This document shows, in pieces, positions 1 through 64,000 of a DNA stretch of 64,000 nucleotides. The stretch comes from Flavivirga jejuensis. Lineage in GTDB: Bacteria; Bacteroidota; Bacteroidia; Flavobacteriales; Flavobacteriaceae. The notes under the pieces were generated by a model. The model searched no databases. It was not told where the DNA came from and saw only the letters and a program-made list of their open reading frames with translations. The stretch lies in assembly GCF_030540765.1 (NCBI RefSeq), contig NZ_JAUOEL010000003.1, positions 496,001 to 560,000 of the forward strand, in the 5' to 3' direction. The number at the start of each line of letters is the position of its first letter. The stretch's first letter is position 1. A program made the translations under genes and the position numbers.

Positions 1-1907
1 ATTGCGGCTGCATCGTCATTCTCTACCGTTACAGTAGCTCCATCGGCAATATTTACTGCCAATGTTGTTGATGCCAAGTTTGATTGAGAAACTGTGAGAT
101 TTTCATTAGCTTCCAATTTAGTGTCCCCTGTAGGAGTCACAGTAAAGGTTTGGGTTTCACTCGCATTTCCTGTAAAAGTTAAAGTCTGACTGGTTACCGC
201 AGAATAATCACTATCTGCTGTGGTCGCAGTGCCATCTGCTGTACTTACGTCTACTGTAAACCCACCTTGCACAGCATTATCCAGTGTTGCAGTTACCGTA
301 ATGGCTCCATCATTTTCGTTGCCACTTACATTGGCTATGGTTACTGCTGCTGTATCGTCATTGTCTACGGTTACAGTAGCTCCATCGGCAATATTTACTG
401 CTAATGTTGTTGATGCCAAGTTTGATTGCGAAACTATGAGAGTTTCATTAGCTTCCAATTTAGTATCTCCTGTAGGCGTCACAGTAAAGGTCTGGTTTTC
501 ACTCGCATTTCCTGTAAAGGTTAGGGTCTGACTGGTTACCGCAGAATAATCACTATCTGCTGTGGTCGCAGTGCCATCTGCTGTACTTACGTCTACTGTA
601 AACCCACCTTGCACAGCATTATCCAATGTTGCGGTTACCGTAATGGCTCCATCATTTTCGTTGCCACTTACATTGGCTATGGTTACTGCTGCTGTATCGT
701 CATTGGTAATTGTTCCACTTCCTTGCGAATCAGTGATAACTGCATTTGAACCCGTGATATTTGATAAGTTTACAAGAATCGTTTCGTTAGCTTCCAACAT
801 CGCATCACCATTCACAGTAACATCAAATGTTTTTGAGGTTTGTCCCGAATTAAACGTGAGTGTCGTTGTGGCTATAGCTAAATAATCACTACCCGCTGTA
901 GCTGTCCCATTTGCTGTGGCATAGTCTACGATTACTGTCCCTGCATTTGAAGGTGATAATGTTACGGTATAAGTAAGAACTGTTGTCCCAGCGTTCCCTT
1001 CTGTTACTGATGGGTCGTCGATAGTGATATTACTAGTGGCAGTGATATCGAAAGTGACCGAAGCTGTATTACTGTCGTCTGTTCCATCATTAGATACAAA
1101 TTGTATGGTTCCAGCATTGGTGCCACTTAGACCTGGTGTGGGAGTAAAGGTGGCTGCATCTAATGCAGTGTTAATAGCCGACAGAGTACCTGAAGCCGTA
1201 AAACTAGAAGAACCGTTTCCACTACCTCCAAACGTAATTCCTGTTGTTCCAGTGGTTAACGTACCTCCTGTTATGGTAAACGTCACTGTTTGGTTGTCTC
1301 CATCTGAGTCTGTGATGTCTATGGAGTTGTCTAAAGCTATGTTGGTGTCATCTTCTGATACAGTGGGAGCTAAAGGGGCTGTAACTACTGGAGCTGCATT
1401 GGATGCTGTAATATCAATCTCGAATAACAAATCTAATGTTGAATAGGCATCACCCGCAAAATACATTTGCCCACCACTGTAACTTGGTGAATTTGATTGA
1501 TCATAATGCACCTCAGCTGCCGAGAGATCAAATGTATACGTCTGTCCAGATGTTAGTAAAATACCCTCTCCAGAAAAATCAAATTCGGAATAGTCAGTGT
1601 ATAATGCTGGCACTCCTCCCGTTGCTTGGGAAATGCTTTGGTTAGTTAAGAATCCTAAGTTGGAGCCTGCGAACCCATCTCCCTCATAAATGGTTACGGT
1701 AATACCTGAGACGTTGTTTGCTGCAACTATCCTGAGTGCATCCAGTGTTCCAGTACATGTAGCTTGAAAACTCTGGCTCCATCGCCCCGGTCCTCCTGCC
1801 TGAGGTAGTGATATATCTGTATTATCAGGAGTACATTGTGCATTGAGAAGTTGTGGAATAATAAAGGTTAAAAGAAATAAATTTAGAATGCATGTAATTT
1901 TTTTCAT
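1..1907 (-). CDS. Calx-beta repeat surface protein (N-terminal part; 3' end outside window)
   Basis: This is an open frame that starts at ATG 1905-1907 and continues without a stop to the left edge, at least 635 residues. A signal peptide of about 24 residues (MKKITCILNLFLL..., ending LLNAQ) is followed by an unassigned beta-rich region to about residue 150. Next comes a cadherin-like segment (about 150-290), then a Calx-beta domain (about 296-395). From about residue 400 there are nearly identical 114-residue Calx-beta repeats carrying motifs such as NENDGAITVTATLDNAVQGG and SDYSAVTSQTLTF. Calx-beta domains are calcium-binding beta-sandwiches common in adhesins. The protein is probably exported and attached by T9SS, but the C-terminal sorting domain is not in the window. 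It lies downstream of the T9SS cassette and is separated from it by a terminator, so it is probably transcribed on its own. Confidence 0.85.
   Translation of the reverse strand, partial: MKKITCILNLFLLTFIIPQLLNAQCTPDNTDISLPQAGGPGRWSQSFQATCTGTLDALRIVAANNVSGITVTIYEGDGFAGSNLGFLTNQSISQATGGVPALYTDYSEFDFSGEGILLTSGQTYTFDLSAAEVHYDQSNSPSYSGGQMYFAGDAYSTLDLLFEIDITASNAAPVVTAPLAPTVSEDDTNIALDNSIDITDSDGDNQTVTFTITGGTLTTGTTGITFGGSGNGSSSFTASGTLSAINTALDAATFTPTPGLSGTNAGTIQFVSNDGTDDSNTASVTFDITATSNITIDDPSVTEGNAGTTVLTYTVTLSPSNAGTVIVDYATANGTATAGSDYLAIATTTLTFNSGQTSKTFDVTVNGDAMLEANETILVNLSNITGSNAVITDSQGSGTITNDDTAAVTIANVSGNENDGAITVTATLDNAVQGGFTVDVSTADGTATTADSDYSAVTSQTLTFTGNASENQTFTVTPTGDTKLEANETLIVSQSNLASTTLAVNIADGATVTVDNDDTAAVTIANVSGNENDGAITVTATLDNAVQGGFTVDVSTADGTATTADSDYSAVTSQTLTFTGNASETQTFTVTPTGDTKLEANENLTVSQSNLASTTLAVNIADGATVTVENDDAAA
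18..700 (-). repeat. Tandem 342-bp Calx-beta coding repeats
   Basis: Two full units of 342 bp (114 codons) are visible, with a third continuing off the left edge. The same 20-mers recur exactly 342 bp apart, for example near 25 and 367 and near 241 and 583. Only a few substitutions separate the units, so identity is higher at the DNA level than protein selection alone needs. This points to recent duplication or gene conversion. Confidence 0.9.
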
Positions 1908-1993
1908 TGTATTTTGATTTGGTTAGTGTTGTTTTGTAGTATTAAGATTATAATACTTACAGAAAGCTAATATATCATAAATGCTTTAACATT

Positions 1994-2032
1994 TCACATT
2001 TTATCGTGTTTTTTTTACGTTTAGTCGATGTT
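1994..2032 (-). promoter_or_regulatory. Putative regulatory motif upstream of the Calx-beta gene
   Basis: On the plus strand two related words, ACATTTTATCG (near 1996) and ACGTTTAGTCGATG (near 2017), are separated by a run of T. A very similar arrangement with ACATTTTATCGAT lies at 9350-9395, upstream of the T9SS type B protein. Both lie roughly 90-170 bp before the start codon of a secreted surface protein. The shared word is seen directly; its role as a binding site is inference. Confidence 0.4.
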
Positions 2033-2042
2033 TTTGATAAAA

Positions 2043-2069
2043 AAAGCCTTTCCAGACTGGAAAGGCTTT
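2043..2069 (-). terminator. Intrinsic terminator after the PorE-like gene
   Basis: A perfect 12-bp stem (AAAGCCTTTCCA with TGGAAAGGCTTT) and a 3-base loop lie about 50 bp past the stop of the PorE-like gene, flanked by A/T runs. It ends the T9SS cassette transcript and isolates the Calx-beta gene. Confidence 0.85.
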
Positions 2070-2117
2070 AGCAAATAATTTGGTTAGAATTATGGCTAGT
2101 TATAAATGGTTGGTTGG

Positions 2118-4004
2118 TTAATTTATAATGGTAAATTCACAGCGTCTGTTAATATCGTATTCTTTATCATCACAGATTCCTTCTTTAATACATTTATTAA
2201 GGGGTTGCATTTCTCCGTATCCAATACTTTTTAATCGGTTTCTATCGATGCCTTGGCTTACCAAATATTCTAAAGTAGCTGCTGCTCTGCTTTTAGATAA
2301 GTTTAGGTTGTATTGATCTGGTCCTCGCGCATCGGTATGTGCAGACACTTCAACTTCCATGCCAGTATACTTGTTTAGTAAATCTACAAGTACATTTAAA
2401 GTTATTGCGGCATCTTCACGAACTTCGGATTTATCGAAATCGAAATAGATTTTATCTAATTGAATTTGAACATCGCCTCTTTCGTTTTCCTTAACCGTTT
2501 CTTCTGCTTCTACATACGATTCTAGAGCTAAATAGATATTATGGCTAATTTTACCTTTACTATCTGTTGAGAATTCTACATCTTGTGGAATGTATGCTTT
2601 TCGCGTTCCACGAACTTTATATTTCTTATTGGGCTCTATCTTAAACAGGTAATCTGCTTTTTCTCCAACAATAGAGTCTTGAATTACTGTGCCTGTTTCA
2701 TCAAATAATGTCACTAAAGCACCTGTTAATAATTCGTTACTATTCTTATCTTGTACAATACCTTCTACTAAATACTTGGTTAAAATATTTTCTTCTCTTA
2801 CAAAGCCATACAGCCTATCATAGCCACTTTTGTTTGAAGACACGTATCCTTTATTGGTTTTTTCCCTAACTGTATATGAGAAATCATCTAAGTTACTATT
2901 TATGGAACCTCCTAAATTTACAGGTTGATCAAAATCACCATTTACGATGTTGCTTCTAAAGACATCTAAACCACCATATCCTAGATGACCATCTGATGAA
3001 AAGTATAACACGCCGAGGTCACTTAAATAAGGAAATTGTTCGCGATGTTTTGTATTTACTTTATCACCTAAATTTTCTGGGGTTCCATAAGTACCATCAT
3101 CATTTATAACGACTTTAAAAATATCGAAACTACCAATGGTTCCTGGCATATCGCTGGCAAAATAAAGTGTTTTTCCATCTTTACTTAAAGCTGGATGTTC
3201 AGAACTGTATGTATCTGAATTGAATGGTAATCCTGTAACATTCGTCCAGTTACCATCTACCAACTCTGCTTTAAAAATTTTAATATGAGCTATGCGCTCT
3301 TCTCCTGTTTTAGTACGAGTTTTACTGGTTCTATTAAAGTACATGGTTTTACCATCTTTACTAAACGTAGCGTTACTTTCGTGAGAACCTGTATTTATTT
3401 CATTTGAAAAAGGCATCACATTTTCCAAGGTGCCACTATCTGTTATTGTAGCATTATATAAATCTAAATATGGTAAATTATTCCATGAGTACGATGGATT
3501 TTTAGTATTTCTTGAAGAAGTAAAGGCTACTTTATTATCGCCATAGAATGATAAGCCAAAATCACTACCTGATTTAGCACTCTCCATTTGTTTTAGTTTA
3601 AATGTATGAGGTGCTGTTTTCTCCAAACCATCTATAAAAGCAGGGGTGTTTATTGTTTTATTGAAATATCTACTTAAATGAAAATCGGCATCTTTATAAT
3701 TTTTAACACCTTTTAAAGCTTGTGCGTATCTAAAATGTAATTCGATGTCTATAGAATCTCCGTAGGCTACAAATAACTCACGATACGTTTTTATGGCTTT
3801 TTGCAAATTAGCATTGTAATAATAACTATCTGCTAAATTTTGTAGTACTTCCTGACTGCGTTCTTTCTTTTCATAAATTTCGGCCGCTTCAACATAGGCT
3901 CTCATTTCGAAAAGCTTATTGGCTCTTTTTAAATTTCCTTTTTGCGCTAATGCTATCCCACTAACTAATAAAAGGCTCGTAAATATGTATATATGTTTTT
4001 TCAT
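2118..4004 (-). CDS. PorE-like OmpA family protein (TPR, PD40 propeller, CRD, OmpA_C)
   Basis: 628 residues. The order of parts is: signal peptide (1-20), TPR-like helices (about 21-115, with ANKLFEMRAYVEAAEIYEK), WD40/PD40 propeller blades (about 140-400, repeated SKDGKTLYFASD-type motifs), a carboxypeptidase-regulatory-like fold (about 410-495), and a C-terminal OmpA peptidoglycan-binding domain (about 510-628, with IYFDFDKSEVREDA and HTDARG). This is the architecture described for PorE, which tethers T9SS outer-membrane parts to peptidoglycan. The gene is last in a three-gene run with a PorP/SprF gene (18 bp gap) and a type B substrate gene. I infer a dedicated secretion or anchoring role for that substrate. 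It could instead be one of several paralogues of unknown partner. Confidence 0.88.
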   Translation of the reverse strand: MKKHIYIFTSLLLVSGIALAQKGNLKRANKLFEMRAYVEAAEIYEKKERSQEVLQNLADSYYYNANLQKAIKTYRELFVAYGDSIDIELHFRYAQALKGVKNYKDADFHLSRYFNKTINTPAFIDGLEKTAPHTFKLKQMESAKSGSDFGLSFYGDNKVAFTSSRNTKNPSYSWNNLPYLDLYNATITDSGTLENVMPFSNEINTGSHESNATFSKDGKTMYFNRTSKTRTKTGEERIAHIKIFKAELVDGNWTNVTGLPFNSDTYSSEHPALSKDGKTLYFASDMPGTIGSFDIFKVVINDDGTYGTPENLGDKVNTKHREQFPYLSDLGVLYFSSDGHLGYGGLDVFRSNIVNGDFDQPVNLGGSINSNLDDFSYTVREKTNKGYVSSNKSGYDRLYGFVREENILTKYLVEGIVQDKNSNELLTGALVTLFDETGTVIQDSIVGEKADYLFKIEPNKKYKVRGTRKAYIPQDVEFSTDSKGKISHNIYLALESYVEAEETVKENERGDVQIQLDKIYFDFDKSEVREDAAITLNVLVDLLNKYTGMEVEVSAHTDARGPDQYNLNLSKSRAAATLEYLVSQGIDRNRLKSIGYGEMQPLNKCIKEGICDDKEYDINRRCEFTIIN

Positions 4005-4022
4005 TTTATAGTCTTTATATGT

Positions 4023-4979
4023 TTAGAAGAATCTAGGTGAACGATCGTATCCTCCTTTAAGTCCGAATAAATCAATATCAAACAGAATAAATATTTCATG
4101 AGATCCTGAATTGAAATCCCCTAAGTTTGTGGTTGTAAAATCGTAAGCATATCCAATTTTTAATTCTGGTGAAACTCTAAAACTTACTAAGCCGCTTATA
4201 GCATCATCTAATCGGTACCCCAATCCTGCTTCAAACCTTTCATTAAATAACATGTTTGCCGTTATATCAAGTGCTAAAGGGGCGCCTCTAACCGATTTTG
4301 CCATAAAGGCGGGTTTGAATTTTAAATCTCTATTAATATCAAAAACATAACCTCCTGTTAAAAAATAATGAATGTCTTGAACACCTGTAGATTTTACACC
4401 GTTTTCTGTTTCTATATGTTTTGATGTTAACATATTTGGAGCAGATAAACCGATATAATAGTTATCTGTAAAGTAATATGCTCCAATACCTAAATTCGGG
4501 AATGTTTTGTTAACGTTTTCATTAAATGCCAAATCTGTTGATGTGTTACCCGATTGTAAATTGAACCCATCAAAATTAACATCAAATAATGTCACTCCTG
4601 CTTTAATACCAAGCGATAATTTTGCTTGAAACCCTACTCGTAATACATAGGCAAAATCTGCGTAAATATTATTTTCACTTACAATATCACCAATATTATC
4701 GTTTGTAAACGAAATCCCTATTTCAATTTTATCATTAATAGGTGTGTGAGCGAAAAAGGTTCCTGTATTTGGAGCGCCTTCAATGCCAACCCATTGTGTT
4801 CTATATAAGCCTCCTAAATTTAGAATAGCCTCTTGTGCTGTTGCATAAGCTGGATTAATAACACTCATATTATTCATATACTGTGTAAATTGAGGGTCTT
4901 GTTGTGCAAAACTTTGTAATGACAGGAAAGTCAAACTTAACAAAGCAGCTATTTTATAATATATATTTAAATGTTTCAT
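4023..4979 (-). CDS. PorP/SprF family T9SS outer-membrane protein
   Basis: 318 residues with a signal peptide ending at about residue 25 (SLQSFAQQDP), then the family start QDPQFTQYMNNMSVINPAYA and alternating beta strands to the C-terminus. PorP/SprF proteins form outer-membrane barrels that are needed for secretion or attachment of T9SS substrates with type B C-terminal domains. In Flavobacterium johnsoniae, SprF serves SprB. Here the gene sits directly after a type B substrate gene (29 bp gap) and before a PorE-like gene, which fits a substrate-specific partner. Confidence 0.93.
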   Translation of the reverse strand: MKHLNIYYKIAALLSLTFLSLQSFAQQDPQFTQYMNNMSVINPAYATAQEAILNLGGLYRTQWVGIEGAPNTGTFFAHTPINDKIEIGISFTNDNIGDIVSENNIYADFAYVLRVGFQAKLSLGIKAGVTLFDVNFDGFNLQSGNTSTDLAFNENVNKTFPNLGIGAYYFTDNYYIGLSAPNMLTSKHIETENGVKSTGVQDIHYFLTGGYVFDINRDLKFKPAFMAKSVRGAPLALDITANMLFNERFEAGLGYRLDDAISGLVSFRVSPELKIGYAYDFTTTNLGDFNSGSHEIFILFDIDLFGLKGGYDRSPRFF

Positions 4980-5008
4980 TGTTTCTTAAATTTTGCTTTA
5001 TATATAAA

Positions 5009-8000
5009 TTACCTGCTTAAGTATAAGCGTCCTTGTTCTGGTTTATTTTCGCCATCATTGAAATTGAAAATGTAGAAATAGACACCTACTGGCAAATCGC
5101 CACTTCCAAGTGTTCTGGATTGATTGGATATCCCATCGAATCTTGGTGTATTAGCATTTCCTTTATAAACAATGTTTCCATGACGATTAAATATCTCTAT
5201 TACAAAATCTGGATATAGAATATGTAAATTATCAAAATCATAGGTATCATTAGTACCGTCACCATTTGGTGAGAACCCATCTGGGAGTACTAATTTACCG
5301 CATGACGTTAAATCTGTTGTTAGCTCTAAACGAACACTACTTTCACAGCCAGTAATAGCATCTACTAAAACAGCATAATAAGTAGTATCATGATTTAAAA
5401 TTGAACTACTAGAAATAGTGGCGCCATTTGTTTCTTCATCATACCAAATGATATTATCTGTTGATGCATTATATTCAGCAATATTTAATGTGAGGTCGTT
5501 AATTGTTGGTCCATCATTGATGCAATATTCTACACTTGGATTGAGTATTGTTGGTGTTGGTGTATCATTAACAATAACATCAACTTGTACGCTTATTGAA
5601 GATTCGCAACCAGAAGCATTTCTTTGGGTTGCATAATAATCTTCACCATCTACTAAGGTATCTGTAGTATTAAGTTGTGTTGTTAAAGTAGCATCTTCAT
5701 ACCAGGTAATGGCTCCTGTTACCGTTAAAGCCGCGTCTAAATCTGCTACTGTTGGATTATCAACTAAACAAAACGTCATGGTTGCATTATTTACAACTGG
5801 CGGTATAATATCACTAACTGTTACTGTTATATCTGCGGTCGCATTTGTTGCACAAGGTGAATTTGCTGTCACAGTATATGTATAAACACCATCGGTATCT
5901 GCTAAAGGATCAAAAACTCCTGTTCCACTGGTTAATGCTGGTGACCATGTGCCTCCTGTATCTGCACTTCCTAAAAAGGCAAATAAATCTGTTGGTCCAT
6001 CAATCACACATATTAAAACTGGAGCACTAGTACCTGCATTTGGTGCTGGTGTGACAGATATATCAAAACTTGTACTTGAGTTACCACATGCATTAGAGGT
6101 TGTATATGTATATGTTCCTGATTGACCTATTGCTGGATCAAATTGATTAGTAATCACTGCTGAATTAAAGGTCCATTCTCCTCCAGGGCTTGCGCCTGTT
6201 AAATTAGAATCTAGATCGAAGATTCCATCTGTACTACAGAATGTAGGATCTCCATTGGAAGTTCCTGCACTTAAAGGCTCTTCTATAGTAACTGTTATTG
6301 TTGTACTGTCATCTACACATGGTGAAGAAGCTGTTACATAATATGTAAATTCATAACTATTAGCACTAAACCCTGTTACATCATAGGTCGTTGGAGTTAC
6401 TACTACTGCTCCAGTATTATCAGGACCTTCATACCAGATACCTCCTCCATCTTGAGTACCATCTAATCCATCAAAAAGATCTATTGTTGTATCATTACAT
6501 TCAAGAATTCCTGGGTTAACAGCAATTCCTGCATTTGGAGATTGATGTATTGTAACCGTTACTTCTGTTCTTGTTGAAGATTCACATCCTGTTACTGCAT
6601 CCGTATCTGTTGCGAAATAGTTTTCTCCGTCTATTAAAGCTACAGTCCCAACTAAAGCAGTACCACCTGTTGCATCATCATACCATTGTATTGTAGTTCC
6701 TGTTGCGACTAAATCTCCAACTGTTGCTACATCACAAAATTCTTGAGTTGCATTTGTTGTTGGTACTGGTGTATCGTTTATAGTAATTGATACGGTTACA
6801 TCTACATCGTCACAAGTTCCAATATTAGTGACATCATACGTAAAATTATAAGTTCCAGGTGCAAGACCATCAATAGTTACTGTATTTATAGATAATGCTC
6901 CTGAAGCATCGTCATCGCTCCATGTTCCTGTTGGGTCTTCATCTGTTAGTAAATCAAATAAATTTACCGTTTGAGCAGCAGTGATATCTACAACACAAAA
7001 TTCTGAAAAAGGCATTACTGGTGTTCCTGATTCTGGAGCATCATTAATTGTTACTGTTACTATTGAACTATTTGTACATGTATTAACATCTGTAATAATA
7101 TATGTAAAGTTATATGAACCTATCGCTAGAGCTGTTAAATCTAGATTGCTACCTGTTAATGCTCCTGTAGTATTATCATCGGTCCATACACCTCCTCCTG
7201 TTTCTCCTGTAAGTTGATCAAATAAATTTAAAGAAGTAGGTGTCGGTCCTAAATCATTTTCACAATATATCGCTGGTATTGGTGTACCTGTATTTGGTAA
7301 TGGATTTATTATAATGGATACTGTCACATTGGTATCATCACAACCCCCTATAGCATCTACATCAAATGTAAAATCATAAGTTCCAAATACAAGACCTCCA
7401 ATTGTAACCTCGTTTCCTGATAATGCACCAGAGGTATCATCATCATTCCATGTTCCTGTTGGGTCTTCTCCAGTCAATAAATCAAATAAATTAACTGTTT
7501 GTACTGTTCCTTCACAAAACTCTGGGAAAGTTGCTATTGGTGTTCCAGATTCTGGCGCAGGTAGAACTGTTAGTGTTATTGCTTCTGTATCAGAACAGGT
7601 TCCGTTATCAATTGTATAATTAAATGTATAAGGACTTCCTGCTAAAGTAAGTCCTGTAATATCTATTGGGTTTGTTATTATTGCATTTGTTGCATCTGTC
7701 CAAGTTCCTAAATTATTATCTTGAGATCCGTCTAAAGCATCAAATAAGCTATAAGGAGAATTTGTTGCCAAATCGTTTTCACAAAATGTGTCATTTATAG
7801 CTGTCCCAGCATTCGGGTCTGCCAATACTACAACTTGGACTGTTGTAGATTCTTCTGGACATGGTGTTAAAACATTCTGTGTATATGTGAAATTATAAGT
7901 TGCGGGTGTAAAAGTACCTGTGGTTAAATCTATTGGTGACGTCACTATAGGGTCGGTACTTAGGGTTCCTAATCTCCATTGACCATTAGGATCTTCGTCT

Positions 8001-9226
8001 CCATTTAATAAGGTTGTCAAATCAAATGCTGCTGGTAAACCTGCCTCACAAAATGTTGTAGGGTTTGTTATGGTCGATGGTGTACCCGAAGTAAGTGTTT
8101 CATAAATTATAATAGATACCGTTGAAATACCAGGAGGGCAAACGCCATTACTTGGAATCGTATAAGTAAACACATGAGTACCTGCAATCAATGTTGAGAT
8201 ATCTACGGTTCCTAAATGATCGTTAGTTATTGCTAAAGAAGTTGAACTTGTCCAATTACCTGTTGTCTGTGGAAAACCTCCCAATTCATCAAATAAATTG
8301 AAAGGTGCCGTAGTAGGAATGTCATCTTCACAATATGGCGGCATAATCGCTGAAGTACCTGCATCTACCTGAGCATCAATATTTACAATTACAGGTATTG
8401 GATTACTATCGCAGAATATATCATCTATTTGTACATAATATGTATTCCCATCTACTAATGGTGTAGATTGTGGTAATGATGGTAATATAGGGTTACCAAA
8501 ACCATCAAGGTTTTGATACCAGTTAATATTAGTAGCTAAAGTACCTGTATCTAAATCTGCTATTGTAGGATTCGCACTTGCACAAAATTCTTGTGGACTT
8601 GTAGGTGTTGGGTCTTGCGGTGCACTAATCACAAATATTTGGCCATACTCAAATTGACTTTTACAACTTAAATTATCAACAAATGCTATAAGTACATTTG
8701 TTGCAAAAGGTGGTAATACATCTGTAGGATTTGCTAGAGTATGAGGATTTGGAGGAGCAGAAGGGTAATAAACTTCAACGCTACCACCTAATGGAATACT
8801 CGTAGTCAACACCTCGTCTATATAATCTTGTATAGTTGGGCTTACATTACTACAATAAATACGATCTAAAACGCGCCCAGTAGGATCCACTGTAAAATCT
8901 ATAGTTATAGATTCTCTAGAACCACTGCAGGAACCAAAGATATCATCAACATAATAAGTCCTTTCTTGAACCAGTTCTGTTAAATTAAAAGAATTGCCCC
9001 CTGTTAAGGCATCATACCAAACAACACCGTCCCCCTCATCTGTCACAAAATTATATGGCGCGTTCATTAGATCGTTAAAAGTCAATCCAGACGCATCGCA
9101 TATTGGTGACGGATTTGTAACTGGTATCGTGGGGCATTGCGCAGAAACTGAAAATGAAGCACAAAGTAACAGCAAAACATAGAATGTATTTTTTAATACA
9201 TTTCTAAATAGTAATGTTGGTTTCAT
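5009..9226 (-). CDS. Large T9SS type B secreted protein with Ig-like repeats
   Basis: 1405 residues. A signal peptide (about 1-29, ending SVSAQ) is followed by about ten beta-sandwich repeats of roughly 75-95 residues. Each repeat has a paired-cysteine pattern and recurring words such as LFDLLTGEDPTGTW, DDDTSGAL and YNFTY. The C-terminus (about 1315-1405) is a type B, gliding-motility-associated sorting domain, with LPDGFSPNGDGTNDTYDF, FVIEIFNRHGNIVYKG, LPVGVYFYIF and the ending LYLSR. The protein should cross the outer membrane by T9SS and stay at the surface, like SprB-type adhesins. It is the first gene of the cassette with PorP/SprF and PorE-like genes. Its ligand is unknown. Confidence 0.93.
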   Translation of the reverse strand: MKPTLLFRNVLKNTFYVLLLLCASFSVSAQCPTIPVTNPSPICDASGLTFNDLMNAPYNFVTDEGDGVVWYDALTGGNSFNLTELVQERTYYVDDIFGSCSGSRESITIDFTVDPTGRVLDRIYCSNVSPTIQDYIDEVLTTSIPLGGSVEVYYPSAPPNPHTLANPTDVLPPFATNVLIAFVDNLSCKSQFEYGQIFVISAPQDPTPTSPQEFCASANPTIADLDTGTLATNINWYQNLDGFGNPILPSLPQSTPLVDGNTYYVQIDDIFCDSNPIPVIVNIDAQVDAGTSAIMPPYCEDDIPTTAPFNLFDELGGFPQTTGNWTSSTSLAITNDHLGTVDISTLIAGTHVFTYTIPSNGVCPPGISTVSIIIYETLTSGTPSTITNPTTFCEAGLPAAFDLTTLLNGDEDPNGQWRLGTLSTDPIVTSPIDLTTGTFTPATYNFTYTQNVLTPCPEESTTVQVVVLADPNAGTAINDTFCENDLATNSPYSLFDALDGSQDNNLGTWTDATNAIITNPIDITGLTLAGSPYTFNYTIDNGTCSDTEAITLTVLPAPESGTPIATFPEFCEGTVQTVNLFDLLTGEDPTGTWNDDDTSGALSGNEVTIGGLVFGTYDFTFDVDAIGGCDDTNVTVSIIINPLPNTGTPIPAIYCENDLGPTPTSLNLFDQLTGETGGGVWTDDNTTGALTGSNLDLTALAIGSYNFTYIITDVNTCTNSSIVTVTINDAPESGTPVMPFSEFCVVDITAAQTVNLFDLLTDEDPTGTWSDDDASGALSINTVTIDGLAPGTYNFTYDVTNIGTCDDVDVTVSITINDTPVPTTNATQEFCDVATVGDLVATGTTIQWYDDATGGTALVGTVALIDGENYFATDTDAVTGCESSTRTEVTVTIHQSPNAGIAVNPGILECNDTTIDLFDGLDGTQDGGGIWYEGPDNTGAVVVTPTTYDVTGFSANSYEFTYYVTASSPCVDDSTTITVTIEEPLSAGTSNGDPTFCSTDGIFDLDSNLTGASPGGEWTFNSAVITNQFDPAIGQSGTYTYTTSNACGNSSTSFDISVTPAPNAGTSAPVLICVIDGPTDLFAFLGSADTGGTWSPALTSGTGVFDPLADTDGVYTYTVTANSPCATNATADITVTVSDIIPPVVNNATMTFCLVDNPTVADLDAALTVTGAITWYEDATLTTQLNTTDTLVDGEDYYATQRNASGCESSISVQVDVIVNDTPTPTILNPSVEYCINDGPTINDLTLNIAEYNASTDNIIWYDEETNGATISSSSILNHDTTYYAVLVDAITGCESSVRLELTTDLTSCGKLVLPDGFSPNGDGTNDTYDFDNLHILYPDFVIEIFNRHGNIVYKGNANTPRFDGISNQSRTLGSGDLPVGVYFYIFNFNDGENKPEQGRLYLSR

Positions 9227-9520
9227 AATTGAGTAGTTAAAATCATATTAATAGCTTTAAATAAAATTGTGTTCGTTTTACTTTTAATTTTTAAGTAAAA
9301 TTCTAAACATAAGTTTATTCGATGTGCAATTTAACGGATTTTATTGTACTTCATCGATTATTTTGTATTTTTTTTACATTTTATCGATTAAATCTGTATT
9401 TAAGCGAGGTTCAAAGCTTTTTAAGTGCTCTTTTTAAGGTTTAAATTTCGTTTTTACACCTTTTTTGTAGTAAAAAACTTACTTGAAAATGAGATAAAAA
9501 AGGATAAACTACTAAAAGAC
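9227..9520. other. Upstream region of the T9SS type B gene
   Basis: About 290 bp, very AT-rich, without a credible gene. It contains the T-run plus ACATTTTATCGAT motif at 9350-9395 that resembles the one upstream of the Calx-beta gene. I see no clear TAnnTTTG box on the minus strand here. Confidence 0.5.
9350..9395 (-). promoter_or_regulatory. Putative regulatory motif upstream of the T9SS type B gene
   Basis: The plus strand reads TTCATCGATTATTTTG, then a T run, then ACATTTTATCGATTAAAT. The T run followed by ACRTTTWRTCGAT also occurs at 2008-2030. It lies about 125-170 bp before the ATG at 9226. A regulator binding site is inferred, not shown. Confidence 0.4.
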
Positions 9521-9552
9521 AAAGCCTTTCTAAATAAATTTAGAAAGGCTTT
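9521..9552 (-). terminator. Terminator of the act-cta respiratory operon
   Basis: A perfect 15-bp stem (AAAGCCTTTCTAAAT with its complement) with a 2-base loop lies 25 bp after the stop of the cytochrome oxidase subunit I gene. T-rich sequence lies on both sides, so it could work in either direction. Confidence 0.85.
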
Positions 9553-9576
9553 TTATATAATAAAGAATAATATTTA

Positions 9577-11370
9577 CTAGTGCTGTAACTCTTCTTCCCC
9601 ATCTTTAAGAGGAATGTTTTGAGGAACAAAATCGACATCATGTCCTGGTTTACTATAATCGTAAGCCCAACGATGAACATGTGGTATGTCACCTGGCCAG
9701 TTTCCATGCATATGTTCTACTGGAGCTGTCCATTCTAATGTTGTAGATTTCCATGGATTTTGAACTGCTTTCTTTCCAAAGAAAATACTACTAAAAAAGT
9801 TGTATAAATAAACGATTTGAACCACCCCACCTATTAAAGCAAATATGGTAATAATAACGTTTACGTTTGCTAAATCATCAAATAAAGGGAAGTTACTGTT
9901 TGTATAATAACGACGTGGTAATCCTGCCATACCTATAAAGTGCATCGGGAAGAATACACCGTAAGCACAAACGGCTGTTATCCAAAAATGGATATAACCT
10001 AAATTCTTATTAAGCATACGCCCAAACATTTTAGGATACCAATGATAGATCCCTGCAAACATACCATACAATGCAGAGATACCCATTACTAAGTGGAAGT
10101 GAGCCACTACAAAATAAGTATCATGTACATTAATATCTAAGGCACTATCTCCTAAAATAATTCCCGTTAAACCTCCTGTTATAAATGTTGATACAAAACC
10201 AATTGAGAATAACATGGCGGGATTCATCTGTAAATTACCTTTCCAGAGTGTGGTTATCCAGTTAAATGCTTTTACGGCTGATGGTATTGCAATTAATAAA
10301 GTTGTAAATGTAAATACAGACCCTAAAAATGGATTCATTCCTGAAATAAACATATGGTGCCCCCATACGATTGTTGATAAGAATGCAATTGCTAATATTG
10401 AGGCAATCATGGCTCGATAACCAAATATTGGTTTACGTGAGTTTGATGCCATAATTTCGGACACCAGACCCATTGCTGGTAATATTACTATATATACTTC
10501 TGGATGTCCTAAGAACCAAAATAAGTGTTCGAATAAAACTGGAGATCCTCCTTGATAATGTAATACTTCACCTTGAATAAATATATCAGATAAGAAGAAT
10601 GATGTTCCAAAGCTTCTATCCATTATTAACAATAAGGCTGCCGATAATAGTACAGGGAATGATACGACACCTATAACAGCTGTAACAAAAAATGCCCAGA
10701 TCGTTAATGGAAGTCTTGTCATAGACATACCTTTAGTACGTAAGTTAATTACAGTAACTATATAGTTAAGTGATCCTAATAATGAAGAGGCAATAAATAT
10801 AGCCATAGACACTAACCATAAGGTCATCCCCATTCCAGAACCTCCTTGAGCCATTGGTAAAGCACTTAATGGTGGGTAGATTGTCCATCCTGCTGCGGCA
10901 GGCCCTGCTTCAACAAATAAAGATATGACCATGATTATACTTGATAGGAAGAATAACCAATATGATACCATATTTAAAAAGCCTGATGCCATATCGCGTG
11001 CACCAATTTGTAATGGAATTAATAAGTTACTAAACGTACCACTTAAGCCAGCTGTTAATACAAAAAATACCATAATGGTACCGTGTATAGTTACTAATGC
11101 TAAATAAATGTCTGCATCCATAACGCCATCTGGTGCCCATTTACCTAATAATGCTTCAAACAATACATTAGGTTCTTCTGGCCATGCGATTTGCATACGA
11201 AACATCATAGACATTAATACGCCAATAACGCCCATTATAGTACCTGTAATAAGGTACTGCTTAGCAATCATTTTATGGTCTTGACTAAATATATATTTAG
11301 TTACAAACGTTTCTTTATGATGATGTCCGTGGTCGTCGTCGTGGTCGTGAGTATCTGCGTGTGCTGACAT
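9577..11370 (-). CDS. ctaD: Cytochrome c oxidase subunit I
   Basis: 597 residues, with about 12 membrane segments. The haem-copper oxidase core is clear: the helix VI motif GHPEVYIVILP with the D-channel glutamate of A1-type oxidases, HHMF for copper B ligands, and HDTYFVVAHFHLVMG for the haem a and a3 ligands. It reduces oxygen to water and pumps protons. The N-terminus is unusually rich in histidine and aspartate (HADTHDHDDDHGHHHK). It is the last gene of the act-cta operon, 27 bp after subunit II. No subunit III gene is in the window. Confidence 0.97.
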   Translation of the reverse strand: MSAHADTHDHDDDHGHHHKETFVTKYIFSQDHKMIAKQYLITGTIMGVIGVLMSMMFRMQIAWPEEPNVLFEALLGKWAPDGVMDADIYLALVTIHGTIMVFFVLTAGLSGTFSNLLIPLQIGARDMASGFLNMVSYWLFFLSSIIMVISLFVEAGPAAAGWTIYPPLSALPMAQGGSGMGMTLWLVSMAIFIASSLLGSLNYIVTVINLRTKGMSMTRLPLTIWAFFVTAVIGVVSFPVLLSAALLLIMDRSFGTSFFLSDIFIQGEVLHYQGGSPVLFEHLFWFLGHPEVYIVILPAMGLVSEIMASNSRKPIFGYRAMIASILAIAFLSTIVWGHHMFISGMNPFLGSVFTFTTLLIAIPSAVKAFNWITTLWKGNLQMNPAMLFSIGFVSTFITGGLTGIILGDSALDINVHDTYFVVAHFHLVMGISALYGMFAGIYHWYPKMFGRMLNKNLGYIHFWITAVCAYGVFFPMHFIGMAGLPRRYYTNSNFPLFDDLANVNVIITIFALIGGVVQIVYLYNFFSSIFFGKKAVQNPWKSTTLEWTAPVEHMHGNWPGDIPHVHRWAYDYSKPGHDVDFVPQNIPLKDGEEELQH

Positions 11371-11397
11371 AATCTTATATCGTTTTTATCTTTTAAA

Positions 11398-12465
11398 TTA
11401 GTTAACTAGAGAGTTTTTGAATTCTTTTTGCTCTTTAATCCAAGCATCATATTCTTCTTGAGTTTCTACAACTATCTTCATTTGCATGTTATAGTGAGAC
11501 TTTCCACAAATTTTATTACATAATAATAAATAATCAAATTCGTAACTTTCTAAAGGGTCTTCTCCTTTTGCTAATAGCGGTTTACTATTCTCAACTCTAA
11601 TATTATTAATTCTTTTAATTTTTTCTTGCATTTGGGGTGTTTCTCGCATAGCAACCGTTGTAACTGTTGGCGTGAAACCAAATTGTGTAATCATTCCTGG
11701 TACACAGTTCATTTGGGCTCTAAAATGCGGCATATAAGCCGAGTGTAATACATCTTGTGAACGCATTTTAAATAATACAGGTTTACCTACTGGTAAATGT
11801 AACTCTGTAGTAATGACATCATCTTGCGCATTAGGGTCTGATTCATCTAAACCTAAGATATTTGCACGGTCTATATCAATTAAACGTACATTGGCTTTAC
11901 CTAAAGTATTATCTGCACCACCATATCTGGCTTTCCAGTTAAACTGTTGTGCATATAATTCAACGACTAGAGGATCATCACTTTCATCTACACCCATAAT
12001 GTTAATCCAAGTGTTTAATCCGTAAATAATTAAACCTGCTAAAACAATTACTGGAATGATAGTCCAAATGGCTTCTAGTTTGTTATTATCAGCAAAGAAT
12101 AATGCTTTTTTTCCTTTTTCACCTTTATATTTATAGGCAAAATAGTGTAATAAGAATTGTGTTATGGTTTGCGTTATGAAGATAATTACCATAGAGATAA
12201 TCATCAAATTATCAATAGTCGGTCCATGCTCTGAAGCAGAATTAGACATTAAAGGTAAATCTCCCCATTTTACAAAACATACAATAGTAATGATATAAAT
12301 GAAAGCTAAAAAGCCCATCATTAAATATGCATTCATTGTGTTATCCTTATCTGTAGCAACTTGAGTGTTTTCGTTTTTAGCTTGAGCCAAATCGAAGATC
12401 TTCACCATTTGCCAGATTGCTACTAAAATAAATACTAAAACTATAATTGTTAATAAAGCAGTCAT
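11398..12465 (-). CDS. ctaC: Cytochrome c oxidase subunit II
   Basis: 355 residues. An N-terminal membrane helix (about 3-22) and two more hydrophobic segments (about 45-65 and 85-110) precede the usual helix at about 135-155, so it has more transmembrane helices than the classic two. The periplasmic cupredoxin domain ends with the CuA motif CNKICGKSHYNM (Cys-x3-Cys-x3-His-x2-Met), and the upstream copper ligand lies in VLHSAYMP. It takes electrons from the complex III cytochromes and passes them to subunit I. It follows actF by 29 bp in the same operon. Confidence 0.96.
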   Translation of the reverse strand: MTALLTIIVLVFILVAIWQMVKIFDLAQAKNENTQVATDKDNTMNAYLMMGFLAFIYIITIVCFVKWGDLPLMSNSASEHGPTIDNLMIISMVIIFITQTITQFLLHYFAYKYKGEKGKKALFFADNNKLEAIWTIIPVIVLAGLIIYGLNTWINIMGVDESDDPLVVELYAQQFNWKARYGGADNTLGKANVRLIDIDRANILGLDESDPNAQDDVITTELHLPVGKPVLFKMRSQDVLHSAYMPHFRAQMNCVPGMITQFGFTPTVTTVAMRETPQMQEKIKRINNIRVENSKPLLAKGEDPLESYEFDYLLLCNKICGKSHYNMQMKIVVETQEEYDAWIKEQKEFKNSLVN

Positions 12466-12494
12466 TGTTCTCGTTCGTCTTTATTTATATCTTA

Positions 12495-13850
12495 TTAATA
12501 ATGAAATTCTTCACTTTCTTTTCTAAAAGGATATCCTTTTACTAGTAATGGTGCTTTTGTTAAAGCTGTAAATACTATAAATATGAATAACCCTGCAAAT
12601 AGTAATATTGAGCTTATTTCTGGAATTCCTATAAACCATCTATCTCCAACAGTTGCTGGCATAATCATATTGAAAACATCAATATAATGTCCTGCTAATA
12701 TCACTAATCCTGCCATAACAACAAACCAAGGAATACGTTTGTAATCGGCATTCATTAGCATTAATATTGGGAATACAAAGTTCATAACGACCATCCCTAA
12801 GAATGGTAATTGATAATCCTCGAAACGTGTTACGAAATAAGTTACTTCTTCTGGAATGTTTGAGTACCAAATAAGCATGAATTGTGAGAACCATAAGTAC
12901 GTCCAGAAAATACTGAATGCAAACATAAATTTAGCAACATCATGTAAATGATTTTCGTTTACAAACTCTAGTTGTCCTTTTGTCTTTAAATACAAAGTGA
13001 TTAAACTTAATACGGTTATTCCACTTACAAACATACTAGCAAACACATACCATCCAAACAATGTTGAGAACCAGTGTGGGTCTACACTCATAATCCAATC
13101 CCAAGACATCATAGACTCAGTATATATGAAGAATACTAAAAATCCTGCTGTTATACGGAATGACTTTTTAAAGTTACTCTTATCTTCTGCTGTATCTTGA
13201 GCAATTGAAAACTTACGAGAGAAATGACGGTATAAACTCCATCCTCCTATAAATATAAGTGCACGAATTAAAAACCCCGTTTTATTCAACCAACCTGATT
13301 TTCCATCTACTAATTTATCATAATCTGCATGATCTGGATTTGTTATGTTTTCATTCATCCAAATAAAAATATGATCTCCTGAGAACATTGCTATAGCTAC
13401 CACTATTAAAGCACCTGGCAATAAATAAGCAGTCATACCTTCCATGACTCTAAATAATACTGGAGACCATCCTGCTTGAGATGCAATTTGAATCGCATAA
13501 AAGGCTAAAATTCCTAAAGCAATCATCATAAAGAAAAAGGCTGCTACGTATAAAGCAGACCATGGTCTGTTATGTATTTGGTGTTGTACGTGTTTTGCAT
13601 GTTCATCACCGTGATGTGCATCGACAGCATGTGCTGCTTCCCCGTGTCCTTTTTTCGCATGTGTATCTGCTACAGCATGTGTTGCTTCTTCTGCATGACC
13701 ACCTCCATGATGAGATGCTTCTTCAGCTAGCATTGTCTTTACTTCATCTAAAGATTTATGAGATGCCATAAAACCATATCCAACACCTAATAATCCTAAA
13801 ACCATTAGAATGATAGAAAATGTCTTTAACTTATTTGAAAATGTATACAT
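12495..13850 (-). CDS. actF: Alternative complex III subunit ActF
   Basis: 451 residues, polytopic membrane protein with about ten helices. It matches the quinol:cytochrome c oxidoreductase membrane subunit paired with ActC, and its place in the operon (after actE, before ctaC) agrees. Between helix 1 and helix 2 (about residues 40-97) lies a stretch dominated by His, Ala, Glu and Asp (for example HHGGGHAEEATHAVADTHAK) that could bind metal. The stop lies 29 bp before ctaC. Confidence 0.92.
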   Translation of the reverse strand: MYTFSNKLKTFSIILMVLGLLGVGYGFMASHKSLDEVKTMLAEEASHHGGGHAEEATHAVADTHAKKGHGEAAHAVDAHHGDEHAKHVQHQIHNRPWSALYVAAFFFMMIALGILAFYAIQIASQAGWSPVLFRVMEGMTAYLLPGALIVVAIAMFSGDHIFIWMNENITNPDHADYDKLVDGKSGWLNKTGFLIRALIFIGGWSLYRHFSRKFSIAQDTAEDKSNFKKSFRITAGFLVFFIYTESMMSWDWIMSVDPHWFSTLFGWYVFASMFVSGITVLSLITLYLKTKGQLEFVNENHLHDVAKFMFAFSIFWTYLWFSQFMLIWYSNIPEEVTYFVTRFEDYQLPFLGMVVMNFVFPILMLMNADYKRIPWFVVMAGLVILAGHYIDVFNMIMPATVGDRWFIGIPEISSILLFAGLFIFIVFTALTKAPLLVKGYPFRKESEEFHY

Positions 13851-13872
13851 ATCTATAATAATCTTATCAATC

Positions 13873-14424
13873 TTACTTTTCTAAATCTGATTTCAACTTC
13901 AACACGTATGATACTACTTGCCAACGTTCTTCTTTGTTCAATTGGTTTGCATAAGAACCCATGGCATTTTTACCATAATAAATAGTATGGTAAATACTTC
14001 CTGCTGTTATGGCTCTTCCTGCATCATCATAACTTGGAATACCAAGGATTTTTTCACGCTTTACAAGTTTTCCTTGTCCATTCCCTTTATTACCATGACA
14101 AATACCACAGTATATATCATATAATGCTTTCCCTCTTTCTAAATCAACTTGCGTTGAATCTAAAGTACTTACTAATGTCGTTTTTGCTAACTCATAACCT
14201 GCTGTTGTATTATCAATATCAAAAGGCACATACCCTCTTGGGATCGATCCTTCTGCAGGTAATTGTGCTTCTACTCCATTAGAAAACGCTGCTTCACCAT
14301 AAGTTTCATATCCTACAGATTCATACATATTAGGCATGAATTGATAGTTTGGAGCTGTATCTTTTTTACATGATACAGCAACTAAAACCACTGCTACTAC
14401 TAATATTTTAATTAAGCTTTTCAT
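13873..14424 (-). CDS. actE: Alternative complex III monohaem cytochrome c subunit ActE
   Basis: 183 residues. A short lipoprotein signal with the lipobox cysteine at residue 19 (VAVSC) would anchor it on the periplasmic side of the inner membrane. One haem c site, CGICHG, is at about residue 107, and a later methionine (NAMGSY) is the probable axial ligand. The family carries electrons within complex III towards the oxidase. The gene lies 22 bp before actF and 8 bp after actD. Confidence 0.93.
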   Translation of the reverse strand: MKSLIKILVVAVVLVAVSCKKDTAPNYQFMPNMYESVGYETYGEAAFSNGVEAQLPAEGSIPRGYVPFDIDNTTAGYELAKTTLVSTLDSTQVDLERGKALYDIYCGICHGNKGNGQGKLVKREKILGIPSYDDAGRAITAGSIYHTIYYGKNAMGSYANQLNKEERWQVVSYVLKLKSDLEK

Positions 14425-14432
14425 ATTTATTA

Positions 14433-14963
14433 TTAATGGGCTTTATCAACTAAATTAATTTCAACTGCTCCTGTACCTTTAAGCAAGTTTTCTAATTCAT
14501 TTTCATTTCCATGAACAGCAATTTCCATTAAGAAATGGTCATCTGTAGTTCTAGTATCTGGATTCTCAGCTTGTTTAAATGGCCACATTCTACTACGTAA
14601 GTAAAATGTTATTACCATTAAGTGCGCTGCAAAAAACACCGTTAACTCAAACATAATTGGCACAAATGCTGGCATGTTTTCTATATAACTAAAGCTTGGT
14701 TTACCCCCAATATTTTGAGGCCAATCTTCAATCATAATGAAATTCATCATCGTGATAGCAACTGTTAAACCAACTAAACCATACATAAATGCTGTAATAG
14801 CGATACGTGTAGGTGCTAACCCCATGGCTTTGTCTAGTCCGTGAACTGGAAATGGTGTATATATCTCTTCAATGTGATGTCTTTCTGCCTTAACTTTTTT
14901 AACAGCCGACATTAATACATCATCATCCGTATAAATAGCGTGAATAACTTTTGAAGCTTCCAT
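14433..14963 (-). CDS. actD: Alternative complex III subunit ActD (DUF3341)
   Basis: 176 residues with two membrane helices (about 55-80 and 100-120) and a soluble N-terminal ferredoxin-like half (KVIHAIYTDDDVLMSAVKKV). The HIEEIYTPFPVHGLDKAMG motif is typical of the DUF3341 family. ActD is a structural membrane subunit without known cofactors. Gaps of 9 and 8 bp to its neighbours indicate tight translational coupling. Confidence 0.93.
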   Translation of the reverse strand: MEASKVIHAIYTDDDVLMSAVKKVKAERHHIEEIYTPFPVHGLDKAMGLAPTRIAITAFMYGLVGLTVAITMMNFIMIEDWPQNIGGKPSFSYIENMPAFVPIMFELTVFFAAHLMVITFYLRSRMWPFKQAENPDTRTTDDHFLMEIAVHGNENELENLLKGTGAVEINLVDKAH

Positions 14964-14972
14964 TGACTATAT

Positions 14973-16721
14973 TTATTTTATTAAATTTTTAGCTTGTCCC
15001 GACCAATCATCACGTTCAGCTCTTCCTGGGAAAGAACCTGTAATTGAATCTAACAAATCATATTCTTTTTTCGTCATCTTGCTAACCTGAAGGAAGGTAT
15101 AAATACCAATACTATTTAGTGTTTCTTCCATTTTAGGTCCGATACCATTTACTTGCTTCAAGTCATCAGCTTCTTGTGTAGCAGCATCAAAGGCTCCTAT
15201 ACTTCCAAGTAAGTCATTTACTTTAGCTGAGTTATCTTCTGTTGAATTATCTTCTGCTTCAGTAGCTGTTTCTGCAGCTGGTGTTGGTGCTTGCCCTCCT
15301 GAAGTTCTTACATCCACTCCAGTTCCTACTAAACTATCGCCTCTTTCTCTAATTTTCTTATAACGTTCTCCAGATGATTTCAAAATTGTTTTAACCTCTG
15401 CTTGCGCAATTACTGGGAATGTTCTTGAGTATAATAAGAATAATACAAAAAAGAATCCTATGGTTCCTATAAATATTCCTATATCTACAAATGTTGGTGA
15501 GAACATAGTCCATGATGATGGTAAATAATCTCTGTGCAATGATGTTACAATAATTACAAAACGCTCAAACCACATCCCTATGTTTACTACAATAGAGATT
15601 AAGAAAGAGAACATAATACTTGTTCTTAATTTCTTGAACCACATGAATTGTGGAGAGAATACGTTACAGGTCATCATTGCCCAATATGCCCACCAGTAAG
15701 GTCCTGTTGCTCTATTTAAGAATGCATATTGTTCGTACTCTACACCAGAATACCATGCAATAAATAACTCTGTAATATATGCTACACCTACTATAGAACC
15801 TGTAATCATAATTACAATGTTCATTAATTCGATGTGTTGTACTGTTATATAATCTTCAAGGCTACACACTTTTCTCATAATAATAAGAAGTGTATTTACC
15901 ATAGCAAACCCAGAGAATACTGCTCCAGCAACGAAGTAAGGTGGGAAAATCGTGGTATGCCAACCTGGAATTACCGATGTTGCGAAGTCAAACGATACAA
16001 TCGTGTGTACAGAAAGTACTAATGGTGTTGCTAAACCTGCAAGTACCAAAGATACTTCTTCAAAACGTTGCCAATCTTTAGCACGACCAGACCATCCAAA
16101 ACTTAATAGAGAATATATTTTCTTTTGGAAAGGTTTGATTGCTCTATCTCTAAGCATGGCAAAATCTGGTAATAAACCTGTCCACCAGAATACCAGTGAT
16201 ACCGATAAATATGTAGATATTGCAAATACATCCCAAAGTAATGGCGAGTTAAAGTTTACCCAAAGTGATCCAAATTGATTTGGAATTGGTAGTACCCAAT
16301 ATCCTAACCATGGACGCCCCATGTGAATAATTGGAAATAAACCTGCTTGCACAACCGAGAAAATAGTCATTGCTTCTGCAGAACGGTTAATTGCCATTCT
16401 CCATTTTTGACGGAATAGTAAAAGTACCGCAGAAATAAGTGTTCCTGCATGACCAATACCAACCCACCAAACGAAGTTAGTAATATCCCAAGCCCAACCT
16501 ACAGTTTTGTTTAAACCCCAAGTTCCAATACCTGTTGATATTGTATAAATAATACATCCAATTCCCCATAGAAAAGCTACTAGTGATATAGAAAAAACTA
16601 TCCACCAAGCTTTATTCGCTTTTCCTTCTACAGGTTTTGCCACATCCACAGTAACGTCGTGGTATGATTTTTCGCCTAAAACTAAAGGTCTTCTAATAGG
16701 TGCTTCGTAATGAGACGCCAT
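14973..16721 (-). CDS. actC: Alternative complex III subunit ActC (NrfD/PsrC type) with C-terminal HhH-like domain
   Basis: 582 residues. About residues 35-440 form a ten-helix NrfD/PsrC-like quinol-binding protein, the membrane partner of ActB. After the last helix there is a charged linker rich in Thr, Ala and Glu (about 470-515). It is followed by about 60 residues that look like a helix-hairpin-helix fold, LKQVNGIGPKMEETLNSIG, ending near the C-terminus with SGQAKNLIK. Such domains normally bind DNA or act in protein contacts; here it would face the cytoplasm. The core assignment is secure, and the function of the tail is unknown. Confidence 0.93.
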   Translation of the reverse strand: MASHYEAPIRRPLVLGEKSYHDVTVDVAKPVEGKANKAWWIVFSISLVAFLWGIGCIIYTISTGIGTWGLNKTVGWAWDITNFVWWVGIGHAGTLISAVLLLFRQKWRMAINRSAEAMTIFSVVQAGLFPIIHMGRPWLGYWVLPIPNQFGSLWVNFNSPLLWDVFAISTYLSVSLVFWWTGLLPDFAMLRDRAIKPFQKKIYSLLSFGWSGRAKDWQRFEEVSLVLAGLATPLVLSVHTIVSFDFATSVIPGWHTTIFPPYFVAGAVFSGFAMVNTLLIIMRKVCSLEDYITVQHIELMNIVIMITGSIVGVAYITELFIAWYSGVEYEQYAFLNRATGPYWWAYWAMMTCNVFSPQFMWFKKLRTSIMFSFLISIVVNIGMWFERFVIIVTSLHRDYLPSSWTMFSPTFVDIGIFIGTIGFFFVLFLLYSRTFPVIAQAEVKTILKSSGERYKKIRERGDSLVGTGVDVRTSGGQAPTPAAETATEAEDNSTEDNSAKVNDLLGSIGAFDAATQEADDLKQVNGIGPKMEETLNSIGIYTFLQVSKMTKKEYDLLDSITGSFPGRAERDDWSGQAKNLIK

Positions 16722-16751
16722 AATCCTTTTATAATTGTTACTTAGTTAATT

Positions 16752-19700
16752 TTATGCTTCAGTTGTATTTCTCACTTTCGTTTGATAGATCACATTAGGT
16801 TTTGTCCCAACACTTTCTAACAAGTGATACATACGGTTATCTTCCTTAAGTTTTGCAACTTCGCTTTGTTTATCATTGATATCTCCAAATATCATAGCGC
16901 CACTGCTACAAGCTGCAGAACATGCTGTTTGGAATTCACCATCTTTGATTTCACGCCCGTCACGTTTTGCATCAAGAATTGTTTTTTGTGTCATTTGAAT
17001 ACACATAGAACATTTTTCCATAACACCACGAGAACGTACTACTACATCTGGGTTTAATACCATACGTCCTAAATCATCATTCATATGATAATCGAACTCA
17101 TCATTTCCGTTATATAAGAACCAGTTGAAACGACGTACTTTATAAGGGCAGTTGTTTGCACAATATCTAGTACCTACGCAACGGTTATATGCCATATGAT
17201 TTTGACCTTGACGACCGTGTGATGTTGCTGCCACTGGACATACAGTTTCACAAGGTGCGTGGTTACAATGTTGACACATGACTGGTTGGAATGCTACTTG
17301 AGGGTTATCTGAAGCATTTTCCATTTCACCAAATTCACTTAATGAACTTCCTAATCCAGATATATTATCCTTCTTAGTATTATCGCCTTCAAATGATGTT
17401 TCAGATGAATAATATCTATCAATACGTAACCAGTGCATATCACGGCTACGACGTACTTCAGTTTTACCAACTACAGGTACATTATTTTCAGCATGACAAG
17501 CAATTACACAAGAACCACATCCTGTACAGGCATTTAAGTCTATAGATAGATTGAAATGATGTCCAATTGAACGATCAAACTCATCCCATAAATCAACTTC
17601 TGGTGATGTTACTGGAACTGGTTCATGATTTAAAGATACCATAGGAACGGCATTCCAATGCTTCTTATCTTTAGTATTGAAGATCTCTAAATTTGTTTCT
17701 TTAATGATATCTCCACGTCCCATTAAGGTGTTATGCAACTGTACGGAAGCAAATTCATGCTCACCAGCAGCCTTCTCAATTGTTACGTTTTGTACGGTAT
17801 TAAAGTTTTGGTATAATGCATACGCATTAACACCTGTTTGCATCTCTTCTTTTAAACCTAAAGTTTTACCATACCCAAAAGATAAACCGAATGAACCTTT
17901 AGCTTGTCCTGGTTGAATCATTACTGGAGCGGTAACAGACACACCATTTACAGTCACTTTAGCATAACTACCATTTAATGCGCCATTAGCAACATGATGA
18001 TTTATTAAACCTAATGCATCTGCATCAGCTTTAGAAACCGTTAAGTAGTTATCCCAGGATGTTCTTGTAATAGGGTCTGGAAACTCTTGTAACCATGGGT
18101 TATTGGCTTGCTGCCCATCTCCCATACCTACTTTGGTATATAATGTTAATTCTGACCCTTCGTTTTTTGCAGATGCTGCTAAAGTTCTTGCTGCATTTCC
18201 TGAAGGTATTTCAGCAGTTTCTTCTGTGTCTGTGTTTGAGGCCTCAGCTGTCTCAACAGTTTCAGTAGCAATAGTACCAACAAATACACCATCGTGTAAT
18301 GCTCTGTTAAAAGAACCACCACCTAATATTCCTGTTCCCCAAGTATCCTTTATATAATCATGGTAAGAAACATCGTTTCCTGTCCATTTTAATAAGGCTT
18401 CTTGAAATTGTCTGGTATCAAATAAAGGACGAATGGTTGGTTGCATTAACCCGTAATGTCCTTTTTTAAGTTCAACATCTCCCCAAGACTCTAAGTAATG
18501 AGGTGCTGCTGCAATGTATTGTGTTTCTGAAGACGTTTCATCAACTTTCATTGAAAACGCTACAGATAATTTTGTTTTCTTTAATCCGTCAACAAAGTCT
18601 GAAGCATTTGGTAAACTATAAGCAGGATTAACACCACTCATAATAAGTGCGCCAACATTTCCAGCTTTCATATCGGCAACTAACTTAGTTACTGCCGCAT
18701 CGCTACCTTGTCTTGTTTTAATAGGTGTTGTTTTATCAAACGCTCTACTAGTTAAAGCTTCGTTTATTTCTAAAACAACTGTTTGTGCGTTTACATCTTG
18801 AATCCCTGTAACAACCAAACCATTACTTCCAGCCTTCTTTAATTGAGACGCCGCATTTTTAACTGCTGCTTCAATATGTTCTGGCAATGTTCCAGAAACA
18901 GAACCTCCAACTACATAACTATATAATTTAGCTAATGCTAATTTTTGCTCGCTAGGTTTTAATGGCACACGTTTGTCTGCATTTGCTCCTGTTAAAGACA
19001 TGTTAGACTCAAACTGAATATGACGTGACATCTTACCGTGATCTGGCACTCTGTTTTTAGAATAGTCAGCATCAAAACCGCCTCCTTGCCAATCTCCTAA
19101 GAAATCTGCTCCAACAGAAACGATAGTCATTGCTTTAGCGAAATCGTAATTTGCTAATCCGCGTTCGCCATACTTAGCTTGGTAAGCGTCTAATGCAGCA
19201 GATTCTGAAACAGCATCGTATACTACGTGACGAACATTACCATATTTTTCTTTAAACTCCGAAATCAACTTGCTTGTAGATGGACTTGCAAATGTTTGTG
19301 TTAGTAACACAATCGCTTCCCCAGCAGCACTTAATTCTGTTAATTTCTGACTTGTTTCAGAGTCAAAATTACTCCAAGAAATAGACTCACCTGCTTTCTT
19401 TGGCCCTTGAACTCTTAAGCTATCATACAAACCTAAAACCGAAGCATTCACTCTGGCATTAGCACTACCATTAGTAGTTGCCAAGTTATTATTTTCAATT
19501 TTAATTGGACGACCTTCTCTAGTTTTAACTAAAACACTAGCAAAATCAAATCCATTTGCAATGGTTGTTGCATAATGATTAGCGACACCTGGAATAATCT
19601 CTGTTGGTTGTACAATGTAAGGAATAGATTTTTTAACAGGACCTTCACAAGCTGCTAATGATGCAGCAGCTGTACTAAAACCTACATATTTTAAGAAATC

Positions 19701-19859
19701 GCGACGCGTTGTAGATGTTTCTTCTAATGTTTCTTTATCACCTAAAAATTCATCAGTAGGAATCTCTTCTACAAACTCGTTTTGTTTTAGCGTCTCAACA
19801 ATAGAGCTATTCTCGTTTAGCTCTTCAACACTTTTCCAGTATTTCTTGTTTGATGACAT
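16752..19859 (-). CDS. actB: Alternative complex III iron-sulfur subunit ActB
   Basis: 1035 residues. An N-terminal Tat motif (RRDFLKYVG, twin Arg at 52-53) is followed by a lipobox-like SLAAC with Cys at about 71. This suggests a Tat-exported protein that may also be lipid-anchored. The first two thirds resemble a molybdopterin oxidoreductase domain that in ActB carries no molybdenum cofactor. The last third is a four-cluster ferredoxin domain with CTGCGSCVIACHAENN, CQHCNHAPCETVCPVAA, CVGTRYCANNCPY and CSMC plus CSAACSSGA. It hands electrons from the quinol site to the ActA haems. It follows actA by 63 bp. Confidence 0.95.
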   Translation of the reverse strand: MSSNKKYWKSVEELNENSSIVETLKQNEFVEEIPTDEFLGDKETLEETSTTRRDFLKYVGFSTAAASLAACEGPVKKSIPYIVQPTEIIPGVANHYATTIANGFDFASVLVKTREGRPIKIENNNLATTNGSANARVNASVLGLYDSLRVQGPKKAGESISWSNFDSETSQKLTELSAAGEAIVLLTQTFASPSTSKLISEFKEKYGNVRHVVYDAVSESAALDAYQAKYGERGLANYDFAKAMTIVSVGADFLGDWQGGGFDADYSKNRVPDHGKMSRHIQFESNMSLTGANADKRVPLKPSEQKLALAKLYSYVVGGSVSGTLPEHIEAAVKNAASQLKKAGSNGLVVTGIQDVNAQTVVLEINEALTSRAFDKTTPIKTRQGSDAAVTKLVADMKAGNVGALIMSGVNPAYSLPNASDFVDGLKKTKLSVAFSMKVDETSSETQYIAAAPHYLESWGDVELKKGHYGLMQPTIRPLFDTRQFQEALLKWTGNDVSYHDYIKDTWGTGILGGGSFNRALHDGVFVGTIATETVETAEASNTDTEETAEIPSGNAARTLAASAKNEGSELTLYTKVGMGDGQQANNPWLQEFPDPITRTSWDNYLTVSKADADALGLINHHVANGALNGSYAKVTVNGVSVTAPVMIQPGQAKGSFGLSFGYGKTLGLKEEMQTGVNAYALYQNFNTVQNVTIEKAAGEHEFASVQLHNTLMGRGDIIKETNLEIFNTKDKKHWNAVPMVSLNHEPVPVTSPEVDLWDEFDRSIGHHFNLSIDLNACTGCGSCVIACHAENNVPVVGKTEVRRSRDMHWLRIDRYYSSETSFEGDNTKKDNISGLGSSLSEFGEMENASDNPQVAFQPVMCQHCNHAPCETVCPVAATSHGRQGQNHMAYNRCVGTRYCANNCPYKVRRFNWFLYNGNDEFDYHMNDDLGRMVLNPDVVVRSRGVMEKCSMCIQMTQKTILDAKRDGREIKDGEFQTACSAACSSGAMIFGDINDKQSEVAKLKEDNRMYHLLESVGTKPNVIYQTKVRNTTEA

Positions 19860-19922
19860 ATTATATAATTGAATTACTTCTTATTTATTATTTAAAGTTT
19901 TCCGTTTTTGACGAAAATAATA

Positions 19923-21221
19923 TCAATAGTGACACTTACCACATTCCAATCCACCCATTTGAGCAGCTGTTAAGTTTTCTACACCATACTTTTTAGATAA
20001 TTCTTCATGTATCTTCGTGTAGTAGGCATTGTCTTTTACATTCACATTTGTTGTTCTATGACACTCAATACACCAACCCATTGTTAATGGCGCATGTTGA
20101 TACATTACTTCCATCTCTTCAACAGGACCGTGACATGTTTGACATTCAACTCCAGCAACAGAAACGTGTTGCGAGTGGTTAAAATAAACAAAATCTGGTA
20201 AGTTGTGAATACGCACCCATTTTACTGGCTGTGAATTTCCTGTATATTTTTGATTGGCATCATCCCATCCTGCAGCTTTATATAGCTTTTGAATTTCGGC
20301 ATTGTAATCTACACCTATCTGTTTTCCTTCAGCCAAAGTTTCTGGTGCCACTTCATAAATAGATTTATGACAATTCATACATACATTTAATGAAGGAATC
20401 CCAGACGTTTTACTTACTCTAGCAGAAGAGTGACAGTATTTACAATCGATACCGTTATCACCTGCATGAATTCTGTGCGAATAATGTATTGGCTGCACTG
20501 GCTCATACCCTTGATCAACACCAATTTGCATGAAATATCCAAATATAAAATAAGCACTCGCTAATAAAAAGAATATAGCTGTCACCAACATTAAGAATTG
20601 ATTCTTAATAAAGGCTTTCCACAAAGGCGTTCTTTTTGTAGCTTCTGGTATATCTATATTTTGGGCTGAAGCAAAACGACGTAATGTTTTGTTTACTATA
20701 TATAGCCCTGCAGCTAATAGTATAAATAAAATAGCTAAAGCTCCTAAAATAATTTCGTTTGAAATACCTCCTGAACTTGAAGCAGTCGGCTGAGCCCCTG
20801 CAGTAGTAGCTGCAGCAGGTGGCGCTGCTTTTTCTTGTGCAGTATATGCTAAAATATTATTTAAATCATCATCAGATAATTGCGGGAATGCTGTCATCGC
20901 AGCACTGCTATACTCATTATAAATCTTGTTAGCGTATGCATCTCCTGATTTTATTACGCCTGCACTGTTACGAACCCAAGCATAAACCCAATCTCTATCC
21001 AAACCTTGCTCATCTGCTAAACGTTGCTCTACATGACGCAATGCAGGCCCCGTCATTTTTTTATCTAATTGATGACAGGCTGCACAATTGGCATTAAATA
21101 AAGCTTTTCCTTTTGCTGGATCTCCTTCTTGAGCAGAAAGAGAAATTGTAAACGCTAATAAAATAGTTAAGCCTAAACAAAGAGTGTTTTTCCCTAATTT
21201 GCGGTGAATCACCTTTTCCAT
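19923..21221 (-). CDS. actA: Alternative complex III multihaem cytochrome c subunit ActA
   Basis: 432 residues with a signal peptide (about 1-30). An N-terminal monohaem cytochrome c domain (CAACH at 46-50) is followed by a membrane helix (about 155-175), a second helix (about 205-230) and a pentahaem region with CKYCH, CMNCH, CQTCH, CIECH and CGKCH. This makes six CxxCH sites in all, one more than the pentahaem ActA described for Rhodothermus. It is the first gene of the operon, so quinol-derived electrons can pass ActB-ActA-ActE to the oxidase encoded downstream. Confidence 0.95.
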   Translation of the reverse strand: MEKVIHRKLGKNTLCLGLTILLAFTISLSAQEGDPAKGKALFNANCAACHQLDKKMTGPALRHVEQRLADEQGLDRDWVYAWVRNSAGVIKSGDAYANKIYNEYSSAAMTAFPQLSDDDLNNILAYTAQEKAAPPAAATTAGAQPTASSSGGISNEIILGALAILFILLAAGLYIVNKTLRRFASAQNIDIPEATKRTPLWKAFIKNQFLMLVTAIFFLLASAYFIFGYFMQIGVDQGYEPVQPIHYSHRIHAGDNGIDCKYCHSSARVSKTSGIPSLNVCMNCHKSIYEVAPETLAEGKQIGVDYNAEIQKLYKAAGWDDANQKYTGNSQPVKWVRIHNLPDFVYFNHSQHVSVAGVECQTCHGPVEEMEVMYQHAPLTMGWCIECHRTTNVNVKDNAYYTKIHEELSKKYGVENLTAAQMGGLECGKCHY

Positions 21222-21304
21222 ATTTTTGGTTAAATTAACTTCTTAACTTTAACATGATTTTTTTCATGTAATAATAAAAAAAACCATAATCGTAAAATCT
21301 CAGG

Positions 21305-21312
21305 CAAAAGTA
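21305..21312 (-). promoter_or_regulatory. Candidate -7 box for the act-cta operon
   Basis: The minus strand reads TACTTTTG, matching TAnnTTTG of Bacteroidetes promoters, about 85 bp before the actA start. The -33 position has TTC instead of TTG at the expected 19-bp spacing. Plausible but unconfirmed. Confidence 0.4.
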
Positions 21313-21410
21313 ATACTTAAAGTCGATTTTAGAAATGTTACAGAACCGTAATTGATAATTTAGACAAATTCTAAATAACAAAAAGAACCGCAATATAAGT
21401 TTATAACGTA

Positions 21411-21418
21411 TACATTTG
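21411..21418 (+). promoter_or_regulatory. Candidate -7 box for the SPOR gene
   Basis: TACATTTG lies 20 bp before the ATG at 21439 and matches TAnnTTTG. No clear TTG is found at -33. The transcript leader would be very short. Confidence 0.4.
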
Positions 21419-21438
21419 TATAAATATAATTTAAATAT

Positions 21439-21831
21439 ATGAAATCATCGAATCTAAAAATTAGTTTTTTGACCATTGTTTGTTTTGCAACCACTTCAAT
21501 TTGTTGTTTAGCTCAACAAGGTAATGTCACTATAAATCAGGACAAAAACATAGCTACTTTATTAGATACCAAGAAAAAGATGAATAAAAATGTAGACAAT
21601 CCTGACAGATATAAAATACAAATTTATTCTGGGAATCGTTCTGGTGCTACAAACGCTCAAAACGAATTTAGTAATTCATTTTCAGATTGGAGACCGTCCA
21701 AACACTATGAATCACCAAATTTTAAAATTTGGGCAGGTAATTTTAGATCTCGTTTAGAAGCCGACAGAGCTTTAAAAAGGGTTAAAAGAAAATTTCCCAG
21801 TGCTTTTATCTTTAAGCCTAAAAAAAAGTAA
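21439..21831 (+). CDS. SPOR domain-containing secreted protein
   Basis: 130 residues with a signal peptide (about 1-25, ending SICCLAQQ). The SPOR fold covers about 55-130: YKIQIYSGNRSGATNAQNEF, NFKIWAGNFRSRLEADRALK, then a basic tail KKFPSAFIFKPKKK. SPOR domains bind peptidoglycan stripped of stem peptides, often at division sites. It is divergent from actA, with about 217 bp between the starts. It is likely monocistronic. Confidence 0.88.
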   Translation: MKSSNLKISFLTIVCFATTSICCLAQQGNVTINQDKNIATLLDTKKKMNKNVDNPDRYKIQIYSGNRSGATNAQNEFSNSFSDWRPSKHYESPNFKIWAGNFRSRLEADRALKRVKRKFPSAFIFKPKKK

Positions 21832-21871
21832 AGCTAATAGTTAGATTTCAACAAAAGATATAAATAAAAGA

Positions 21872-22273
21872 GGTTGTCTAAAAGTGATGACCTTTATCAT
21901 CCTATGTTTGCAAAAGGCTAATACCATTCAGAACATTCCGATAATTGTCAGAGTTGAAGAGTCTCTCTATACTTTATTACATCTAATGAAAATTAAAGAT
22001 TCATATAACTATTACATTTTATACCTATTAGTGAGCATTAAATCTGTACTAGAGTAAAGTAATACTGTTTTAGATTCTTCAGTCGTAAGCTTCGCTTATA
22101 TCTTCAAACAAAATATATTTTGTTTTCGCTAGCTTTCTTAATGACATAGTCATTCTATTTTGTTCAAAGCTTTATCAGAGCAGAGCGAAACACCTTACTT
22201 TATCTAAAAATCAAAACATTAAAATTCTTACAGATTCTTCATTGCATTTAGAATGATACTTTTTAGACAGCCC
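21872..22273. mobile_element. Non-coding element bounded by GGYTGTCTAAAAAGT inverted repeats
   Basis: The left end GGTTGTCTAAAAGT (21872-21885) and the right end ACTTTTTAGACAGCC (22258-22273) are inverted copies of one another with one change and one extra base. The 400 bp between them has no gene. It holds decayed repeat words such as AGATTCTTCAGTCG (near 22073) and AGATTCTTCATTGC (near 22232). It looks like a MITE or a composite REP-like element. No target-site duplication was recognised. Confidence 0.5.
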
Positions 22274-22280
22274 ATTTCAT

Positions 22281-22970
22281 TTAATTAATTGTTATTTTTT
22301 CTGTAATATCGTAATCATCAATTTTAATATTCAAGAAATAAAGTCCTTTGTACAATTGGGATACATCAATTTCTTTTAAGTTATTAGATCTTACTAAAAC
22401 CTCTTTTCCTGTTATATCATAAATCCTCACTTGAGTTATATCTTTATTTGAATGGATATATAATATTGAATTTACTGGGTTAGGAAACACGTTAACTAGG
22501 TCGTTCAAAGCTAAATCTGGCAAACCTAGGGTTGTTGTATCTTGAACATTTCCAGTAAAAGTTGCATTTAAAGTTGTTAAATTACCTCCAGCTTTGCCTT
22601 CCGTAATTGCGAGATTCTCATCCCAACTGCCTAATGTTAAACTAGGAGGGTTTGGAGTTGAAGCTTCAGTATTCTTAAATATTAAAAATGTTGAAGAAAA
22701 CCCGCCATTACCATCATCTGCCAACATTTCCCATTGGCTATCCATATCATTCCATGCTATTCTTAATTCGCAAATGCCAATACCACTGCATGGTTGACCG
22801 CCATCTATAGGTATTGTTGAGTAGCTATTTCTTCCCGTGGCATCTATTGCCTCAAAATTAAAAACATAACTTTGATCTTCTAATAATGGATGCGCTCCAT
22901 TGAATATGATTTGGGAAAAGCAGGGCACACAAAAACCTAAAAAAAAAATTATTTTTATATATAATTTCAT
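22281..22970 (-). CDS. T9SS type A secreted protein of the collar module
   Basis: 229 residues. Signal peptide about 1-19 (ending VPCFS), a middle region of unknown fold (about 20-155) with paired cysteines (GQPCSGIGICELRIAW), and a type A sorting domain at about 160-229 (VFPNPVNSILYI, IYDITGKEVL, LYKGLYFLNI, ITEKITIN). It should be secreted across the outer membrane by T9SS. The start lies 11 bp after the stop of the collar-like gene, so the two are co-transcribed. A broken relative lies at 24172-24470 behind the other collar gene, so the pair is a unit that has been duplicated. Confidence 0.88.
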   Translation of the reverse strand: MKLYIKIIFFLGFCVPCFSQIIFNGAHPLLEDQSYVFNFEAIDATGRNSYSTIPIDGGQPCSGIGICELRIAWNDMDSQWEMLADDGNGGFSSTFLIFKNTEASTPNPPSLTLGSWDENLAITEGKAGGNLTTLNATFTGNVQDTTTLGLPDLALNDLVNVFPNPVNSILYIHSNKDITQVRIYDITGKEVLVRSNNLKEIDVSQLYKGLYFLNIKIDDYDITEKITIN

Positions 22971-22981
22971 AACAAGTAGTT

Positions 22982-23569
22982 TTAATTTCTAGATGGAAAA
23001 AGCCCTGATGTACAAATAACATATCTTACAACAGTATAAGGTTGCATATTGTTTACAGCTTGGCTCCCTCCTGTATTATTAATCATTCCAGAATTCATAG
23101 TTGTATTAGCTGCAGATGCGTCTGAGTATTCCTTATCTAACAGCTTAGTTCCTGCTGGTAAATTACTTGTTGGCACAGATTGATTACCATCTTCTAGAAC
23201 TGCATTTACAGTATGATTATGTGCTGGTAAATTGGCAACTGTCAATGTGTTTGTTGTAGAACCACCTTTTTGACCTTCTCTATAGCTTGGAAGTCCTGGT
23301 CCTGAACCTACTCCCATAGGCACACGACCTCTTAAATCTGGTAATCCAAATGTAGTACGACCATCTCCACCATAAGTTGTTCCCAATAAAGAAAACAATG
23401 CTGTATTTTGAGATATTGCCAGTAATTGCCCTTCGCAAGACACCCAGCCTCGTTGATTAAACGAAATGGCCGTTAACTTAATATCTCCAAGGTATGCTTC
23501 TTGGGCATTAATAGTATTTGCAAAACATAAACATAGGAATAAGGTTAAAACTTTAATTGTTTTTTTCAT
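22982..23569 (-). CDS. Secreted phage-tail-collar-like (MdpB family) protein
   Basis: 195 residues from ATG 23567-23569, chosen because MKKTIKVLTLFLCLCFANTINAQ is a clean signal peptide; an in-frame ATG 48 bp upstream adds only an unlikely extension. The tail-collar core follows: YLGDIKLTAISF, RGWVSCEGQLL, NTALFSLLGTTYGGDGR and LPDLRGRVPMG. The C-terminus has MQPYTVVRYVIC and the family ending LFPSRN. In phages this fold caps tail fibres. In bacteria the family is often secreted and of unknown role. No T9SS sorting domain is seen on it, but its operon partner has one. Confidence 0.88.
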   Translation of the reverse strand: MKKTIKVLTLFLCLCFANTINAQEAYLGDIKLTAISFNQRGWVSCEGQLLAISQNTALFSLLGTTYGGDGRTTFGLPDLRGRVPMGVGSGPGLPSYREGQKGGSTTNTLTVANLPAHNHTVNAVLEDGNQSVPTSNLPAGTKLLDKEYSDASAANTTMNSGMINNTGGSQAVNNMQPYTVVRYVICTSGLFPSRN

Positions 23570-23640
23570 AATTAATAGGTTAGAGTTTAATAATATTTTT
23601 AAAATTAGCAGATGCAAGATATGCTTTTAAAATAAAAAAA

Positions 23641-23666
23641 AGTACTTGTTTCAACTAACAAGTACT
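23641..23666 (-). terminator. Hairpin terminator before the second collar gene
   Basis: A perfect 10-bp stem (AGTACTTGTT with AACAAGTACT) and a 6-base loop are flanked by A runs on both sides (T runs on the minus strand). It lies downstream of the relic at 23790-24074 and upstream of the collar gene starting at 23569, so it probably ended the relic's transcript. Confidence 0.75.
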
Positions 23667-23789
23667 AAAAAAAACACTTCAAACTTATTTGTAATTAGAC
23701 ACTTACATGCTTAAGAAGAGGAATTATATAGGGTTTTCAGAAAACATATATAACCCGACAAAACAATAAAAAAACTCTAGGCTGTTTTT

Positions 23790-24074
23790 ATATTTTAAGT
23801 CTCTTCCTTGTTCTACATGAACAGGAGTTCTTCCTATAAGGTCTGGTAAATTAAATATTGCTCTACTATACCACCATAAGTGGTTTCTAACAAAAAAACA
23901 ATGCAGAATACTTGACTTATTTGTAATGTTTACCCATCACAGAAAGCCCAACTTCTTAGAGCAAAATTACCTGCAAACATTCTAATTTCTCCTAGAAAGG
24001 GCTCTTGAGCACTTAATGTGCTATTAATTATTTAGTATAAAAAATAATGTTGAAACTGAGTCTTTGATTTTCAT
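23790..24074 (-). pseudogene. Decayed tail-collar gene
   Basis: The minus strand contains recognisable fragments in different frames: LGEIRMFAGNFALRSWAFCDG, a later stop, TLQIS, then ETTYGG and a broken counterpart of the LPDLRGR region. Several stops and frameshifts interrupt it. A probable original start is ATG 24072-24074. The wording EIRMF-AGNFA-RSWAFCDG is closer to the canonical MdpB family than to the two intact neighbours, so it was a distinct third paralogue. Confidence 0.75.
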
Positions 24075-24130
24075 AATGGTTTTTTAATCAAACTTTTACA
24101 CCAACAATCTATCAAAATTATTTCTAATAA

Positions 24131-24162
24131 AAAAGCGACCTCTTTTACCAGAAGTCGCTTTA
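24131..24162 (-). terminator. Terminator after the T9SS protein relic
   Basis: The stem AAAGCGAC (24132-24139) pairs with GTCGCTTT (24154-24161) around a 14-base loop, and A-rich sequence on its left gives a U tract on the minus strand. It lies just after the decayed T9SS gene and would end the transcript of the collar gene at 24475-25059. Confidence 0.7.
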
Positions 24163-24171
24163 ATATCATTG

Positions 24172-24470
24172 ATTAACTATTATCATTTTATTTATTCCAA
24201 TATCTTCATCTAAAAATTCTAACTTTAAAAAAGTAAAGTCTTTTATATAATAGAGAGAGATCTACTCGTTTTAAATTGTCACGTTTACTAAAAAACCTCT
24301 TTTTTAGTTATATCATAAATTATCACAGGCTTTAACTCCTTTTTCGAATTAATCTGTACTAATAAATCAACTAGCGGGATTGAGAAAGATATCAACCAGC
24401 TCACTTAAACTTTTTGATGACACTCCAATCTTGAACATGACAAGTAAACATAGTATTCGAAGTTGTTAAT
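24172..24470 (-). pseudogene. Relic of a T9SS type A protein (3' part)
   Basis: Fragments in shifted frames match the end of the intact protein at 22281-22970: NTMFTCHVQD (compare NATFTGNVQD), VIIYDITKKEVF (compare VRIYDITGKEVL) and RDNLKRVDLSLLYKRLYFFK (compare NNLKEIDVSQLYKGLYFLNI). The 5' two thirds of the gene are missing, and frameshifts plus in-frame stops are present. It starts directly after the stop of the collar gene at 24475, the same order as in the intact pair. Confidence 0.8.
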
Positions 24471-24474
24471 TTTA

Positions 24475-25059
24475 TTAACTACGCGATGGAAACAACCCTT
24501 GAATACAGATTACATATCTTAGCACTAAATAAGGTTGTAAATTATTTACAGATTGATTTCCTCCCGAGCTACTAATCATCAATGGATTCATCGTTGTATT
24601 AGGTGCTGTACTAGAATATTCCATATCAAATGCTTTGGTTCCTGCTAACAAATGATTTGTTGGAACAGATTGATTACCATCTTCAACAACAGCATTTACT
24701 GCATGAGAATGTGTTGGCATTTGAGAAACATCTAACACATTTCTTTCAGATCCTCCCCTTTGTCCTTGTTTTCTATAACTAAGCCCTGCACCAGTGCCTG
24801 TTCCCATAGGTACACGACCTCTTAAATCTGGCAACCCAAATGTAGTACGACCATCTCCACCATAAGTTGTTCCTAATAAAGAAAACAATGCTGTATTTTG
24901 AGATATTGGCAGTAATTGCCCTTCGCAAGACACCCAACCTCGTTGATCAAACGAAATGGCCGTTAACTTAATATCTCCAAGGTATGCTTCTTGCGCATTA
25001 ACATTATTATTTAAGAAGAAAAATAATAGTAAACTAAAAATAGTAATAGATTTTTTCAT
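24475..25059 (-). CDS. Secreted phage-tail-collar-like (MdpB family) protein, paralogue
   Basis: 194 residues with signal peptide about 1-22 (ending NNVNAQ). It is nearly identical to the collar protein at 22982-23569 over YLGDIKLTAISFDQRGWVSC, NTALFSLLGTTYGGDGR and LPDLRGRVPMG, and diverges in the middle loops; it ends LQPYLVLRYVICIQGLFPSR. The DNA of the first half is also nearly identical, which points to recent duplication or conversion. Its former partner gene is now a relic (24172-24470). A TATATTTG box (25091-25098, minus strand) lies about 32 bp upstream. Confidence 0.88.
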   Translation of the reverse strand: MKKSITIFSLLLFFFLNNNVNAQEAYLGDIKLTAISFDQRGWVSCEGQLLPISQNTALFSLLGTTYGGDGRTTFGLPDLRGRVPMGTGTGAGLSYRKQGQRGGSERNVLDVSQMPTHSHAVNAVVEDGNQSVPTNHLLAGTKAFDMEYSSTAPNTTMNPLMISSSGGNQSVNNLQPYLVLRYVICIQGLFPSRS

Positions 25060-25090
25060 AATAATATAAGATTTTGTTAGTTAGTTATTT

Positions 25091-25098
25091 CAAATATA
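25091..25098 (-). promoter_or_regulatory. Candidate -7 box for the collar gene
   Basis: The minus strand reads TATATTTG (TAnnTTTG type), about 32 bp before the ATG at 25059. There is no matching TTG at 19-bp spacing. Confidence 0.35.
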
Positions 25099-25171
25099 TG
25101 CAAATAAAATCTTACGTAAATACATATTTGTAAAAAAAATACTATTTAACGTTATATAGAAGACATAAAAA

Positions 25172-25192
25172 AGGCGACCAAATTGGTCGCCT
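25172..25192 (-). terminator. Terminator of rimP-nusA-infB
   Basis: AGGCGACCAA and TTGGTCGCCT form a near-continuous palindrome with A runs on the left, 55 bp after the infB stop. It reads as a GC-rich stem with a U-rich tail on the minus strand. Confidence 0.8.
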
Positions 25193-25246
25193 CTTATATT
25201 TTTCGTTACGATTCTGAAACAACAGAATCAATGAAAATAGTACATA

Positions 25247-28144
25247 TTATTTAAGTTTCTTTTTAACTTCAACTTCATGGAAGGATTCGATGATATCACC
25301 TTCTTTAATATCATTATAGTTTTTAACTTGCATACCACAATCGAAACCTTTTGTTACTTCTTTAACATCATCTTTAAATCGTTTTAAAGAAGTTAATTCA
25401 CCTGTATAAACGACCACACCATCTCTAATTAAACGAACATTTGATGATCTAAGTATTTTCCCATTAGTTACCATACAACCAGCGATACTTCCAATTTTAG
25501 AGACTTTAAATATTTCTCTAATCTCTGCAGTACCTGTGATTTCTTCTTTAAGCTCTGGAGATAACATACCTTCCATCGCATCTTTAAGATCGTTAATAGC
25601 ATCGTAAATAATAGAATATGTTCTAATGTCGATCTCTTCTTTATCAGCAATCATTCTGGCATTTCCAACTGGACGTACATTAAATCCAACAATAATGGCA
25701 TCGGATGCAGAAGCCAATAACACATCACTTTCTGTAATCGCTCCAACACCCTTATGTAGGATATTAACTTGAATTTCTTCAGTAGATAATTTTTGGAATG
25801 AATCTGTTAATGCCTCAACAGAACCATCCACATCTCCTTTAAGGATGATATTCAATTCTTGGAAATCACCAAGTGCTATACGACGACCAATCTCATCAAG
25901 CGTGATATGACGTTGCGTTCTAACAGATTGTTCACGTTGTAATTGTGCTCTTTTTGATGCAATTTGTTTTGCTTCTCTTTCGTCTGCAAATACATTAAAC
26001 TTATCACCTGCCTGTGGCGCTCCATCTAGTCCTAATATAGATACTGGTGTTGAAGGCCCCGCTTCAGCAACATCGTTTCCACGTTCATCATGCATGGCTT
26101 TTACCTTACCACTATTTTTACCTGCTAGTACATAATCACCAACACGTAGTGTCCCTGCCTGTACTAAAATAGTCGATACATAACCACGTCCTTTATCTAA
26201 GAATGCTTCTACTACTGTACCAACAGCTTGTTTATCTGGATTTGCTTTAAGCTCTAATAATTCGGCTTCAAGCAATACTTTTTCTAACAATTCTTTTATA
26301 CCAGTACCAACTTTAGCAGAAATATCATGGGATTGAATTTTTCCACCCCAATCTTCAACTAAAAGATTCATTTGTGCTAATCCATCTTTAATCTTCTCTG
26401 GATTTGCATCTGGTTTATCAATTTTATTAATTGCAAAAACAATAGGAACTCCAGCTGCTTGAGCATGAGATATGGCTTCTTTAGTTTGCGGCATGATATC
26501 ATCGTCTGCAGCAGCTACAATAATAGCAATATCTGTAACTTGAGCACCACGTGCACGCATCGCCGTAAAGGCCTCGTGACCTGGTGTATCTAAGAACGCT
26601 ATTTTTTGTCCGCCTTCCAGTTCTACACCATAAGCTCCAATATGTTGTGTGATTCCTCCAGATTCTCCTGCAATAACATTTTCCTTTCTTATATAATCCA
26701 GAAGCGATGTTTTTCCATGATCTACATGTCCCATTACAGTTACAATAGGTGCTCTCGGTCTTAAATCTGCCTCGTTATCTACAACTTCTTCAATAGATTC
26801 TTCTATATCTGCTGTTACAAATTCTACCTGGTAACCAAATTCATCTGCTACAATAGATAATGTTTCAGCATCTAATCGCTGATTCATTGTTACCATCATA
26901 CCTAATGACATACATGCAGAAATAATCTGAGTTACAGAGACATCCATCATAGTTGCAACTTCACTTGCAGTAACAAATTCTGTAACTTTAAGAATTTTAC
27001 TTTCTGCTGCTTCTATTTGTTGATCAATCTCTGTTTGTTCTCTATGTTGATCTCTTTTATCTCTTCTATATTTTGCGCCTTTACCTTTTGAAGATTTCCC
27101 TTGAAGTTTTTCAAGTGTTTCACGCACTTGTTTTTTTACATCTTCCTCACTAGGTTCTTCTTTAACGATATTGCGACGTCCTTGTCCAGGTTTACCTTTA
27201 AATCTATCATTTCCTCCTGATCTTCCTGCACCAGGTCTTCCTCCACCAGATCTATTACCTTGACCGTTTCCTGCTTGAGGACCTCCAACTTTACTAATAC
27301 GTCTACGCTTTTTCTTATTTGCAGCGCCTGCTTCTCCTGTTTTAGCTTCAGGTTTCTTTTCTTCTTTCTTTTTCTTTGGCTTATTAAATTGAGATAAATC
27401 AATTTTATCACCAGCTATTTTTGGACCTGTAAGTTTTTTATACTTTGTTTCTACCTTTTCATCAGGAAGGACTTCTCCTTCTTCATTTATAATCTCCCTC
27501 TTAGGTTTTACTACCTGCTTTTCTTCAACTTTCTCCTCAACAACAGGCTCAACTTTTGATTCAGTTTTTTCTTTAACAACAGGTTCAACTTTTGGTTCAG
27601 CCTTTTCCTTAACAACAGCTTCTGCTTTGACCTTCTCCTTAACTACAGGTTCAACTTTAACCTCCTCTTTGGCAACAGGTTTTACAACCTCTTCTTTTAC
27701 AGGCTGCTCTACTTTAACCTCTTTTTTAACAGGTTCTGCAACCTCTTCAACTTTTTCAGTTTTCTTGGAAACGGTTTCGGGCTTTTTCTTTTTAGGTTCT
27801 AAATCAATTTTTCCAACTTTCTTAGGCCCTGAAAGTGCCGCAGCAGCTTTAACAATTTCTCCCTTTCTGGCTGTCACCTTTTGTTTCTCTTCAAGCTCAC
27901 GCTCGCGTTGCTCACGCAACACTTCTTTTTCTTTTATTTTAGCTTGACCAACCTCTTTAGATGCTACTTTTTTACTAGCATCTGTTTGAAATTCATTAGA
28001 AAGGACAGTATATACTTCTTCTGAAATTTTCGTAGTGGGTCTTTTCTCTATTTCTATACCTTTAGAATCTAAAAATTCTACAGCACGATCTAGAGAGATG
28101 TTAAGCTCGCGTAATACTTTATTTAATCTAATTGTTTCAGCCAT
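25247..28144 (-). CDS. infB: Translation initiation factor IF-2
   Basis: 965 residues. A short IF2_N domain (1-55) is followed by a long low-complexity region (about 70-380) with Lys/Glu/Val-rich near-repeats (VEPVVKEK-type) and a Gly/Arg-rich patch. A second IF2_N-like domain (about 385-450) and the GTPase domain follow, with [20 protein letters not shown] and [13 protein letters not shown]. The rest is domains II, III and IV, which bind initiator tRNA. It delivers fMet-tRNA to the 30S subunit. It is the last gene of rimP-nusA-infB, 29 bp after nusA. Confidence 0.98.
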
Positions 28145-28173
28145 AAATCGCCTTTAAAATACTCAAATATATG

Positions 28174-29406
28174 TTATTCTTCGAATTCTTCTTTTAAAAT
28201 TCTAATAACTTCATTAATTGTTTCTTCTTCTAAGTCTGTTCTTTTTACTAAATCGTTTACCTCCTGCTCTAAAATACTCTTTGCAGTATCTAATCCAGCT
28301 TTACTAAACTCATCAATAATCCATGCTTCTATTTCATCAGAGAACTCTCTTAATTCCACATCTTCTTCAGCGCCTTCTCTAAATACATCTATTTCGTAAC
28401 CAGTTAATTGACCAGCTAAACGGATATTATGTCCGCCTCGACCAATCGCTTTACTTACTTCTTCTGGTTTTAAAATAACTTCTGCTCTTTTAGTCTCTTC
28501 ATTTAATTTTATTGAAGTAACTCTTGCTGGGCTTAATGCTCTTGTAACGTATAGTTGTAAATTATTTGTATAATTAATAACATCAATATTCTCGTTACCT
28601 AATTCACGAACAATACCATGAATTCTGGAACCTTTCATACCAACACAAGCTCCAACAGGATCTATTCTATCATCATAAGAGTCTACCGCTACTTTTGCTT
28701 TTTCCCCAGGAATTCTAACCACATTTTTAATGGTAATTAAGCCATCAAAAACTTCTGGAATCTCTTGTTCAAACAATTTCTCTAAAAACGCAGGAGAGCT
28801 TCTAGACATTATAATAGTTGGCTTAGCTCCTTTAAGCTCAACAGAATCAATCACGCCTCTTACATTATCTCCTTTTCTAAAGAAATCTGAAGGTATTTGC
28901 CTGTCTTTTGGCAATACAATTTCGTTACCATCATCATCTAACAGAATAACTGCTCTGTGACGAATATGATGTACTTCTGCTGTATAAATTTCTCCTATTA
29001 AATCTTTAAATTGTTTATATATTATAGTATTATCATGCTCATGAATTTTAGAAATTAAGTTTTGACGTAAAGCTAAAATGGCTCTTCTTCCTAAATCTAT
29101 AAGCTTTACTTCTTCAGATACATCTTCTCCTACTTCAAAATCTGGTTCAATTTTTTGAGCTTCTGATAAAGAAATTTCCTGATTTGATTCTTCAACTTCT
29201 CCATCTGCAACTACTACTCTATTTCTCCATATTTCTAAATCTCCTTTATCAGGATTCACAATTATATCAAAATTATCATCGTCGCCATACTTCTTTTTTA
29301 AGGCACTTCTAAATACATCTTCTAAAATTGCCATTAACGTTACTCTGTCAATTAGCTTATCGTCTTTGAATTCTGAAAAAGATTCAATTAACGCGACATT
29401 TTCCAT
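28174..29406 (-). CDS. nusA: Transcription termination/antitermination factor NusA
   Basis: 410 residues: NusA N-terminal RNA polymerase-binding domain (about 1-125), S1 domain (about 130-200), then two KH domains with GACVGMKGSRIHGIVRELGNE-type and AIGRGGHNIRLAGQLTGYEI motifs. It lacks the two C-terminal acidic repeats of the Escherichia coli protein, as usual in this phylum. It controls pausing and termination. It is 12 bp after rimP in the operon. A terminator-like hairpin in the operon leader could allow NusA feedback control. Confidence 0.97.
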   Translation of the reverse strand: MENVALIESFSEFKDDKLIDRVTLMAILEDVFRSALKKKYGDDDNFDIIVNPDKGDLEIWRNRVVVADGEVEESNQEISLSEAQKIEPDFEVGEDVSEEVKLIDLGRRAILALRQNLISKIHEHDNTIIYKQFKDLIGEIYTAEVHHIRHRAVILLDDDGNEIVLPKDRQIPSDFFRKGDNVRGVIDSVELKGAKPTIIMSRSSPAFLEKLFEQEIPEVFDGLITIKNVVRIPGEKAKVAVDSYDDRIDPVGACVGMKGSRIHGIVRELGNENIDVINYTNNLQLYVTRALSPARVTSIKLNEETKRAEVILKPEEVSKAIGRGGHNIRLAGQLTGYEIDVFREGAEEDVELREFSDEIEAWIIDEFSKAGLDTAKSILEQEVNDLVKRTDLEEETINEVIRILKEEFEE

Positions 29407-29418
29407 AACTCTTTTGAA

Positions 29419-29880
29419 TTAAAATTTAATCATAACTTTTGCTTCTACAATATTTCCGTAAGCGATATTCGCTTCTTTTTTTACAGTCACTTTACCTTTA
29501 CCTACAGGTTTTGGCTCCCTAACTTTCCATTCTAATCTAATTTCACCATCTGTTGCTTCTGTAAGTGTTCCTTCTAATTCATCAGAAGTTGTCTTCACAT
29601 TAAGCACTCTGTTTAAATTCTTTTTATACTGTCTTTTGTGAATTAAAGGCGATGTTGCTCCTGAAGACATAACTTCTAAAGAAAAATCTTGATCTTCTCT
29701 ATCAAGGTTATGCTCAATGGCTCTACTAATAAACATACAATCTTCAACTAAAACGCCACTATCGCCGTCTATAGTTATCTTAATTTGATTATCTCCTTCA
29801 ATAGAAAAATCTATAAGGAATAAATCTGGTCTTTCAATTAACGCAGTCTCTAGTAAATCTGCAACAGTACTTTTAAACAT
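29419..29880 (-). CDS. rimP: Ribosome maturation factor RimP
   Basis: 153 residues. N-terminal alpha/beta domain (about 1-75, with FLIDFSIEGDNQIKITIDGD and DCMFISRAIE) and C-terminal SH3-like domain. The family motif LEVMSSGATSPL follows DFS at about residue 84. It helps 30S subunit maturation. It is the first gene of rimP-nusA-infB, with a very short leader holding a strong hairpin only 14 bp before its ATG. Confidence 0.95.
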   Translation of the reverse strand: MFKSTVADLLETALIERPDLFLIDFSIEGDNQIKITIDGDSGVLVEDCMFISRAIEHNLDREDQDFSLEVMSSGATSPLIHKRQYKKNLNRVLNVKTTSDELEGTLTEATDGEIRLEWKVREPKPVGKGKVTVKKEANIAYGNIVEAKVMIKF

Positions 29881-29889
29881 TTTTAGTAT

Positions 29890-29915
29890 AAAAAGAGGGG
29901 ACTTTCCGTCCCCTC
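29890..29915 (-). terminator. Terminator-like hairpin in the rimP leader (possible attenuator)
   Basis: On the minus strand GAGGGGAC, loop GGAAA and GTCCCCTC are followed by TTTTTAT, a canonical intrinsic terminator shape, ending about 10 bp before the rimP ATG. The next gene on the other side is divergent, so this hairpin can only belong to the rimP transcript. It should cut off part of the operon's transcripts. Confidence 0.75.
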
Positions 29916-29943
29916 ATTTATTAAATTTCGCCTTTCAACGGTG

Positions 29944-29951
29944 CAAATATA
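29944..29951 (-). promoter_or_regulatory. Candidate -7 box for rimP-nusA-infB
   Basis: The minus strand reads TATATTTG followed by CACCG. A start about six bases downstream (near 29937) would give a leader of about 57 nt that contains the whole hairpin. The -33 element is not clear. Confidence 0.5.
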
Positions 29952-30015
29952 TATATATTTTATTGATTTTTAAAGAAATATTTCATAAATTTAGATACGT
30001 ATAACTTGTTAAATT

Positions 30016-30840
30016 ATGAAAAATATACTTGTTCCGACTGATTTTTCAGATCAAGCCGAAAACGCTTTAAAAGTAGCAGGTCAATTAGCAAGAAAATATA
30101 ACTGCGAAATTTATTTATTACATATACTTGAAATACCGCTGCAGGAAATTGATGCTTTAAGCTCTTACAGCAATTTACCCGAGGCTGTTTATTTTATGAA
30201 ACTAGCACATAAGCAGTTTGAAGAATTAAAAACGAATGATTACCTAACGGGCTTAACAATACATGAAACCGTTCAATTTCATGAGATTTTTAAAGGTGTT
30301 TTTCATATTTGTAAAAAACACGATATAGATTTAGTTATTATGGGTTCTAATGGTGTTAGCGGCTTAAAAGAAATGCTTATTGGCAGCAATACCGAAAAAG
30401 TGGTTCGCACATCTGAAACCCCTGTTTTAGTTGTAAAAAATGAGCACAAAACCTTTAAAGTTAATGACTTCGTATTCGCATCAGATTTTAAAGATGAAAG
30501 CAAAGCAACTTATAAAAAAGCTATTGATCTTGCCAACATGTTACAAGCTAAAATGCATCTGCTCATGGTCAATACGCCTAATAAATTTATGACCTCTGCA
30601 AGATCGGAAGACAGAATGAAAAAATTTGTTGAAGCTTTTAATTTCTCTAATTACACAATTAATATTTATAATGATATTAGTATTGAAAAAGGGATCATGA
30701 ATTTTTCGCAATCTATTAAAGCGGATCTAATCGGAATGAGCACCCATGGCAGACAAGGTATTTCTCACTTCTTTAATGGCAGCATTAGTGAGGATTTGGT
30801 GAATCATGCAAAACGCCCTGTGATTACTTTTAAGATATAA
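30016..30840 (+). CDS. Universal stress protein with two UspA domains
   Basis: 274 residues. Domain 1 (about 1-145) starts MKNILVPTDFSDQAENALK and ends with the ATP-binding loop GSNGVSGLKEMLIGSNTEK plus PVLVVK. Domain 2 (about 150-274) has FASDFKDES and GMSTHGRQGISHFFNGSISE, ending PVITFKI. Both retain the G-x2-G-x9-G-S/T-type nucleotide loop. It is a cytoplasmic stress protein. It is transcribed alone, with a clear terminator 20 bp after the stop. Confidence 0.93.
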   Translation: MKNILVPTDFSDQAENALKVAGQLARKYNCEIYLLHILEIPLQEIDALSSYSNLPEAVYFMKLAHKQFEELKTNDYLTGLTIHETVQFHEIFKGVFHICKKHDIDLVIMGSNGVSGLKEMLIGSNTEKVVRTSETPVLVVKNEHKTFKVNDFVFASDFKDESKATYKKAIDLANMLQAKMHLLMVNTPNKFMTSARSEDRMKKFVEAFNFSNYTINIYNDISIEKGIMNFSQSIKADLIGMSTHGRQGISHFFNGSISEDLVNHAKRPVITFKI

Positions 30841-30859
30841 CGCTGCTCTAACAAAACAA

Positions 30860-30883
30860 AAAGTCTTTCTCACGAAAGACTTT
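30860..30883 (+). terminator. Terminator of the universal stress protein gene
   Basis: AAAGTCTTTC, loop TCAC, GAAAGACTTT, followed by TTT. A perfect 10-bp stem 20 bp after the stop codon. Confidence 0.9.
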
Positions 30884-30969
30884 TTTACTAGATATATCTT
30901 AGTTCGGTTTTTATACCCTTCTTACCTCGAAAACCCATTTTACTTAAAAAAATAAGTTTAATGTGATTT

Positions 30970-33900
30970 CTATAATTTAACAAAACGCTTTACGCCATAC
31001 GTTTTTGTTTTTATAATATAGATTCCAGAAGTTAATCCAGAAACATTTAAATGACTCTCTTCCTCAAACCTTTTCACCTCCTGACCACTAACATTATAAA
31101 TAATCCCAGACAGTGTTTTATTAAACCTTAAGTTAGCCTCAACTATTGTTGGGTAAATTTTAAAGTTATTTTTAGCAACTTCCTCACTAATACTCAATGA
31201 GGCGTCGTCTATCTGTATAATTCCCAATGAGCCACTTACTTCATAACCTACTAAAAGTAAATTTTTCGAGTTAGGGCTATCGGCTGCCGAAACAAATTTT
31301 ATAATTTCTGGTGCTGTATCTCCTGTTGTTCTGTTATACTTGTAGTAAGTAATAAACTCTACATCTGTAGGATCTGTGATATCGTACATCAATATAGTGC
31401 TTTGTCTTTCTAAACCAATAAAGGCATATGTTACACCATCAATAGTACCAACAGCCAATGCTTCTGGCTCACCACCTTTATCATCAGATCTGTCATCTAA
31501 TCCTCCTTCATCTTCATTAAACAATGTAGGCTCTTCTAAGGCTATTTTCTGTCCAAAATCATCAGCACTATCAAACACCAAATTACCATACTCATCAAAA
31601 ATTGAAAAAGATCTAGCTCCGTAAGAATAAATTTGTTCGATCGTTCCATCATTATTATAATCACCCGTAGCTGTTGTTGTTTTTAGCCTGCCAAGATCTT
31701 CATCTTCCTGAAGCGTTACAGCATCTGGATAATATGCTGTGTTTAATGTTAAATCCTTAACACGTTCTTCTTCCGAATACCCATCATAATCTCTGGAATC
31801 ACCCTCATTTGCTGTTACGATATAATTTACGCCATTTACTTCATAGGAAGTAATAGCATCTGGCATAAACACCCCCAAAGTAGGGTGCTGTGTAATATTG
31901 ATAGCATCATCTTTGTTAGATGCATCGAAACCATAATCGTTTGCAAAAGAAATAATTCCCAATACACTGGAATCTGTAATTCCTGCTCCAGCTAAACCAA
32001 AATCATTATCGTTTATTACAGCAATTTCATTATTTGGTAGTAACGCGATGCCTTCTGCTTTATCTGACCCCTGATATCCTACTGATGGTAAGTTAAGTAC
32101 TTTTGTTTTATGGACTGCCTGAATGTTTTGAGCTGCTATTTCATCGGCTGTTAACTCTTCCAGTTCTTTGCCGCCTGTTATGGTTGTATTTAAAATATTG
32201 GTAGCAAAGTTAATATCTATTTCGAAAACATATTTTTTCCCTGTAGAAACGGTTGGCCCTTCTGAATCTCTTTCTATAACCAAAAACTTACCATCTCCTG
32301 CATAAACAGCATCGCCCATTTTATCTACTCTTGATGAAGCATAACCAGCATCTTTATTTCTTTCTAATAAATACACATATTCTTCTACTGGAACTCCCGT
32401 ATCACAACTAATACCTAAGATTCTAATAACATCAGAGTTATTCCTAACCGTACTTGACGGATTCTCTATTGGCGATTGAATAAATGCATATATAATATGA
32501 TTCACATCATCGTAGGCAATAGCCTCAAAACCTCTATTCGCTCTTCTTTTAGAATATATCTCAGGTAACGTTTCTTTTCCATAAGTGCCTTCCGCTTGTG
32601 GTGTTGTTCCTAATAACGATGTTCCAGATGGCACATAACGTTCTATTAATTTCCCATTAGAATCAAACTGATATATGGCAGGTCTGTACTCATCACACAT
32701 CCAAAAGCCACCATTTTTATCAATTATAACACCTTCAAAATCACCTCCATATGCATCGTAAGGTAATGCATGGTATTCTTCTGATGATCCATCAACATAA
32801 TCAGCATTCGCATAAGCAGTTGTAGCATCTGTAAACGTTACTGGAACCTCATCAAACCCAGGGATATTACCTTTTCCAGTAATAGGTGTTGTACCGTCTT
32901 TTCTGGTTAATAAGATTTGATCGTTTAAAGTAACACTACCTGTTGTTTTGTTTAATGTAAATTTTGCTATTCTGCCTTGATAGTCTGGCAACTTAAATGG
33001 TCTTAAATTTTGTGCTGCAGCTGGTGTGACATCCAATTTACCAACAGTGCTTCCGTTAGGACCTCTATCTGGGACAGCATAGAAAACATAATCGGTAGCG
33101 GTTGAGTTAGCTTCATCATAAAAAAGCCCAGAAAACCCACCTAATAATACTGGCGCTTGACCACCATCGTAAACTGGCGCTCCAAGTTCTGGCCAATTAG
33201 CAACTAACTCATTTATAGTATAGCTTGTTACGGTAGGTGTTCCCAAAAGATGGTTTTTAAAACCTAATGGTAAAATATCTAGAATCGTATTATTTGTTAA
33301 ATCAACAACAACTAACGCATTGTTTTCCTGACAGCTAATATATGCTTTTGATCCGTCTTCGGTAACTGTTACAAACTCTGGTTCTAAATCTTCAGAAACA
33401 CTAGCTGTACCACTATTTCCAAAAATACGAATGCCCTTGTTTTGCAGTGCTACTTTTTTAGCATCGTACCCATTAAAATCAATGGTACTTGGTGTCGCAG
33501 ACATAACACCCGAACTTAAATCTACTACTGTAATGCTTCCCTCTGGATCGTTAGTATAATCATCTGAAGGCTCTCCTTCATTAGCTACCAAAAGCTTTGC
33601 TCCATCTGGTGTAAATGTTAACATATCTGGTAACGCACCAGCTACAACATGGTTTAAATAAACACCATCTAAATCAAAAAACACGACTTTTCCAGGTTCT
33701 TGTTTTGGATCAGATTCTACTGCTACAGCAACAATACTTCCGTGTATTGCGACTGAATTAGGCCCAGCTCCATACGTTGACAAATCTACTGTTTTAACCA
33801 AAGTTGGCGTTGCAGGTGTGCTAATATCTACAATAGTAAAACTATTGGTTGCAGAGTTTGTAAAAAAGACGTGTTGATTTATTACATCATGAGCAACAGT

Positions 33901-34017
33901 CTCAGCAGAGCCTTCTTCATTTGTATTATAAGTCGCTAAGTGTTGGAGAGGATTTTGACTTTTAACCGTCGTAAAAGTGAGTGCTAGTAAACCAGCAATA
34001 AGAGTAATTTTTTTCAT
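30970..34017 (-). CDS. T9SS type A protein with choice-of-anchor I and esterase/phytase-like domains
   Basis: 1015 residues. Signal peptide about 1-20. A beta-propeller-like choice-of-anchor I region (about 25-255 and 650-940, with FTPDGAKLLVANEGEPSDDY and IVTANEGDSRDYDGYSEEER) is split by an esterase-like-activity-of-phytase domain (about 275-640, with YAVPDRGPNGS, GGFWMCDEYRPAIYQFDSNG and RRANRGFEAIAYD). The C-terminus (about 950-1015) is a type A sorting domain (FKIYPTIVEANLRF, IIYNVSGQEVKRF, GIYIIKTKTYGVKRFVKL). Expected to be secreted or held at the surface by T9SS. A phosphatase or phytase role is a family-based guess. Confidence 0.88.
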   Translation of the reverse strand: MKKITLIAGLLALTFTTVKSQNPLQHLATYNTNEEGSAETVAHDVINQHVFFTNSATNSFTIVDISTPATPTLVKTVDLSTYGAGPNSVAIHGSIVAVAVESDPKQEPGKVVFFDLDGVYLNHVVAGALPDMLTFTPDGAKLLVANEGEPSDDYTNDPEGSITVVDLSSGVMSATPSTIDFNGYDAKKVALQNKGIRIFGNSGTASVSEDLEPEFVTVTEDGSKAYISCQENNALVVVDLTNNTILDILPLGFKNHLLGTPTVTSYTINELVANWPELGAPVYDGGQAPVLLGGFSGLFYDEANSTATDYVFYAVPDRGPNGSTVGKLDVTPAAAQNLRPFKLPDYQGRIAKFTLNKTTGSVTLNDQILLTRKDGTTPITGKGNIPGFDEVPVTFTDATTAYANADYVDGSSEEYHALPYDAYGGDFEGVIIDKNGGFWMCDEYRPAIYQFDSNGKLIERYVPSGTSLLGTTPQAEGTYGKETLPEIYSKRRANRGFEAIAYDDVNHIIYAFIQSPIENPSSTVRNNSDVIRILGISCDTGVPVEEYVYLLERNKDAGYASSRVDKMGDAVYAGDGKFLVIERDSEGPTVSTGKKYVFEIDINFATNILNTTITGGKELEELTADEIAAQNIQAVHKTKVLNLPSVGYQGSDKAEGIALLPNNEIAVINDNDFGLAGAGITDSSVLGIISFANDYGFDASNKDDAINITQHPTLGVFMPDAITSYEVNGVNYIVTANEGDSRDYDGYSEEERVKDLTLNTAYYPDAVTLQEDEDLGRLKTTTATGDYNNDGTIEQIYSYGARSFSIFDEYGNLVFDSADDFGQKIALEEPTLFNEDEGGLDDRSDDKGGEPEALAVGTIDGVTYAFIGLERQSTILMYDITDPTDVEFITYYKYNRTTGDTAPEIIKFVSAADSPNSKNLLLVGYEVSGSLGIIQIDDASLSISEEVAKNNFKIYPTIVEANLRFNKTLSGIIYNVSGQEVKRFEEESHLNVSGLTSGIYIIKTKTYGVKRFVKL

Positions 34018-34273
34018 GTCTTTAAATAGGATTAATTAATCCTTTAAAGGAATCATTTAAAAATATATTTAATATTACTCAATAATTATGTTGTTGTAAA
34101 ATATTTACTTTTAATATGTATTTATTGCTATCCAAGTATTAAGAATGTTAAGTTGATATTAATAAAGTTCTCATATCAAAAAAACATGATTAAAATATTA
34201 TTATTTCAATCTATTTTTTTACTAAAACATCTTTGTAAAAACTTTTGAAACTGACCTATTTTAACGAAAACAA

Positions 34274-34305
34274 AAAATCCCAATCAAATTAATGATTAGG
34301 ATTTT
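34274..34305 (-). terminator. Terminator of tRNA-Gln
   Basis: AAAATCC-C-AATCA and TGATT-A-GGATTTT form a 13-bp stem with one mismatch around a 6-base loop, 11 bp past the tRNA 3' end on the minus strand. Confidence 0.8.
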
Positions 34306-34315
34306 ACAATTATGT

Positions 34316-34387
34316 TGGCCTACTAGGGCTCGAACCTAGACTCTTTGGTACCAAAAACCAACGTGTTGCCAGTTACACCATAGGCCA
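34316..34387 (-). tRNA. tRNA-Gln (anticodon UUG)
   Basis: The 72-nt minus-strand sequence folds fully: acceptor TGGCCTA with TAGGCCA, D stem GTGT with ACAC, anticodon stem TTGGT with ACCAA around TTTTGGT (anticodon TTG), a 5-base variable loop, and T arm CTAGG-TTCGAGC-CCTAG. The 3' CCA is not encoded, since the gene ends at the acceptor GCCA plus AC. A perfect TTG-N19-TAnnTTTG promoter lies just upstream. Confidence 0.97.
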
Positions 34388-34404
34388 ATATGCAATTGAG
34401 GGTG

Positions 34405-34434
34405 CAAAAATAACACAAAGTTTTATTTGTACAA
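34405..34434 (-). promoter_or_regulatory. Promoter of tRNA-Gln
   Basis: On the minus strand TTG (34434-34432), 19 bases, then TATTTTTG (34412-34405). This is an exact match to the Bacteroidetes TTG-N19-TAnnTTTG promoter, 18 bp before the tRNA 5' end. Confidence 0.75.
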
Positions 34435-34625
34435 GCATTTTATGAAAAATAATTTCGAATAATTAACGTTTCCTTAAAAACATTTGGAATATCATGAGTT
34501 CTATTAACACTATTTTTATGTCTAATACTATTTGGCATCAACCTTTTATGTTAAGACTAACTAAATAGTTATGTTCCATCTCATATTTATTATTAAATTC
34601 GCCAAAGCAAACAAACACGATATAT

Positions 34626-37600
34626 ATGGCACATTTTAACTTTAAAAAATGGAATACTCTTTTAGGCTGGTTCTCTTTTTTAATAGCTCTTATAACCTAT
34701 ACTTTAACGGTCGAACCTACCGTAAGCTTCTGGGATGCAGGCGAATATATTTTAACATCCTCTAAATTACAAGTAGGACATCCGCCAGGAGCACCATTAT
34801 TTCAAATGCTTGGTGCATTCTTCTCAATTTTTGCTTTAGAGCCTTCACAAATTGGTTGGATGATGAATATGATGAGTGCTGTATCCAGTGCATTCACCAT
34901 CTTGTTTATGTTTTGGACGATTACTTTGTTACTAAAAAAACTTGTTGGTAATACTAACGATCTTAATAAAAATCAATCTATGGCTATTCTAGGAAGTGGT
35001 CTAGTTGGCAGTTTAGCATTTACTTTTACAGATTCTTTTTGGTTTAATGCTGTTGAGACCGAAGTATATGCTATGGCAACCTTGATTATGGCTGTATTGT
35101 TTTGGTTAGGGTTACGTTGGGAGCAAGACATGGATAAACCCCGCGGTAATCGTTGGCTCATTTTAATTGCTTTTGTTATTGGGTTATCTTTTGGAGTCCA
35201 CTTTATGGGACTCCTTACTATTCCCGCTATTGGCCTGGTTTATTATTTTAAAAACTACAAGACTATTACGGCTAAAAACTTTATTATAGCCAACGTTGTT
35301 TCAGTAGCTGTTTTATTATTTATTTTTAAACTTTTAGCACCAAATATTCTCAAAATTTTTAGTGTTTTCGAAATCTTTTTTGTGAATACTATTGGATTGC
35401 CTTTCAATTCAGGTTCTATAATTGCAGGCATCTTATTAGTGACTGTTATATACTATGCATTGCGTTATACCAGACAAAAAAACTTTGTTCATTTAAACAC
35501 AGGAATCCTTTGTTTAACCTTTGTAATTATTGGATTTTCTACATGGCTGATGTTACCAATTCGTGCTAATGCTAATGTGGTTATTAACGAGAACAATCCA
35601 TCAAGTGCCAGAGAGTTACTAGCTTATTATAATTTAGAGCAATATCCCGAAACGCATTTATTTTACGGGCCTCAATTTACAGATCAATACGCTTATCTTG
35701 ATGACAACAATCCTTATATAGATGATAAGCCTAAATACGAAAAGGACGAAACAAAAGGTGAATATGTTGTTGTAAACGATTATGAGGACGCAAAGCAAAA
35801 TTACAACTCTAAACACGCTTCTATTTTACCTCGTATGTGGAGTGCCGAACATGCCGAAAATTACATGATGTTTTCTGGGTTTTTAAACTTTAAGTTAAAG
35901 CCCGATTATCAAATGGAAAACCAATTACGGACGACTGTTTCAGATTTTAAAAACAATGTCGCTCAAGGCAATGTTGATTATGAAGATTATAATAATTTCT
36001 TAAAACGTTTTAAAAGCTATATAGATATTGAAAAACCTTCACTAGGGAGTAATATCGCCTACATGTTTGAGTACCAGTTAGGATACATGTACTGGCGTTA
36101 TTTTATGTGGAATTTTTCAGGAAGACAAGACGATATTCAAGGACGCTATGATAATCATGGCAATTGGATTACTGGTATAAAACCTTTGGATGAATTCCTT
36201 TTAGGTTTCTCGCAAGACAATTTACCAAGTGATGTTAAAAACAATAAAGCGAGAAATACTTATTATCTTTTACCTCTTATTTTAGGGATTATTGGTTTTT
36301 TCTTTTTGTTTAATAAAAATAAAAAGTTGTTTTGGACTATGCTTGTGTTTTTCCTTTTTACTGGAATAGCCATTCAAGTATACACCAATGTACGGCCTTT
36401 TGAACCTCGTGAACGTGACTACTCAGTTGTAGGCTCTTTTTATGTGTTTGCACTTTGGATTGGTTTTGGAGTTTACGCCATTTTTGATACGTTAAAAGAA
36501 TATATACCAAAAAAATTAGCAGCACCAATAATCACAATAGCTTGTCTAATATTAGTTCCAGGTATTTTGGCCGCCAACAATTGGGATGACCATGATAGAT
36601 CGGATAAATACACTGCCAGAGCAATGGCAAGAATGTATTTAGACTCTTGTGCAGAAAATGGTATTTTATTCACCATTGGAGATAATGATACTTTTGCCCT
36701 TTGGTATGCTCAAGAAATTGAAGGCTATAGAACCGATGTAAGAGTGGTAAATACAAGTTTATTTCAAACCGATTGGTATATAGACCAAATGAAACGTAAG
36801 GCTTATGCAAGTGACCCTATACCTTCTCAACTAACTCATGATTTATACAAATACGGTACAAACGACTATATCATAATACAGCCCGTTATTAAAGACACTT
36901 TAGAGATAAAACAATTTTTAGATTTTGTAGCGAGTAACAATCCTAAAACAAAATACAAGCATGTTTTAGAAAAACAAGGTGTAGATCTTACCCAAGTTAG
37001 AAGTCAAGATTTAAATGCCACCTATATGCCCACCGAGTTTTTACGCCTTCCTGTAAACAAACAGAATGCCCTAAATTCAGGTATTGTAAAACCAGAAGAT
37101 GCTGGTAAAATAGTATCTCATATTGATTTAAACATTAAAGGAGGAGCACTTTATAAGAATAGATTACTTATGTTAGATGTCGTTGCCAATAACGAATGGA
37201 AACGTCCTATATATTTTACAGGAGGTAGTTTTGGTGATGATGATTACATCTGGATGAAAGATTACCTACAGCTTGATGGTATGTGTTATAAACTAGTGCC
37301 TATTAAAACAGCTGTAGATAGAGCCAACCCATTTGACATGGGACGCGTAGATACAGATCTTATGTATGAGAAAGTAAAAAAATGGGATTGGGGTAATAGT
37401 GGAAGCCCAGATATTTACCATGATGTTGAAACTCGTAAAAACTCTATAACTTATAGAGGCAATTTGGCTAGACTTATTGAAAAACTAATTAATGAAGAAA
37501 AGCTGGATAAGGCTGAAGAGATTGCAGATCTAGCCATGAACAACATGCCTGTTGAATATTTTGGATACTATACGCTATTGGAACCTTATATTAATGCCTA

Positions 37601-37940
37601 TTATGAAGTTGGTAATAAAGAAAAAGCGCAACGTCTGTTTAAGGATGTCGCTAACAAATATCAAGAAAGCTTAAGCTATTACAGTAGTTTAAAAACGGAT
37701 CATCAAGAACATTTATTCGAAGATATTTACACAGATATTCAACGCTACAAAGGATTGGTAGATGTTTTAATACAATATGATATCGAGTTTGCCGAAACAG
37801 AAGGCCAAACGTTTAACAATTTCTTAAAATCATTTAGACATTTTTATGGTGATCAACCAGAAGAAACACTAGCACCAAAAGTTGATAAAGATATTCCAGC
37901 AACAGATAGTAGTGGTTTAAAAATAGATAGTACTAAATAA
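34626..37940 (+). CDS. DUF2723 (GT-C type) glycosyltransferase-like membrane protein
   Basis: 1104 residues. About ten membrane segments lie in two blocks (about 15-330 and 545-660). The first extracytoplasmic loop holds WDAGEYI, the acidic motif typical of GT-C glycosyltransferases that use lipid-linked sugars. The C-terminal 400 residues are soluble, with FTIGDNDTFALWYAQEI and TPR-like helices near 965-1060. DUF2723 proteins (CAZy GT117) are widespread in Bacteroidetes and are linked to protein O-glycosylation. That role is from family knowledge; the substrate is unknown. It is monocistronic, followed by a dispersed repeat whose right-hand stem may act as terminator. Confidence 0.9.
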   Translation: MAHFNFKKWNTLLGWFSFLIALITYTLTVEPTVSFWDAGEYILTSSKLQVGHPPGAPLFQMLGAFFSIFALEPSQIGWMMNMMSAVSSAFTILFMFWTITLLLKKLVGNTNDLNKNQSMAILGSGLVGSLAFTFTDSFWFNAVETEVYAMATLIMAVLFWLGLRWEQDMDKPRGNRWLILIAFVIGLSFGVHFMGLLTIPAIGLVYYFKNYKTITAKNFIIANVVSVAVLLFIFKLLAPNILKIFSVFEIFFVNTIGLPFNSGSIIAGILLVTVIYYALRYTRQKNFVHLNTGILCLTFVIIGFSTWLMLPIRANANVVINENNPSSARELLAYYNLEQYPETHLFYGPQFTDQYAYLDDNNPYIDDKPKYEKDETKGEYVVVNDYEDAKQNYNSKHASILPRMWSAEHAENYMMFSGFLNFKLKPDYQMENQLRTTVSDFKNNVAQGNVDYEDYNNFLKRFKSYIDIEKPSLGSNIAYMFEYQLGYMYWRYFMWNFSGRQDDIQGRYDNHGNWITGIKPLDEFLLGFSQDNLPSDVKNNKARNTYYLLPLILGIIGFFFLFNKNKKLFWTMLVFFLFTGIAIQVYTNVRPFEPRERDYSVVGSFYVFALWIGFGVYAIFDTLKEYIPKKLAAPIITIACLILVPGILAANNWDDHDRSDKYTARAMARMYLDSCAENGILFTIGDNDTFALWYAQEIEGYRTDVRVVNTSLFQTDWYIDQMKRKAYASDPIPSQLTHDLYKYGTNDYIIIQPVIKDTLEIKQFLDFVASNNPKTKYKHVLEKQGVDLTQVRSQDLNATYMPTEFLRLPVNKQNALNSGIVKPEDAGKIVSHIDLNIKGGALYKNRLLMLDVVANNEWKRPIYFTGGSFGDDDYIWMKDYLQLDGMCYKLVPIKTAVDRANPFDMGRVDTDLMYEKVKKWDWGNSGSPDIYHDVETRKNSITYRGNLARLIEKLINEEKLDKAEEIADLAMNNMPVEYFGYYTLLEPYINAYYEVGNKEKAQRLFKDVANKYQESLSYYSSLKTDHQEHLFEDIYTDIQRYKGLVDVLIQYDIEFAETEGQTFNNFLKSFRHFYGDQPEETLAPKVDKDIPATDSSGLKIDSTK

Positions 37941-38150
37941 AGAATTTCTTGAAACCCAACTATTCCTGCCTTTGCTGGCAGGCAGGCTCGAGGCAGAGCT
38001 ATATTTCGCTGGTTTCATTTTGACCTAAAAAGGTCAAAAACCAAAATTCTGTATTTAGATTCGCGTTTTTACTGAAACAAGTTCAGCACAGGCACGGAAT
38101 AACAATTTCAACGAAAACCCCAAGGCAAAGCCTCGGGGAATTCTTTTCGA
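37939..38150. repeat. Dispersed element, copy 1 (inverted ends AAAGAATTYC)
   Basis: 212 bp starting at the stop codon of the DUF2723 gene. It shares long blocks with 63588-63769, including ATATTTCGCTGG, TTTTGACCTAAAAAGGTCAA, AACCAAAATTCTGTATTTAG and ACAATTTCA. The ends AAAGAATTTC and GGAATTCTTT are inverted copies (9 of 10). Inner stems are TTTTGACCT/AGGTCAAAA and CCCCAAGGC/GCCTCGGGG. No gene is inside. The last stem could double as a terminator. Confidence 0.8.
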
Positions 38151-38166
38151 TTAATTAGTACAAGGC

Positions 38167-38841
38167 ATGACCTTAATACCTATAAAGACACCTTTACTTG
38201 TAAAAAAAATATTCCCAAACTATGTTTGGGATATTCCGACTACGGATAAAGTTATATACCTAACGTTCGATGATGGTCCAACACCAGAAATTACTAATTG
38301 GACGCTAAATACTTTAAAAGAATATAACGCAAAAGCCACTTTTTTTTGTATTGGAAATAACATAAAAAAACATCCTGACATCTTTCAAAACATTTTAGAT
38401 GACGGGCATAGTATCGGGAACCATACTTACAATCATGTTAAGGGGTGGCGAACTAAAAGCGAAGACTATTTGAAGAATGTTGAAGAAACACAAAGAATCA
38501 TTAATGATCAAATTTCAAATAGTAATTCTAAAATCGTCAACCATCAATCATCAGTCGTTAATCTATTCCGTCCACCTCATGGGCAAATAACACCTAAACA
38601 AGGGAGAAAGCTAATAACATTGGGGTACAAAATAATAATGTGGGATGTATTGTCTTTTGACTGGCAGAATAACGTTAGCAAGGAGACTTGTTTAAACAAT
38701 GTTACTAGTAAAGCAACAAACGGTAGTATTATTGTATTTCATGATAGCGTAAAGGCTTCAAAAAACATGCTGTATACTTTACCGAAAACATTGGAATTTT
38801 TCAGCAAGAAAGGATACACCTTTAAAGCTATAAAAGACTAA
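38167..38841 (+). CDS. Polysaccharide deacetylase (NodB fold)
   Basis: 224 residues. All five NodB motifs are present: TFDDGP (catalytic base and metal Asp), HSIGNHTYNH (metal HxxxH), RPPHG, WDVLSFDW and IIVFHD. It removes N- or O-acetyl groups from a sugar polymer such as peptidoglycan. No signal peptide is obvious, so the site of action is uncertain. Between motifs 2 and 3, residues about 115-138 (QISNSNSKIVNHQSSVVNL) form a low-complexity insert encoded by short ATC/GTCAA-type repeats. The stop overlaps the convergent thioredoxin-fold gene by 4 bp. Confidence 0.92.
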   Translation: MTLIPIKTPLLVKKIFPNYVWDIPTTDKVIYLTFDDGPTPEITNWTLNTLKEYNAKATFFCIGNNIKKHPDIFQNILDDGHSIGNHTYNHVKGWRTKSEDYLKNVEETQRIINDQISNSNSKIVNHQSSVVNLFRPPHGQITPKQGRKLITLGYKIIMWDVLSFDWQNNVSKETCLNNVTSKATNGSIIVFHDSVKASKNMLYTLPKTLEFFSKKGYTFKAIKD

Positions 38842-39134
38842 GCGTACTGCTGAATAATACCTATAAGTGTATTAGCATCCTGTTCTCCACTTTGACGCCA
38901 TTTCATCTCACCGTCCTTATAAATAATAAGCGTTGGCAAGGTTTTTACTCTTAAAGCTTCGGCAAGTTCTTCATTCTTTTCAACATCAATCTTTATAACC
39001 TTAGCTCTATCACCTAATGCGGCAGCAACATCTCTTAAAACAAGATGCATGGCTGTTGATTGATCATTCCATTCTGTATAAAAATCCAACAAAACAGGAA
39101 TTTCCACATCTATTAGTTCCCCAAATTTTGACAT
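38838..39134 (-). CDS. Thioredoxin-fold protein lacking the CxxC motif
   Basis: 98 residues. The fold is clear: VLLDFYTEWNDQSTAMHLVL, VIKIDVEKNEELAEALRVKTLPTLIIYKDGE (cis-Pro in TLPT) and a final helix. Where thioredoxins have WCGPC, this one has WNDQST, and the protein contains no cysteine at all. It therefore cannot do dithiol chemistry and may act as a chaperone or binding partner. It is cytoplasmic by sequence. The start lies 55 bp upstream of the stop of the metallophosphoesterase gene on the same strand, so it could be the second gene of that transcript. Confidence 0.88.
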   Translation of the reverse strand: MSKFGELIDVEIPVLLDFYTEWNDQSTAMHLVLRDVAAALGDRAKVIKIDVEKNEELAEALRVKTLPTLIIYKDGEMKWRQSGEQDANTLIGIIQQYA

Positions 39135-39189
39135 ACTTTAATTGTTTATTAGTCAAACGTGCTTATACAAATATAGCATTTCTTAGCAA

Positions 39190-40440
39190 TTATGCATTAT
39201 GTGAGCCCTTTTTAAGTTCTATAACTGTTATTTCTGGCCATATTCCAACACGCCCAGGAAATGCTAAATACCCAAAACCTCTATTTACATTTATATACTG
39301 CCCCAACTCTTCATAAATACCTGCCCAATATTTATAGCGCCATTTCACAGGGCTCCATTTAAACCATCCAGGTATTTCAATACCAAACTGCATACCATGA
39401 GTATGTCCACTTAGTGTTAAATGATAATGATAATCATCTTGAATCACCTTTTTTTCCCAATGTGACGGATCGTGACTCATTAAAATCTTAAAGTCATTTT
39501 TATTAATAGTACTTGAAGCTTTCTCTAAATCGCCTGCCGTTTTAAATCCTCCTGCTCCCCAGTTTTCAACACCAATCAAAGCAATACGCTCTCCATTTTT
39601 TTCTAAGTATCTACTTTCATTCAACAATAGATCAAATCCTATTTCTCTTTGAAGGCTTTTTAAATCTTCTAAGTTTTGCTTTTTTGCGTCTTCAGACTCC
39701 CATTTAACATAATCTCCATAATCATGATTTCCTAGTACAGAAAACAAACCGTCTTTCGCCTTTAGTTTACCAAAAACATTTTTGTAAGGCACTAATTCTT
39801 CGGCTTTATTATTTACTATATCACCAGTAAACAATATCACATCACTTTGCTGCTCATTTATTAAATCTACAGCATAATTAACCTTATCCATATTATCGAA
39901 ACTCCCAGAATGAATATCGCTAATTTGAGTAAGTTTATACCCATTAAAAGCATCTGGTAAATCTTCAAAATGAAGTGTATATTTTAATACTTTATAATTG
40001 TATTTCCCTCTATAGATACCATAAATAATGGAAGCCAATGGAATAGCTGCAATACCCAGCGCAAGCTTACTTATAAATTGTCTTCTAGATGCAAAATAAT
40101 TCCCTTTGGCTGTGTCTCCTTCTGTAAAATACCTGAAAACCGCTTGTGGCACCCTAAAAATATCCTCACCAATCATCACAGCCAGCAAAACCATTTTTGG
40201 CACCAGCAAGGCTATAAAAAGCCCGAAAGCGTATGCATGCCCATGAGAAAAACCATCACTTCTATTAAAACCATAATAATGAAATACAAAATTGCCAATT
40301 ACTATAACTGTAATAAGCCAATAGGATATTTGAATCCAATTATTTTTTGAAACTGTTTTAAATGCTTGAAAAGCATAAATATCTGCAATCCCAAAAATGA
40401 CAAGAAAAATAATCCAACGAAGCATATTCTTTTTTACCAA
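39190..40440 (-). CDS. Membrane-anchored metallophosphoesterase
   Basis: 416 residues. Four membrane segments (about 5-120) are followed by SRRQFISKLALGIAAIPL, a twin-Arg-like stretch and a fifth helix, then a calcineurin-like phosphoesterase domain (about 160-410). Metal ligands lie in SDIHSGSFD, GDIVNN, GNHDYGDY, SHDP and SGHTHGMQ. It is similar to YkuE/YaeI-type enzymes that act on lipid-linked substrates; the actual substrate is unknown. The gene faces away from polA. Confidence 0.93.
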   Translation of the reverse strand: MVKKNMLRWIIFLVIFGIADIYAFQAFKTVSKNNWIQISYWLITVIVIGNFVFHYYGFNRSDGFSHGHAYAFGLFIALLVPKMVLLAVMIGEDIFRVPQAVFRYFTEGDTAKGNYFASRRQFISKLALGIAAIPLASIIYGIYRGKYNYKVLKYTLHFEDLPDAFNGYKLTQISDIHSGSFDNMDKVNYAVDLINEQQSDVILFTGDIVNNKAEELVPYKNVFGKLKAKDGLFSVLGNHDYGDYVKWESEDAKKQNLEDLKSLQREIGFDLLLNESRYLEKNGERIALIGVENWGAGGFKTAGDLEKASSTINKNDFKILMSHDPSHWEKKVIQDDYHYHLTLSGHTHGMQFGIEIPGWFKWSPVKWRYKYWAGIYEELGQYINVNRGFGYLAFPGRVGIWPEITVIELKKGSHNA

Positions 40441-40572
40441 ATATAATAGTATTCTAAAGTAATACTTCTTTAATACACTATATTTAACTTATGGTTAAGA
40501 ATTAATATATTCTAATTTCTAAAAATAAATAATCACTTATATATTTAAATTTATTTTACGATTTACTTTTCG

Positions 40573-40580
40573 TAGTTTTG
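40573..40580 (+). promoter_or_regulatory. Candidate -7 box for polA
   Basis: TAGTTTTG lies 22 bp before the polA ATG and fits TAnnTTTG. The -33 site reads TTA instead of TTG. Confidence 0.4.
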
Positions 40581-40602
40581 GTTTTCTTTCAAAACAAATA
40601 AC

Positions 40603-43443
40603 ATGTCAGATCAAAAACGTCTTTTTTTAGTCGATGCCTATGCTTTAATATTTCGTGGTTATTATGCCTTTATTAAAAACCCGAGAATTAACTCTAAAGG
40701 CACAGACACCTCTGCTATTTTAGGATTTATGAATTCGCTTTTAGATGTTATTAAGCGTGAACGTCCCGATCATTTAGCGGTGTGTTTTGATAAAGGAGGG
40801 AGTACCGATCGTGTTGAAATGTATAAAGAATATAAAGCGAATAGGGACGCAACTCCCGAGGCTATTAAAATTGCTATTCCATACATTTATAGCATACTTG
40901 AAGCCATGCATATTCCTATTATGGTTAAGGAAGGTTATGAAGCTGATGATGTTATTGGAACACTTTCTAAACAAGCCGAAAAAGAAGGTTATAAAACCTT
41001 TATGGTAACACCTGATAAAGATTTTGCTCAATTGGTTTCTGAAAACATTTTTATGTACCGTCCTGTTTTTGGAGGCGGTTACGAAACTTGGGGCATTCCA
41101 GAAGTTCAAAAGAAATTTGAAGTTACAGATCCCTTGCAAGTCATCGACTTTTTAGGAATGATGGGAGATTCTAGTGATAATATCCCTGGGCTTCCTGGCG
41201 TTGGAGAAAAAACAGCTAAAAAGTTTTTAGCGCAATATGGTAGTATGGAGAATCTTTTAGCAAACACGCATGAGCTTAAAGGTAAAATGAAAGAGAAGAT
41301 TGAAGCGAATGGCGACTTAGGAATCCTTTCAAAAAAACTGGCCACTATCATGCTAGATGTTCCTGTTGCATTTAATGAGAAAGATTTTGAAATGTCTCAA
41401 CCAGATATTCCTAAGGTGAGTGAAATTTTTCAAGAATTAGAATTTAGACGTTTAATTGATAATTTTAATAAAACATTTGCTACCAGTAGTGAAGCACTGC
41501 AAACTGACGCCTCATCAACTACAAAAGCGACACCAAAAGAACAAGCCTCTGCAGGGGCAGGTCAGTTTTCTTTATTTGGAGGCGATCCTTCAACTGCTAC
41601 AAATACCGAAACTGAAACAGAATATACTCGAAAAACAGCCGAAACCACCTCTCATTTTTACCAAAGTGTCGATTCTGGAATCGCCACAAAACTCTTCATT
41701 AAAAATTTAATGAATCAAACTTCGGTGTGTTTTGATACTGAAACTACAGGATTAAATCCTATTACCGCAGAACTAGTTGGTATTGCTTTTTCATGGGAAG
41801 TTGGTAAAGGCTTTTATTTACCATTTCCTGAAGATAAAACAGAAGCACAAGCACTTATTGAACAATTACGTCCGTTTTTTGAAAGTGAAACGATTCAGAA
41901 AATAGGTCAGAATTTAAAATATGATATTAAAGTTCTGGGTAAATACCATATTGAAGTTAGAGGTAAATTATTTGATACCATGTTGGCACATTATCTCATA
42001 AACCCAGATATGCGACATAATATGGATGTGCTAGCGGAAACATATTTGAATTACACACCAATTTCTATTGAATCGCTTATTGGGAAAAAGGGAAAAAACC
42101 AATTATCGATGCGTGAAGTTCCTTTAGAAAAACAAACCGAATACGCGGTTGAAGATTCTGATATTACACTTCAATTAAAAGAACATTTTGAAAAAGAGTT
42201 AGGCGAAGCCAATACTCAAAAACTCTTCGATGATATTGAAGTCCCATTACTTCGTGTACTGGCTGCTATGGAATTAGAAGGCATCAATTTAGATAAAAAT
42301 TTCTTGAATTCTCTTTCGGAAGAATTAAACAAAGATATTACTTCATTAGAAACTAAAATTTATGAGGTCGCTGGTGAGGAATTCAATATAGCATCACCAA
42401 AGCAACTTGGGATTATACTTTTTGAAAAATTAAAACTTGTAGACAAACCTAAGAAAACCAAAACAGGTCAATATGCAACCTCCGAAGATATTCTATCCTA
42501 TTTAGCAAAAGAGCATGATATTATTCAAAATATTTTAGATTATAGAGGTTTGGCTAAACTTAAAAGCACCTATGTGGATGCTTTACCAAGTCAGGTTGAA
42601 GAGTCAACAGGTCGTGTACACACCGATTATATGCAAACTGTTGCAGCTACAGGACGGTTAAGCAGTAACAATCCTAATCTTCAAAATATTCCTATTCGTA
42701 CCGAGCGTGGTAGACAGGTAAGAAAGGCTTTTATTCCGCGAAGCGAAAATTACACCCTTTTAGCTGCCGATTATTCTCAAATAGAACTTCGTATTATTGC
42801 TGCTTTAAGCGAGGAAGAAACTATGATTTCTGCATTTAAAAACGGAGAAGATATTCACGCATCTACAGCTTCAAAAGTATTTAATGTGCCTTTAAATGAA
42901 GTGACTCGCGAACAACGTAGTAATGCTAAAACAGTCAATTTTGGTATTATTTATGGCGTTTCTGCCTTTGGATTAAGTAATCAAACAGATTTATCGCGAA
43001 GCGAATCTAAAGAGCTCATCGATACGTATTATGAAACCTACCCTAAACTTAGAAGCTTTATTAGCGAACAAGTTGATTTTGCTCGTGATAATGGTTATGT
43101 ACAAACCGTTTTAGGACGTCGCCGCTATTTAAAAGACATAAATTCCCGTAATGCTGTTGTTCGAGGTGCTGCCGAGCGTAATGCCGTAAATGCACCCATA
43201 CAAGGAAGTGCTGCCGATATTATTAAGATAGCTATGATTAATATTTATAATAAGCTATCTTCTGGAAATTATAAAACTAAAATGCTTTTACAAGTGCATG
43301 ATGAATTGGTTTTCGATGTGTATAAACCCGAATTAGAAACTATCAAATCTCTCGTTAAAACCGAAATGGAAAATGCTTATAAACTCGAAGTTCCTTTAGA
43401 TGTTGATTTAGATATTGGTGATAATTGGTTAGAGGCACATTAA
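40603..43443 (+). CDS. polA: DNA polymerase I
   Basis: 946 residues. The 5'-3' exonuclease domain is at about 1-290 (FLVDAYALIFRGYYAF, EADDVIGTL, GDSSDNIPGLPGVGEKTA). A linker rich in Thr and Ala (about 300-355) follows, then the 3'-5' exonuclease at about 360-540 with FDTETTGLNP, so proofreading residues are kept. The polymerase domain is at about 560-946 (ATGRLSSNNPNLQNIPIRT, DYSQIELRIIAAL, RRSNAKTVNFGIIYG-like region, QVHDELVF). It fills repair gaps and replaces RNA primers. Monocistronic. Confidence 0.98.
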   Translation: MSDQKRLFLVDAYALIFRGYYAFIKNPRINSKGTDTSAILGFMNSLLDVIKRERPDHLAVCFDKGGSTDRVEMYKEYKANRDATPEAIKIAIPYIYSILEAMHIPIMVKEGYEADDVIGTLSKQAEKEGYKTFMVTPDKDFAQLVSENIFMYRPVFGGGYETWGIPEVQKKFEVTDPLQVIDFLGMMGDSSDNIPGLPGVGEKTAKKFLAQYGSMENLLANTHELKGKMKEKIEANGDLGILSKKLATIMLDVPVAFNEKDFEMSQPDIPKVSEIFQELEFRRLIDNFNKTFATSSEALQTDASSTTKATPKEQASAGAGQFSLFGGDPSTATNTETETEYTRKTAETTSHFYQSVDSGIATKLFIKNLMNQTSVCFDTETTGLNPITAELVGIAFSWEVGKGFYLPFPEDKTEAQALIEQLRPFFESETIQKIGQNLKYDIKVLGKYHIEVRGKLFDTMLAHYLINPDMRHNMDVLAETYLNYTPISIESLIGKKGKNQLSMREVPLEKQTEYAVEDSDITLQLKEHFEKELGEANTQKLFDDIEVPLLRVLAAMELEGINLDKNFLNSLSEELNKDITSLETKIYEVAGEEFNIASPKQLGIILFEKLKLVDKPKKTKTGQYATSEDILSYLAKEHDIIQNILDYRGLAKLKSTYVDALPSQVEESTGRVHTDYMQTVAATGRLSSNNPNLQNIPIRTERGRQVRKAFIPRSENYTLLAADYSQIELRIIAALSEEETMISAFKNGEDIHASTASKVFNVPLNEVTREQRSNAKTVNFGIIYGVSAFGLSNQTDLSRSESKELIDTYYETYPKLRSFISEQVDFARDNGYVQTVLGRRRYLKDINSRNAVVRGAAERNAVNAPIQGSAADIIKIAMINIYNKLSSGNYKTKMLLQVHDELVFDVYKPELETIKSLVKTEMENAYKLEVPLDVDLDIGDNWLEAH

Positions 43444-43548
43444 ATTATTTATTTTCAATTATCATTACATTGAAATAAGTTTTTCTTTCATTCCCATAAC
43501 CAAAAGTGACCCTAACTTGAAAACTTTCAGTATTGATATTAAATACGT

Positions 43549-43754
43549 CTACTCCTTAATTAAAAAATTTAAAGGTTTTAGCTCACTTGATAATTCTTTT
43601 TTAATTTCTTCCTTAGCTCTATCAATTGAATGATAACCTAATAATCTCCTAACAGCAACAATTATTGAAAAAACTGCAACAATGAATTCATATTTATATT
43701 TCAAACTGTGAAAACTAAAACAGCAAAAACAAGTATGATTAAAATTGTATTCAT
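43549..43754 (-). pseudogene. Small membrane protein gene, apparently frameshifted
   Basis: The minus strand from ATG 43752-43754 reads MNTILIILVFAVLVFTV and then stops. A frame shifted by one base continues SLKYKYEFIVAVFSIIVAVR, LLGYHSIDRAKEEIKKEL and PLNFLIKE, then a stop at 43549-43551. Together they would give a protein of about 67 residues with two membrane helices and a charged tail. The break suggests a dead gene. A real start inside the second frame cannot be ruled out. No family recognised. Confidence 0.4.
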
Positions 43755-43838
43755 TATTATTTTTATTAAAAGTAAGAAAAGTAAACTTACCTTAGTGGAC
43801 TAGTAACGAATAATGTTGTTTTAAATTTAAACTGAAAA

Positions 43839-43864
43839 ACACCTCTATAATCCCCTCAAGAGGA
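43839..43864 (+). repeat. C-rich repeat, outer left copy
   Basis: Matches the inner right copy (44332-44357) at 22 of 26 positions in the same orientation, and is inverted relative to the inner left copy 29 bp away. The core is ACACCTCTATAATCCCCTC. With the inner left copy it can fold into one long stem-loop. Confidence 0.7.
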
Positions 43865-43893
43865 TATTAGTTCCTAAGTTTAATTTGAGGATT

Positions 43894-43920
43894 GTCCCCT
43901 AGAGGGGACTTTAGGGGTGT
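43894..43920 (-). repeat. C-rich repeat, inner left copy
   Basis: 27 bp beginning GTCCCCTAGAGGGGAC and ending TTTAGGGGTGT. It is the reverse complement of 44332-44358 with a single mismatch and lies 20 bp before the DUF559 start. Its own half, GTCCCCTAGAGGGGAC, is a perfect palindrome. Confidence 0.9.
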
Positions 43921-43940
43921 CAGAGTACAAAATGTAAACC

Positions 43941-44306
43941 ATGAGAAATAAAGTAATCCCATACAACCCTAAATTAAAACAACTCGCAAGACAGCTTCGA
44001 AAAAACAGCACTTTACCCGAAGTTTTGTTATGGCAGAATATTAAGCAACGTGCTTACGGTGTTCAATTTCACAGACAAGTTCCTATGCTTAATTATATTG
44101 TTGATTTTTATTGTCATGAAATTGGTTTAGCTATTGAAATTGATGATAATAGTCATGACCATAGTTTTTTATACGATGCTAAAAGGCAAGGAGAATTAGA
44201 AGTTTATGATGTTAAATTTTTGAGATTTTCAAATGAAGAAGTCAAGAAAAATATGTTCAGTATTTTATTGGTTATTGAAGAGACTGTAAAAGAATTGATG
44301 GAATAA
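43941..44306 (+). CDS. DUF559 endonuclease-like protein (Vsr/PD-(D/E)xK fold)
   Basis: 121 residues. The full DUF559 pattern is intact: LARQLRKNSTLPEVLLW, FHRQVPMLNYIVDFYC, LAIEIDDNSHDHSF and YDVKFLRFSNEEV. The Asp of IVDFYC and the Glu/Asp of IEIDD are the expected metal ligands of a Vsr-like nuclease. It stands alone between inverted 27-bp C-rich repeats with no partner methylase or transposase. That layout suggests a repeat-associated selfish nuclease or a domesticated repair gene, but no function is proven for this group. The reading frame is undamaged while relics surround it. Confidence 0.9.
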   Translation: MRNKVIPYNPKLKQLARQLRKNSTLPEVLLWQNIKQRAYGVQFHRQVPMLNYIVDFYCHEIGLAIEIDDNSHDHSFLYDAKRQGELEVYDVKFLRFSNEEVKKNMFSILLVIEETVKELME

Positions 44307-44331
44307 TTATAAAAAACTAATTCTGTACAAT

Positions 44332-44358
44332 ACACCCCTAAAGTCCCCTCAAGGGGAC
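44332..44358 (+). repeat. C-rich repeat, inner right copy
   Basis: Begins ACACCCCTAAAG and ends TCCCCTCAAGGGGAC, 25 bp after the DUF559 stop. It is an inverted copy of 43894-43920 (26 of 27). Similarity continues inward: CTGTACAAT here against the complement of AGAGTACAAAAT on the left. Confidence 0.9.
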
Positions 44359-44447
44359 AATTATAACGGCATATCTATGTACGCAGCTCAAATATTATTA
44401 CTATATTAATAACTTTAGTTTGTATTTAGGTTTCATGATTTAGATTG

Positions 44448-44473
44448 CCTACTCAAGGGGATTACAGGGGTAT
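44448..44473 (-). repeat. C-rich repeat, outer right copy (degenerate)
   Basis: Its reverse complement contains TACCCCTGTAATCCCCTTG and matches the inner right copy at about 17 of 26 positions. It lies directly against the stop codon of the ygiQ relic (44476-44478). A weaker similar string lies at 47695-47715 after the intact ygiQ. Confidence 0.55.
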
Positions 44474-44475
44474 TA

Positions 44476-44565
44476 CTACCTCCGTTTCTTCTCAGATTTA
44501 AACTTAGTCTTGTTTTTACGCTGGTTAAAAGGAATAGCAGCAGCATGAAGTAATACTTTTAATAA
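44476..44565 (-). pseudogene. Relic of the ygiQ 3' end
   Basis: The minus strand reads LLKVLLHAAAIPFNQRKNKT then KFKSEKKRR and a stop. The intact protein at 47739-49688 ends with the same LLKVLL, then AIPFNRRKNKTKFRSKKKRR. Only 30 codons are left and 18 codons net are missing inside the block, but the frame is kept. It is a partial second copy of the ygiQ end, so 44476 and 47739 bracket the YceI-porin-YceI genes. Confidence 0.85.
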
Positions 44566-44618
44566 ATATTGAATATTAATTTATCCAAAAGGATAGTGTC
44601 TTTTTATCTAAAACTAAA

Positions 44619-45191
44619 TTAATACTCTTTAACCTTCAATTGAAAATCGATTTCAATAAGATCTTCAACCACTATCAATCCCAAGGCTTTTTTAGGTGGT
44701 TCTAAATTAAAATCTCGAATATTTAAACTCAGCACCCCTTTAACAATTAATATATCTTCACCTTCTAATTCTACTGGAATTACATAAGATTTTGTAACTC
44801 CTGCCAGATCTAAATCTAATAGTGCATTTACAAGATTTTCATCTTTGGGATCTTTACTTATCTCTTTTAATTTAATATATATTTGTGGATGTGTTTCAGA
44901 TTTTAAAAGCTTTTGAAAATCAGCATTTATCCCTCTTCCACCACAATCAAAATCAGTATTTTCTAATACTAAAGTTGTTTTATTAAAAATAATTTTTTCT
45001 TTATCCCTCTTAAAAAAAACAGGGATTGGTTTATTTAGTTTCAAGATATTGTATTGGCACTTAAAACTATTAACATTGGTTTTTCCCTTAATAACAAGTT
45101 GGCTACTAGGTGTAATTATTACAGAGATACCCCCTAAACTTGAAAAAGCCAACATTGTGAAGATAAAAATAAAAAACAATACTTTTTTCAT
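44619..45191 (-). CDS. YceI family protein (second copy of the module)
   Basis: 190 residues with signal peptide about 1-20. The YceI lipocalin-like barrel is recognisable though divergent: LVIKGKTNVNSFKCQYN, VLENTDFDCGGRGINADFQKL, HPQIYIKLKEI, and the ending DFNLEPPKKALGLIVVEDLIEIDFQLKV. YceI proteins are periplasmic barrels that bind isoprenoid-type lipids. Unlike the copy at 46635-47219 it carries two cysteines near residues 44 and 84. A TATATTTG box (45226-45233, minus strand) lies 35 bp upstream. Confidence 0.85.
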   Translation of the reverse strand: MKKVLFFIFIFTMLAFSSLGGISVIITPSSQLVIKGKTNVNSFKCQYNILKLNKPIPVFFKRDKEKIIFNKTTLVLENTDFDCGGRGINADFQKLLKSETHPQIYIKLKEISKDPKDENLVNALLDLDLAGVTKSYVIPVELEGEDILIVKGVLSLNIRDFNLEPPKKALGLIVVEDLIEIDFQLKVKEY

Positions 45192-45239
45192 ATTCTTTTT
45201 TTAACCAATATACTTTTTGTGTTATCAAATATAAAAATC

Positions 45240-45301
45240 AAGTCTAAAAGTATTTGCACTATTAATTAAATTAGTAACTCAATAATGCTACTTTTAGACT
45301 T
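45240..45301 (-). terminator. Large hairpin between the porin and YceI genes
   Basis: AAGTCTAAAAGTA (45240-45252) and TACTTTTAGACTT (45289-45301) form a perfect 13-bp stem, with further weak pairing inside the loop and a T-rich tail (GATTTTTATA) on the minus strand. It probably ends the porin transcript; a -7-like box for the next gene sits directly after it. Confidence 0.65.
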
Positions 45302-45330
45302 AATTTCACATTTATTTTTTTAATTAGTCT

Positions 45331-46602
45331 TTAGAAACTTATAGCCGCTTCTAACATAAACCCATTAAATTCACCATCTTCCAAAAGGTCTCCAGTAGGA
45401 TAATCTTTGTATTCTTGAACTACATATTCTGCCTTCATCAAGATGTTTTTGGTCATAAACCAACCAGCACCTAATTGAAATCTATTAATATTTATATCAT
45501 CACCACTCGTTAACTCAGCACTTACTGTATTGTATCGGCTGCCTAAATATAAGTTTTCTGTTTTACCAAATCTATATATAATCTCACCCGCAAATTGTTT
45601 TGCTTCTCTCCTATCAACTTCACTTAAACTTCTTCCAGAGCTTATCTCTGCAGTTCCAAATATTTCAACTCCTTTGTATTTGATAAAAGGGTTAACCATA
45701 ATAGCAGTAATTTTATTATTAAAACTTGGATTAAAACGCCCTGATCTAAAATTATCACTAGCGGCATCTGCATCTTGCATAATATCGTAATATCTAGAAC
45801 CTGCTCTATCTGCACTATACAAATAAACACTTTTTGCATAACCTGTATTGTATAAAGAGCCTGTTAACCTAAATCTAAAATCATCATTTATTTGTTTGTC
45901 ATACCCTAATTTTGCTAAAAAAGCACCTCCTCCTGTTGTGCCATTGGACTCTTCTACATTTTGGTTTAATTTACCATTAGAAAATCCAACCATACCTAAA
46001 AATCCATTATTACGATAATAAAACTCGGCTCCAACTTCTGTTGTAAATGAATCCATAATTAAGTTTCCCACAAATGGGTTGTGAATGGTTTGAGCGTTAT
46101 CACTTCTTCTAAAATGGGCATCTCCATAGTTGTTTTCCATGTGTCCAATTTTAATGGTAGTATGTTTCATGAGACCTTCCATAAAGCCTTCACTAATAAA
46201 ATCTAGCTTATCTATTTGGAAATATCCCCCTTTAACATAAGGTTCGTTGTGATGTCTAGAAGACAAATAAGTTCTTAAATGCATTCTCACACCATCATAA
46301 AGTACCACATCTAAATCTAAATTAGCTGTTGCTAAATTAAAATTACTACCTACTTCTAACAAAGGAATGGCACCAGAATTCTCATTGTCTAAAGCTTGAA
46401 ACTGGAGTGTGGAGGCTCCACCTAGTCTTACTTGTACACCATTAAAATTTGAGACTGTATCTTTTGCTTTTGGACTCTCGAATACATTAACCCCTCTTTG
46501 ATCTGGTTGCCTATAATTATCTAGATCTCTGTTCTGTGCATAAAAACTAAATCCGATAAATAGGATTACTAATAATAATGATTTTTTTAAAATTGATTTC
46601 AT
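45331..46602 (-). CDS. Outer-membrane porin-like barrel
   Basis: 423 residues with signal peptide about 1-22 (ending FSFYAQ). After a short linker the protein is almost entirely alternating strands: GVQVRLGGASTLQFQALDNE, LDLDVVLYDGVRMHLRTYL, LYLGSRYNTVSAELTSGDD, with an aromatic last strand GFMLEAAISF. It resembles phosphate-selective or DcaP-like porins. The substrate is unknown. It stands between two YceI genes (32 bp after the first), so the three probably work together at the envelope. Confidence 0.8.
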   Translation of the reverse strand: MKSILKKSLLLVILFIGFSFYAQNRDLDNYRQPDQRGVNVFESPKAKDTVSNFNGVQVRLGGASTLQFQALDNENSGAIPLLEVGSNFNLATANLDLDVVLYDGVRMHLRTYLSSRHHNEPYVKGGYFQIDKLDFISEGFMEGLMKHTTIKIGHMENNYGDAHFRRSDNAQTIHNPFVGNLIMDSFTTEVGAEFYYRNNGFLGMVGFSNGKLNQNVEESNGTTGGGAFLAKLGYDKQINDDFRFRLTGSLYNTGYAKSVYLYSADRAGSRYYDIMQDADAASDNFRSGRFNPSFNNKITAIMVNPFIKYKGVEIFGTAEISSGRSLSEVDRREAKQFAGEIIYRFGKTENLYLGSRYNTVSAELTSGDDININRFQLGAGWFMTKNILMKAEYVVQEYKDYPTGDLLEDGEFNGFMLEAAISF

Positions 46603-46634
46603 AACTTCTATTTTTTAACTGTTTATTATTTAAT

Positions 46635-47219
46635 TTATTTAAATACTGTTGAAAATTTAATTGTTACATCATCCCCAGTAGTAATTGTGCCTAATAGGGC
46701 TTTTGGTGGGCTTATATTAAAATCTGTCATTTTAATTTTTCTCTCACCAGTTAACGTTATCTTAGATTTGATGATACTCGCGGTAAAATCTAATGTGATA
46801 GTTTTTTTTACTCCAGAAATAGTTAAGTCACCCAGCGTGCTTACTAAAAACACACCGTCCTCTTTACTGACAATGTTTTTAACTTCAATTAATTGAAATG
46901 AAATGGTTTTATTGTGATCTGTTTTTAAGGCTTTATAAGTGTTCTTATCCATTGAGGATTTTCCACTTTTCAAGCTCTCTGCCACTATGTTTATGGTGAT
47001 TTTTTCTACTTGGCAAGTTTTAACATCTTTAAAACTTATTTTTCCATCTTGCTTTTCGGCTGATATATCCCAATCATGTATACTTGATGTTCCTGAAACC
47101 GTTAAAGATGATTCGCTATTTATTAAATTAAATTCTTGCGCCTGAATTACATTTGCGGTTATGACAAAAAGCACTATTAAACTTAAATATTTTTTCCTTG
47201 TTTCTTTGAATATTTTCAT
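46635..47219 (-). CDS. YceI family protein (first gene of the module)
   Basis: 194 residues with signal peptide about 1-27 (ending VIQAQ). Good YceI match: LTVSGTSSIHDWDISAEKQDG, LKSGKSSMDKNTYKALKTD, GDLTISGVKKTITLDF, GERKIKMTDFNISPPKALLG, TIKFSTVFK. It is periplasmic and lipid-binding by family. It is first in a YceI-porin pair. A perfect TATGAT-TTTT-ATCATA palindrome lies 53 bp before its start and could be a Crp/Fnr-type site. Confidence 0.92.
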   Translation of the reverse strand: MKIFKETRKKYLSLIVLFVITANVIQAQEFNLINSESSLTVSGTSSIHDWDISAEKQDGKISFKDVKTCQVEKITINIVAESLKSGKSSMDKNTYKALKTDHNKTISFQLIEVKNIVSKEDGVFLVSTLGDLTISGVKKTITLDFTASIIKSKITLTGERKIKMTDFNISPPKALLGTITTGDDVTIKFSTVFK

Positions 47220-47271
47220 GACTATATTTTTTAATTATGCTACAAATCTCTGTCCAAATTGAATCGAAAAC

Positions 47272-47287
47272 TATGATTTTTATCATA
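47272..47287 (-). promoter_or_regulatory. Crp/Fnr-like palindrome upstream of the YceI-porin genes
   Basis: TATGAT-TTTT-ATCATA is a perfect 16-bp inverted repeat. It differs by one base per half from the Fnr-type TTGAT-N4-ATCAA box. A weak -7-like TCAATTTG lies about 20 bp closer to the gene, which would put the palindrome near -40. Regulator identity is inferred. Confidence 0.45.
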
Positions 47288-47738
47288 ATATAATATGAGG
47301 CAATCCTAAAAATAATCGGAGTTTAGAAGTAAATCACCTCCGATACATATTGCGAAGAGTTCCTTAAATAAAATGTTGATTTTTAAAAGAAAAAACTTTC
47401 TGATTACTAAAAATCAAGAACTTACTCTAACCGTAAATAACAGGTATGGATGACAAAGATGTAAATCATAAAATTTAAGAAGTATCACTTAATAAAAAAA
47501 GCAAACGAACAGCTTTAATCTATCAGAATCAGTAAGATGAAGACCATCATTTTTATGATTGACATTTTATTATAGATAAATAACTAAGCAAGCTTGTTAA
47601 AAATTGAATAAACTTAAAAATCTAGTTATTGAATACTTTTTAATAAATAAAATGAAGAAATTAATGGTATTGTTTAAAAAAATAATTCCCTAAAAGAAAC
47701 TCTAAAGCCCCTTAGGAAAGTAATCAAAAGCTTAAAAA
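47288..47738. other. Gene-poor interval between the YceI module and ygiQ
   Basis: About 450 bp without a supported gene. It holds an ATCGGAG/CTCCGAT stem (47315-47344), an ATCAT-TTTT-ATGAT palindrome (near 47549), and a weak copy of the C-rich repeat (47695-47715) just past the ygiQ stop. Several short stop-broken frames suggest decayed sequence, but nothing identifiable. Confidence 0.4.
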
Positions 47739-49688
47739 TCACCTACGCTTCTTCTTACTCCTAAACTTAGTCTTATTTTTACGTCGATTAAAAGGAATAG
47801 CATCATCAAATGTATGCTTCGCTTCTCCTCTAGGTTTATTTTTACGCCACTTGTCGTTTTCTGGAAGTAATACTTTTAATAAATCATGACGCCCCAATTT
47901 ATTTAAAGTCTTTTTAATCCAAGCTTTGTTTTCATCTTTATACCAAAAGAAAAAACGATGCTGCTCGTCTTTTTCTTTACGGGTTATGGGTGTGTTTACC
48001 TTTTTAAGCGTGTAAGGATGATATCCACTATAATAAATTACGGTAGCCACCGTCATAGGTGTTGGTGTAAACCCCTGTACTTGTTCCAATTGAAAACCCA
48101 TGTCTTTAGTTTCGGCAGCTAAATTCGCCATATCTTCAACTTCACACGCGGGATGGTTAGAAATAAAATAAGGAATCAATTGCAACTTCAACCCTTTTTT
48201 AATATTAATCTTATCGAAACGCTCTTTAAACTTATGAAAATAAGTAAACGATGGTTTGCGCATCAATTTTAAAACGGGATCGCTAGTATGTTCTGGTGCT
48301 ACTTTAAGTCTCCCAGACACATGCTTAGTCATCACTTCTTCAGTATAATCATCTAATTCTTTTGGGTCGGCATTTTTATTGAATTCAGGTACTAGCATAT
48401 CATGCCGAATACCACTACCAATAAACGATTTTTTAACTTTCGGATGACTATCGACTGCTTGGTATAACTCGGTTAATGGTTTATGAGAGGTATCTAAGTT
48501 ACTGCAAATAACAGGCGAAATACACGAAGGCGCTACACACTTATCACATATAGCCTGAACCTTCCCTTTCATTTTGTACATGTTCGCACTTGGACCGCCA
48601 ATATCAGATAAATACCCCTTAAAGTCTGGCATATTTGCCACAGTATCGACTTCTCGCAATACAGACTCCTGACTACGAGATGCAATAAACTTTCCTTGAT
48701 GTGCCGAAATAGTACAAAAACTACAGCCCCCAAAACACCCACGATGTATGTTAATGGAAAACTTAATCATTTCGAACGCAGGAATTGGCCCACGTTTATT
48801 ATATTTTGGATGTGGTAATCGTGTATACGGTAAATCAAAAGACGCATCAATCTCATCTTCTGTCATGGTAGGATACGGCGGATTAATCATCAGGGTTTTG
48901 TCCCCCACTTTCTGAAAAATTCGTCGTGCAGCCAATTTATTAGACTCTTGCTCTATCACTTTAAAGTTCGAAGCATATTTTTTCTTATCCTTTAAACAAA
49001 TGTCATGCGAAGCTATTTCAACATCTTCCCAATTACTATTCTTAGGTACTTTGGCATCTTTGTTTAATAGAACTGCCGTTTGTTTTATAGTTGTAATACT
49101 ACTAAAAGGCACCCCTTTTTGTAACAAACGCACCACCTCACGCAAAGGCTGTTCGCCCATACCATAAACCAACATATCTGCTTTAGAACTTTCTAAAATA
49201 GTTGGCATCAACATATCACTCCAATAATCGTAATGCGTTACACGACGCAACGACGCTTCAATCCCTCCAATTAAAACAGGAACATCAGGCCATTTTTCTT
49301 TTAAAATTTTAGAATAAACGGTAGTCGCATAATCTGGTCTGAATCCAATATCTCCATTGGGTGTATAGGCATCTTTATCTCGACGTTTTTTATTAGCATT
49401 ATAGTTACTAATCATAGGATCCATACAACCACCAGTAACTCCAAAAAATAATTTTGGAGCACCTAGCTTTACAAAATCTTGAAGATTGTCGTTAACATTG
49501 GGCTGTGGCACCACAGCAACACGCAAACCATAACTCTCTAAAATACGACCAATTACTGCAGGTCCAAACGATGGGTGATCTACATAAGCATCACCACTAA
49601 ATAAAATCACGTCTAGCTCTTCCCAACTGCGTATTTTAACCTCTTTATTTGTGGTAGGTAACCAATCTGAAAGTTTTAATTCTTGCAT
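47739..49688 (-). CDS. ygiQ: YgiQ family radical SAM protein
   Basis: 649 residues. N-terminal YgiQ domain (about 1-300, with SGDAYVDHPSFGPAVIGR and GGIEASLRRVTHYDYW), then the radical SAM core with CFGGCSFC (Cys-x3-Cys-x2-Cys) at about 320-330, further cysteines in KCVAPSCISPVIC, and a basic C-terminal tail (NRRKNKTKFRSKKKRR). It binds a 4Fe-4S cluster and SAM; the reaction is unknown. A truncated copy of its 3' end lies 3.2 kb downstream. Confidence 0.95.
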   Translation of the reverse strand: MQELKLSDWLPTTNKEVKIRSWEELDVILFSGDAYVDHPSFGPAVIGRILESYGLRVAVVPQPNVNDNLQDFVKLGAPKLFFGVTGGCMDPMISNYNANKKRRDKDAYTPNGDIGFRPDYATTVYSKILKEKWPDVPVLIGGIEASLRRVTHYDYWSDMLMPTILESSKADMLVYGMGEQPLREVVRLLQKGVPFSSITTIKQTAVLLNKDAKVPKNSNWEDVEIASHDICLKDKKKYASNFKVIEQESNKLAARRIFQKVGDKTLMINPPYPTMTEDEIDASFDLPYTRLPHPKYNKRGPIPAFEMIKFSINIHRGCFGGCSFCTISAHQGKFIASRSQESVLREVDTVANMPDFKGYLSDIGGPSANMYKMKGKVQAICDKCVAPSCISPVICSNLDTSHKPLTELYQAVDSHPKVKKSFIGSGIRHDMLVPEFNKNADPKELDDYTEEVMTKHVSGRLKVAPEHTSDPVLKLMRKPSFTYFHKFKERFDKINIKKGLKLQLIPYFISNHPACEVEDMANLAAETKDMGFQLEQVQGFTPTPMTVATVIYYSGYHPYTLKKVNTPITRKEKDEQHRFFFWYKDENKAWIKKTLNKLGRHDLLKVLLPENDKWRKNKPRGEAKHTFDDAIPFNRRKNKTKFRSKKKRR

Positions 49689-49813
49689 AACGTTGCAAAA
49701 ATAGACAAAAATTGACTCTTAAACAGAATCCTTAAACGAATCATTACCAATGTTAAAATTAGTAAGGCTAAGCTTTTTTAACGACACCATATATATTGCT
49801 TAAAAGATTTGCC

Positions 49814-50060
49814 ATGAATTCCAAAGAACTTTTTTTCACTATATTCATTTTGGCTTACACTCAAATTGATGCTCAAACATGTTGCTCAGGGTGGATTCCA
49901 TTATCAAACAACATTAGCTTACCACTATCTGAAAAAGGCACAATTCAAATAGGTTTAAATTACGATTACACAATTTAAACACATTAAACTCTGGAACTGA
50001 AACTCTAAATGACAACACAAGATTCTGTATTTTCTATATAGAAGCACAGGAACAGATAAT
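49814..50060 (+). pseudogene. 5' remnant of a secreted transporter/barrel-like protein
   Basis: From ATG 49814: MNSKELFFTIFILAYTQIDAQ is a signal peptide, then TCCSGWIPLSNNISLPLSEK, GTIQIGLNYDYTI and a stop. In a shifted frame it continues NLNTLNSGTETLNDNTR before fading. The CCSG...LP...KGT-Q-LNYD pattern is familiar to me from flavobacterial outer-membrane transporter-like proteins. The frameshift and the lost 3' end make it a pseudogene. A short real peptide of 60 residues is less likely. Confidence 0.55.
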
Positions 50061-50161
50061 GATTTTCTGGGTAATTAATTCAACATACAAATTTGGTAAT
50101 GAATTTCAAGCTTTATTAAGCTTTTCAGATCAGTTTACTTTTCTTAAGACACTTACACTTC

Positions 50162-50431
50162 TCCAGCGTATCTTTTAACGGTACAAATTATTTAATTGTA
50201 GGTAATGAAGATTTAATTTATCTGATAAAGACGAAAGTCTCACGTTCAATTATGATTTTAGTAGCTCAGAAATTTTCTTTAAAGACGATGAAGGAAACAC
50301 ATGGTCTATTTTCGGAAAAGCTATTAAAAATCCCAGAACAGGAGAAACACTTTATAGGTGTAAAATCTGTTATGACTTATTGGTTTTCTATAGCTGCATT
50401 TTATCCAAATCCAGAAGTTTACACACCTTAA
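50162..50431 (+). pseudogene. 3' remnant of a DUF3179 family gene
   Basis: Three frames together read SSVSFNGTNYLIVGNEDLIY, then DKDESLTFNYDFSSSEIFFK, DDEGNTWSIFGKAIKNPRTG, then GVKSVMTYWFSIAAFYPNPE and VYTP with a stop at 50429-50431. The end (DEGNTWSIFGKA...YWFSIAAFYP) matches the C-terminal pattern of DUF3179 proteins. At least two frameshifts and loss of the 5' part show that it is dead. Confidence 0.7.
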
Positions 50432-50521
50432 TAATAGCTAATTAAAACCTAGCATTCAGCTTATATTTTATTTATCAATTTAACACATTAAAATTTACGT
50501 AAAATTATCTCTCTTCACTGT

Positions 50522-50551
50522 TTGGTAATCAAATATATAATCGTAAATTTG
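50522..50551 (+). promoter_or_regulatory. Promoter of rplM-rpsI
   Basis: TTG (50522-50524), 19 bases, TAAATTTG (50544-50551): a perfect Bacteroidetes promoter, with a leader of about 40 nt before the GTG start of rplM. Confidence 0.8.
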
Positions 50552-50599
50552 CAAACTCTTTTCGAGAGAGGAATGTTTAATAAATAAAAATTAATTAGT

Positions 50600-51055
50600 G
50601 TGGATACATTAAGCTACAAAACGATTTCAGCCAACAAAGCTACTGTAAATAAGCAGTGGGTTTTAGTTGATGCTGAAGGTCAAGCACTTGGTCGCCTCGC
50701 TTCTAAAGTTGCAAAACTTTTAAGAGGTAAGCACAAGCCAAACTTCACACCACATGTTGATTGCGGAGATAATGTTATTATTATCAATGCAGAAAAAATC
50801 AGCTTATCTGGAAACAAATGGAACGATAAAACGTACATTCGTCATACAGGTTACCCAGGTGGTCAAAAAAGTTTAACTGCTACAGAATTGTTTGGGAAAG
50901 ACCCTGCAAGAGTGGTAGAAAAATCAGTAAAAGGAATGTTACCTAAAAACAAATTAGGTGCAGATTTATTCCGTAATTTAAACGTTGTTGTTGGTTCAGC
51001 TCATACTCATGAAGCTCAAAAACCTAAAACAATTAACCTAAACGAATTCAAATAA
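50600..51055 (+). CDS. rplM: 50S ribosomal protein L13
   Basis: 151 residues. The start is GTG at 50600, giving [20 protein letters not shown], the usual Bacteroidetes N-terminus; there is no better ATG. Family motifs are [46 protein letters not shown] and GMLPKNKLG. It is an early-assembly 50S protein. It overlaps rpsI by one base (TAATG), so the two are translationally coupled. Confidence 0.98.
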
Positions 51056-51441
51056 TGGAAGTAATTCACAAAATTGGCCGTAGAAAGACGGCTGTTGCTC
51101 GTGTGTATGTAGCCCCAGGAAAAGGGAACATCACGATTAATAAAAAAGACATGACGTCTTACTTTACTACTGCAACATTACAGTATAAAGTAAAACAACC
51201 TTTAGTTATGACTAACAATGATAGCAACTTTGATATTACAGTAAATGTATTTGGAGGAGGTATTACAGGTCAGGCAGAAGCTGTTCGTTTAGCAATATCT
51301 CGCGCTATGTGCGAACTTGATGCAGAGAACAGATTAATTTTAAAACCAGAAGGTTTATTAACTAGAGATCCAAGAATGGTGGAGCGTAAAAAATTCGGTC
51401 AGAAGAAAGCGCGTAAGAAATTCCAATTCTCTAAACGTTAA
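51055..51441 (+). CDS. rpsI: 30S ribosomal protein S9
   Basis: 128 residues: IGRRKTAVARVYVAPGKGNI, FGGGITGQAEAVRLAISRA, and the basic tail LTRDPRMVERKKFGQKKARK plus FQFSKR that reaches the P-site tRNA. Full length and typical. It begins in the stop codon of rplM. Confidence 0.98.
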   Translation: MEVIHKIGRRKTAVARVYVAPGKGNITINKKDMTSYFTTATLQYKVKQPLVMTNNDSNFDITVNVFGGGITGQAEAVRLAISRAMCELDAENRLILKPEGLLTRDPRMVERKKFGQKKARKKFQFSKR

Positions 51442-51503
51442 TATTGAACGTGTTTCAGTATTTGTATATCAGATATTAGAACCATTTTCAAGACAATTAA
51501 AAG

Positions 51504-51568
51504 AAGCTGAAAAAATTTCAGCTTAAAAAAATAAACTAGTTATTGTTGTCCTTGTCCAAAAGACAGGA
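51504..51568 (+). promoter_or_regulatory. Structured leader between rpsI and rpsB
   Basis: Two hairpins lie before rpsB: AAGCTGAAA/TTTCAGCTT (51504-51524) and TCCTTGTC/GACAGGA (51549-51568). The first is followed by A rather than T on the plus strand, so it is a poor terminator for rpsI. The 213-bp gap may hold an S2 autoregulatory leader. This is inference only. Confidence 0.35.
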
Positions 51569-51654
51569 TTTAGTTTAGCATCTAAATGATTAAGGCGATT
51601 TAAAAAATGACCACTTAATCATTGCTAATTCAACAGAACGTAAACTATTACAAA

Positions 51655-52461
51655 ATGGCAGTAGAAGTAAAAGAATTACTTGAAGCAGGTGTACACTTCG
51701 GTCACCTTACACGTAAGTGGGATCCTAACATGGCTCCTTACGTATATATGGAGCGTAATGGCATCCATATTATCAACCTTTATAAAACAGCGGCTAAAAT
51801 TGATGAAGCAGGTGCTGCATTAAGCAAAATTGCTAATTCAGGTCGTAAAATTTTATTCGTTGCAACAAAAAAACAAGCAAAAGATATCGTAGCAGAAAAA
51901 GCGGGCTCTATTAACATGCCTTACATCACAGAAAGATGGCCAGGTGGTATGTTAACAAACTTTGTTACTATTAGAAAAGCTGTTAAAAAAATGGCTTCTA
52001 TTGATAGAATGAAGAAAGATGGTACGTTTATGACGCTTTCTAAAAAAGAGCGTTTACAAGTAGACCGTTTAAGAGCTAAGTTGGAAAAAAACTTAGGTTC
52101 TATTAATGATATGACTCGTTTACCAGGCGCTTTATTTGTTGTAGATATTAAACGTGAGCATATCGCGATTAAAGAAGCACAAAAATTAAACATTCCTATT
52201 TTTGCAATGGTAGATACCAACTCAGACCCACGTCAAGTTGATTATGTAATCCCTGCAAATGACGATGCTTCTAAATCGATTGATAAAATTTTAACTCACG
52301 TAACGGATGCTATTTCTGAAGGATTAGCAGAACGTAAAGCTGAAAAAGATGCTACAGCTAAAGAGACTACAGCTCCTGCGGCTAAAGCTCCAAAAGCTAA
52401 AGAAGAGGCTCCTGCTAAGGAAGCTCCAGCTAAAATAGTTGCAGCCGAAGAAGAAGAATAA
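51655..52461 (+). CDS. rpsB: 30S ribosomal protein S2
   Basis: 268 residues from ATG 51655, chosen because MAVEVKELLEAGVHFGHLTR is the conserved start; an upstream in-frame ATG adds 11 unlikely residues. Further motifs are KWDPNMAPYVYMERNGIHII, ITERWPGGMLTNFVTIR, PGALFVVDIKREHIA and DTNSDPRQVDYVIPANDDA. The C-terminus (about 230-268) is an Ala/Lys/Glu/Pro tail (KAPKAKEEAPAKEAPAK), longer than in Escherichia coli. It is followed 86 bp later by tsf. Confidence 0.98.
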   Translation: MAVEVKELLEAGVHFGHLTRKWDPNMAPYVYMERNGIHIINLYKTAAKIDEAGAALSKIANSGRKILFVATKKQAKDIVAEKAGSINMPYITERWPGGMLTNFVTIRKAVKKMASIDRMKKDGTFMTLSKKERLQVDRLRAKLEKNLGSINDMTRLPGALFVVDIKREHIAIKEAQKLNIPIFAMVDTNSDPRQVDYVIPANDDASKSIDKILTHVTDAISEGLAERKAEKDATAKETTAPAAKAPKAKEEAPAKEAPAKIVAAEEEE

Positions 52462-52547
52462 ATTAATCAATTACACAATACAAATAAGTCGTTTAATTTT
52501 TTTCTTAGCTGAAATTATTTGAACGACTTTTTTTTAAATAAAAAAAT

Positions 52548-53522
52548 ATGGAATCTACAGTAAAAATTACAGCAGCAGAAGTAAACAAGCTAAGACAAGC
52601 AACTGGTGCAGGTATGATGGATTGCAAAAAAGCTTTAGTTGAAGCTCTAGGCGATTTTGACAAAGCCATTGAAGTATTACGTAAAAAAGGACAAAAAGTA
52701 GCTGAAAAAAGAGCTGACAGAGAATCTTCTGAAGGTGCTGCTATTTCTAAAATTAATGCAGACCAAACTCAAGGTGTGGCCATTGTATTAGGTTGTGAAA
52801 CTGATTTTGTTGGTAAAAACGAGAATTTTGTAGCATTAGCAAATCAATTTGCTGAAGTTGCTTTAAACTATAATACAAAAGAAGAGTTTTTAGCTGCAGA
52901 TTTTGGCGGTATGACAGTTGCAGAAAAGTTAACTGAACAAACTGGTGTTATTGGTGAAAAACTAGATATCACTGCTTTTGAAAAATTAGAAGCTCCTTTT
53001 GTTGGAACTTATGTGCATATCAATAAAATTGCTGCATTGGTAGGTTTATCTTCTAAAGTTGACAAAGCCGAAATATTAGTTAAAGATGTAGCGATGCAAG
53101 TAGCTTCTATGGGAGCAACAACATTATCTTATAAAGATTTCGATCCTGCATTCATTGCTTCAGAAACAGAATCTAGAATTGCTGTTATTGAAAAAGACAA
53201 TATCGAATTAGGTCGTTTAGGTAAAACACTTAAAAATGTACCTCAGTTTATTTCTATGGCACAATTAACGCCAGAAGTTTTGGCTAAAGCTGAAGAAGCT
53301 GCTAAAGCGGAATTAAAAGCTGAAGGTAAGCCAGAACAAATCTGGGATAGAATTTTACCAGGAAAAATGGAACGTTTTATTTCTGACAATACAACACTTG
53401 ATCAAGAAAAATGTTTATTAGATCAAAACTTTATTAAAGATGAAAAGCTAAATGTTGCTAAATATGTAGCATCTTATGGTGAGGTTGAAATTACAGATTT
53501 CAAACGTGCTTCTTTAGGCTAG
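52548..53522 (+). CDS. tsf: Elongation factor Ts
   Basis: 324 residues. N-terminal UBA-like domain with VNKLRQATGAGMMDCKKALV, then the core with VLGCETDFVGKNENFVALAN and TYVHINKIAALVGL, and the C-terminal module ending LDQNFIKDEKLNVAKYV. It exchanges GDP for GTP on EF-Tu. It pairs with rpsB as in most bacteria, and a strong terminator follows 36 bp after its stop. Confidence 0.98.
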   Translation: MESTVKITAAEVNKLRQATGAGMMDCKKALVEALGDFDKAIEVLRKKGQKVAEKRADRESSEGAAISKINADQTQGVAIVLGCETDFVGKNENFVALANQFAEVALNYNTKEEFLAADFGGMTVAEKLTEQTGVIGEKLDITAFEKLEAPFVGTYVHINKIAALVGLSSKVDKAEILVKDVAMQVASMGATTLSYKDFDPAFIASETESRIAVIEKDNIELGRLGKTLKNVPQFISMAQLTPEVLAKAEEAAKAELKAEGKPEQIWDRILPGKMERFISDNTTLDQEKCLLDQNFIKDEKLNVAKYVASYGEVEITDFKRASLG

Positions 53523-53557
53523 ATATATTCCTGCAAAAGCAGAAATCTTATAAATTT

Positions 53558-53589
53558 AAACCATTATTCTAATTTTAGAATAGTGGTTT
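53558..53589 (+). terminator. Terminator after tsf
   Basis: AAACCATTATTCT pairs with AGAATAGTGGTTT (one G-T pair) around a 6-base loop, followed by TTTTT. Good intrinsic terminator shape. Confidence 0.9.
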
Positions 53590-53599
53590 TTTTTATTAA

Positions 53600-53905
53600 T
53601 GCTAAAGGAATATAGCCGCTAACGACAATTAGCGAAAAAAGAAGAAATCTAAAAAGGGATTAACTCTATCATTAAAAGTAAAACGGAAAATTTTTATTTA
53701 AAAATCAAAAACATCAAAATTTAAGAGACTCTTCAGTCGTCCCTCCTTCTGGATGACAAAATTCCATTCAAAACACCTATCTAAAAAATGCTTGTTTTTA
53801 TTCAGAAAGAGGACAATCAATGAACCTATTTTACACAAAAATTCTTCTCTGTACTATTAATGTTCAAACAATCCAAAATTTTATATTGAATTCAATATTC
53901 ATATA
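53600..53905. repeat. Intergenic interval with REP-like repeat words
   Basis: No gene. It holds a CGCTAA/TTAGCG stem (53617-53634) and a block (near 53700-53765) reading TTAAAAATCAAAAACATCAA then GAGACTCTTCAGTCGTCC and GGATGACA. This matches the segment near 22205-22255 (CTAAAAATCAAAACATTAA, CAGATTCTTC, GAATGATA). It is a dispersed repeat family with two decayed members in the window. Confidence 0.5.
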
Positions 53906-53929
53906 AATCCTAAGAATAAAAAAATTATG

Positions 53930-53937
53930 TAATTTTG
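53930..53937 (+). promoter_or_regulatory. Candidate -7 box for pyrH
   Basis: TAATTTTG, 44 bp before the pyrH ATG, fits TAnnTTTG. No TTG lies at -33. Confidence 0.4.
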
Positions 53938-53980
53938 CTCAACTCATTTTTCTGCGAAAGCGAAAAACCATTCATTACAA

Positions 53981-54688
53981 ATGAAATATAAAAGAATACT
54001 ACTAAAATTATCTGGTGAAGCATTAATGGGAGACCGCCAATATGGTATTGATCCAGAACGATTAGCAGAATATGCTCAAGACATAAAAACCATTACAGAC
54101 CAAGGTGTACAGGTTGCCATAGTTATTGGAGGTGGAAATATTTTTAGAGGCGTCGCAGGTGCTAGTAAAGGCATGGATCGAGTGCAAGGAGACCATATGG
54201 GTATGTTAGCAACCGTTATAAATGGTTTAGCGCTACAAGGTGCTTTAGAAGATGCAGACATCCCAACTCGTTTACAAACAGCCATTCAAATTAACGAAGT
54301 AGCAGAACCCTTTATTAGAAGAAAAGCCATGCGTCATTTAGAAAAAGGACGTGTTGTTATTTTTGGTGGAGGTACAGGAAATCCTTATTTTACGACAGAT
54401 TCGGCTGCAGTTTTAAGAGCTATAGAGATTGAAGCAGATGTTATTTTAAAAGGCACTCGTGTTGATGGTATTTACAATACAGATCCTGAAAAAGATAACA
54501 ACGCGATTAAATTTAATTTCATATCTTTTGACGATGTTTTACGCAAAGGTTTAAAAGTAATGGATACCACGGCATTTACGCTTAGTCAAGAAAATGAATT
54601 ACCTATCATTGTTTTCGATATGAATAAAAAAGGTAATTTATTAAAAGTTGTTTCTGGCGAAAAAATTGGTACCGAAGTCAATTTATAA
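53981..54688 (+). CDS. pyrH: Uridylate kinase
   Basis: 235 residues: [80 protein letters not shown] and [10 protein letters not shown]-type motif [13 protein letters not shown]. It phosphorylates UMP to UDP and is an amino-acid-kinase-fold hexamer. It precedes frr by 149 bp, as in many bacteria. Confidence 0.98.
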
Positions 54689-54837
54689 ATCTTGGCTTAA
54701 TTTTTGAAATTAAATATATCAGATTTGGTTTTTGAGCCAATAAACTAAAAATACGAATCACATCTGTACAAGTTATGTTATATAACGAACGAATATGCAC
54801 AGATAACTATTTATATTGACCTAAAAAGTTTGATACA

Positions 54838-55395
54838 ATGAACGAAGACATACAATTTATATTAGATTCTACAAAAGAGGCTATGAATAATGCGATAAAG
54901 CATTTAGAAAAGCAATTTGTTAATATTAGAGCAGGAAAAGCAAGTCCAGCTATGCTTGGTAGTGTAATGGTAGATTACTATGGTTCACAAACACCATTAA
55001 GTCAAGTTGCCAATGTAAATACACCAGATGGGAGAACTATTACGGTACAACCTTGGGAAAAAAATATGCTACAAGAAATAGAACGCGGTATTGCTTATGC
55101 CAATCTTGGATTTAACCCAATGAATAATGGTGAAACTATAATTATTAATGTACCACCATTAACAGAGGAACGCAGACGTGATTTAGCAAAACAAGCAAAA
55201 GCCGAATCTGAAGATGCCAAAGTTAGTATAAGAACAGCACGTAAAGATGCTAATAACGAAATTAAAAAGTTGGACGATGTATCGGAAGATTTAAAAAAGA
55301 ATGCTGAAATTGATGTGCAACAAATGACCGACATTTACGTTAAAAAGATTGAGGATGTTTTCGATGCAAAAGAAAAAGAAATCATGACTGTATAA
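54838..55395 (+). CDS. frr: Ribosome recycling factor
   Basis: 185 residues: three-helix bundle with NIRAGKASPAMLGSVMVDYYG, PLSQVANVNTPDGRTITVQPW, NNGETIIINVPPLTEERRRD and a C-terminal helix ending DAKEKEIMTV. With EF-G it splits post-termination ribosomes. Full length. Confidence 0.98.
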   Translation: MNEDIQFILDSTKEAMNNAIKHLEKQFVNIRAGKASPAMLGSVMVDYYGSQTPLSQVANVNTPDGRTITVQPWEKNMLQEIERGIAYANLGFNPMNNGETIIINVPPLTEERRRDLAKQAKAESEDAKVSIRTARKDANNEIKKLDDVSEDLKKNAEIDVQQMTDIYVKKIEDVFDAKEKEIMTV

Positions 55396-55474
55396 TTAAA
55401 AAAGTAATAGACTTAGGTTACGATCAGTACCAAACTTTACTTTTCATAATTTTTTCGGTTTCCCTCACTGTTAA

Positions 55475-56749
55475 ATGTCAAAACACGTTACTCCCATACT
55501 TTTTTTTATTTGTGCAATTTTTGCACAAGCACAATCTTCGTCAGAAAACTTTTTAGAACCCACTCAAGATTCTATAAAAAAGAGAGAGTTTATAAAACAT
55601 CTTGGTAACGGCTATATGCCTACCAGATATTTTAACTTCGATCTAAGGTATTTAATTAAATACAATCAATATGAAGGTGTAAGAACTGGTATAGGAGGTG
55701 TTACTAATGACGCCTTTTCAGAAAAATACCGTCTAAATGGTTATGGCGTATATGGTTTTAGAGATCATCGTTTCAAATATAGTGCTGGGGGTGGTTTTAG
55801 AGTAGACAAAAAAACAAATACTTGGATAAACCTTTCTTATACGGATGATTTACAAGAAACAGGAAGCACTAAATTTTTAACAGATGGTCGGTTCTTTCAA
55901 TTTTTTGAGCCCCGTTTATTAAACATAGATTTATTTCACAAGCTTATCACAAAATCTATAAATTTAGAACATCAATTAAACCCCAAATTATTTACCGAAG
56001 CAGAATTCGCTGTTAGCAACATAGACCCGACTTACAACTATGGGTATGTTTTAAGCAATAACATCATCGTAAACTCTTTTCATTTAAGTACCGCTAAAGT
56101 ATCACTGCAGTGGAATCCCTTTAGTAAATTCGAAACCATAAAAAATGAATTAAAAGAAACTAAAAAAGGCTATCCACAGTTTACACTTCAATACACAAAA
56201 AGCTTTAAAAATGTTTTTAAAAGTGATTTTAACTTTTCTAAATTAGATTTTAGAACTATTTATAAAATTGGAAATGAAGATGAAGGCCTTTCCGAAATAA
56301 CTTTGGTTTCAGGAATAACAAATGGGAATACCCCATTAACACATTTATACCACGCTTACCCTAATAACATTACTAAAGAAGCCATTTTACAACGCTTTTC
56401 GGTAGCTGGATTAAATAGCTTTGAAACCATGTATTTCAATGAATTCTTTTCAGATAAGTTCACTACAGTCCAATTAAAACATTATTTAAAACCTTTTAAT
56501 ATCTCAGAACATTATAAACCACAAGTCGTCTTAATTACCCGATATGCCATAGGTGACATAAAAAAACCCGAATTACATCAAAATGTAACTTTCGGGTCTT
56601 TAAAAAAGGGTTATACAGAATCTGGGTTTGAAATTAATAAATTCCTCTATGGCTTCGGTTTAAGCTTCACATACCGATACGGATTCTACCACTTACCAGA
56701 ATTTAGTGATAATATTGCTTTTAAATTTACATTTAACGTCTCTTTATAA
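55475..56749 (+). CDS. DUF5686-type outer-membrane barrel protein
   Basis: 424 residues with signal peptide about 1-19 (ending FAQAQ). The rest is strand-rich: LGNGYMPTRYFNFDLRYLIK, YEGVRTGIGGVTNDAFSEKY, GYGVYGFRDHRFKYSAGGGF, FGLSFTYRYGFYHLPEFSDN and a final strand AFKFTFNVSL. This resembles the C-terminal barrel of DUF5686/carboxypeptidase-like proteins but lacks their usual N-terminal regulatory-like domain, so it is a short form. Function unknown. It lies 79 bp after frr. Confidence 0.75.
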   Translation: MSKHVTPILFFICAIFAQAQSSSENFLEPTQDSIKKREFIKHLGNGYMPTRYFNFDLRYLIKYNQYEGVRTGIGGVTNDAFSEKYRLNGYGVYGFRDHRFKYSAGGGFRVDKKTNTWINLSYTDDLQETGSTKFLTDGRFFQFFEPRLLNIDLFHKLITKSINLEHQLNPKLFTEAEFAVSNIDPTYNYGYVLSNNIIVNSFHLSTAKVSLQWNPFSKFETIKNELKETKKGYPQFTLQYTKSFKNVFKSDFNFSKLDFRTIYKIGNEDEGLSEITLVSGITNGNTPLTHLYHAYPNNITKEAILQRFSVAGLNSFETMYFNEFFSDKFTTVQLKHYLKPFNISEHYKPQVVLITRYAIGDIKKPELHQNVTFGSLKKGYTESGFEINKFLYGFGLSFTYRYGFYHLPEFSDNIAFKFTFNVSL

Positions 56750-56769
56750 AGTGTTATACTTCTTTTTTC

Positions 56770-56777
56770 TACCTTTG
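56770..56777 (+). promoter_or_regulatory. Candidate -7 box for the RND exporter gene
   Basis: TACCTTTG, 19 bp before the ATG at 56797, matches TAnnTTTG. No TTG at -33. Confidence 0.4.
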
Positions 56778-56796
56778 CGCTTCTTTTATATATAGC

Positions 56797-59184
56797 ATGT
56801 TTAAATTATTTAGTACAGGTTTTTGGGATATTATTGCAAGACTCATTTTGCGTAATAAAATTATTATTCTTATTGGTATTATATTAGTTACTATATTCTT
56901 TAGTACAAAGTGGGAAAACATGCGTTTCACTTATACTGAGGCAAATTTGTTACCAGATGAGCATGAGGTAAATATAACTTACAATAACTTTTTAAAAACC
57001 TTTGGAGAAGAAGGGAATCTTATTGTACTAGGTTTAAAAGATAGTACACTCTTTACTGTTGAGAAGTTAAATGCCTGGAATAAACTTTCGGAAAGCTTTA
57101 AAAAATATAATGAAATTGAAACAGTTATTTCTATTAAAGATCTTCAAAAGCTTATAAAAGATTCTAAAAATGAAAAATTTAATTTAGAACCTTTTATAAA
57201 AGATTCTATTTCTTCTGTTGCACAGATTGAAACGCTCCAACAAGAGCTTTTTGAAAAATACCCATTCTATGATAACTTTTTGTTTAATAAGGAAACAAAA
57301 ACGATTCGTACAGCACTTTATATAAAAAAGGATATTGTAAATACTTCTATTAGAAAAGACTTTGTAGTTAATGTTTTAATACCGAGTATAGATGCCTTTC
57401 AAAAATCTTATGACCTAGATGTTAGAATATCTGGGATGCCTTATATTAGAACTTTAAATTCGCAAAACATTGTTGATGAAATTAGTTTATTTATAGGCGC
57501 TGCGCTATTAGTCACATCTCTTATTTTCTTTTTATTTTTCAGATCGTTTAGAGCTACTATAATTTCACTTATAGTAGTATGTGTTGGCGTGATGTGGACT
57601 CTAGGAATTCTTGGTTTATTAAACTACGAAATAACCGTTTTAACCGCCCTTATCCCACCGCTAATCATTGTTATAGGGATCCCTAACTGCATTTTTTTAA
57701 TTAATAAATACCAACACGAAGTAAAATTACACGGTAACAAAGTAAAATCGTTGCAACGTGTTATTACTAAGATTGGTAATGCCACTTTAATGACTAATGT
57801 AACAACCGCTTCTGGGTTTGCAACATTCATTTTAACAGAGAGCAAGCTTTTAAAAGAGTTTGGTATCGTAGCATCATTAAGCATTCTAGCAATTTTTATT
57901 CTGTGTTTACTTATCATTCCAATTATTTACACTTTTTTACCTTATCCAAAAGAAAGGCACTTAGAGCATTTAAATAAGCGTTGGATAGGTGGTTTTGTAA
58001 ATTGGATGGAACATATGGTAAGACAAAAACGTATTGCCATTTACTGCACTTCTTTGGTTTTATTAATAGTAAGCATTATTGGTATTTACCAAATAAAAAT
58101 TTCTGGTAGTCTGATAGAAGACATGCCTAAGAATACTGAGTTTTTTAAAGACATCCGTTTTTTTGAGGAAGAGTTTAATGGCATTATGCCTTTAGAAATT
58201 ATGATTGACTCCAAACGTAAAAAAGGGGTTATGAAACTTTCTACTTTAAAACGTATGGATCAATTAGAAGATCTAATTATTGAAATTCCAGAACTATCCA
58301 AGCCAATCTCTGTAGTAGGTTTAGTTAAATACTCTAAACAGGCTTATTATAACGGTAATACTAAATTCTATCAATTACCAACATCACAAGAAAATAGTTT
58401 CATTCTATCGTATGCTAAAAATTCGTCTTCAAATGTAGACTTACTTAAGAATTTTGTTGACAGTACTGGTCAATATGCCCGTATTACAACATTTATGAAA
58501 GATGTTGGAACCGATAAAATAGAACGCATCGAAGAAGACCTTCAAACTAAGATAGATAAAGTTTTTCCTAAAGAAAAATATGAGATTACCATGACAGGTA
58601 AAGCTTTAGTCTTTCAAAAAGGCACCAAATACCTTGTTAAGAATCTAGCTATATCATTATCGCTTGCCATCTTTTTAATATCGTTATTTATGGCATATAT
58701 GTTTAGATCTGGAAAAATGATCATAGTATCACTCATACCAAATTTATTACCATTATTAGTAACAGCAGGTTTAATGGGCTATTTAGGAGTTCCTATAAAA
58801 CCTTCAACAATATTAGTGTTTAGTATTGCTTTTGGGATATCTGTAGATGATACCATTCACTTTTTAGCAAAATACCGTCAAGAACTTCAAGCAAACCATT
58901 GGAAAATAAAAGTCTCTGTTTATGGAGCTTTACGAGAAACTGGCGTCAGTATGTTTTATACATCCATCGTATTATTCTTTGGGTTTTCGGTATTTACTAT
59001 TTCAAGTTTTGGTGGCACAGTAGCCTTAGGAGCTTTAGTGTCTGCCACTTTACTATTTGCCATGTTATCAAATTTACTGTTATTACCTTCTTTATTACTA
59101 TCACTAGAGCGTAGTATTGCTAATAAAGAAGTACTTAGAGAACCCGCTATTAATATTATTCCCGAAGAAGACGAAAAGGAGTAA
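56797..59184 (+). CDS. RND/MMPL superfamily exporter
   Basis: 795 residues. One N-terminal helix (about 20-38), a large periplasmic loop (about 40-225), a block of five helices (about 228-385), a sixth region and helix at about 410-430, a second periplasmic loop (about 435-625), and a final helix block (about 628-775). SIAFGISVDDTIHFLAKYRQ is the typical SSD-like motif of MMPL/Patched-type proteins. At 795 residues it is a single-chain exporter of the HpnN/MmpL kind, probably for lipids. The substrate is unknown. Confidence 0.9.
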   Translation: MFKLFSTGFWDIIARLILRNKIIILIGIILVTIFFSTKWENMRFTYTEANLLPDEHEVNITYNNFLKTFGEEGNLIVLGLKDSTLFTVEKLNAWNKLSESFKKYNEIETVISIKDLQKLIKDSKNEKFNLEPFIKDSISSVAQIETLQQELFEKYPFYDNFLFNKETKTIRTALYIKKDIVNTSIRKDFVVNVLIPSIDAFQKSYDLDVRISGMPYIRTLNSQNIVDEISLFIGAALLVTSLIFFLFFRSFRATIISLIVVCVGVMWTLGILGLLNYEITVLTALIPPLIIVIGIPNCIFLINKYQHEVKLHGNKVKSLQRVITKIGNATLMTNVTTASGFATFILTESKLLKEFGIVASLSILAIFILCLLIIPIIYTFLPYPKERHLEHLNKRWIGGFVNWMEHMVRQKRIAIYCTSLVLLIVSIIGIYQIKISGSLIEDMPKNTEFFKDIRFFEEEFNGIMPLEIMIDSKRKKGVMKLSTLKRMDQLEDLIIEIPELSKPISVVGLVKYSKQAYYNGNTKFYQLPTSQENSFILSYAKNSSSNVDLLKNFVDSTGQYARITTFMKDVGTDKIERIEEDLQTKIDKVFPKEKYEITMTGKALVFQKGTKYLVKNLAISLSLAIFLISLFMAYMFRSGKMIIVSLIPNLLPLLVTAGLMGYLGVPIKPSTILVFSIAFGISVDDTIHFLAKYRQELQANHWKIKVSVYGALRETGVSMFYTSIVLFFGFSVFTISSFGGTVALGALVSATLLFAMLSNLLLLPSLLLSLERSIANKEVLREPAINIIPEEDEKE

Positions 59185-59230
59185 ATCCTAATGTAAAACT
59201 GATTTCGTTTTTTAAATATTTTGATGCTAG

Positions 59231-59246
59231 AAAGCCAATTGGCTTT
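59231..59246 (+). terminator. Terminator after the RND exporter gene
   Basis: AAAGCCAATTGGCTTT, a perfect palindrome followed by TTT, 46 bp after the stop codon. Confidence 0.8.
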
Positions 59247-59280
59247 TTTATATTTACATTATAAATTTTAAGACAGACAT

Positions 59281-60714
59281 ATGAAATCACGAACTATCTC
59301 AGAATTATTATCTCAAGATATTGTTTTTCCAGAAGTAGAAATTAAAGGTTGGGTTAGAACCTTTAGAGCAAATCGTTTTATTGCTTTAAATGATGGTTCT
59401 TCACTAAATAATATCCAATGTGTTGTTGATTTTGAAAGTTTCGATGAAAATCTTTTAAAACGTGTTACAACAGGAGCCGCAGTACATGTTAAAGGCACGT
59501 TAGTTGAAAGCCAAGGCAAAGGGCAAAAAGTTGAAATACAAGTAAGTGATATTTCTATTTTAGGAGATTCAGATCCAGAAACCTACCCTATTCAACCCAA
59601 AAAGCATTCGTTTGAGTTTTTACGAGAAAACGCACATTTACGCACGCGTACAAATACATTTAGTGCCGTTATGCGTTTACGCTCGGCATTGTCGTTTGCT
59701 ATACATAAATATTTTAACGAGAATGGTTTTTACTACATGCACACCCCTATTATAACAGGAAGTGATGCTGAAGGAGCAGGAGAAATGTTTAAAGTTTCTA
59801 ATCTAGACGCTAAAAATCCACCTTTAACTAATGAAGGGAGTATAGATTATTCAAAAGATTTCTTCGGAAAAGAAACCAATTTAACGGTTTCTGGTCAGCT
59901 TGAAGCAGAAACCTATGCGATGTCCTTAGGTAAAGTCTATACTTTTGGCCCTACTTTTAGAGCGGAAAACTCAAATACATCACGTCACTTAGCTGAGTTT
60001 TGGATGATTGAGCCAGAAGTTGCTTTTATGGATTTAGCTGGCAATATGGATTTAGCTGAAGGTTTTATGAAGTCTGTTATAAAATACGTTTTAGAAAATA
60101 ATCGTGAGGATCTAGAATTTCTAGATAAGCGCTTACAAGACGAGGATAAAACAAAGCCTCAGGCCGAAAGAAACGAAATGACTTTAATAGAAAAGTTAAA
60201 CTTTGTTACCGATAATCATTTTAAACGCGTTAGTTATACAGAAGCTATTGATATTTTACGCAATTGCAAACCTAATAAGAAAAAGAAATTCAAGTATTTA
60301 ATTAACGAATGGGGAACAGATTTGCAAAGCGAGCATGAACGTTTTCTTGTAGAAAAACATTTTAAATGTCCAGTAATCTTATTTGATTATCCAGCAAATA
60401 TTAAAGCTTTCTATATGCGTTTAAATGAAGACGGAAAAACGGTTCGCGCTATGGATATTCTATTCCCTGGTATAGGCGAAATTGTTGGAGGTGCACAACG
60501 GGAAGAACGATTGGATGTATTAAAACAAAAAATGGCAGCCATAAATATTCCAGAAGAAGACCTTTGGTGGTATTTAGATTTGCGAAAATTTGGTACAGCT
60601 GTACATTCTGGTTTTGGCTTAGGTTTTGAACGTTTAGTTATGTTTGCAACAGGAATGAGTAATATTAGAGATGTTATTCCGTTCCCAAGAACACCTCAAA
60701 ATGCAGAATTTTAA
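59281..60714 (+). CDS. asnS: Asparaginyl-tRNA synthetase
   Basis: 477 residues. N-terminal OB-fold anticodon-binding domain (about 1-110, [20 protein letters not shown]), then the class II core: motif 2 [34 protein letters not shown], and motif 3 [14 protein letters not shown]. The ending [16 protein letters not shown] is typical of AsnRS. It charges tRNA-Asn in the cytoplasm. It stands upstream of rpoN, the usual flavobacterial order. Confidence 0.98.
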
Positions 60715-60782
60715 AAAAAATCGTTCTTTAGCTATTTACAGGTAAAAGTTTTTTTTACTTTTATCTTAAACCAAATCACAAT

Positions 60783-62240
60783 ATGCTTAAGCAGTATTTA
60801 CAATTTAAATTATCACAAAAACTATCACCGCAGCAAATTCAACTAATGAAGTTGATACAGCTGCCTACACAAGCTTTTGAACAACGTTTAAAACAAGAAC
60901 TGGAAGAAAATCCAGCGCTTGAGGGTGGTAAAGATGATAATACAGACGAATATGATTCTGAATTCGATAATACTGATGACTTTGGTGACACTGAATCTAT
61001 AAATGCTGATGATATTAATGTTGATGAATATTTAAGTGATGATGAAGTTCCAGATTACCGTACACAAGTAAATAATTATAGTAGTGATGATGATGAAAAG
61101 ACGATACCCTATGCTGCAGGAACCTCATTCACGCAACATTTAATAAATCAATTAAACACCTACCGCCTTGATGAAGAAGAACGGGAGATCGCGGAATTTT
61201 TAGTAGGCAGTGTTGATGAAAGCGGCTATATACGTAGAGAGTTAAGTGATACTATGGACGATTTGGCTTTTACTCAAAACGTTTATACCACCGAAGAGAA
61301 AATTGAACATGTTTTAAGAATTGTACATCAATTAGATCCAGCTGGAGTCGGAGCAAGAAACTTACAAGAGTGTTTAAGCATTCAATTACATAGAAAAGAG
61401 AAAACTCAACATTGTGAATTAGCAATTAAAATAATTGACAATGCTTTCGATCAATTTACAAAAAAGCATTATAAGAAATTAATTCAAAAGTTTGATATAT
61501 CCGAGGCACAATTGAAAGGTGCCATTTCGGAAATAGAACATTTAAACCCAAAACCAGGAGGTTCTTATGCTGGAAATAATAGAATTGTAGAACACGTCGT
61601 ACCCGATTTTGCTATTAAAATTGTTGATGGAGAACTAGAGTTAACACTTAACGGAAGAAATGCTCCAGAACTTCATGTATCAAGAGAGTACAACAACATG
61701 CTTAAAGGCTATAAAGACACCAAAGACAAATCTAGATCGCAAAAAGATGCTGTTATTTTCATCAAACAAAAATTAGATGCTGCAAAGTGGTTTATTGAGG
61801 CTATAAAACAGCGTCAACAAACTTTATTCATTACAATGAGTGCTATTATGCATTATCAAAAAGAATACTTTTTAACAGGCGATGAGCGCAATTTAAAGCC
61901 GATGATTCTAAAAGACATTGCCGATGAAATTTCTATGGATGTTTCAACAGTCTCAAGGGTTGCAAATAGTAAGTATGTAGATACGCCTTACGGTACTAAG
62001 TTAATTAAAGAGTTCTTTTCTGAATCTATGAAAAATGACCAAGGAGAAGATGTATCTACAAGAGAAATAAAGAAAATTTTAGAAACTGTAATAGAAGAAG
62101 AAAACAAGAAGAAACCTTTAACCGACGAAACATTAGCAGCTATCTTAAAAGAAAAAGGATATCCTATCGCACGTCGTACAGTTGCAAAATACAGAGAACA
62201 ATTAGATATTCCAGTGGCTCGATTACGTAAAAAAATATAA
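60783..62240 (+). CDS. rpoN: RNA polymerase sigma-54 factor
   Basis: 485 residues. Gln/Leu-rich activator region (LSQKLSPQQIQLMKLIQLP, about 10-30), an acidic region (about 50-105), core-binding domain (about 115-300), a helix-turn-helix (ISMDVSTVSRVANSKYVDTP) and the RpoN box ARRTVAKYRE near the end. It directs transcription that needs AAA+ activators. The last base overlaps the start of the next gene (TAATG). Confidence 0.98.
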   Translation: MLKQYLQFKLSQKLSPQQIQLMKLIQLPTQAFEQRLKQELEENPALEGGKDDNTDEYDSEFDNTDDFGDTESINADDINVDEYLSDDEVPDYRTQVNNYSSDDDEKTIPYAAGTSFTQHLINQLNTYRLDEEEREIAEFLVGSVDESGYIRRELSDTMDDLAFTQNVYTTEEKIEHVLRIVHQLDPAGVGARNLQECLSIQLHRKEKTQHCELAIKIIDNAFDQFTKKHYKKLIQKFDISEAQLKGAISEIEHLNPKPGGSYAGNNRIVEHVVPDFAIKIVDGELELTLNGRNAPELHVSREYNNMLKGYKDTKDKSRSQKDAVIFIKQKLDAAKWFIEAIKQRQQTLFITMSAIMHYQKEYFLTGDERNLKPMILKDIADEISMDVSTVSRVANSKYVDTPYGTKLIKEFFSESMKNDQGEDVSTREIKKILETVIEEENKKKPLTDETLAAILKEKGYPIARRTVAKYREQLDIPVARLRKKI

Positions 62241-62845
62241 TGGATAAAATACTAAAAAGTATCTCATACATTTTTCATCCATTATTAATACCTATACTAG
62301 GTGTTATTTTCTATTTTTTTAAATCACCACGATTTATACCAGAAGAAATGGTGAAGGCTAAGTTAGTATCCCTTTTTATACTAACAGTTATATTACCTAT
62401 TCTCCTTTATTTTTTATTAAAAACATTGGGCAAGGTCAAATCAATTTACCTACAAACTACAAACGAACGTATTATTCCTCTAATACTAAACTGCTTTGTT
62501 GTTATAATAATATTACAACGTATTATAACGCCTTCTCAAACTATAGAGCTCTATTTTTTCTTTGTTGGCATACTAATTTCTACCATGGTATGCCTAATCT
62601 TAGCCATTTTTAAGTTTAAAGCAAGCATACATATGATCTCTATTTCTGGACTATTTATGTTTATGGCTATCTTAAGTATCCATTTTAGTATTAACATTAA
62701 TAATACACTAGCTTTAATGGTAATAATAATCGGTGCAGTTGCAACATCTAGACTACTCTTAAACGCTCATACTTATAAAGAACTTATTATGGGCATGTTT
62801 ATTGGAGTAATTCCACAGTTAATTTTAGTACCCTATTGGCTATAG
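62240..62845 (+). CDS. PAP2-like membrane protein with degenerate active site
   Basis: 201 residues, about six helices. Three spots line up with the PAP2 phosphatase signature: NERIIPL (motif 1, R-x2-P-like), HMISISG (motif 2, normally PSGH), and SRLLLNAHTYKE (motif 3, SR-x5-H-x3-D, with Glu in place of Asp). Motif 1 lacks the usual Lys spacing and motif 2 has changed residues, so catalysis is doubtful. It is coupled to rpoN by a one-base overlap, and converges with the PorT-like gene by 6 bp. The family call is by motif only. Confidence 0.6.
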   Translation: MDKILKSISYIFHPLLIPILGVIFYFFKSPRFIPEEMVKAKLVSLFILTVILPILLYFLLKTLGKVKSIYLQTTNERIIPLILNCFVVIIILQRIITPSQTIELYFFFVGILISTMVCLILAIFKFKASIHMISISGLFMFMAILSIHFSININNTLALMVIIIGAVATSRLLLNAHTYKELIMGMFIGVIPQLILVPYWL

Positions 62846-63532
62846 GATATAAAATATCAATCCTATTTTCACAGCATTCATATCAATTTCACTTCCGTTT
62901 AATCTAGCATCGCTAGAAAAAATAGGATTCAAGGCATAATACAAAAATAAATTCCACGTATTATAGCCAGCACTAAGTGTTAATCCGTATTGAAAATTAT
63001 TAAAATCCTCAATATTACTATATCTAATCTTTCCTAAATCACCTATGTACTTGGTTCTATGCGTAAGTACATAACCTAGTTTAAAACCCGTATAAATGCG
63101 CCAAAAGTTATAATCTGTTGCAGTTGATGTACGCCATCTAAACTCAATCGGAAGTTCTATTAAATGGCTAGAGAATTTGTTTTTTGTATATGTGCCCGTA
63201 TCCTCTATAACAGTATAGGTCGTATTACCTAAATCATCTTTATTGATGAGCAAGTTTTGATTGTATGAATTGGCAGAAAATCCAAGGCCTAAACCTATAG
63301 CAACGTTTCTGTTTTTATTAATAGGCATATCCTTAATAAAGCCTAAATGAAAGCCCAAAGAAAATCCACTTTGCGAAACATCTTCTGGTATTTTGCCTAG
63401 CAAATTATACGTTATGCCTGCATAAAATTGGTCTTCTTTGTAAAGAGAATCAACTTCTTTATTAGTATGCTCTTGAGCAAAACAACACACATAACTCAAT
63501 AAAAAAAATATGATAACGGATGGATGTTTCAT
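62840..63532 (-). CDS. PorT-family outer-membrane beta-barrel protein
   Basis: 230 residues from ATG 63532, chosen because MKHPSVIIFFLLSYVCCFAQ is a good signal peptide; an in-frame ATG 30 bp upstream is also possible. Barrel strands include FYAGITYNLLGKIPEDVSQS, IGLGLGFSANSYNQNLLINK, LIELPIEFRWRTSTATDYNF, TGFKLGYVLTHRTKYIGDLG and the last strand VKIGLIFYIL. This is the PF13568-type PorT/outer-membrane barrel family. Its place next to exbD genes after asnS-rpoN is a common flavobacterial order. Whether it is the T9SS PorT itself cannot be told from sequence alone. Confidence 0.8.
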   Translation of the reverse strand: MKHPSVIIFFLLSYVCCFAQEHTNKEVDSLYKEDQFYAGITYNLLGKIPEDVSQSGFSLGFHLGFIKDMPINKNRNVAIGLGLGFSANSYNQNLLINKDDLGNTTYTVIEDTGTYTKNKFSSHLIELPIEFRWRTSTATDYNFWRIYTGFKLGYVLTHRTKYIGDLGKIRYSNIEDFNNFQYGLTLSAGYNTWNLFLYYALNPIFSSDARLNGSEIDMNAVKIGLIFYIL

Positions 63533-63587
63533 TAATAACAGTATTATTTTACTAACATGCAATTATAATTAAAATTGTCTAAGTAAT

Positions 63588-63769
63588 AAAGAATTTCTTG
63601 AAACCAACTATCTTCGATGCAAAGCCATAGCCATATTTCGCTGGCTTCATTTTGACCTAAAAAGGTCAAAAACCAAAATTCTGTATTTAGATTCCCGTTC
63701 CTTTACAGGTTCACGGAATGACAATTTCAGCAAAAACCCAAAGTCAGAGCTTAGAGAATTCTTTTCAAT
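63588..63769. repeat. Dispersed element, copy 2 (inverted ends AAAGAATTYT/C)
   Basis: 182 bp similar along its whole length to 37939-38150, in the same orientation. The left end AAAGAATTTC (63588-63597) and the right end AGAATTCTTT (63755-63764) are near-inverted. The TTTTGACCT/AGGTCAAAA stem is conserved. The GC-rich stems of copy 1 are missing or eroded here, which explains the shorter length. Confidence 0.8.
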
Positions 63770-63777
63770 TAAAAATT

Positions 63778-63809
63778 AAAAGGCGTTTTGAATTATCAAA
63801 ACGCCTTTT
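63778..63809 (-). terminator. Terminator after the ExbD gene
   Basis: AAAAGGCGTTTTGA and TCAAAACGCCTTTT form a perfect 14-bp stem with loop ATTA, 25 bp past the ExbD stop on the minus strand. Confidence 0.9.
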
Positions 63810-63833
63810 ATATATAATATCAAAAGTATAAAA

Positions 63834-64000
63834 CTAATTTCTTCCTAGCACAGTACCTTTTTTAGTAGTGTAGTTAATTTTAAGCGCATTTACTTTTCTT
63901 AACTCCTGCTTAATGTCTCCGATTAATCCCATATTAGCATCACTATCTACTTTTAAAGCAGTAGTTAAAAATGGTATTAATTCTTCACGTTTATCAGCTC
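63834..64000 (-). CDS. exbD: Biopolymer transporter ExbD (C-terminal part; 5' end outside window)
   Basis: The last 55 codons read ADKREELIPFLTTALKVDSD, ANMGLIGDIKQELRKVNALK and INYTTKKGTVLGRN before a TAG at 63834-63836. The pattern ANMGLIGDIKQELRKVNALK is typical of the periplasmic domain of ExbD/TolR, which with ExbB couples the proton gradient to TonB. The start and membrane helix lie beyond the right edge. Confidence 0.85.
   Translation of the reverse strand, partial: ADKREELIPFLTTALKVDSDANMGLIGDIKQELRKVNALKINYTTKKGTVLGRN

Follow-up and report, generated by a model that had tools for sequence, protein, structure and literature searches.

REP-type palindromes are common repeats of bacterial genomes; where an enzyme has been described for them, it is an HUH transposase. 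Passages of two papers on these enzymes, the RAYTs or TnpA-REP proteins, describe them as single-copy genes that are largely inherited vertically (PMC3116915; PMC6006769), and the second gives GT[AG]G as the foot of RAYT-associated REPs, a motif that the repeats of some RAYT subclasses lack. In an excerpt of PMC3733652, REPs with GTAG are tied to RAYTs and REPs with CGTC are without a known transposase, and PMC12306157, in which palindromes of Flavobacterium genomes are counted in a table, contains none of the words RAYT, nuclease and transposase.

The locus described here resembles these systems in its layout and differs from them in its enzyme. Like a RAYT with its REPs or REPINs, a DUF559 gene stands between short palindromes that are paired in inverted orientation, every lineage of the enzyme has a unit family of its own with scattered intergenic copies (in relatives; they are absent from the genome of the locus itself), and the gene appears to persist vertically. 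The protein is a PD-(D/E)XK/Vsr-like nuclease where a RAYT is an HUH Y1 transposase, and the units do not have GT[AG]G at the hairpin foot but bear a C-rich tail, such as ACACCCCTAAA, that copies the 5' arm of the hairpin. We think it probable that the locus is a REP-like system of ~30-nt tail-plus-hairpin units with a dedicated DUF559 nuclease in place of an HUH transposase, an enzyme that would cut and spread the units. The pairing of DUF559 with hairpin repeats is not described in the open-licence papers that we searched; the DUF559 papers among them are, by title, not about repeats, and none pairs DUF559 with 'repetitive extragenic palindromic'.

A nuclease gene among four palindromic units

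The window, the whole 64,000-nucleotide stretch of Flavivirga jejuensis DNA that was analysed, belongs to a 6.02-Mb assembly of 33 contigs. It holds a 121-aa reading frame at 43941-44306 (plus strand), downstream of a 946-aa gene at 40603-43443 (plus strand) that we take, from inspection of its translation, to be polA-like; the other side of the intergenic stretch is bounded by opposite-strand genes, presumably YceI/porin-like to judge from their translations. Pfam assigns the 121-aa protein to DUF559 (PF04480; E=1.1e-26, 93.3 bits against a gathering cut-off of 20.6), with a sub-threshold match to MTES_1575 and nothing else, hence no HUH Y1 transposase domain. Its closest named relative among the matches listed is a protein of Flavivirga aquimarina (93%), and 85 aligned relatives have thirteen residues in common without exception (R20, E27, F43, Q46, I53, D55, F56, L63, E66, D68, H72, D79 and R95). 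The PADLOC defence models gave weak matches only, the best at E 5e-5 (mREase_II).

The predicted structure of the protein has a Vsr/homing-endonuclease fold, and in both sequence and predicted fold it resembles the EDxHD homing endonuclease I-Bth0305I (3r3p). I-Bth0305I is intron-encoded (the PDB name of 3r3p is 'Mobile intron protein'), while the DUF559 gene is free-standing between genes and has palindromic units. Vsr endonuclease and the DUF559 proteins 3hrl (NGO0050), YcjD and Caulobacter VsrA come without any repeat association in the portions of the published accounts consulted, and the one E. coli copy checked had none.

The original prediction placed 27-bp inverted repeats, matching at 26 of 27 positions, 20 and 25 bp from the ends of the gene, and a second, opposite copy further out on each side. 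Lengths, distances and orientation were borne out, and the inner match extends to 30 nt with 29 identical positions (97%): the inner-left unit ACACCCCTAAAGTCCCCTCTAGGGGACAAT lies at 43891-43920 on the minus strand and the inner-right unit ACACCCCTAAAGTCCCCTCAAGGGGACAAT at 44332-44361 on the plus strand. The outer copies are present as well, on the left at 43838-43867 (plus strand; a tail and then an imperfect hairpin of the CCTCTATAATCCCCTCAAGAGGA type) and on the right at 44445-44474 (minus strand; degenerate, CCCCTGTAATCCCCTTGAGTAGG). They are 84% complementary to each other over 19 nt and fit a degenerate form of the pattern with 0 and 3 mismatches, respectively. The order at the locus is thus tail-hairpin (+), hairpin-tail (-), DUF559 gene, tail-hairpin (+), hairpin-tail (-), and the two left-hand copies form a REPIN-like pair with tails outward and hairpins inward. 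In the 6.02-Mb genome the exact pattern found the two inner copies (reversed control, 0); the degenerate pattern with at most 3 mismatches found four places, all at the DUF559 locus, against 2 for its reversed control, so this level is close to noise. Rfam gave no match at E up to 1. Adjoining the cassette, a stretch of about 68 bp (44478-44545) immediately right of the outer repeat matches 47741-47808 at 81%, a partial duplicate of the 3' end of a ygiQ-like gene.

We distinguished five main unit types among the relatives of this locus: A (that of the window), F (CATCCCCCTAACCCCCTTTGAAGGGGGAA), M1 (ACACACCCCTAACCCCTCTCAAGAGGGGA), P (ACCCACCCCTAACCCCTCCGAGGAGGGGAAT) and M2 (AAACCCCTCCCTACCCTCCCGAGGGAGGGAATCGCAC). 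In the A unit, eleven nucleotides of C-rich tail are followed by a stem of six base pairs around a 4-nt loop and by AAT; the fold predicted for its single strand is tail plus hairpin, at -5.7 kcal/mol (z -2.3). The tail repeats part of the 5' arm of the hairpin (CCCCT in both here, CCCTCCC in both in M2, CCCTCTCCC in both in D. aetherius). Of 172 hairpins lying no more than 150 bp from a DUF559 gene, an automatic comparison found at least 5 nt common to tail and arm in 108, against 10% with shuffled tails and 5 of 49 hairpins near Y1 genes, for which the range was wider (600 bp). An earlier test, in which 1 of 20,000 shuffles scored as high, is weaker than the automatic one, its 12 units having been chosen by eye. 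Since the tail repeats the 5' arm, the two can compete for the 3' arm. Among five single-unit foldings (A on both strands, P, M1 and F), judged by predicted energies only, four gave a small hairpin with a free tail, and the predicted minimum of the F unit has the tail paired with the 3' arm. A G-quadruplex reading was dropped because, by eye, the G strand of A-type units has only two runs of G4.

Units beside DUF559 genes and the nuclease lineage

We chose DUF559 relatives purely by protein similarity, taking the best 79 loci among the matches listed and adding 29 loci from a search of genomes of the same family. The original prediction asked whether DUF559 genes elsewhere have such repeats within 100 bp, and among those best 79 loci a typed repeat lies within that distance at 54. 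At the same loci, repeat density is 5.2/kb near the gene, falls about 100-fold by 0.5-1 kb, and is 0.01/kb at 1-2 kb and zero at 2-3 kb. The tail faces the gene in 59 of the 80 repeats within 100 bp, as in the inner pair of the window. In 70 of 106 real flank pairs (two of the 108 loci were left out for short flanks), an inverted repeat common to both sides of the gene exceeds the 99% shuffle level, as it does in 14-24% of swapped pairs; the count takes in non-C-rich pairs (for example L045, L066, L067 and L092) and some near-identical loci. By group, the figure is 26 of 36 at 70% protein identity or more, and 6 of 12, 24 of 37, 6 of 10 and 8 of 11 in the others.

In 149 genomes drawn evenly from the family, the repeat pattern occurred in 15 (reversed control, 0) and a close DUF559 in 11, close meaning E of at most 1e-45, a cut-off chosen after viewing the list. 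The repeat was present in 9 of these 11 genomes and in 6 of the other 138 (Fisher p 3e-9). Both close DUF559 genes without the exact pattern have inspected loci, one labelled F-type (L143 in G060) and one unlabelled (L140 in G022), and a further member of the 11, G054, has a stop within the matched frame. The six genomes with the repeat and no close nuclease comprise five with one unit each and G079 with 12 A-type units, in which the nearest DUF559 (43%) lies beside a P-type unit. Nor do the repeats occur only here, an outcome that the original prediction had named as telling against it: allowing at most 1 mismatch, copies are found in 8 of 12 genomes of the window's genus, its own included, and in other genera. 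Seven inward-facing unit pairs 400-550 bp apart all enclose a DUF559 gene, five of them being the loci from which the pattern came and only two independent; two pairs 1.4 kb apart have no DUF559 inside.

Unit type goes with nuclease lineage. When the types are placed on a tree built from 96 of the 106 proteins, 10 changes suffice, against a shuffled mean of 35.6 with none of 200 shuffles as low; the tree is built on few columns with many open forks, near-copies inflate the clustering, and 21 of the 96 fall outside the five main labels. Within Mucilaginibacter, M1 units go with one nuclease clade (4 labelled loci) and M2 units with another (3 labelled), and Flavobacterium loci have A or F units depending on nuclease clade, so host genus does not explain unit type. 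Of 22 genomes searched, 6 have the M2 pattern and 14 the M1/P pattern, with 0 control matches for either; Mucilaginibacter loci had led to all six, and Pontibacter loci to G168, which has 43 M1/P copies, and to G160, which has 25. Two genomes have a further enclosed nuclease: G178, the genome of the M1-type locus L105, has an inward-facing M2 pair around a second DUF559 whose closest relative among the aligned proteins is L093 of the M2 clade (76%), and G168 has a P-type pair around a DUF559 additional to the known one. There are mismatches too, namely the 25 P-type units of G160, whose known DUF559 (L065) is A-type, and the M2 units of G176 and G177, whose known nuclease is M1 or unlabelled. 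Overall, DUF559 genes of this branch adjoin the units far above chance and unit type tracks nuclease lineage; the arrangement that the original prediction likened to RAYTs and REPs, in which a Vsr-like nuclease replaces the transposase, is real, widespread and lineage-specific.

Scattered units, the place of the gene and rival readings

The solitary repeats that the original prediction proposed to count are missing from the window's own genome, where neither the exact nor the degenerate pattern found any in 6.02 Mb, and are found elsewhere: G079, G087, G160 and G168 have 12-43 scattered units each, mostly intergenic where this was assessed. Matching-type units are scattered between genes in G087 and G168. 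The 4.2-Mb genome G087 has 23 exact units (the one congener compared, G159, has 0), none of which lies in an ORF of at least 100 aa, whereas 756 of 1150 points placed at random in those loci do. The corresponding figures are 3 of 20 copies in ORFs of at least 80 aa against 559 of 1000 points in G168, and 1 of 14 copies against 263 of 700 in G160; the copies inspected closely were 23 of 23, 20 of 43 and 14 of 25 in the three genomes, and placing the test on the repeat itself or on the locus centre gave the same outcome. All 23 copies in G087 have a 30-nt core in common with a faint A/C-rich bias downstream, and 9 additionally have one of two left-flank sequences; the 20 copies fetched from G168 share AACCCACCCCTANCCCCTCCGAGGAGGGGAAT and, in most, little else. 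In G160, 9 of the 14 fetched copies are REPIN-like inverted pairs ~85 bp long within a longer repeat. The 27 units of G144 are mainly tandem arrays and not scattered (A-type units at ~141-bp and ~104-bp periods in L197 and L198). In the window's own genus, many scattered units lie within a MITE-like element of ~190 bp that pairs an A unit with another type; it shows an A-type unit head to head with AACACCCTCCTTAATCCTCCCTCGAGGGAGGAAT (L256:1263-1450 and 13038-13231; L257-L265). Viral sequences of IMG/VR yielded 0 stretches for the A-type and M1-type patterns and 3 for the P-type; the units are therefore not commonly found in phages.

The first alternative, which we regard as unlikely, is a miniature transposon: the whole cassette of unit, DUF559 and unit would move, with DUF559 as a TnsA-like cutter or a passenger, and solitary units would be the remnants of internal deletions. 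Against such a transposon, the 11 close-nuclease genomes have one close gene each even where units are many, most G087 units share ~30 nt with no gene remnant noticed, and no target-site duplication was seen around the inverted repeats at the sites examined. The gene also has a fixed place at some loci. Among the best 79 loci in the matches listed, polA (8 loci) or ygiQ (7; both in two) lies within 3 kb of DUF559 at 13, the polA-like neighbours at 84-94% identity, so the gene keeps its place in part of the Flavobacteriaceae. The original prediction would have been weakened if DUF559 genes elsewhere lacked repeats and were inherited vertically at fixed places; of this outcome the fixed place is seen at those 13 of 79 loci, although RAYTs too are described as single-copy and mostly vertical in descent, and repeats are present at 54 of the 79. 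A polA-like gene (52%) also lies 2-3 kb upstream of DUF559 at L068 and L070, in other phyla.

At the polA locus of 12 genomes of the genus, an intact DUF559 sits beside polA in four (G000, G001, G003 and G004), a 23-aa DUF559 relic lies between intact units in G007 (L267:716-1099), and in G006 the contig (L268) ends inside the repeat region to the right of polA. The polA stretches of the other six have no DUF559 and no typed repeat, save one 4-mismatch match in G009, and no match was found with their intergenic DNA. DUF559 occurs in either orientation at the polA/ygiQ place; the two orientations and the G007 relic fit recombination at the units without proving it. An exact occupied/empty pair for a solitary unit was not obtained from these 12 polA loci, from 15 kb of congener DNA that include two solitary units (chiefly paralogous matches, with the units within a longer repeat) or from the G087 flanks, where paralogous copies have the left side in common and the right side not clearly.

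On another reading, in our view distinctly improbable, the hairpins would serve the nuclease gene for control or protection, as a terminator, an operator or a hairpin in the mRNA, and would have spread by ordinary rearrangement, the nuclease itself having a housekeeping role such as Vsr-like repair. The spacing to the gene is tight on both sides, and 43800-44520 has two terminator-like sites against 0.3 in shuffles, one inside the inner-right unit (minus strand) and one at the outer-right unit (plus strand). An excerpt of PMC12907096 treats a Caulobacter DUF559/Vsr-like protein as a repair-type nuclease, tied to DNA damage when a methylase is absent. Against this reading, there are up to 43 copies per genome, almost all at a distance from known DUF559 genes, and their sequence follows nuclease clade and not genus.

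Ownership of the units by HUH (RAYT) transposases of the same genomes, with DUF559 hitchhiking, we consider very unlikely, even though each of the 22 genomes searched has Y1_Tnp matches. A description in part of PMC6006769 gives the Bacteroidetes RAYT subclass 2.6 atypical flanking structures, some of which, compared by description only, may resemble DUF559 units. Yet a unit lies within 700 bp of 1 of 101 Y1 matches and of 10 of 17 DUF559 matches in the same genomes (9 of 9 close and 1 of 8 distant), counting Y1 matches with known repeat positions, with G001, G003 and G004 left out, and taking distances from the point where a Y1 match starts and from the midpoint of a DUF559 match. Of 20 Y1 loci inspected by eye (L366-L385), 11 have repeated palindromes of their own that are not C-rich, for example GCCAGTTTGTAACTGGC, or TTCGGATTTGTAATCCGAA in Pontibacter. 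A C-rich unit is nearby at L367, one of the 11, and at L371, and the remaining inspected loci have no clear palindrome family. With other palindromes at Y1 loci and the units at DUF559, two enzyme-repeat partnerships appear to coexist in some genomes. As for chance or vertical hitchhiking of an old gene beside unrelated palindromes, which the fixed place and common neighbours in part of the Flavobacteriaceae might suggest, we give it next to no credence, because the layout recurs at further locations and outside the phylum, with repeats of other sequence, and repeat density decays steeply with distance.

A putative mechanism and DUF559 loci beyond Bacteroidota

For the REP-like system that we favour, the following course is conceivable. 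DUF559, as a Vsr/EDxHD-like PD-(D/E)XK enzyme, would recognise a unit extruded as a hairpin and nick it near the junction of tail and stem. The tail partly repeats the 5' arm in direct orientation, so that either of them may pair with the 3' arm; once cut, the strand could thus pair anew in another register, or repair synthesis could copy it elsewhere. Re-pairing via the tail or repair copying would then lead to loss or inversion of the unit or to new copies. Over evolutionary time the units would spread and those beside the gene would stay intact, persisting as the substrate of the nuclease or as its control.

Several observations stand against the REP-like reading. The window's own genome has no solitary copies and there is no exact empty site; units are without a known matching nuclease in G079, the five one-unit genomes, G160, G176 and G177; 26 of 106 loci are without a type label, and E. 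coli KE47 and both Synechocystis B12 copies are without flanking units; many scattered units of the window's genus ride on the MITE-like element, and 9 of 23 G087 copies have left flanks in common.

A bolder proposal, which we offer tentatively and hold to be possible, is that DUF559 represents a second, independently evolved class of REP-mobilising enzyme in several phyla: a 120-aa PD-(D/E)XK nickase without a transposase, recombinase or HUH domain, which would copy ~30-nt units by cutting one of two alternative foldings and would co-evolve with the tail and stem of its unit. If true, the parallel partnership would give a testable role to DUF559, a widespread family of unknown function. It would also provide a candidate enzyme for the C-rich palindromes seen in Bacteroidota, Deinococcota and some cyanobacteria, and would mean that a single nuclease gene became linked to a short hairpin on more than one occasion.

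Outside Bacteroidota, 32 records matched (30 from plasmid and 2 from phage collections), and we inspected 17 loci, estimating gene ends where these were unannotated. Some of the DUF559 genes from Deinococcus, cyanobacteria and Alphaproteobacteria have the layout: C-rich hairpins flank the gene in inverted orientation, strongly at all four Deinococcus loci, both Pseudanabaena loci and Qipengyuania, and weakly at Picosynechococcus. In two Deinococcus hpa operons, cassettes whose nucleases are 87.5% identical occupy different gene junctions, and the junction occupied in one species is without a cassette in the other (neither is an exact empty allele), so the gene can relocate along with its repeats. 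Hairpins without a clear inverted pair were found in Azospirillum, Sphingomonas, Sphingobium, Photobacterium and Shinella, and the locus on a faecal phage contig combines hairpins with an inverted repeat that is not C-rich. E. coli KE47 and the two Synechocystis B12 plasmid copies, among the 17 loci, have no flanking units.

Cyanobacterial small dispersed repeats (SDRs) are very short, mobile-looking repeats, and their likeness to DUF559 units is one of this description only. They are mentioned briefly in a passage of PMC3116915. On two Deinococcus plasmids (L399 and L401) the inverted repeat is longer than the unit and takes in sequence specific to the locus, which gives the cassette the look of standing at the middle of an older palindrome. 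In Pseudanabaena galeata (L405), DUF559 and its flanking hairpins lie inside a single annotated reading frame of 4.9 kb.
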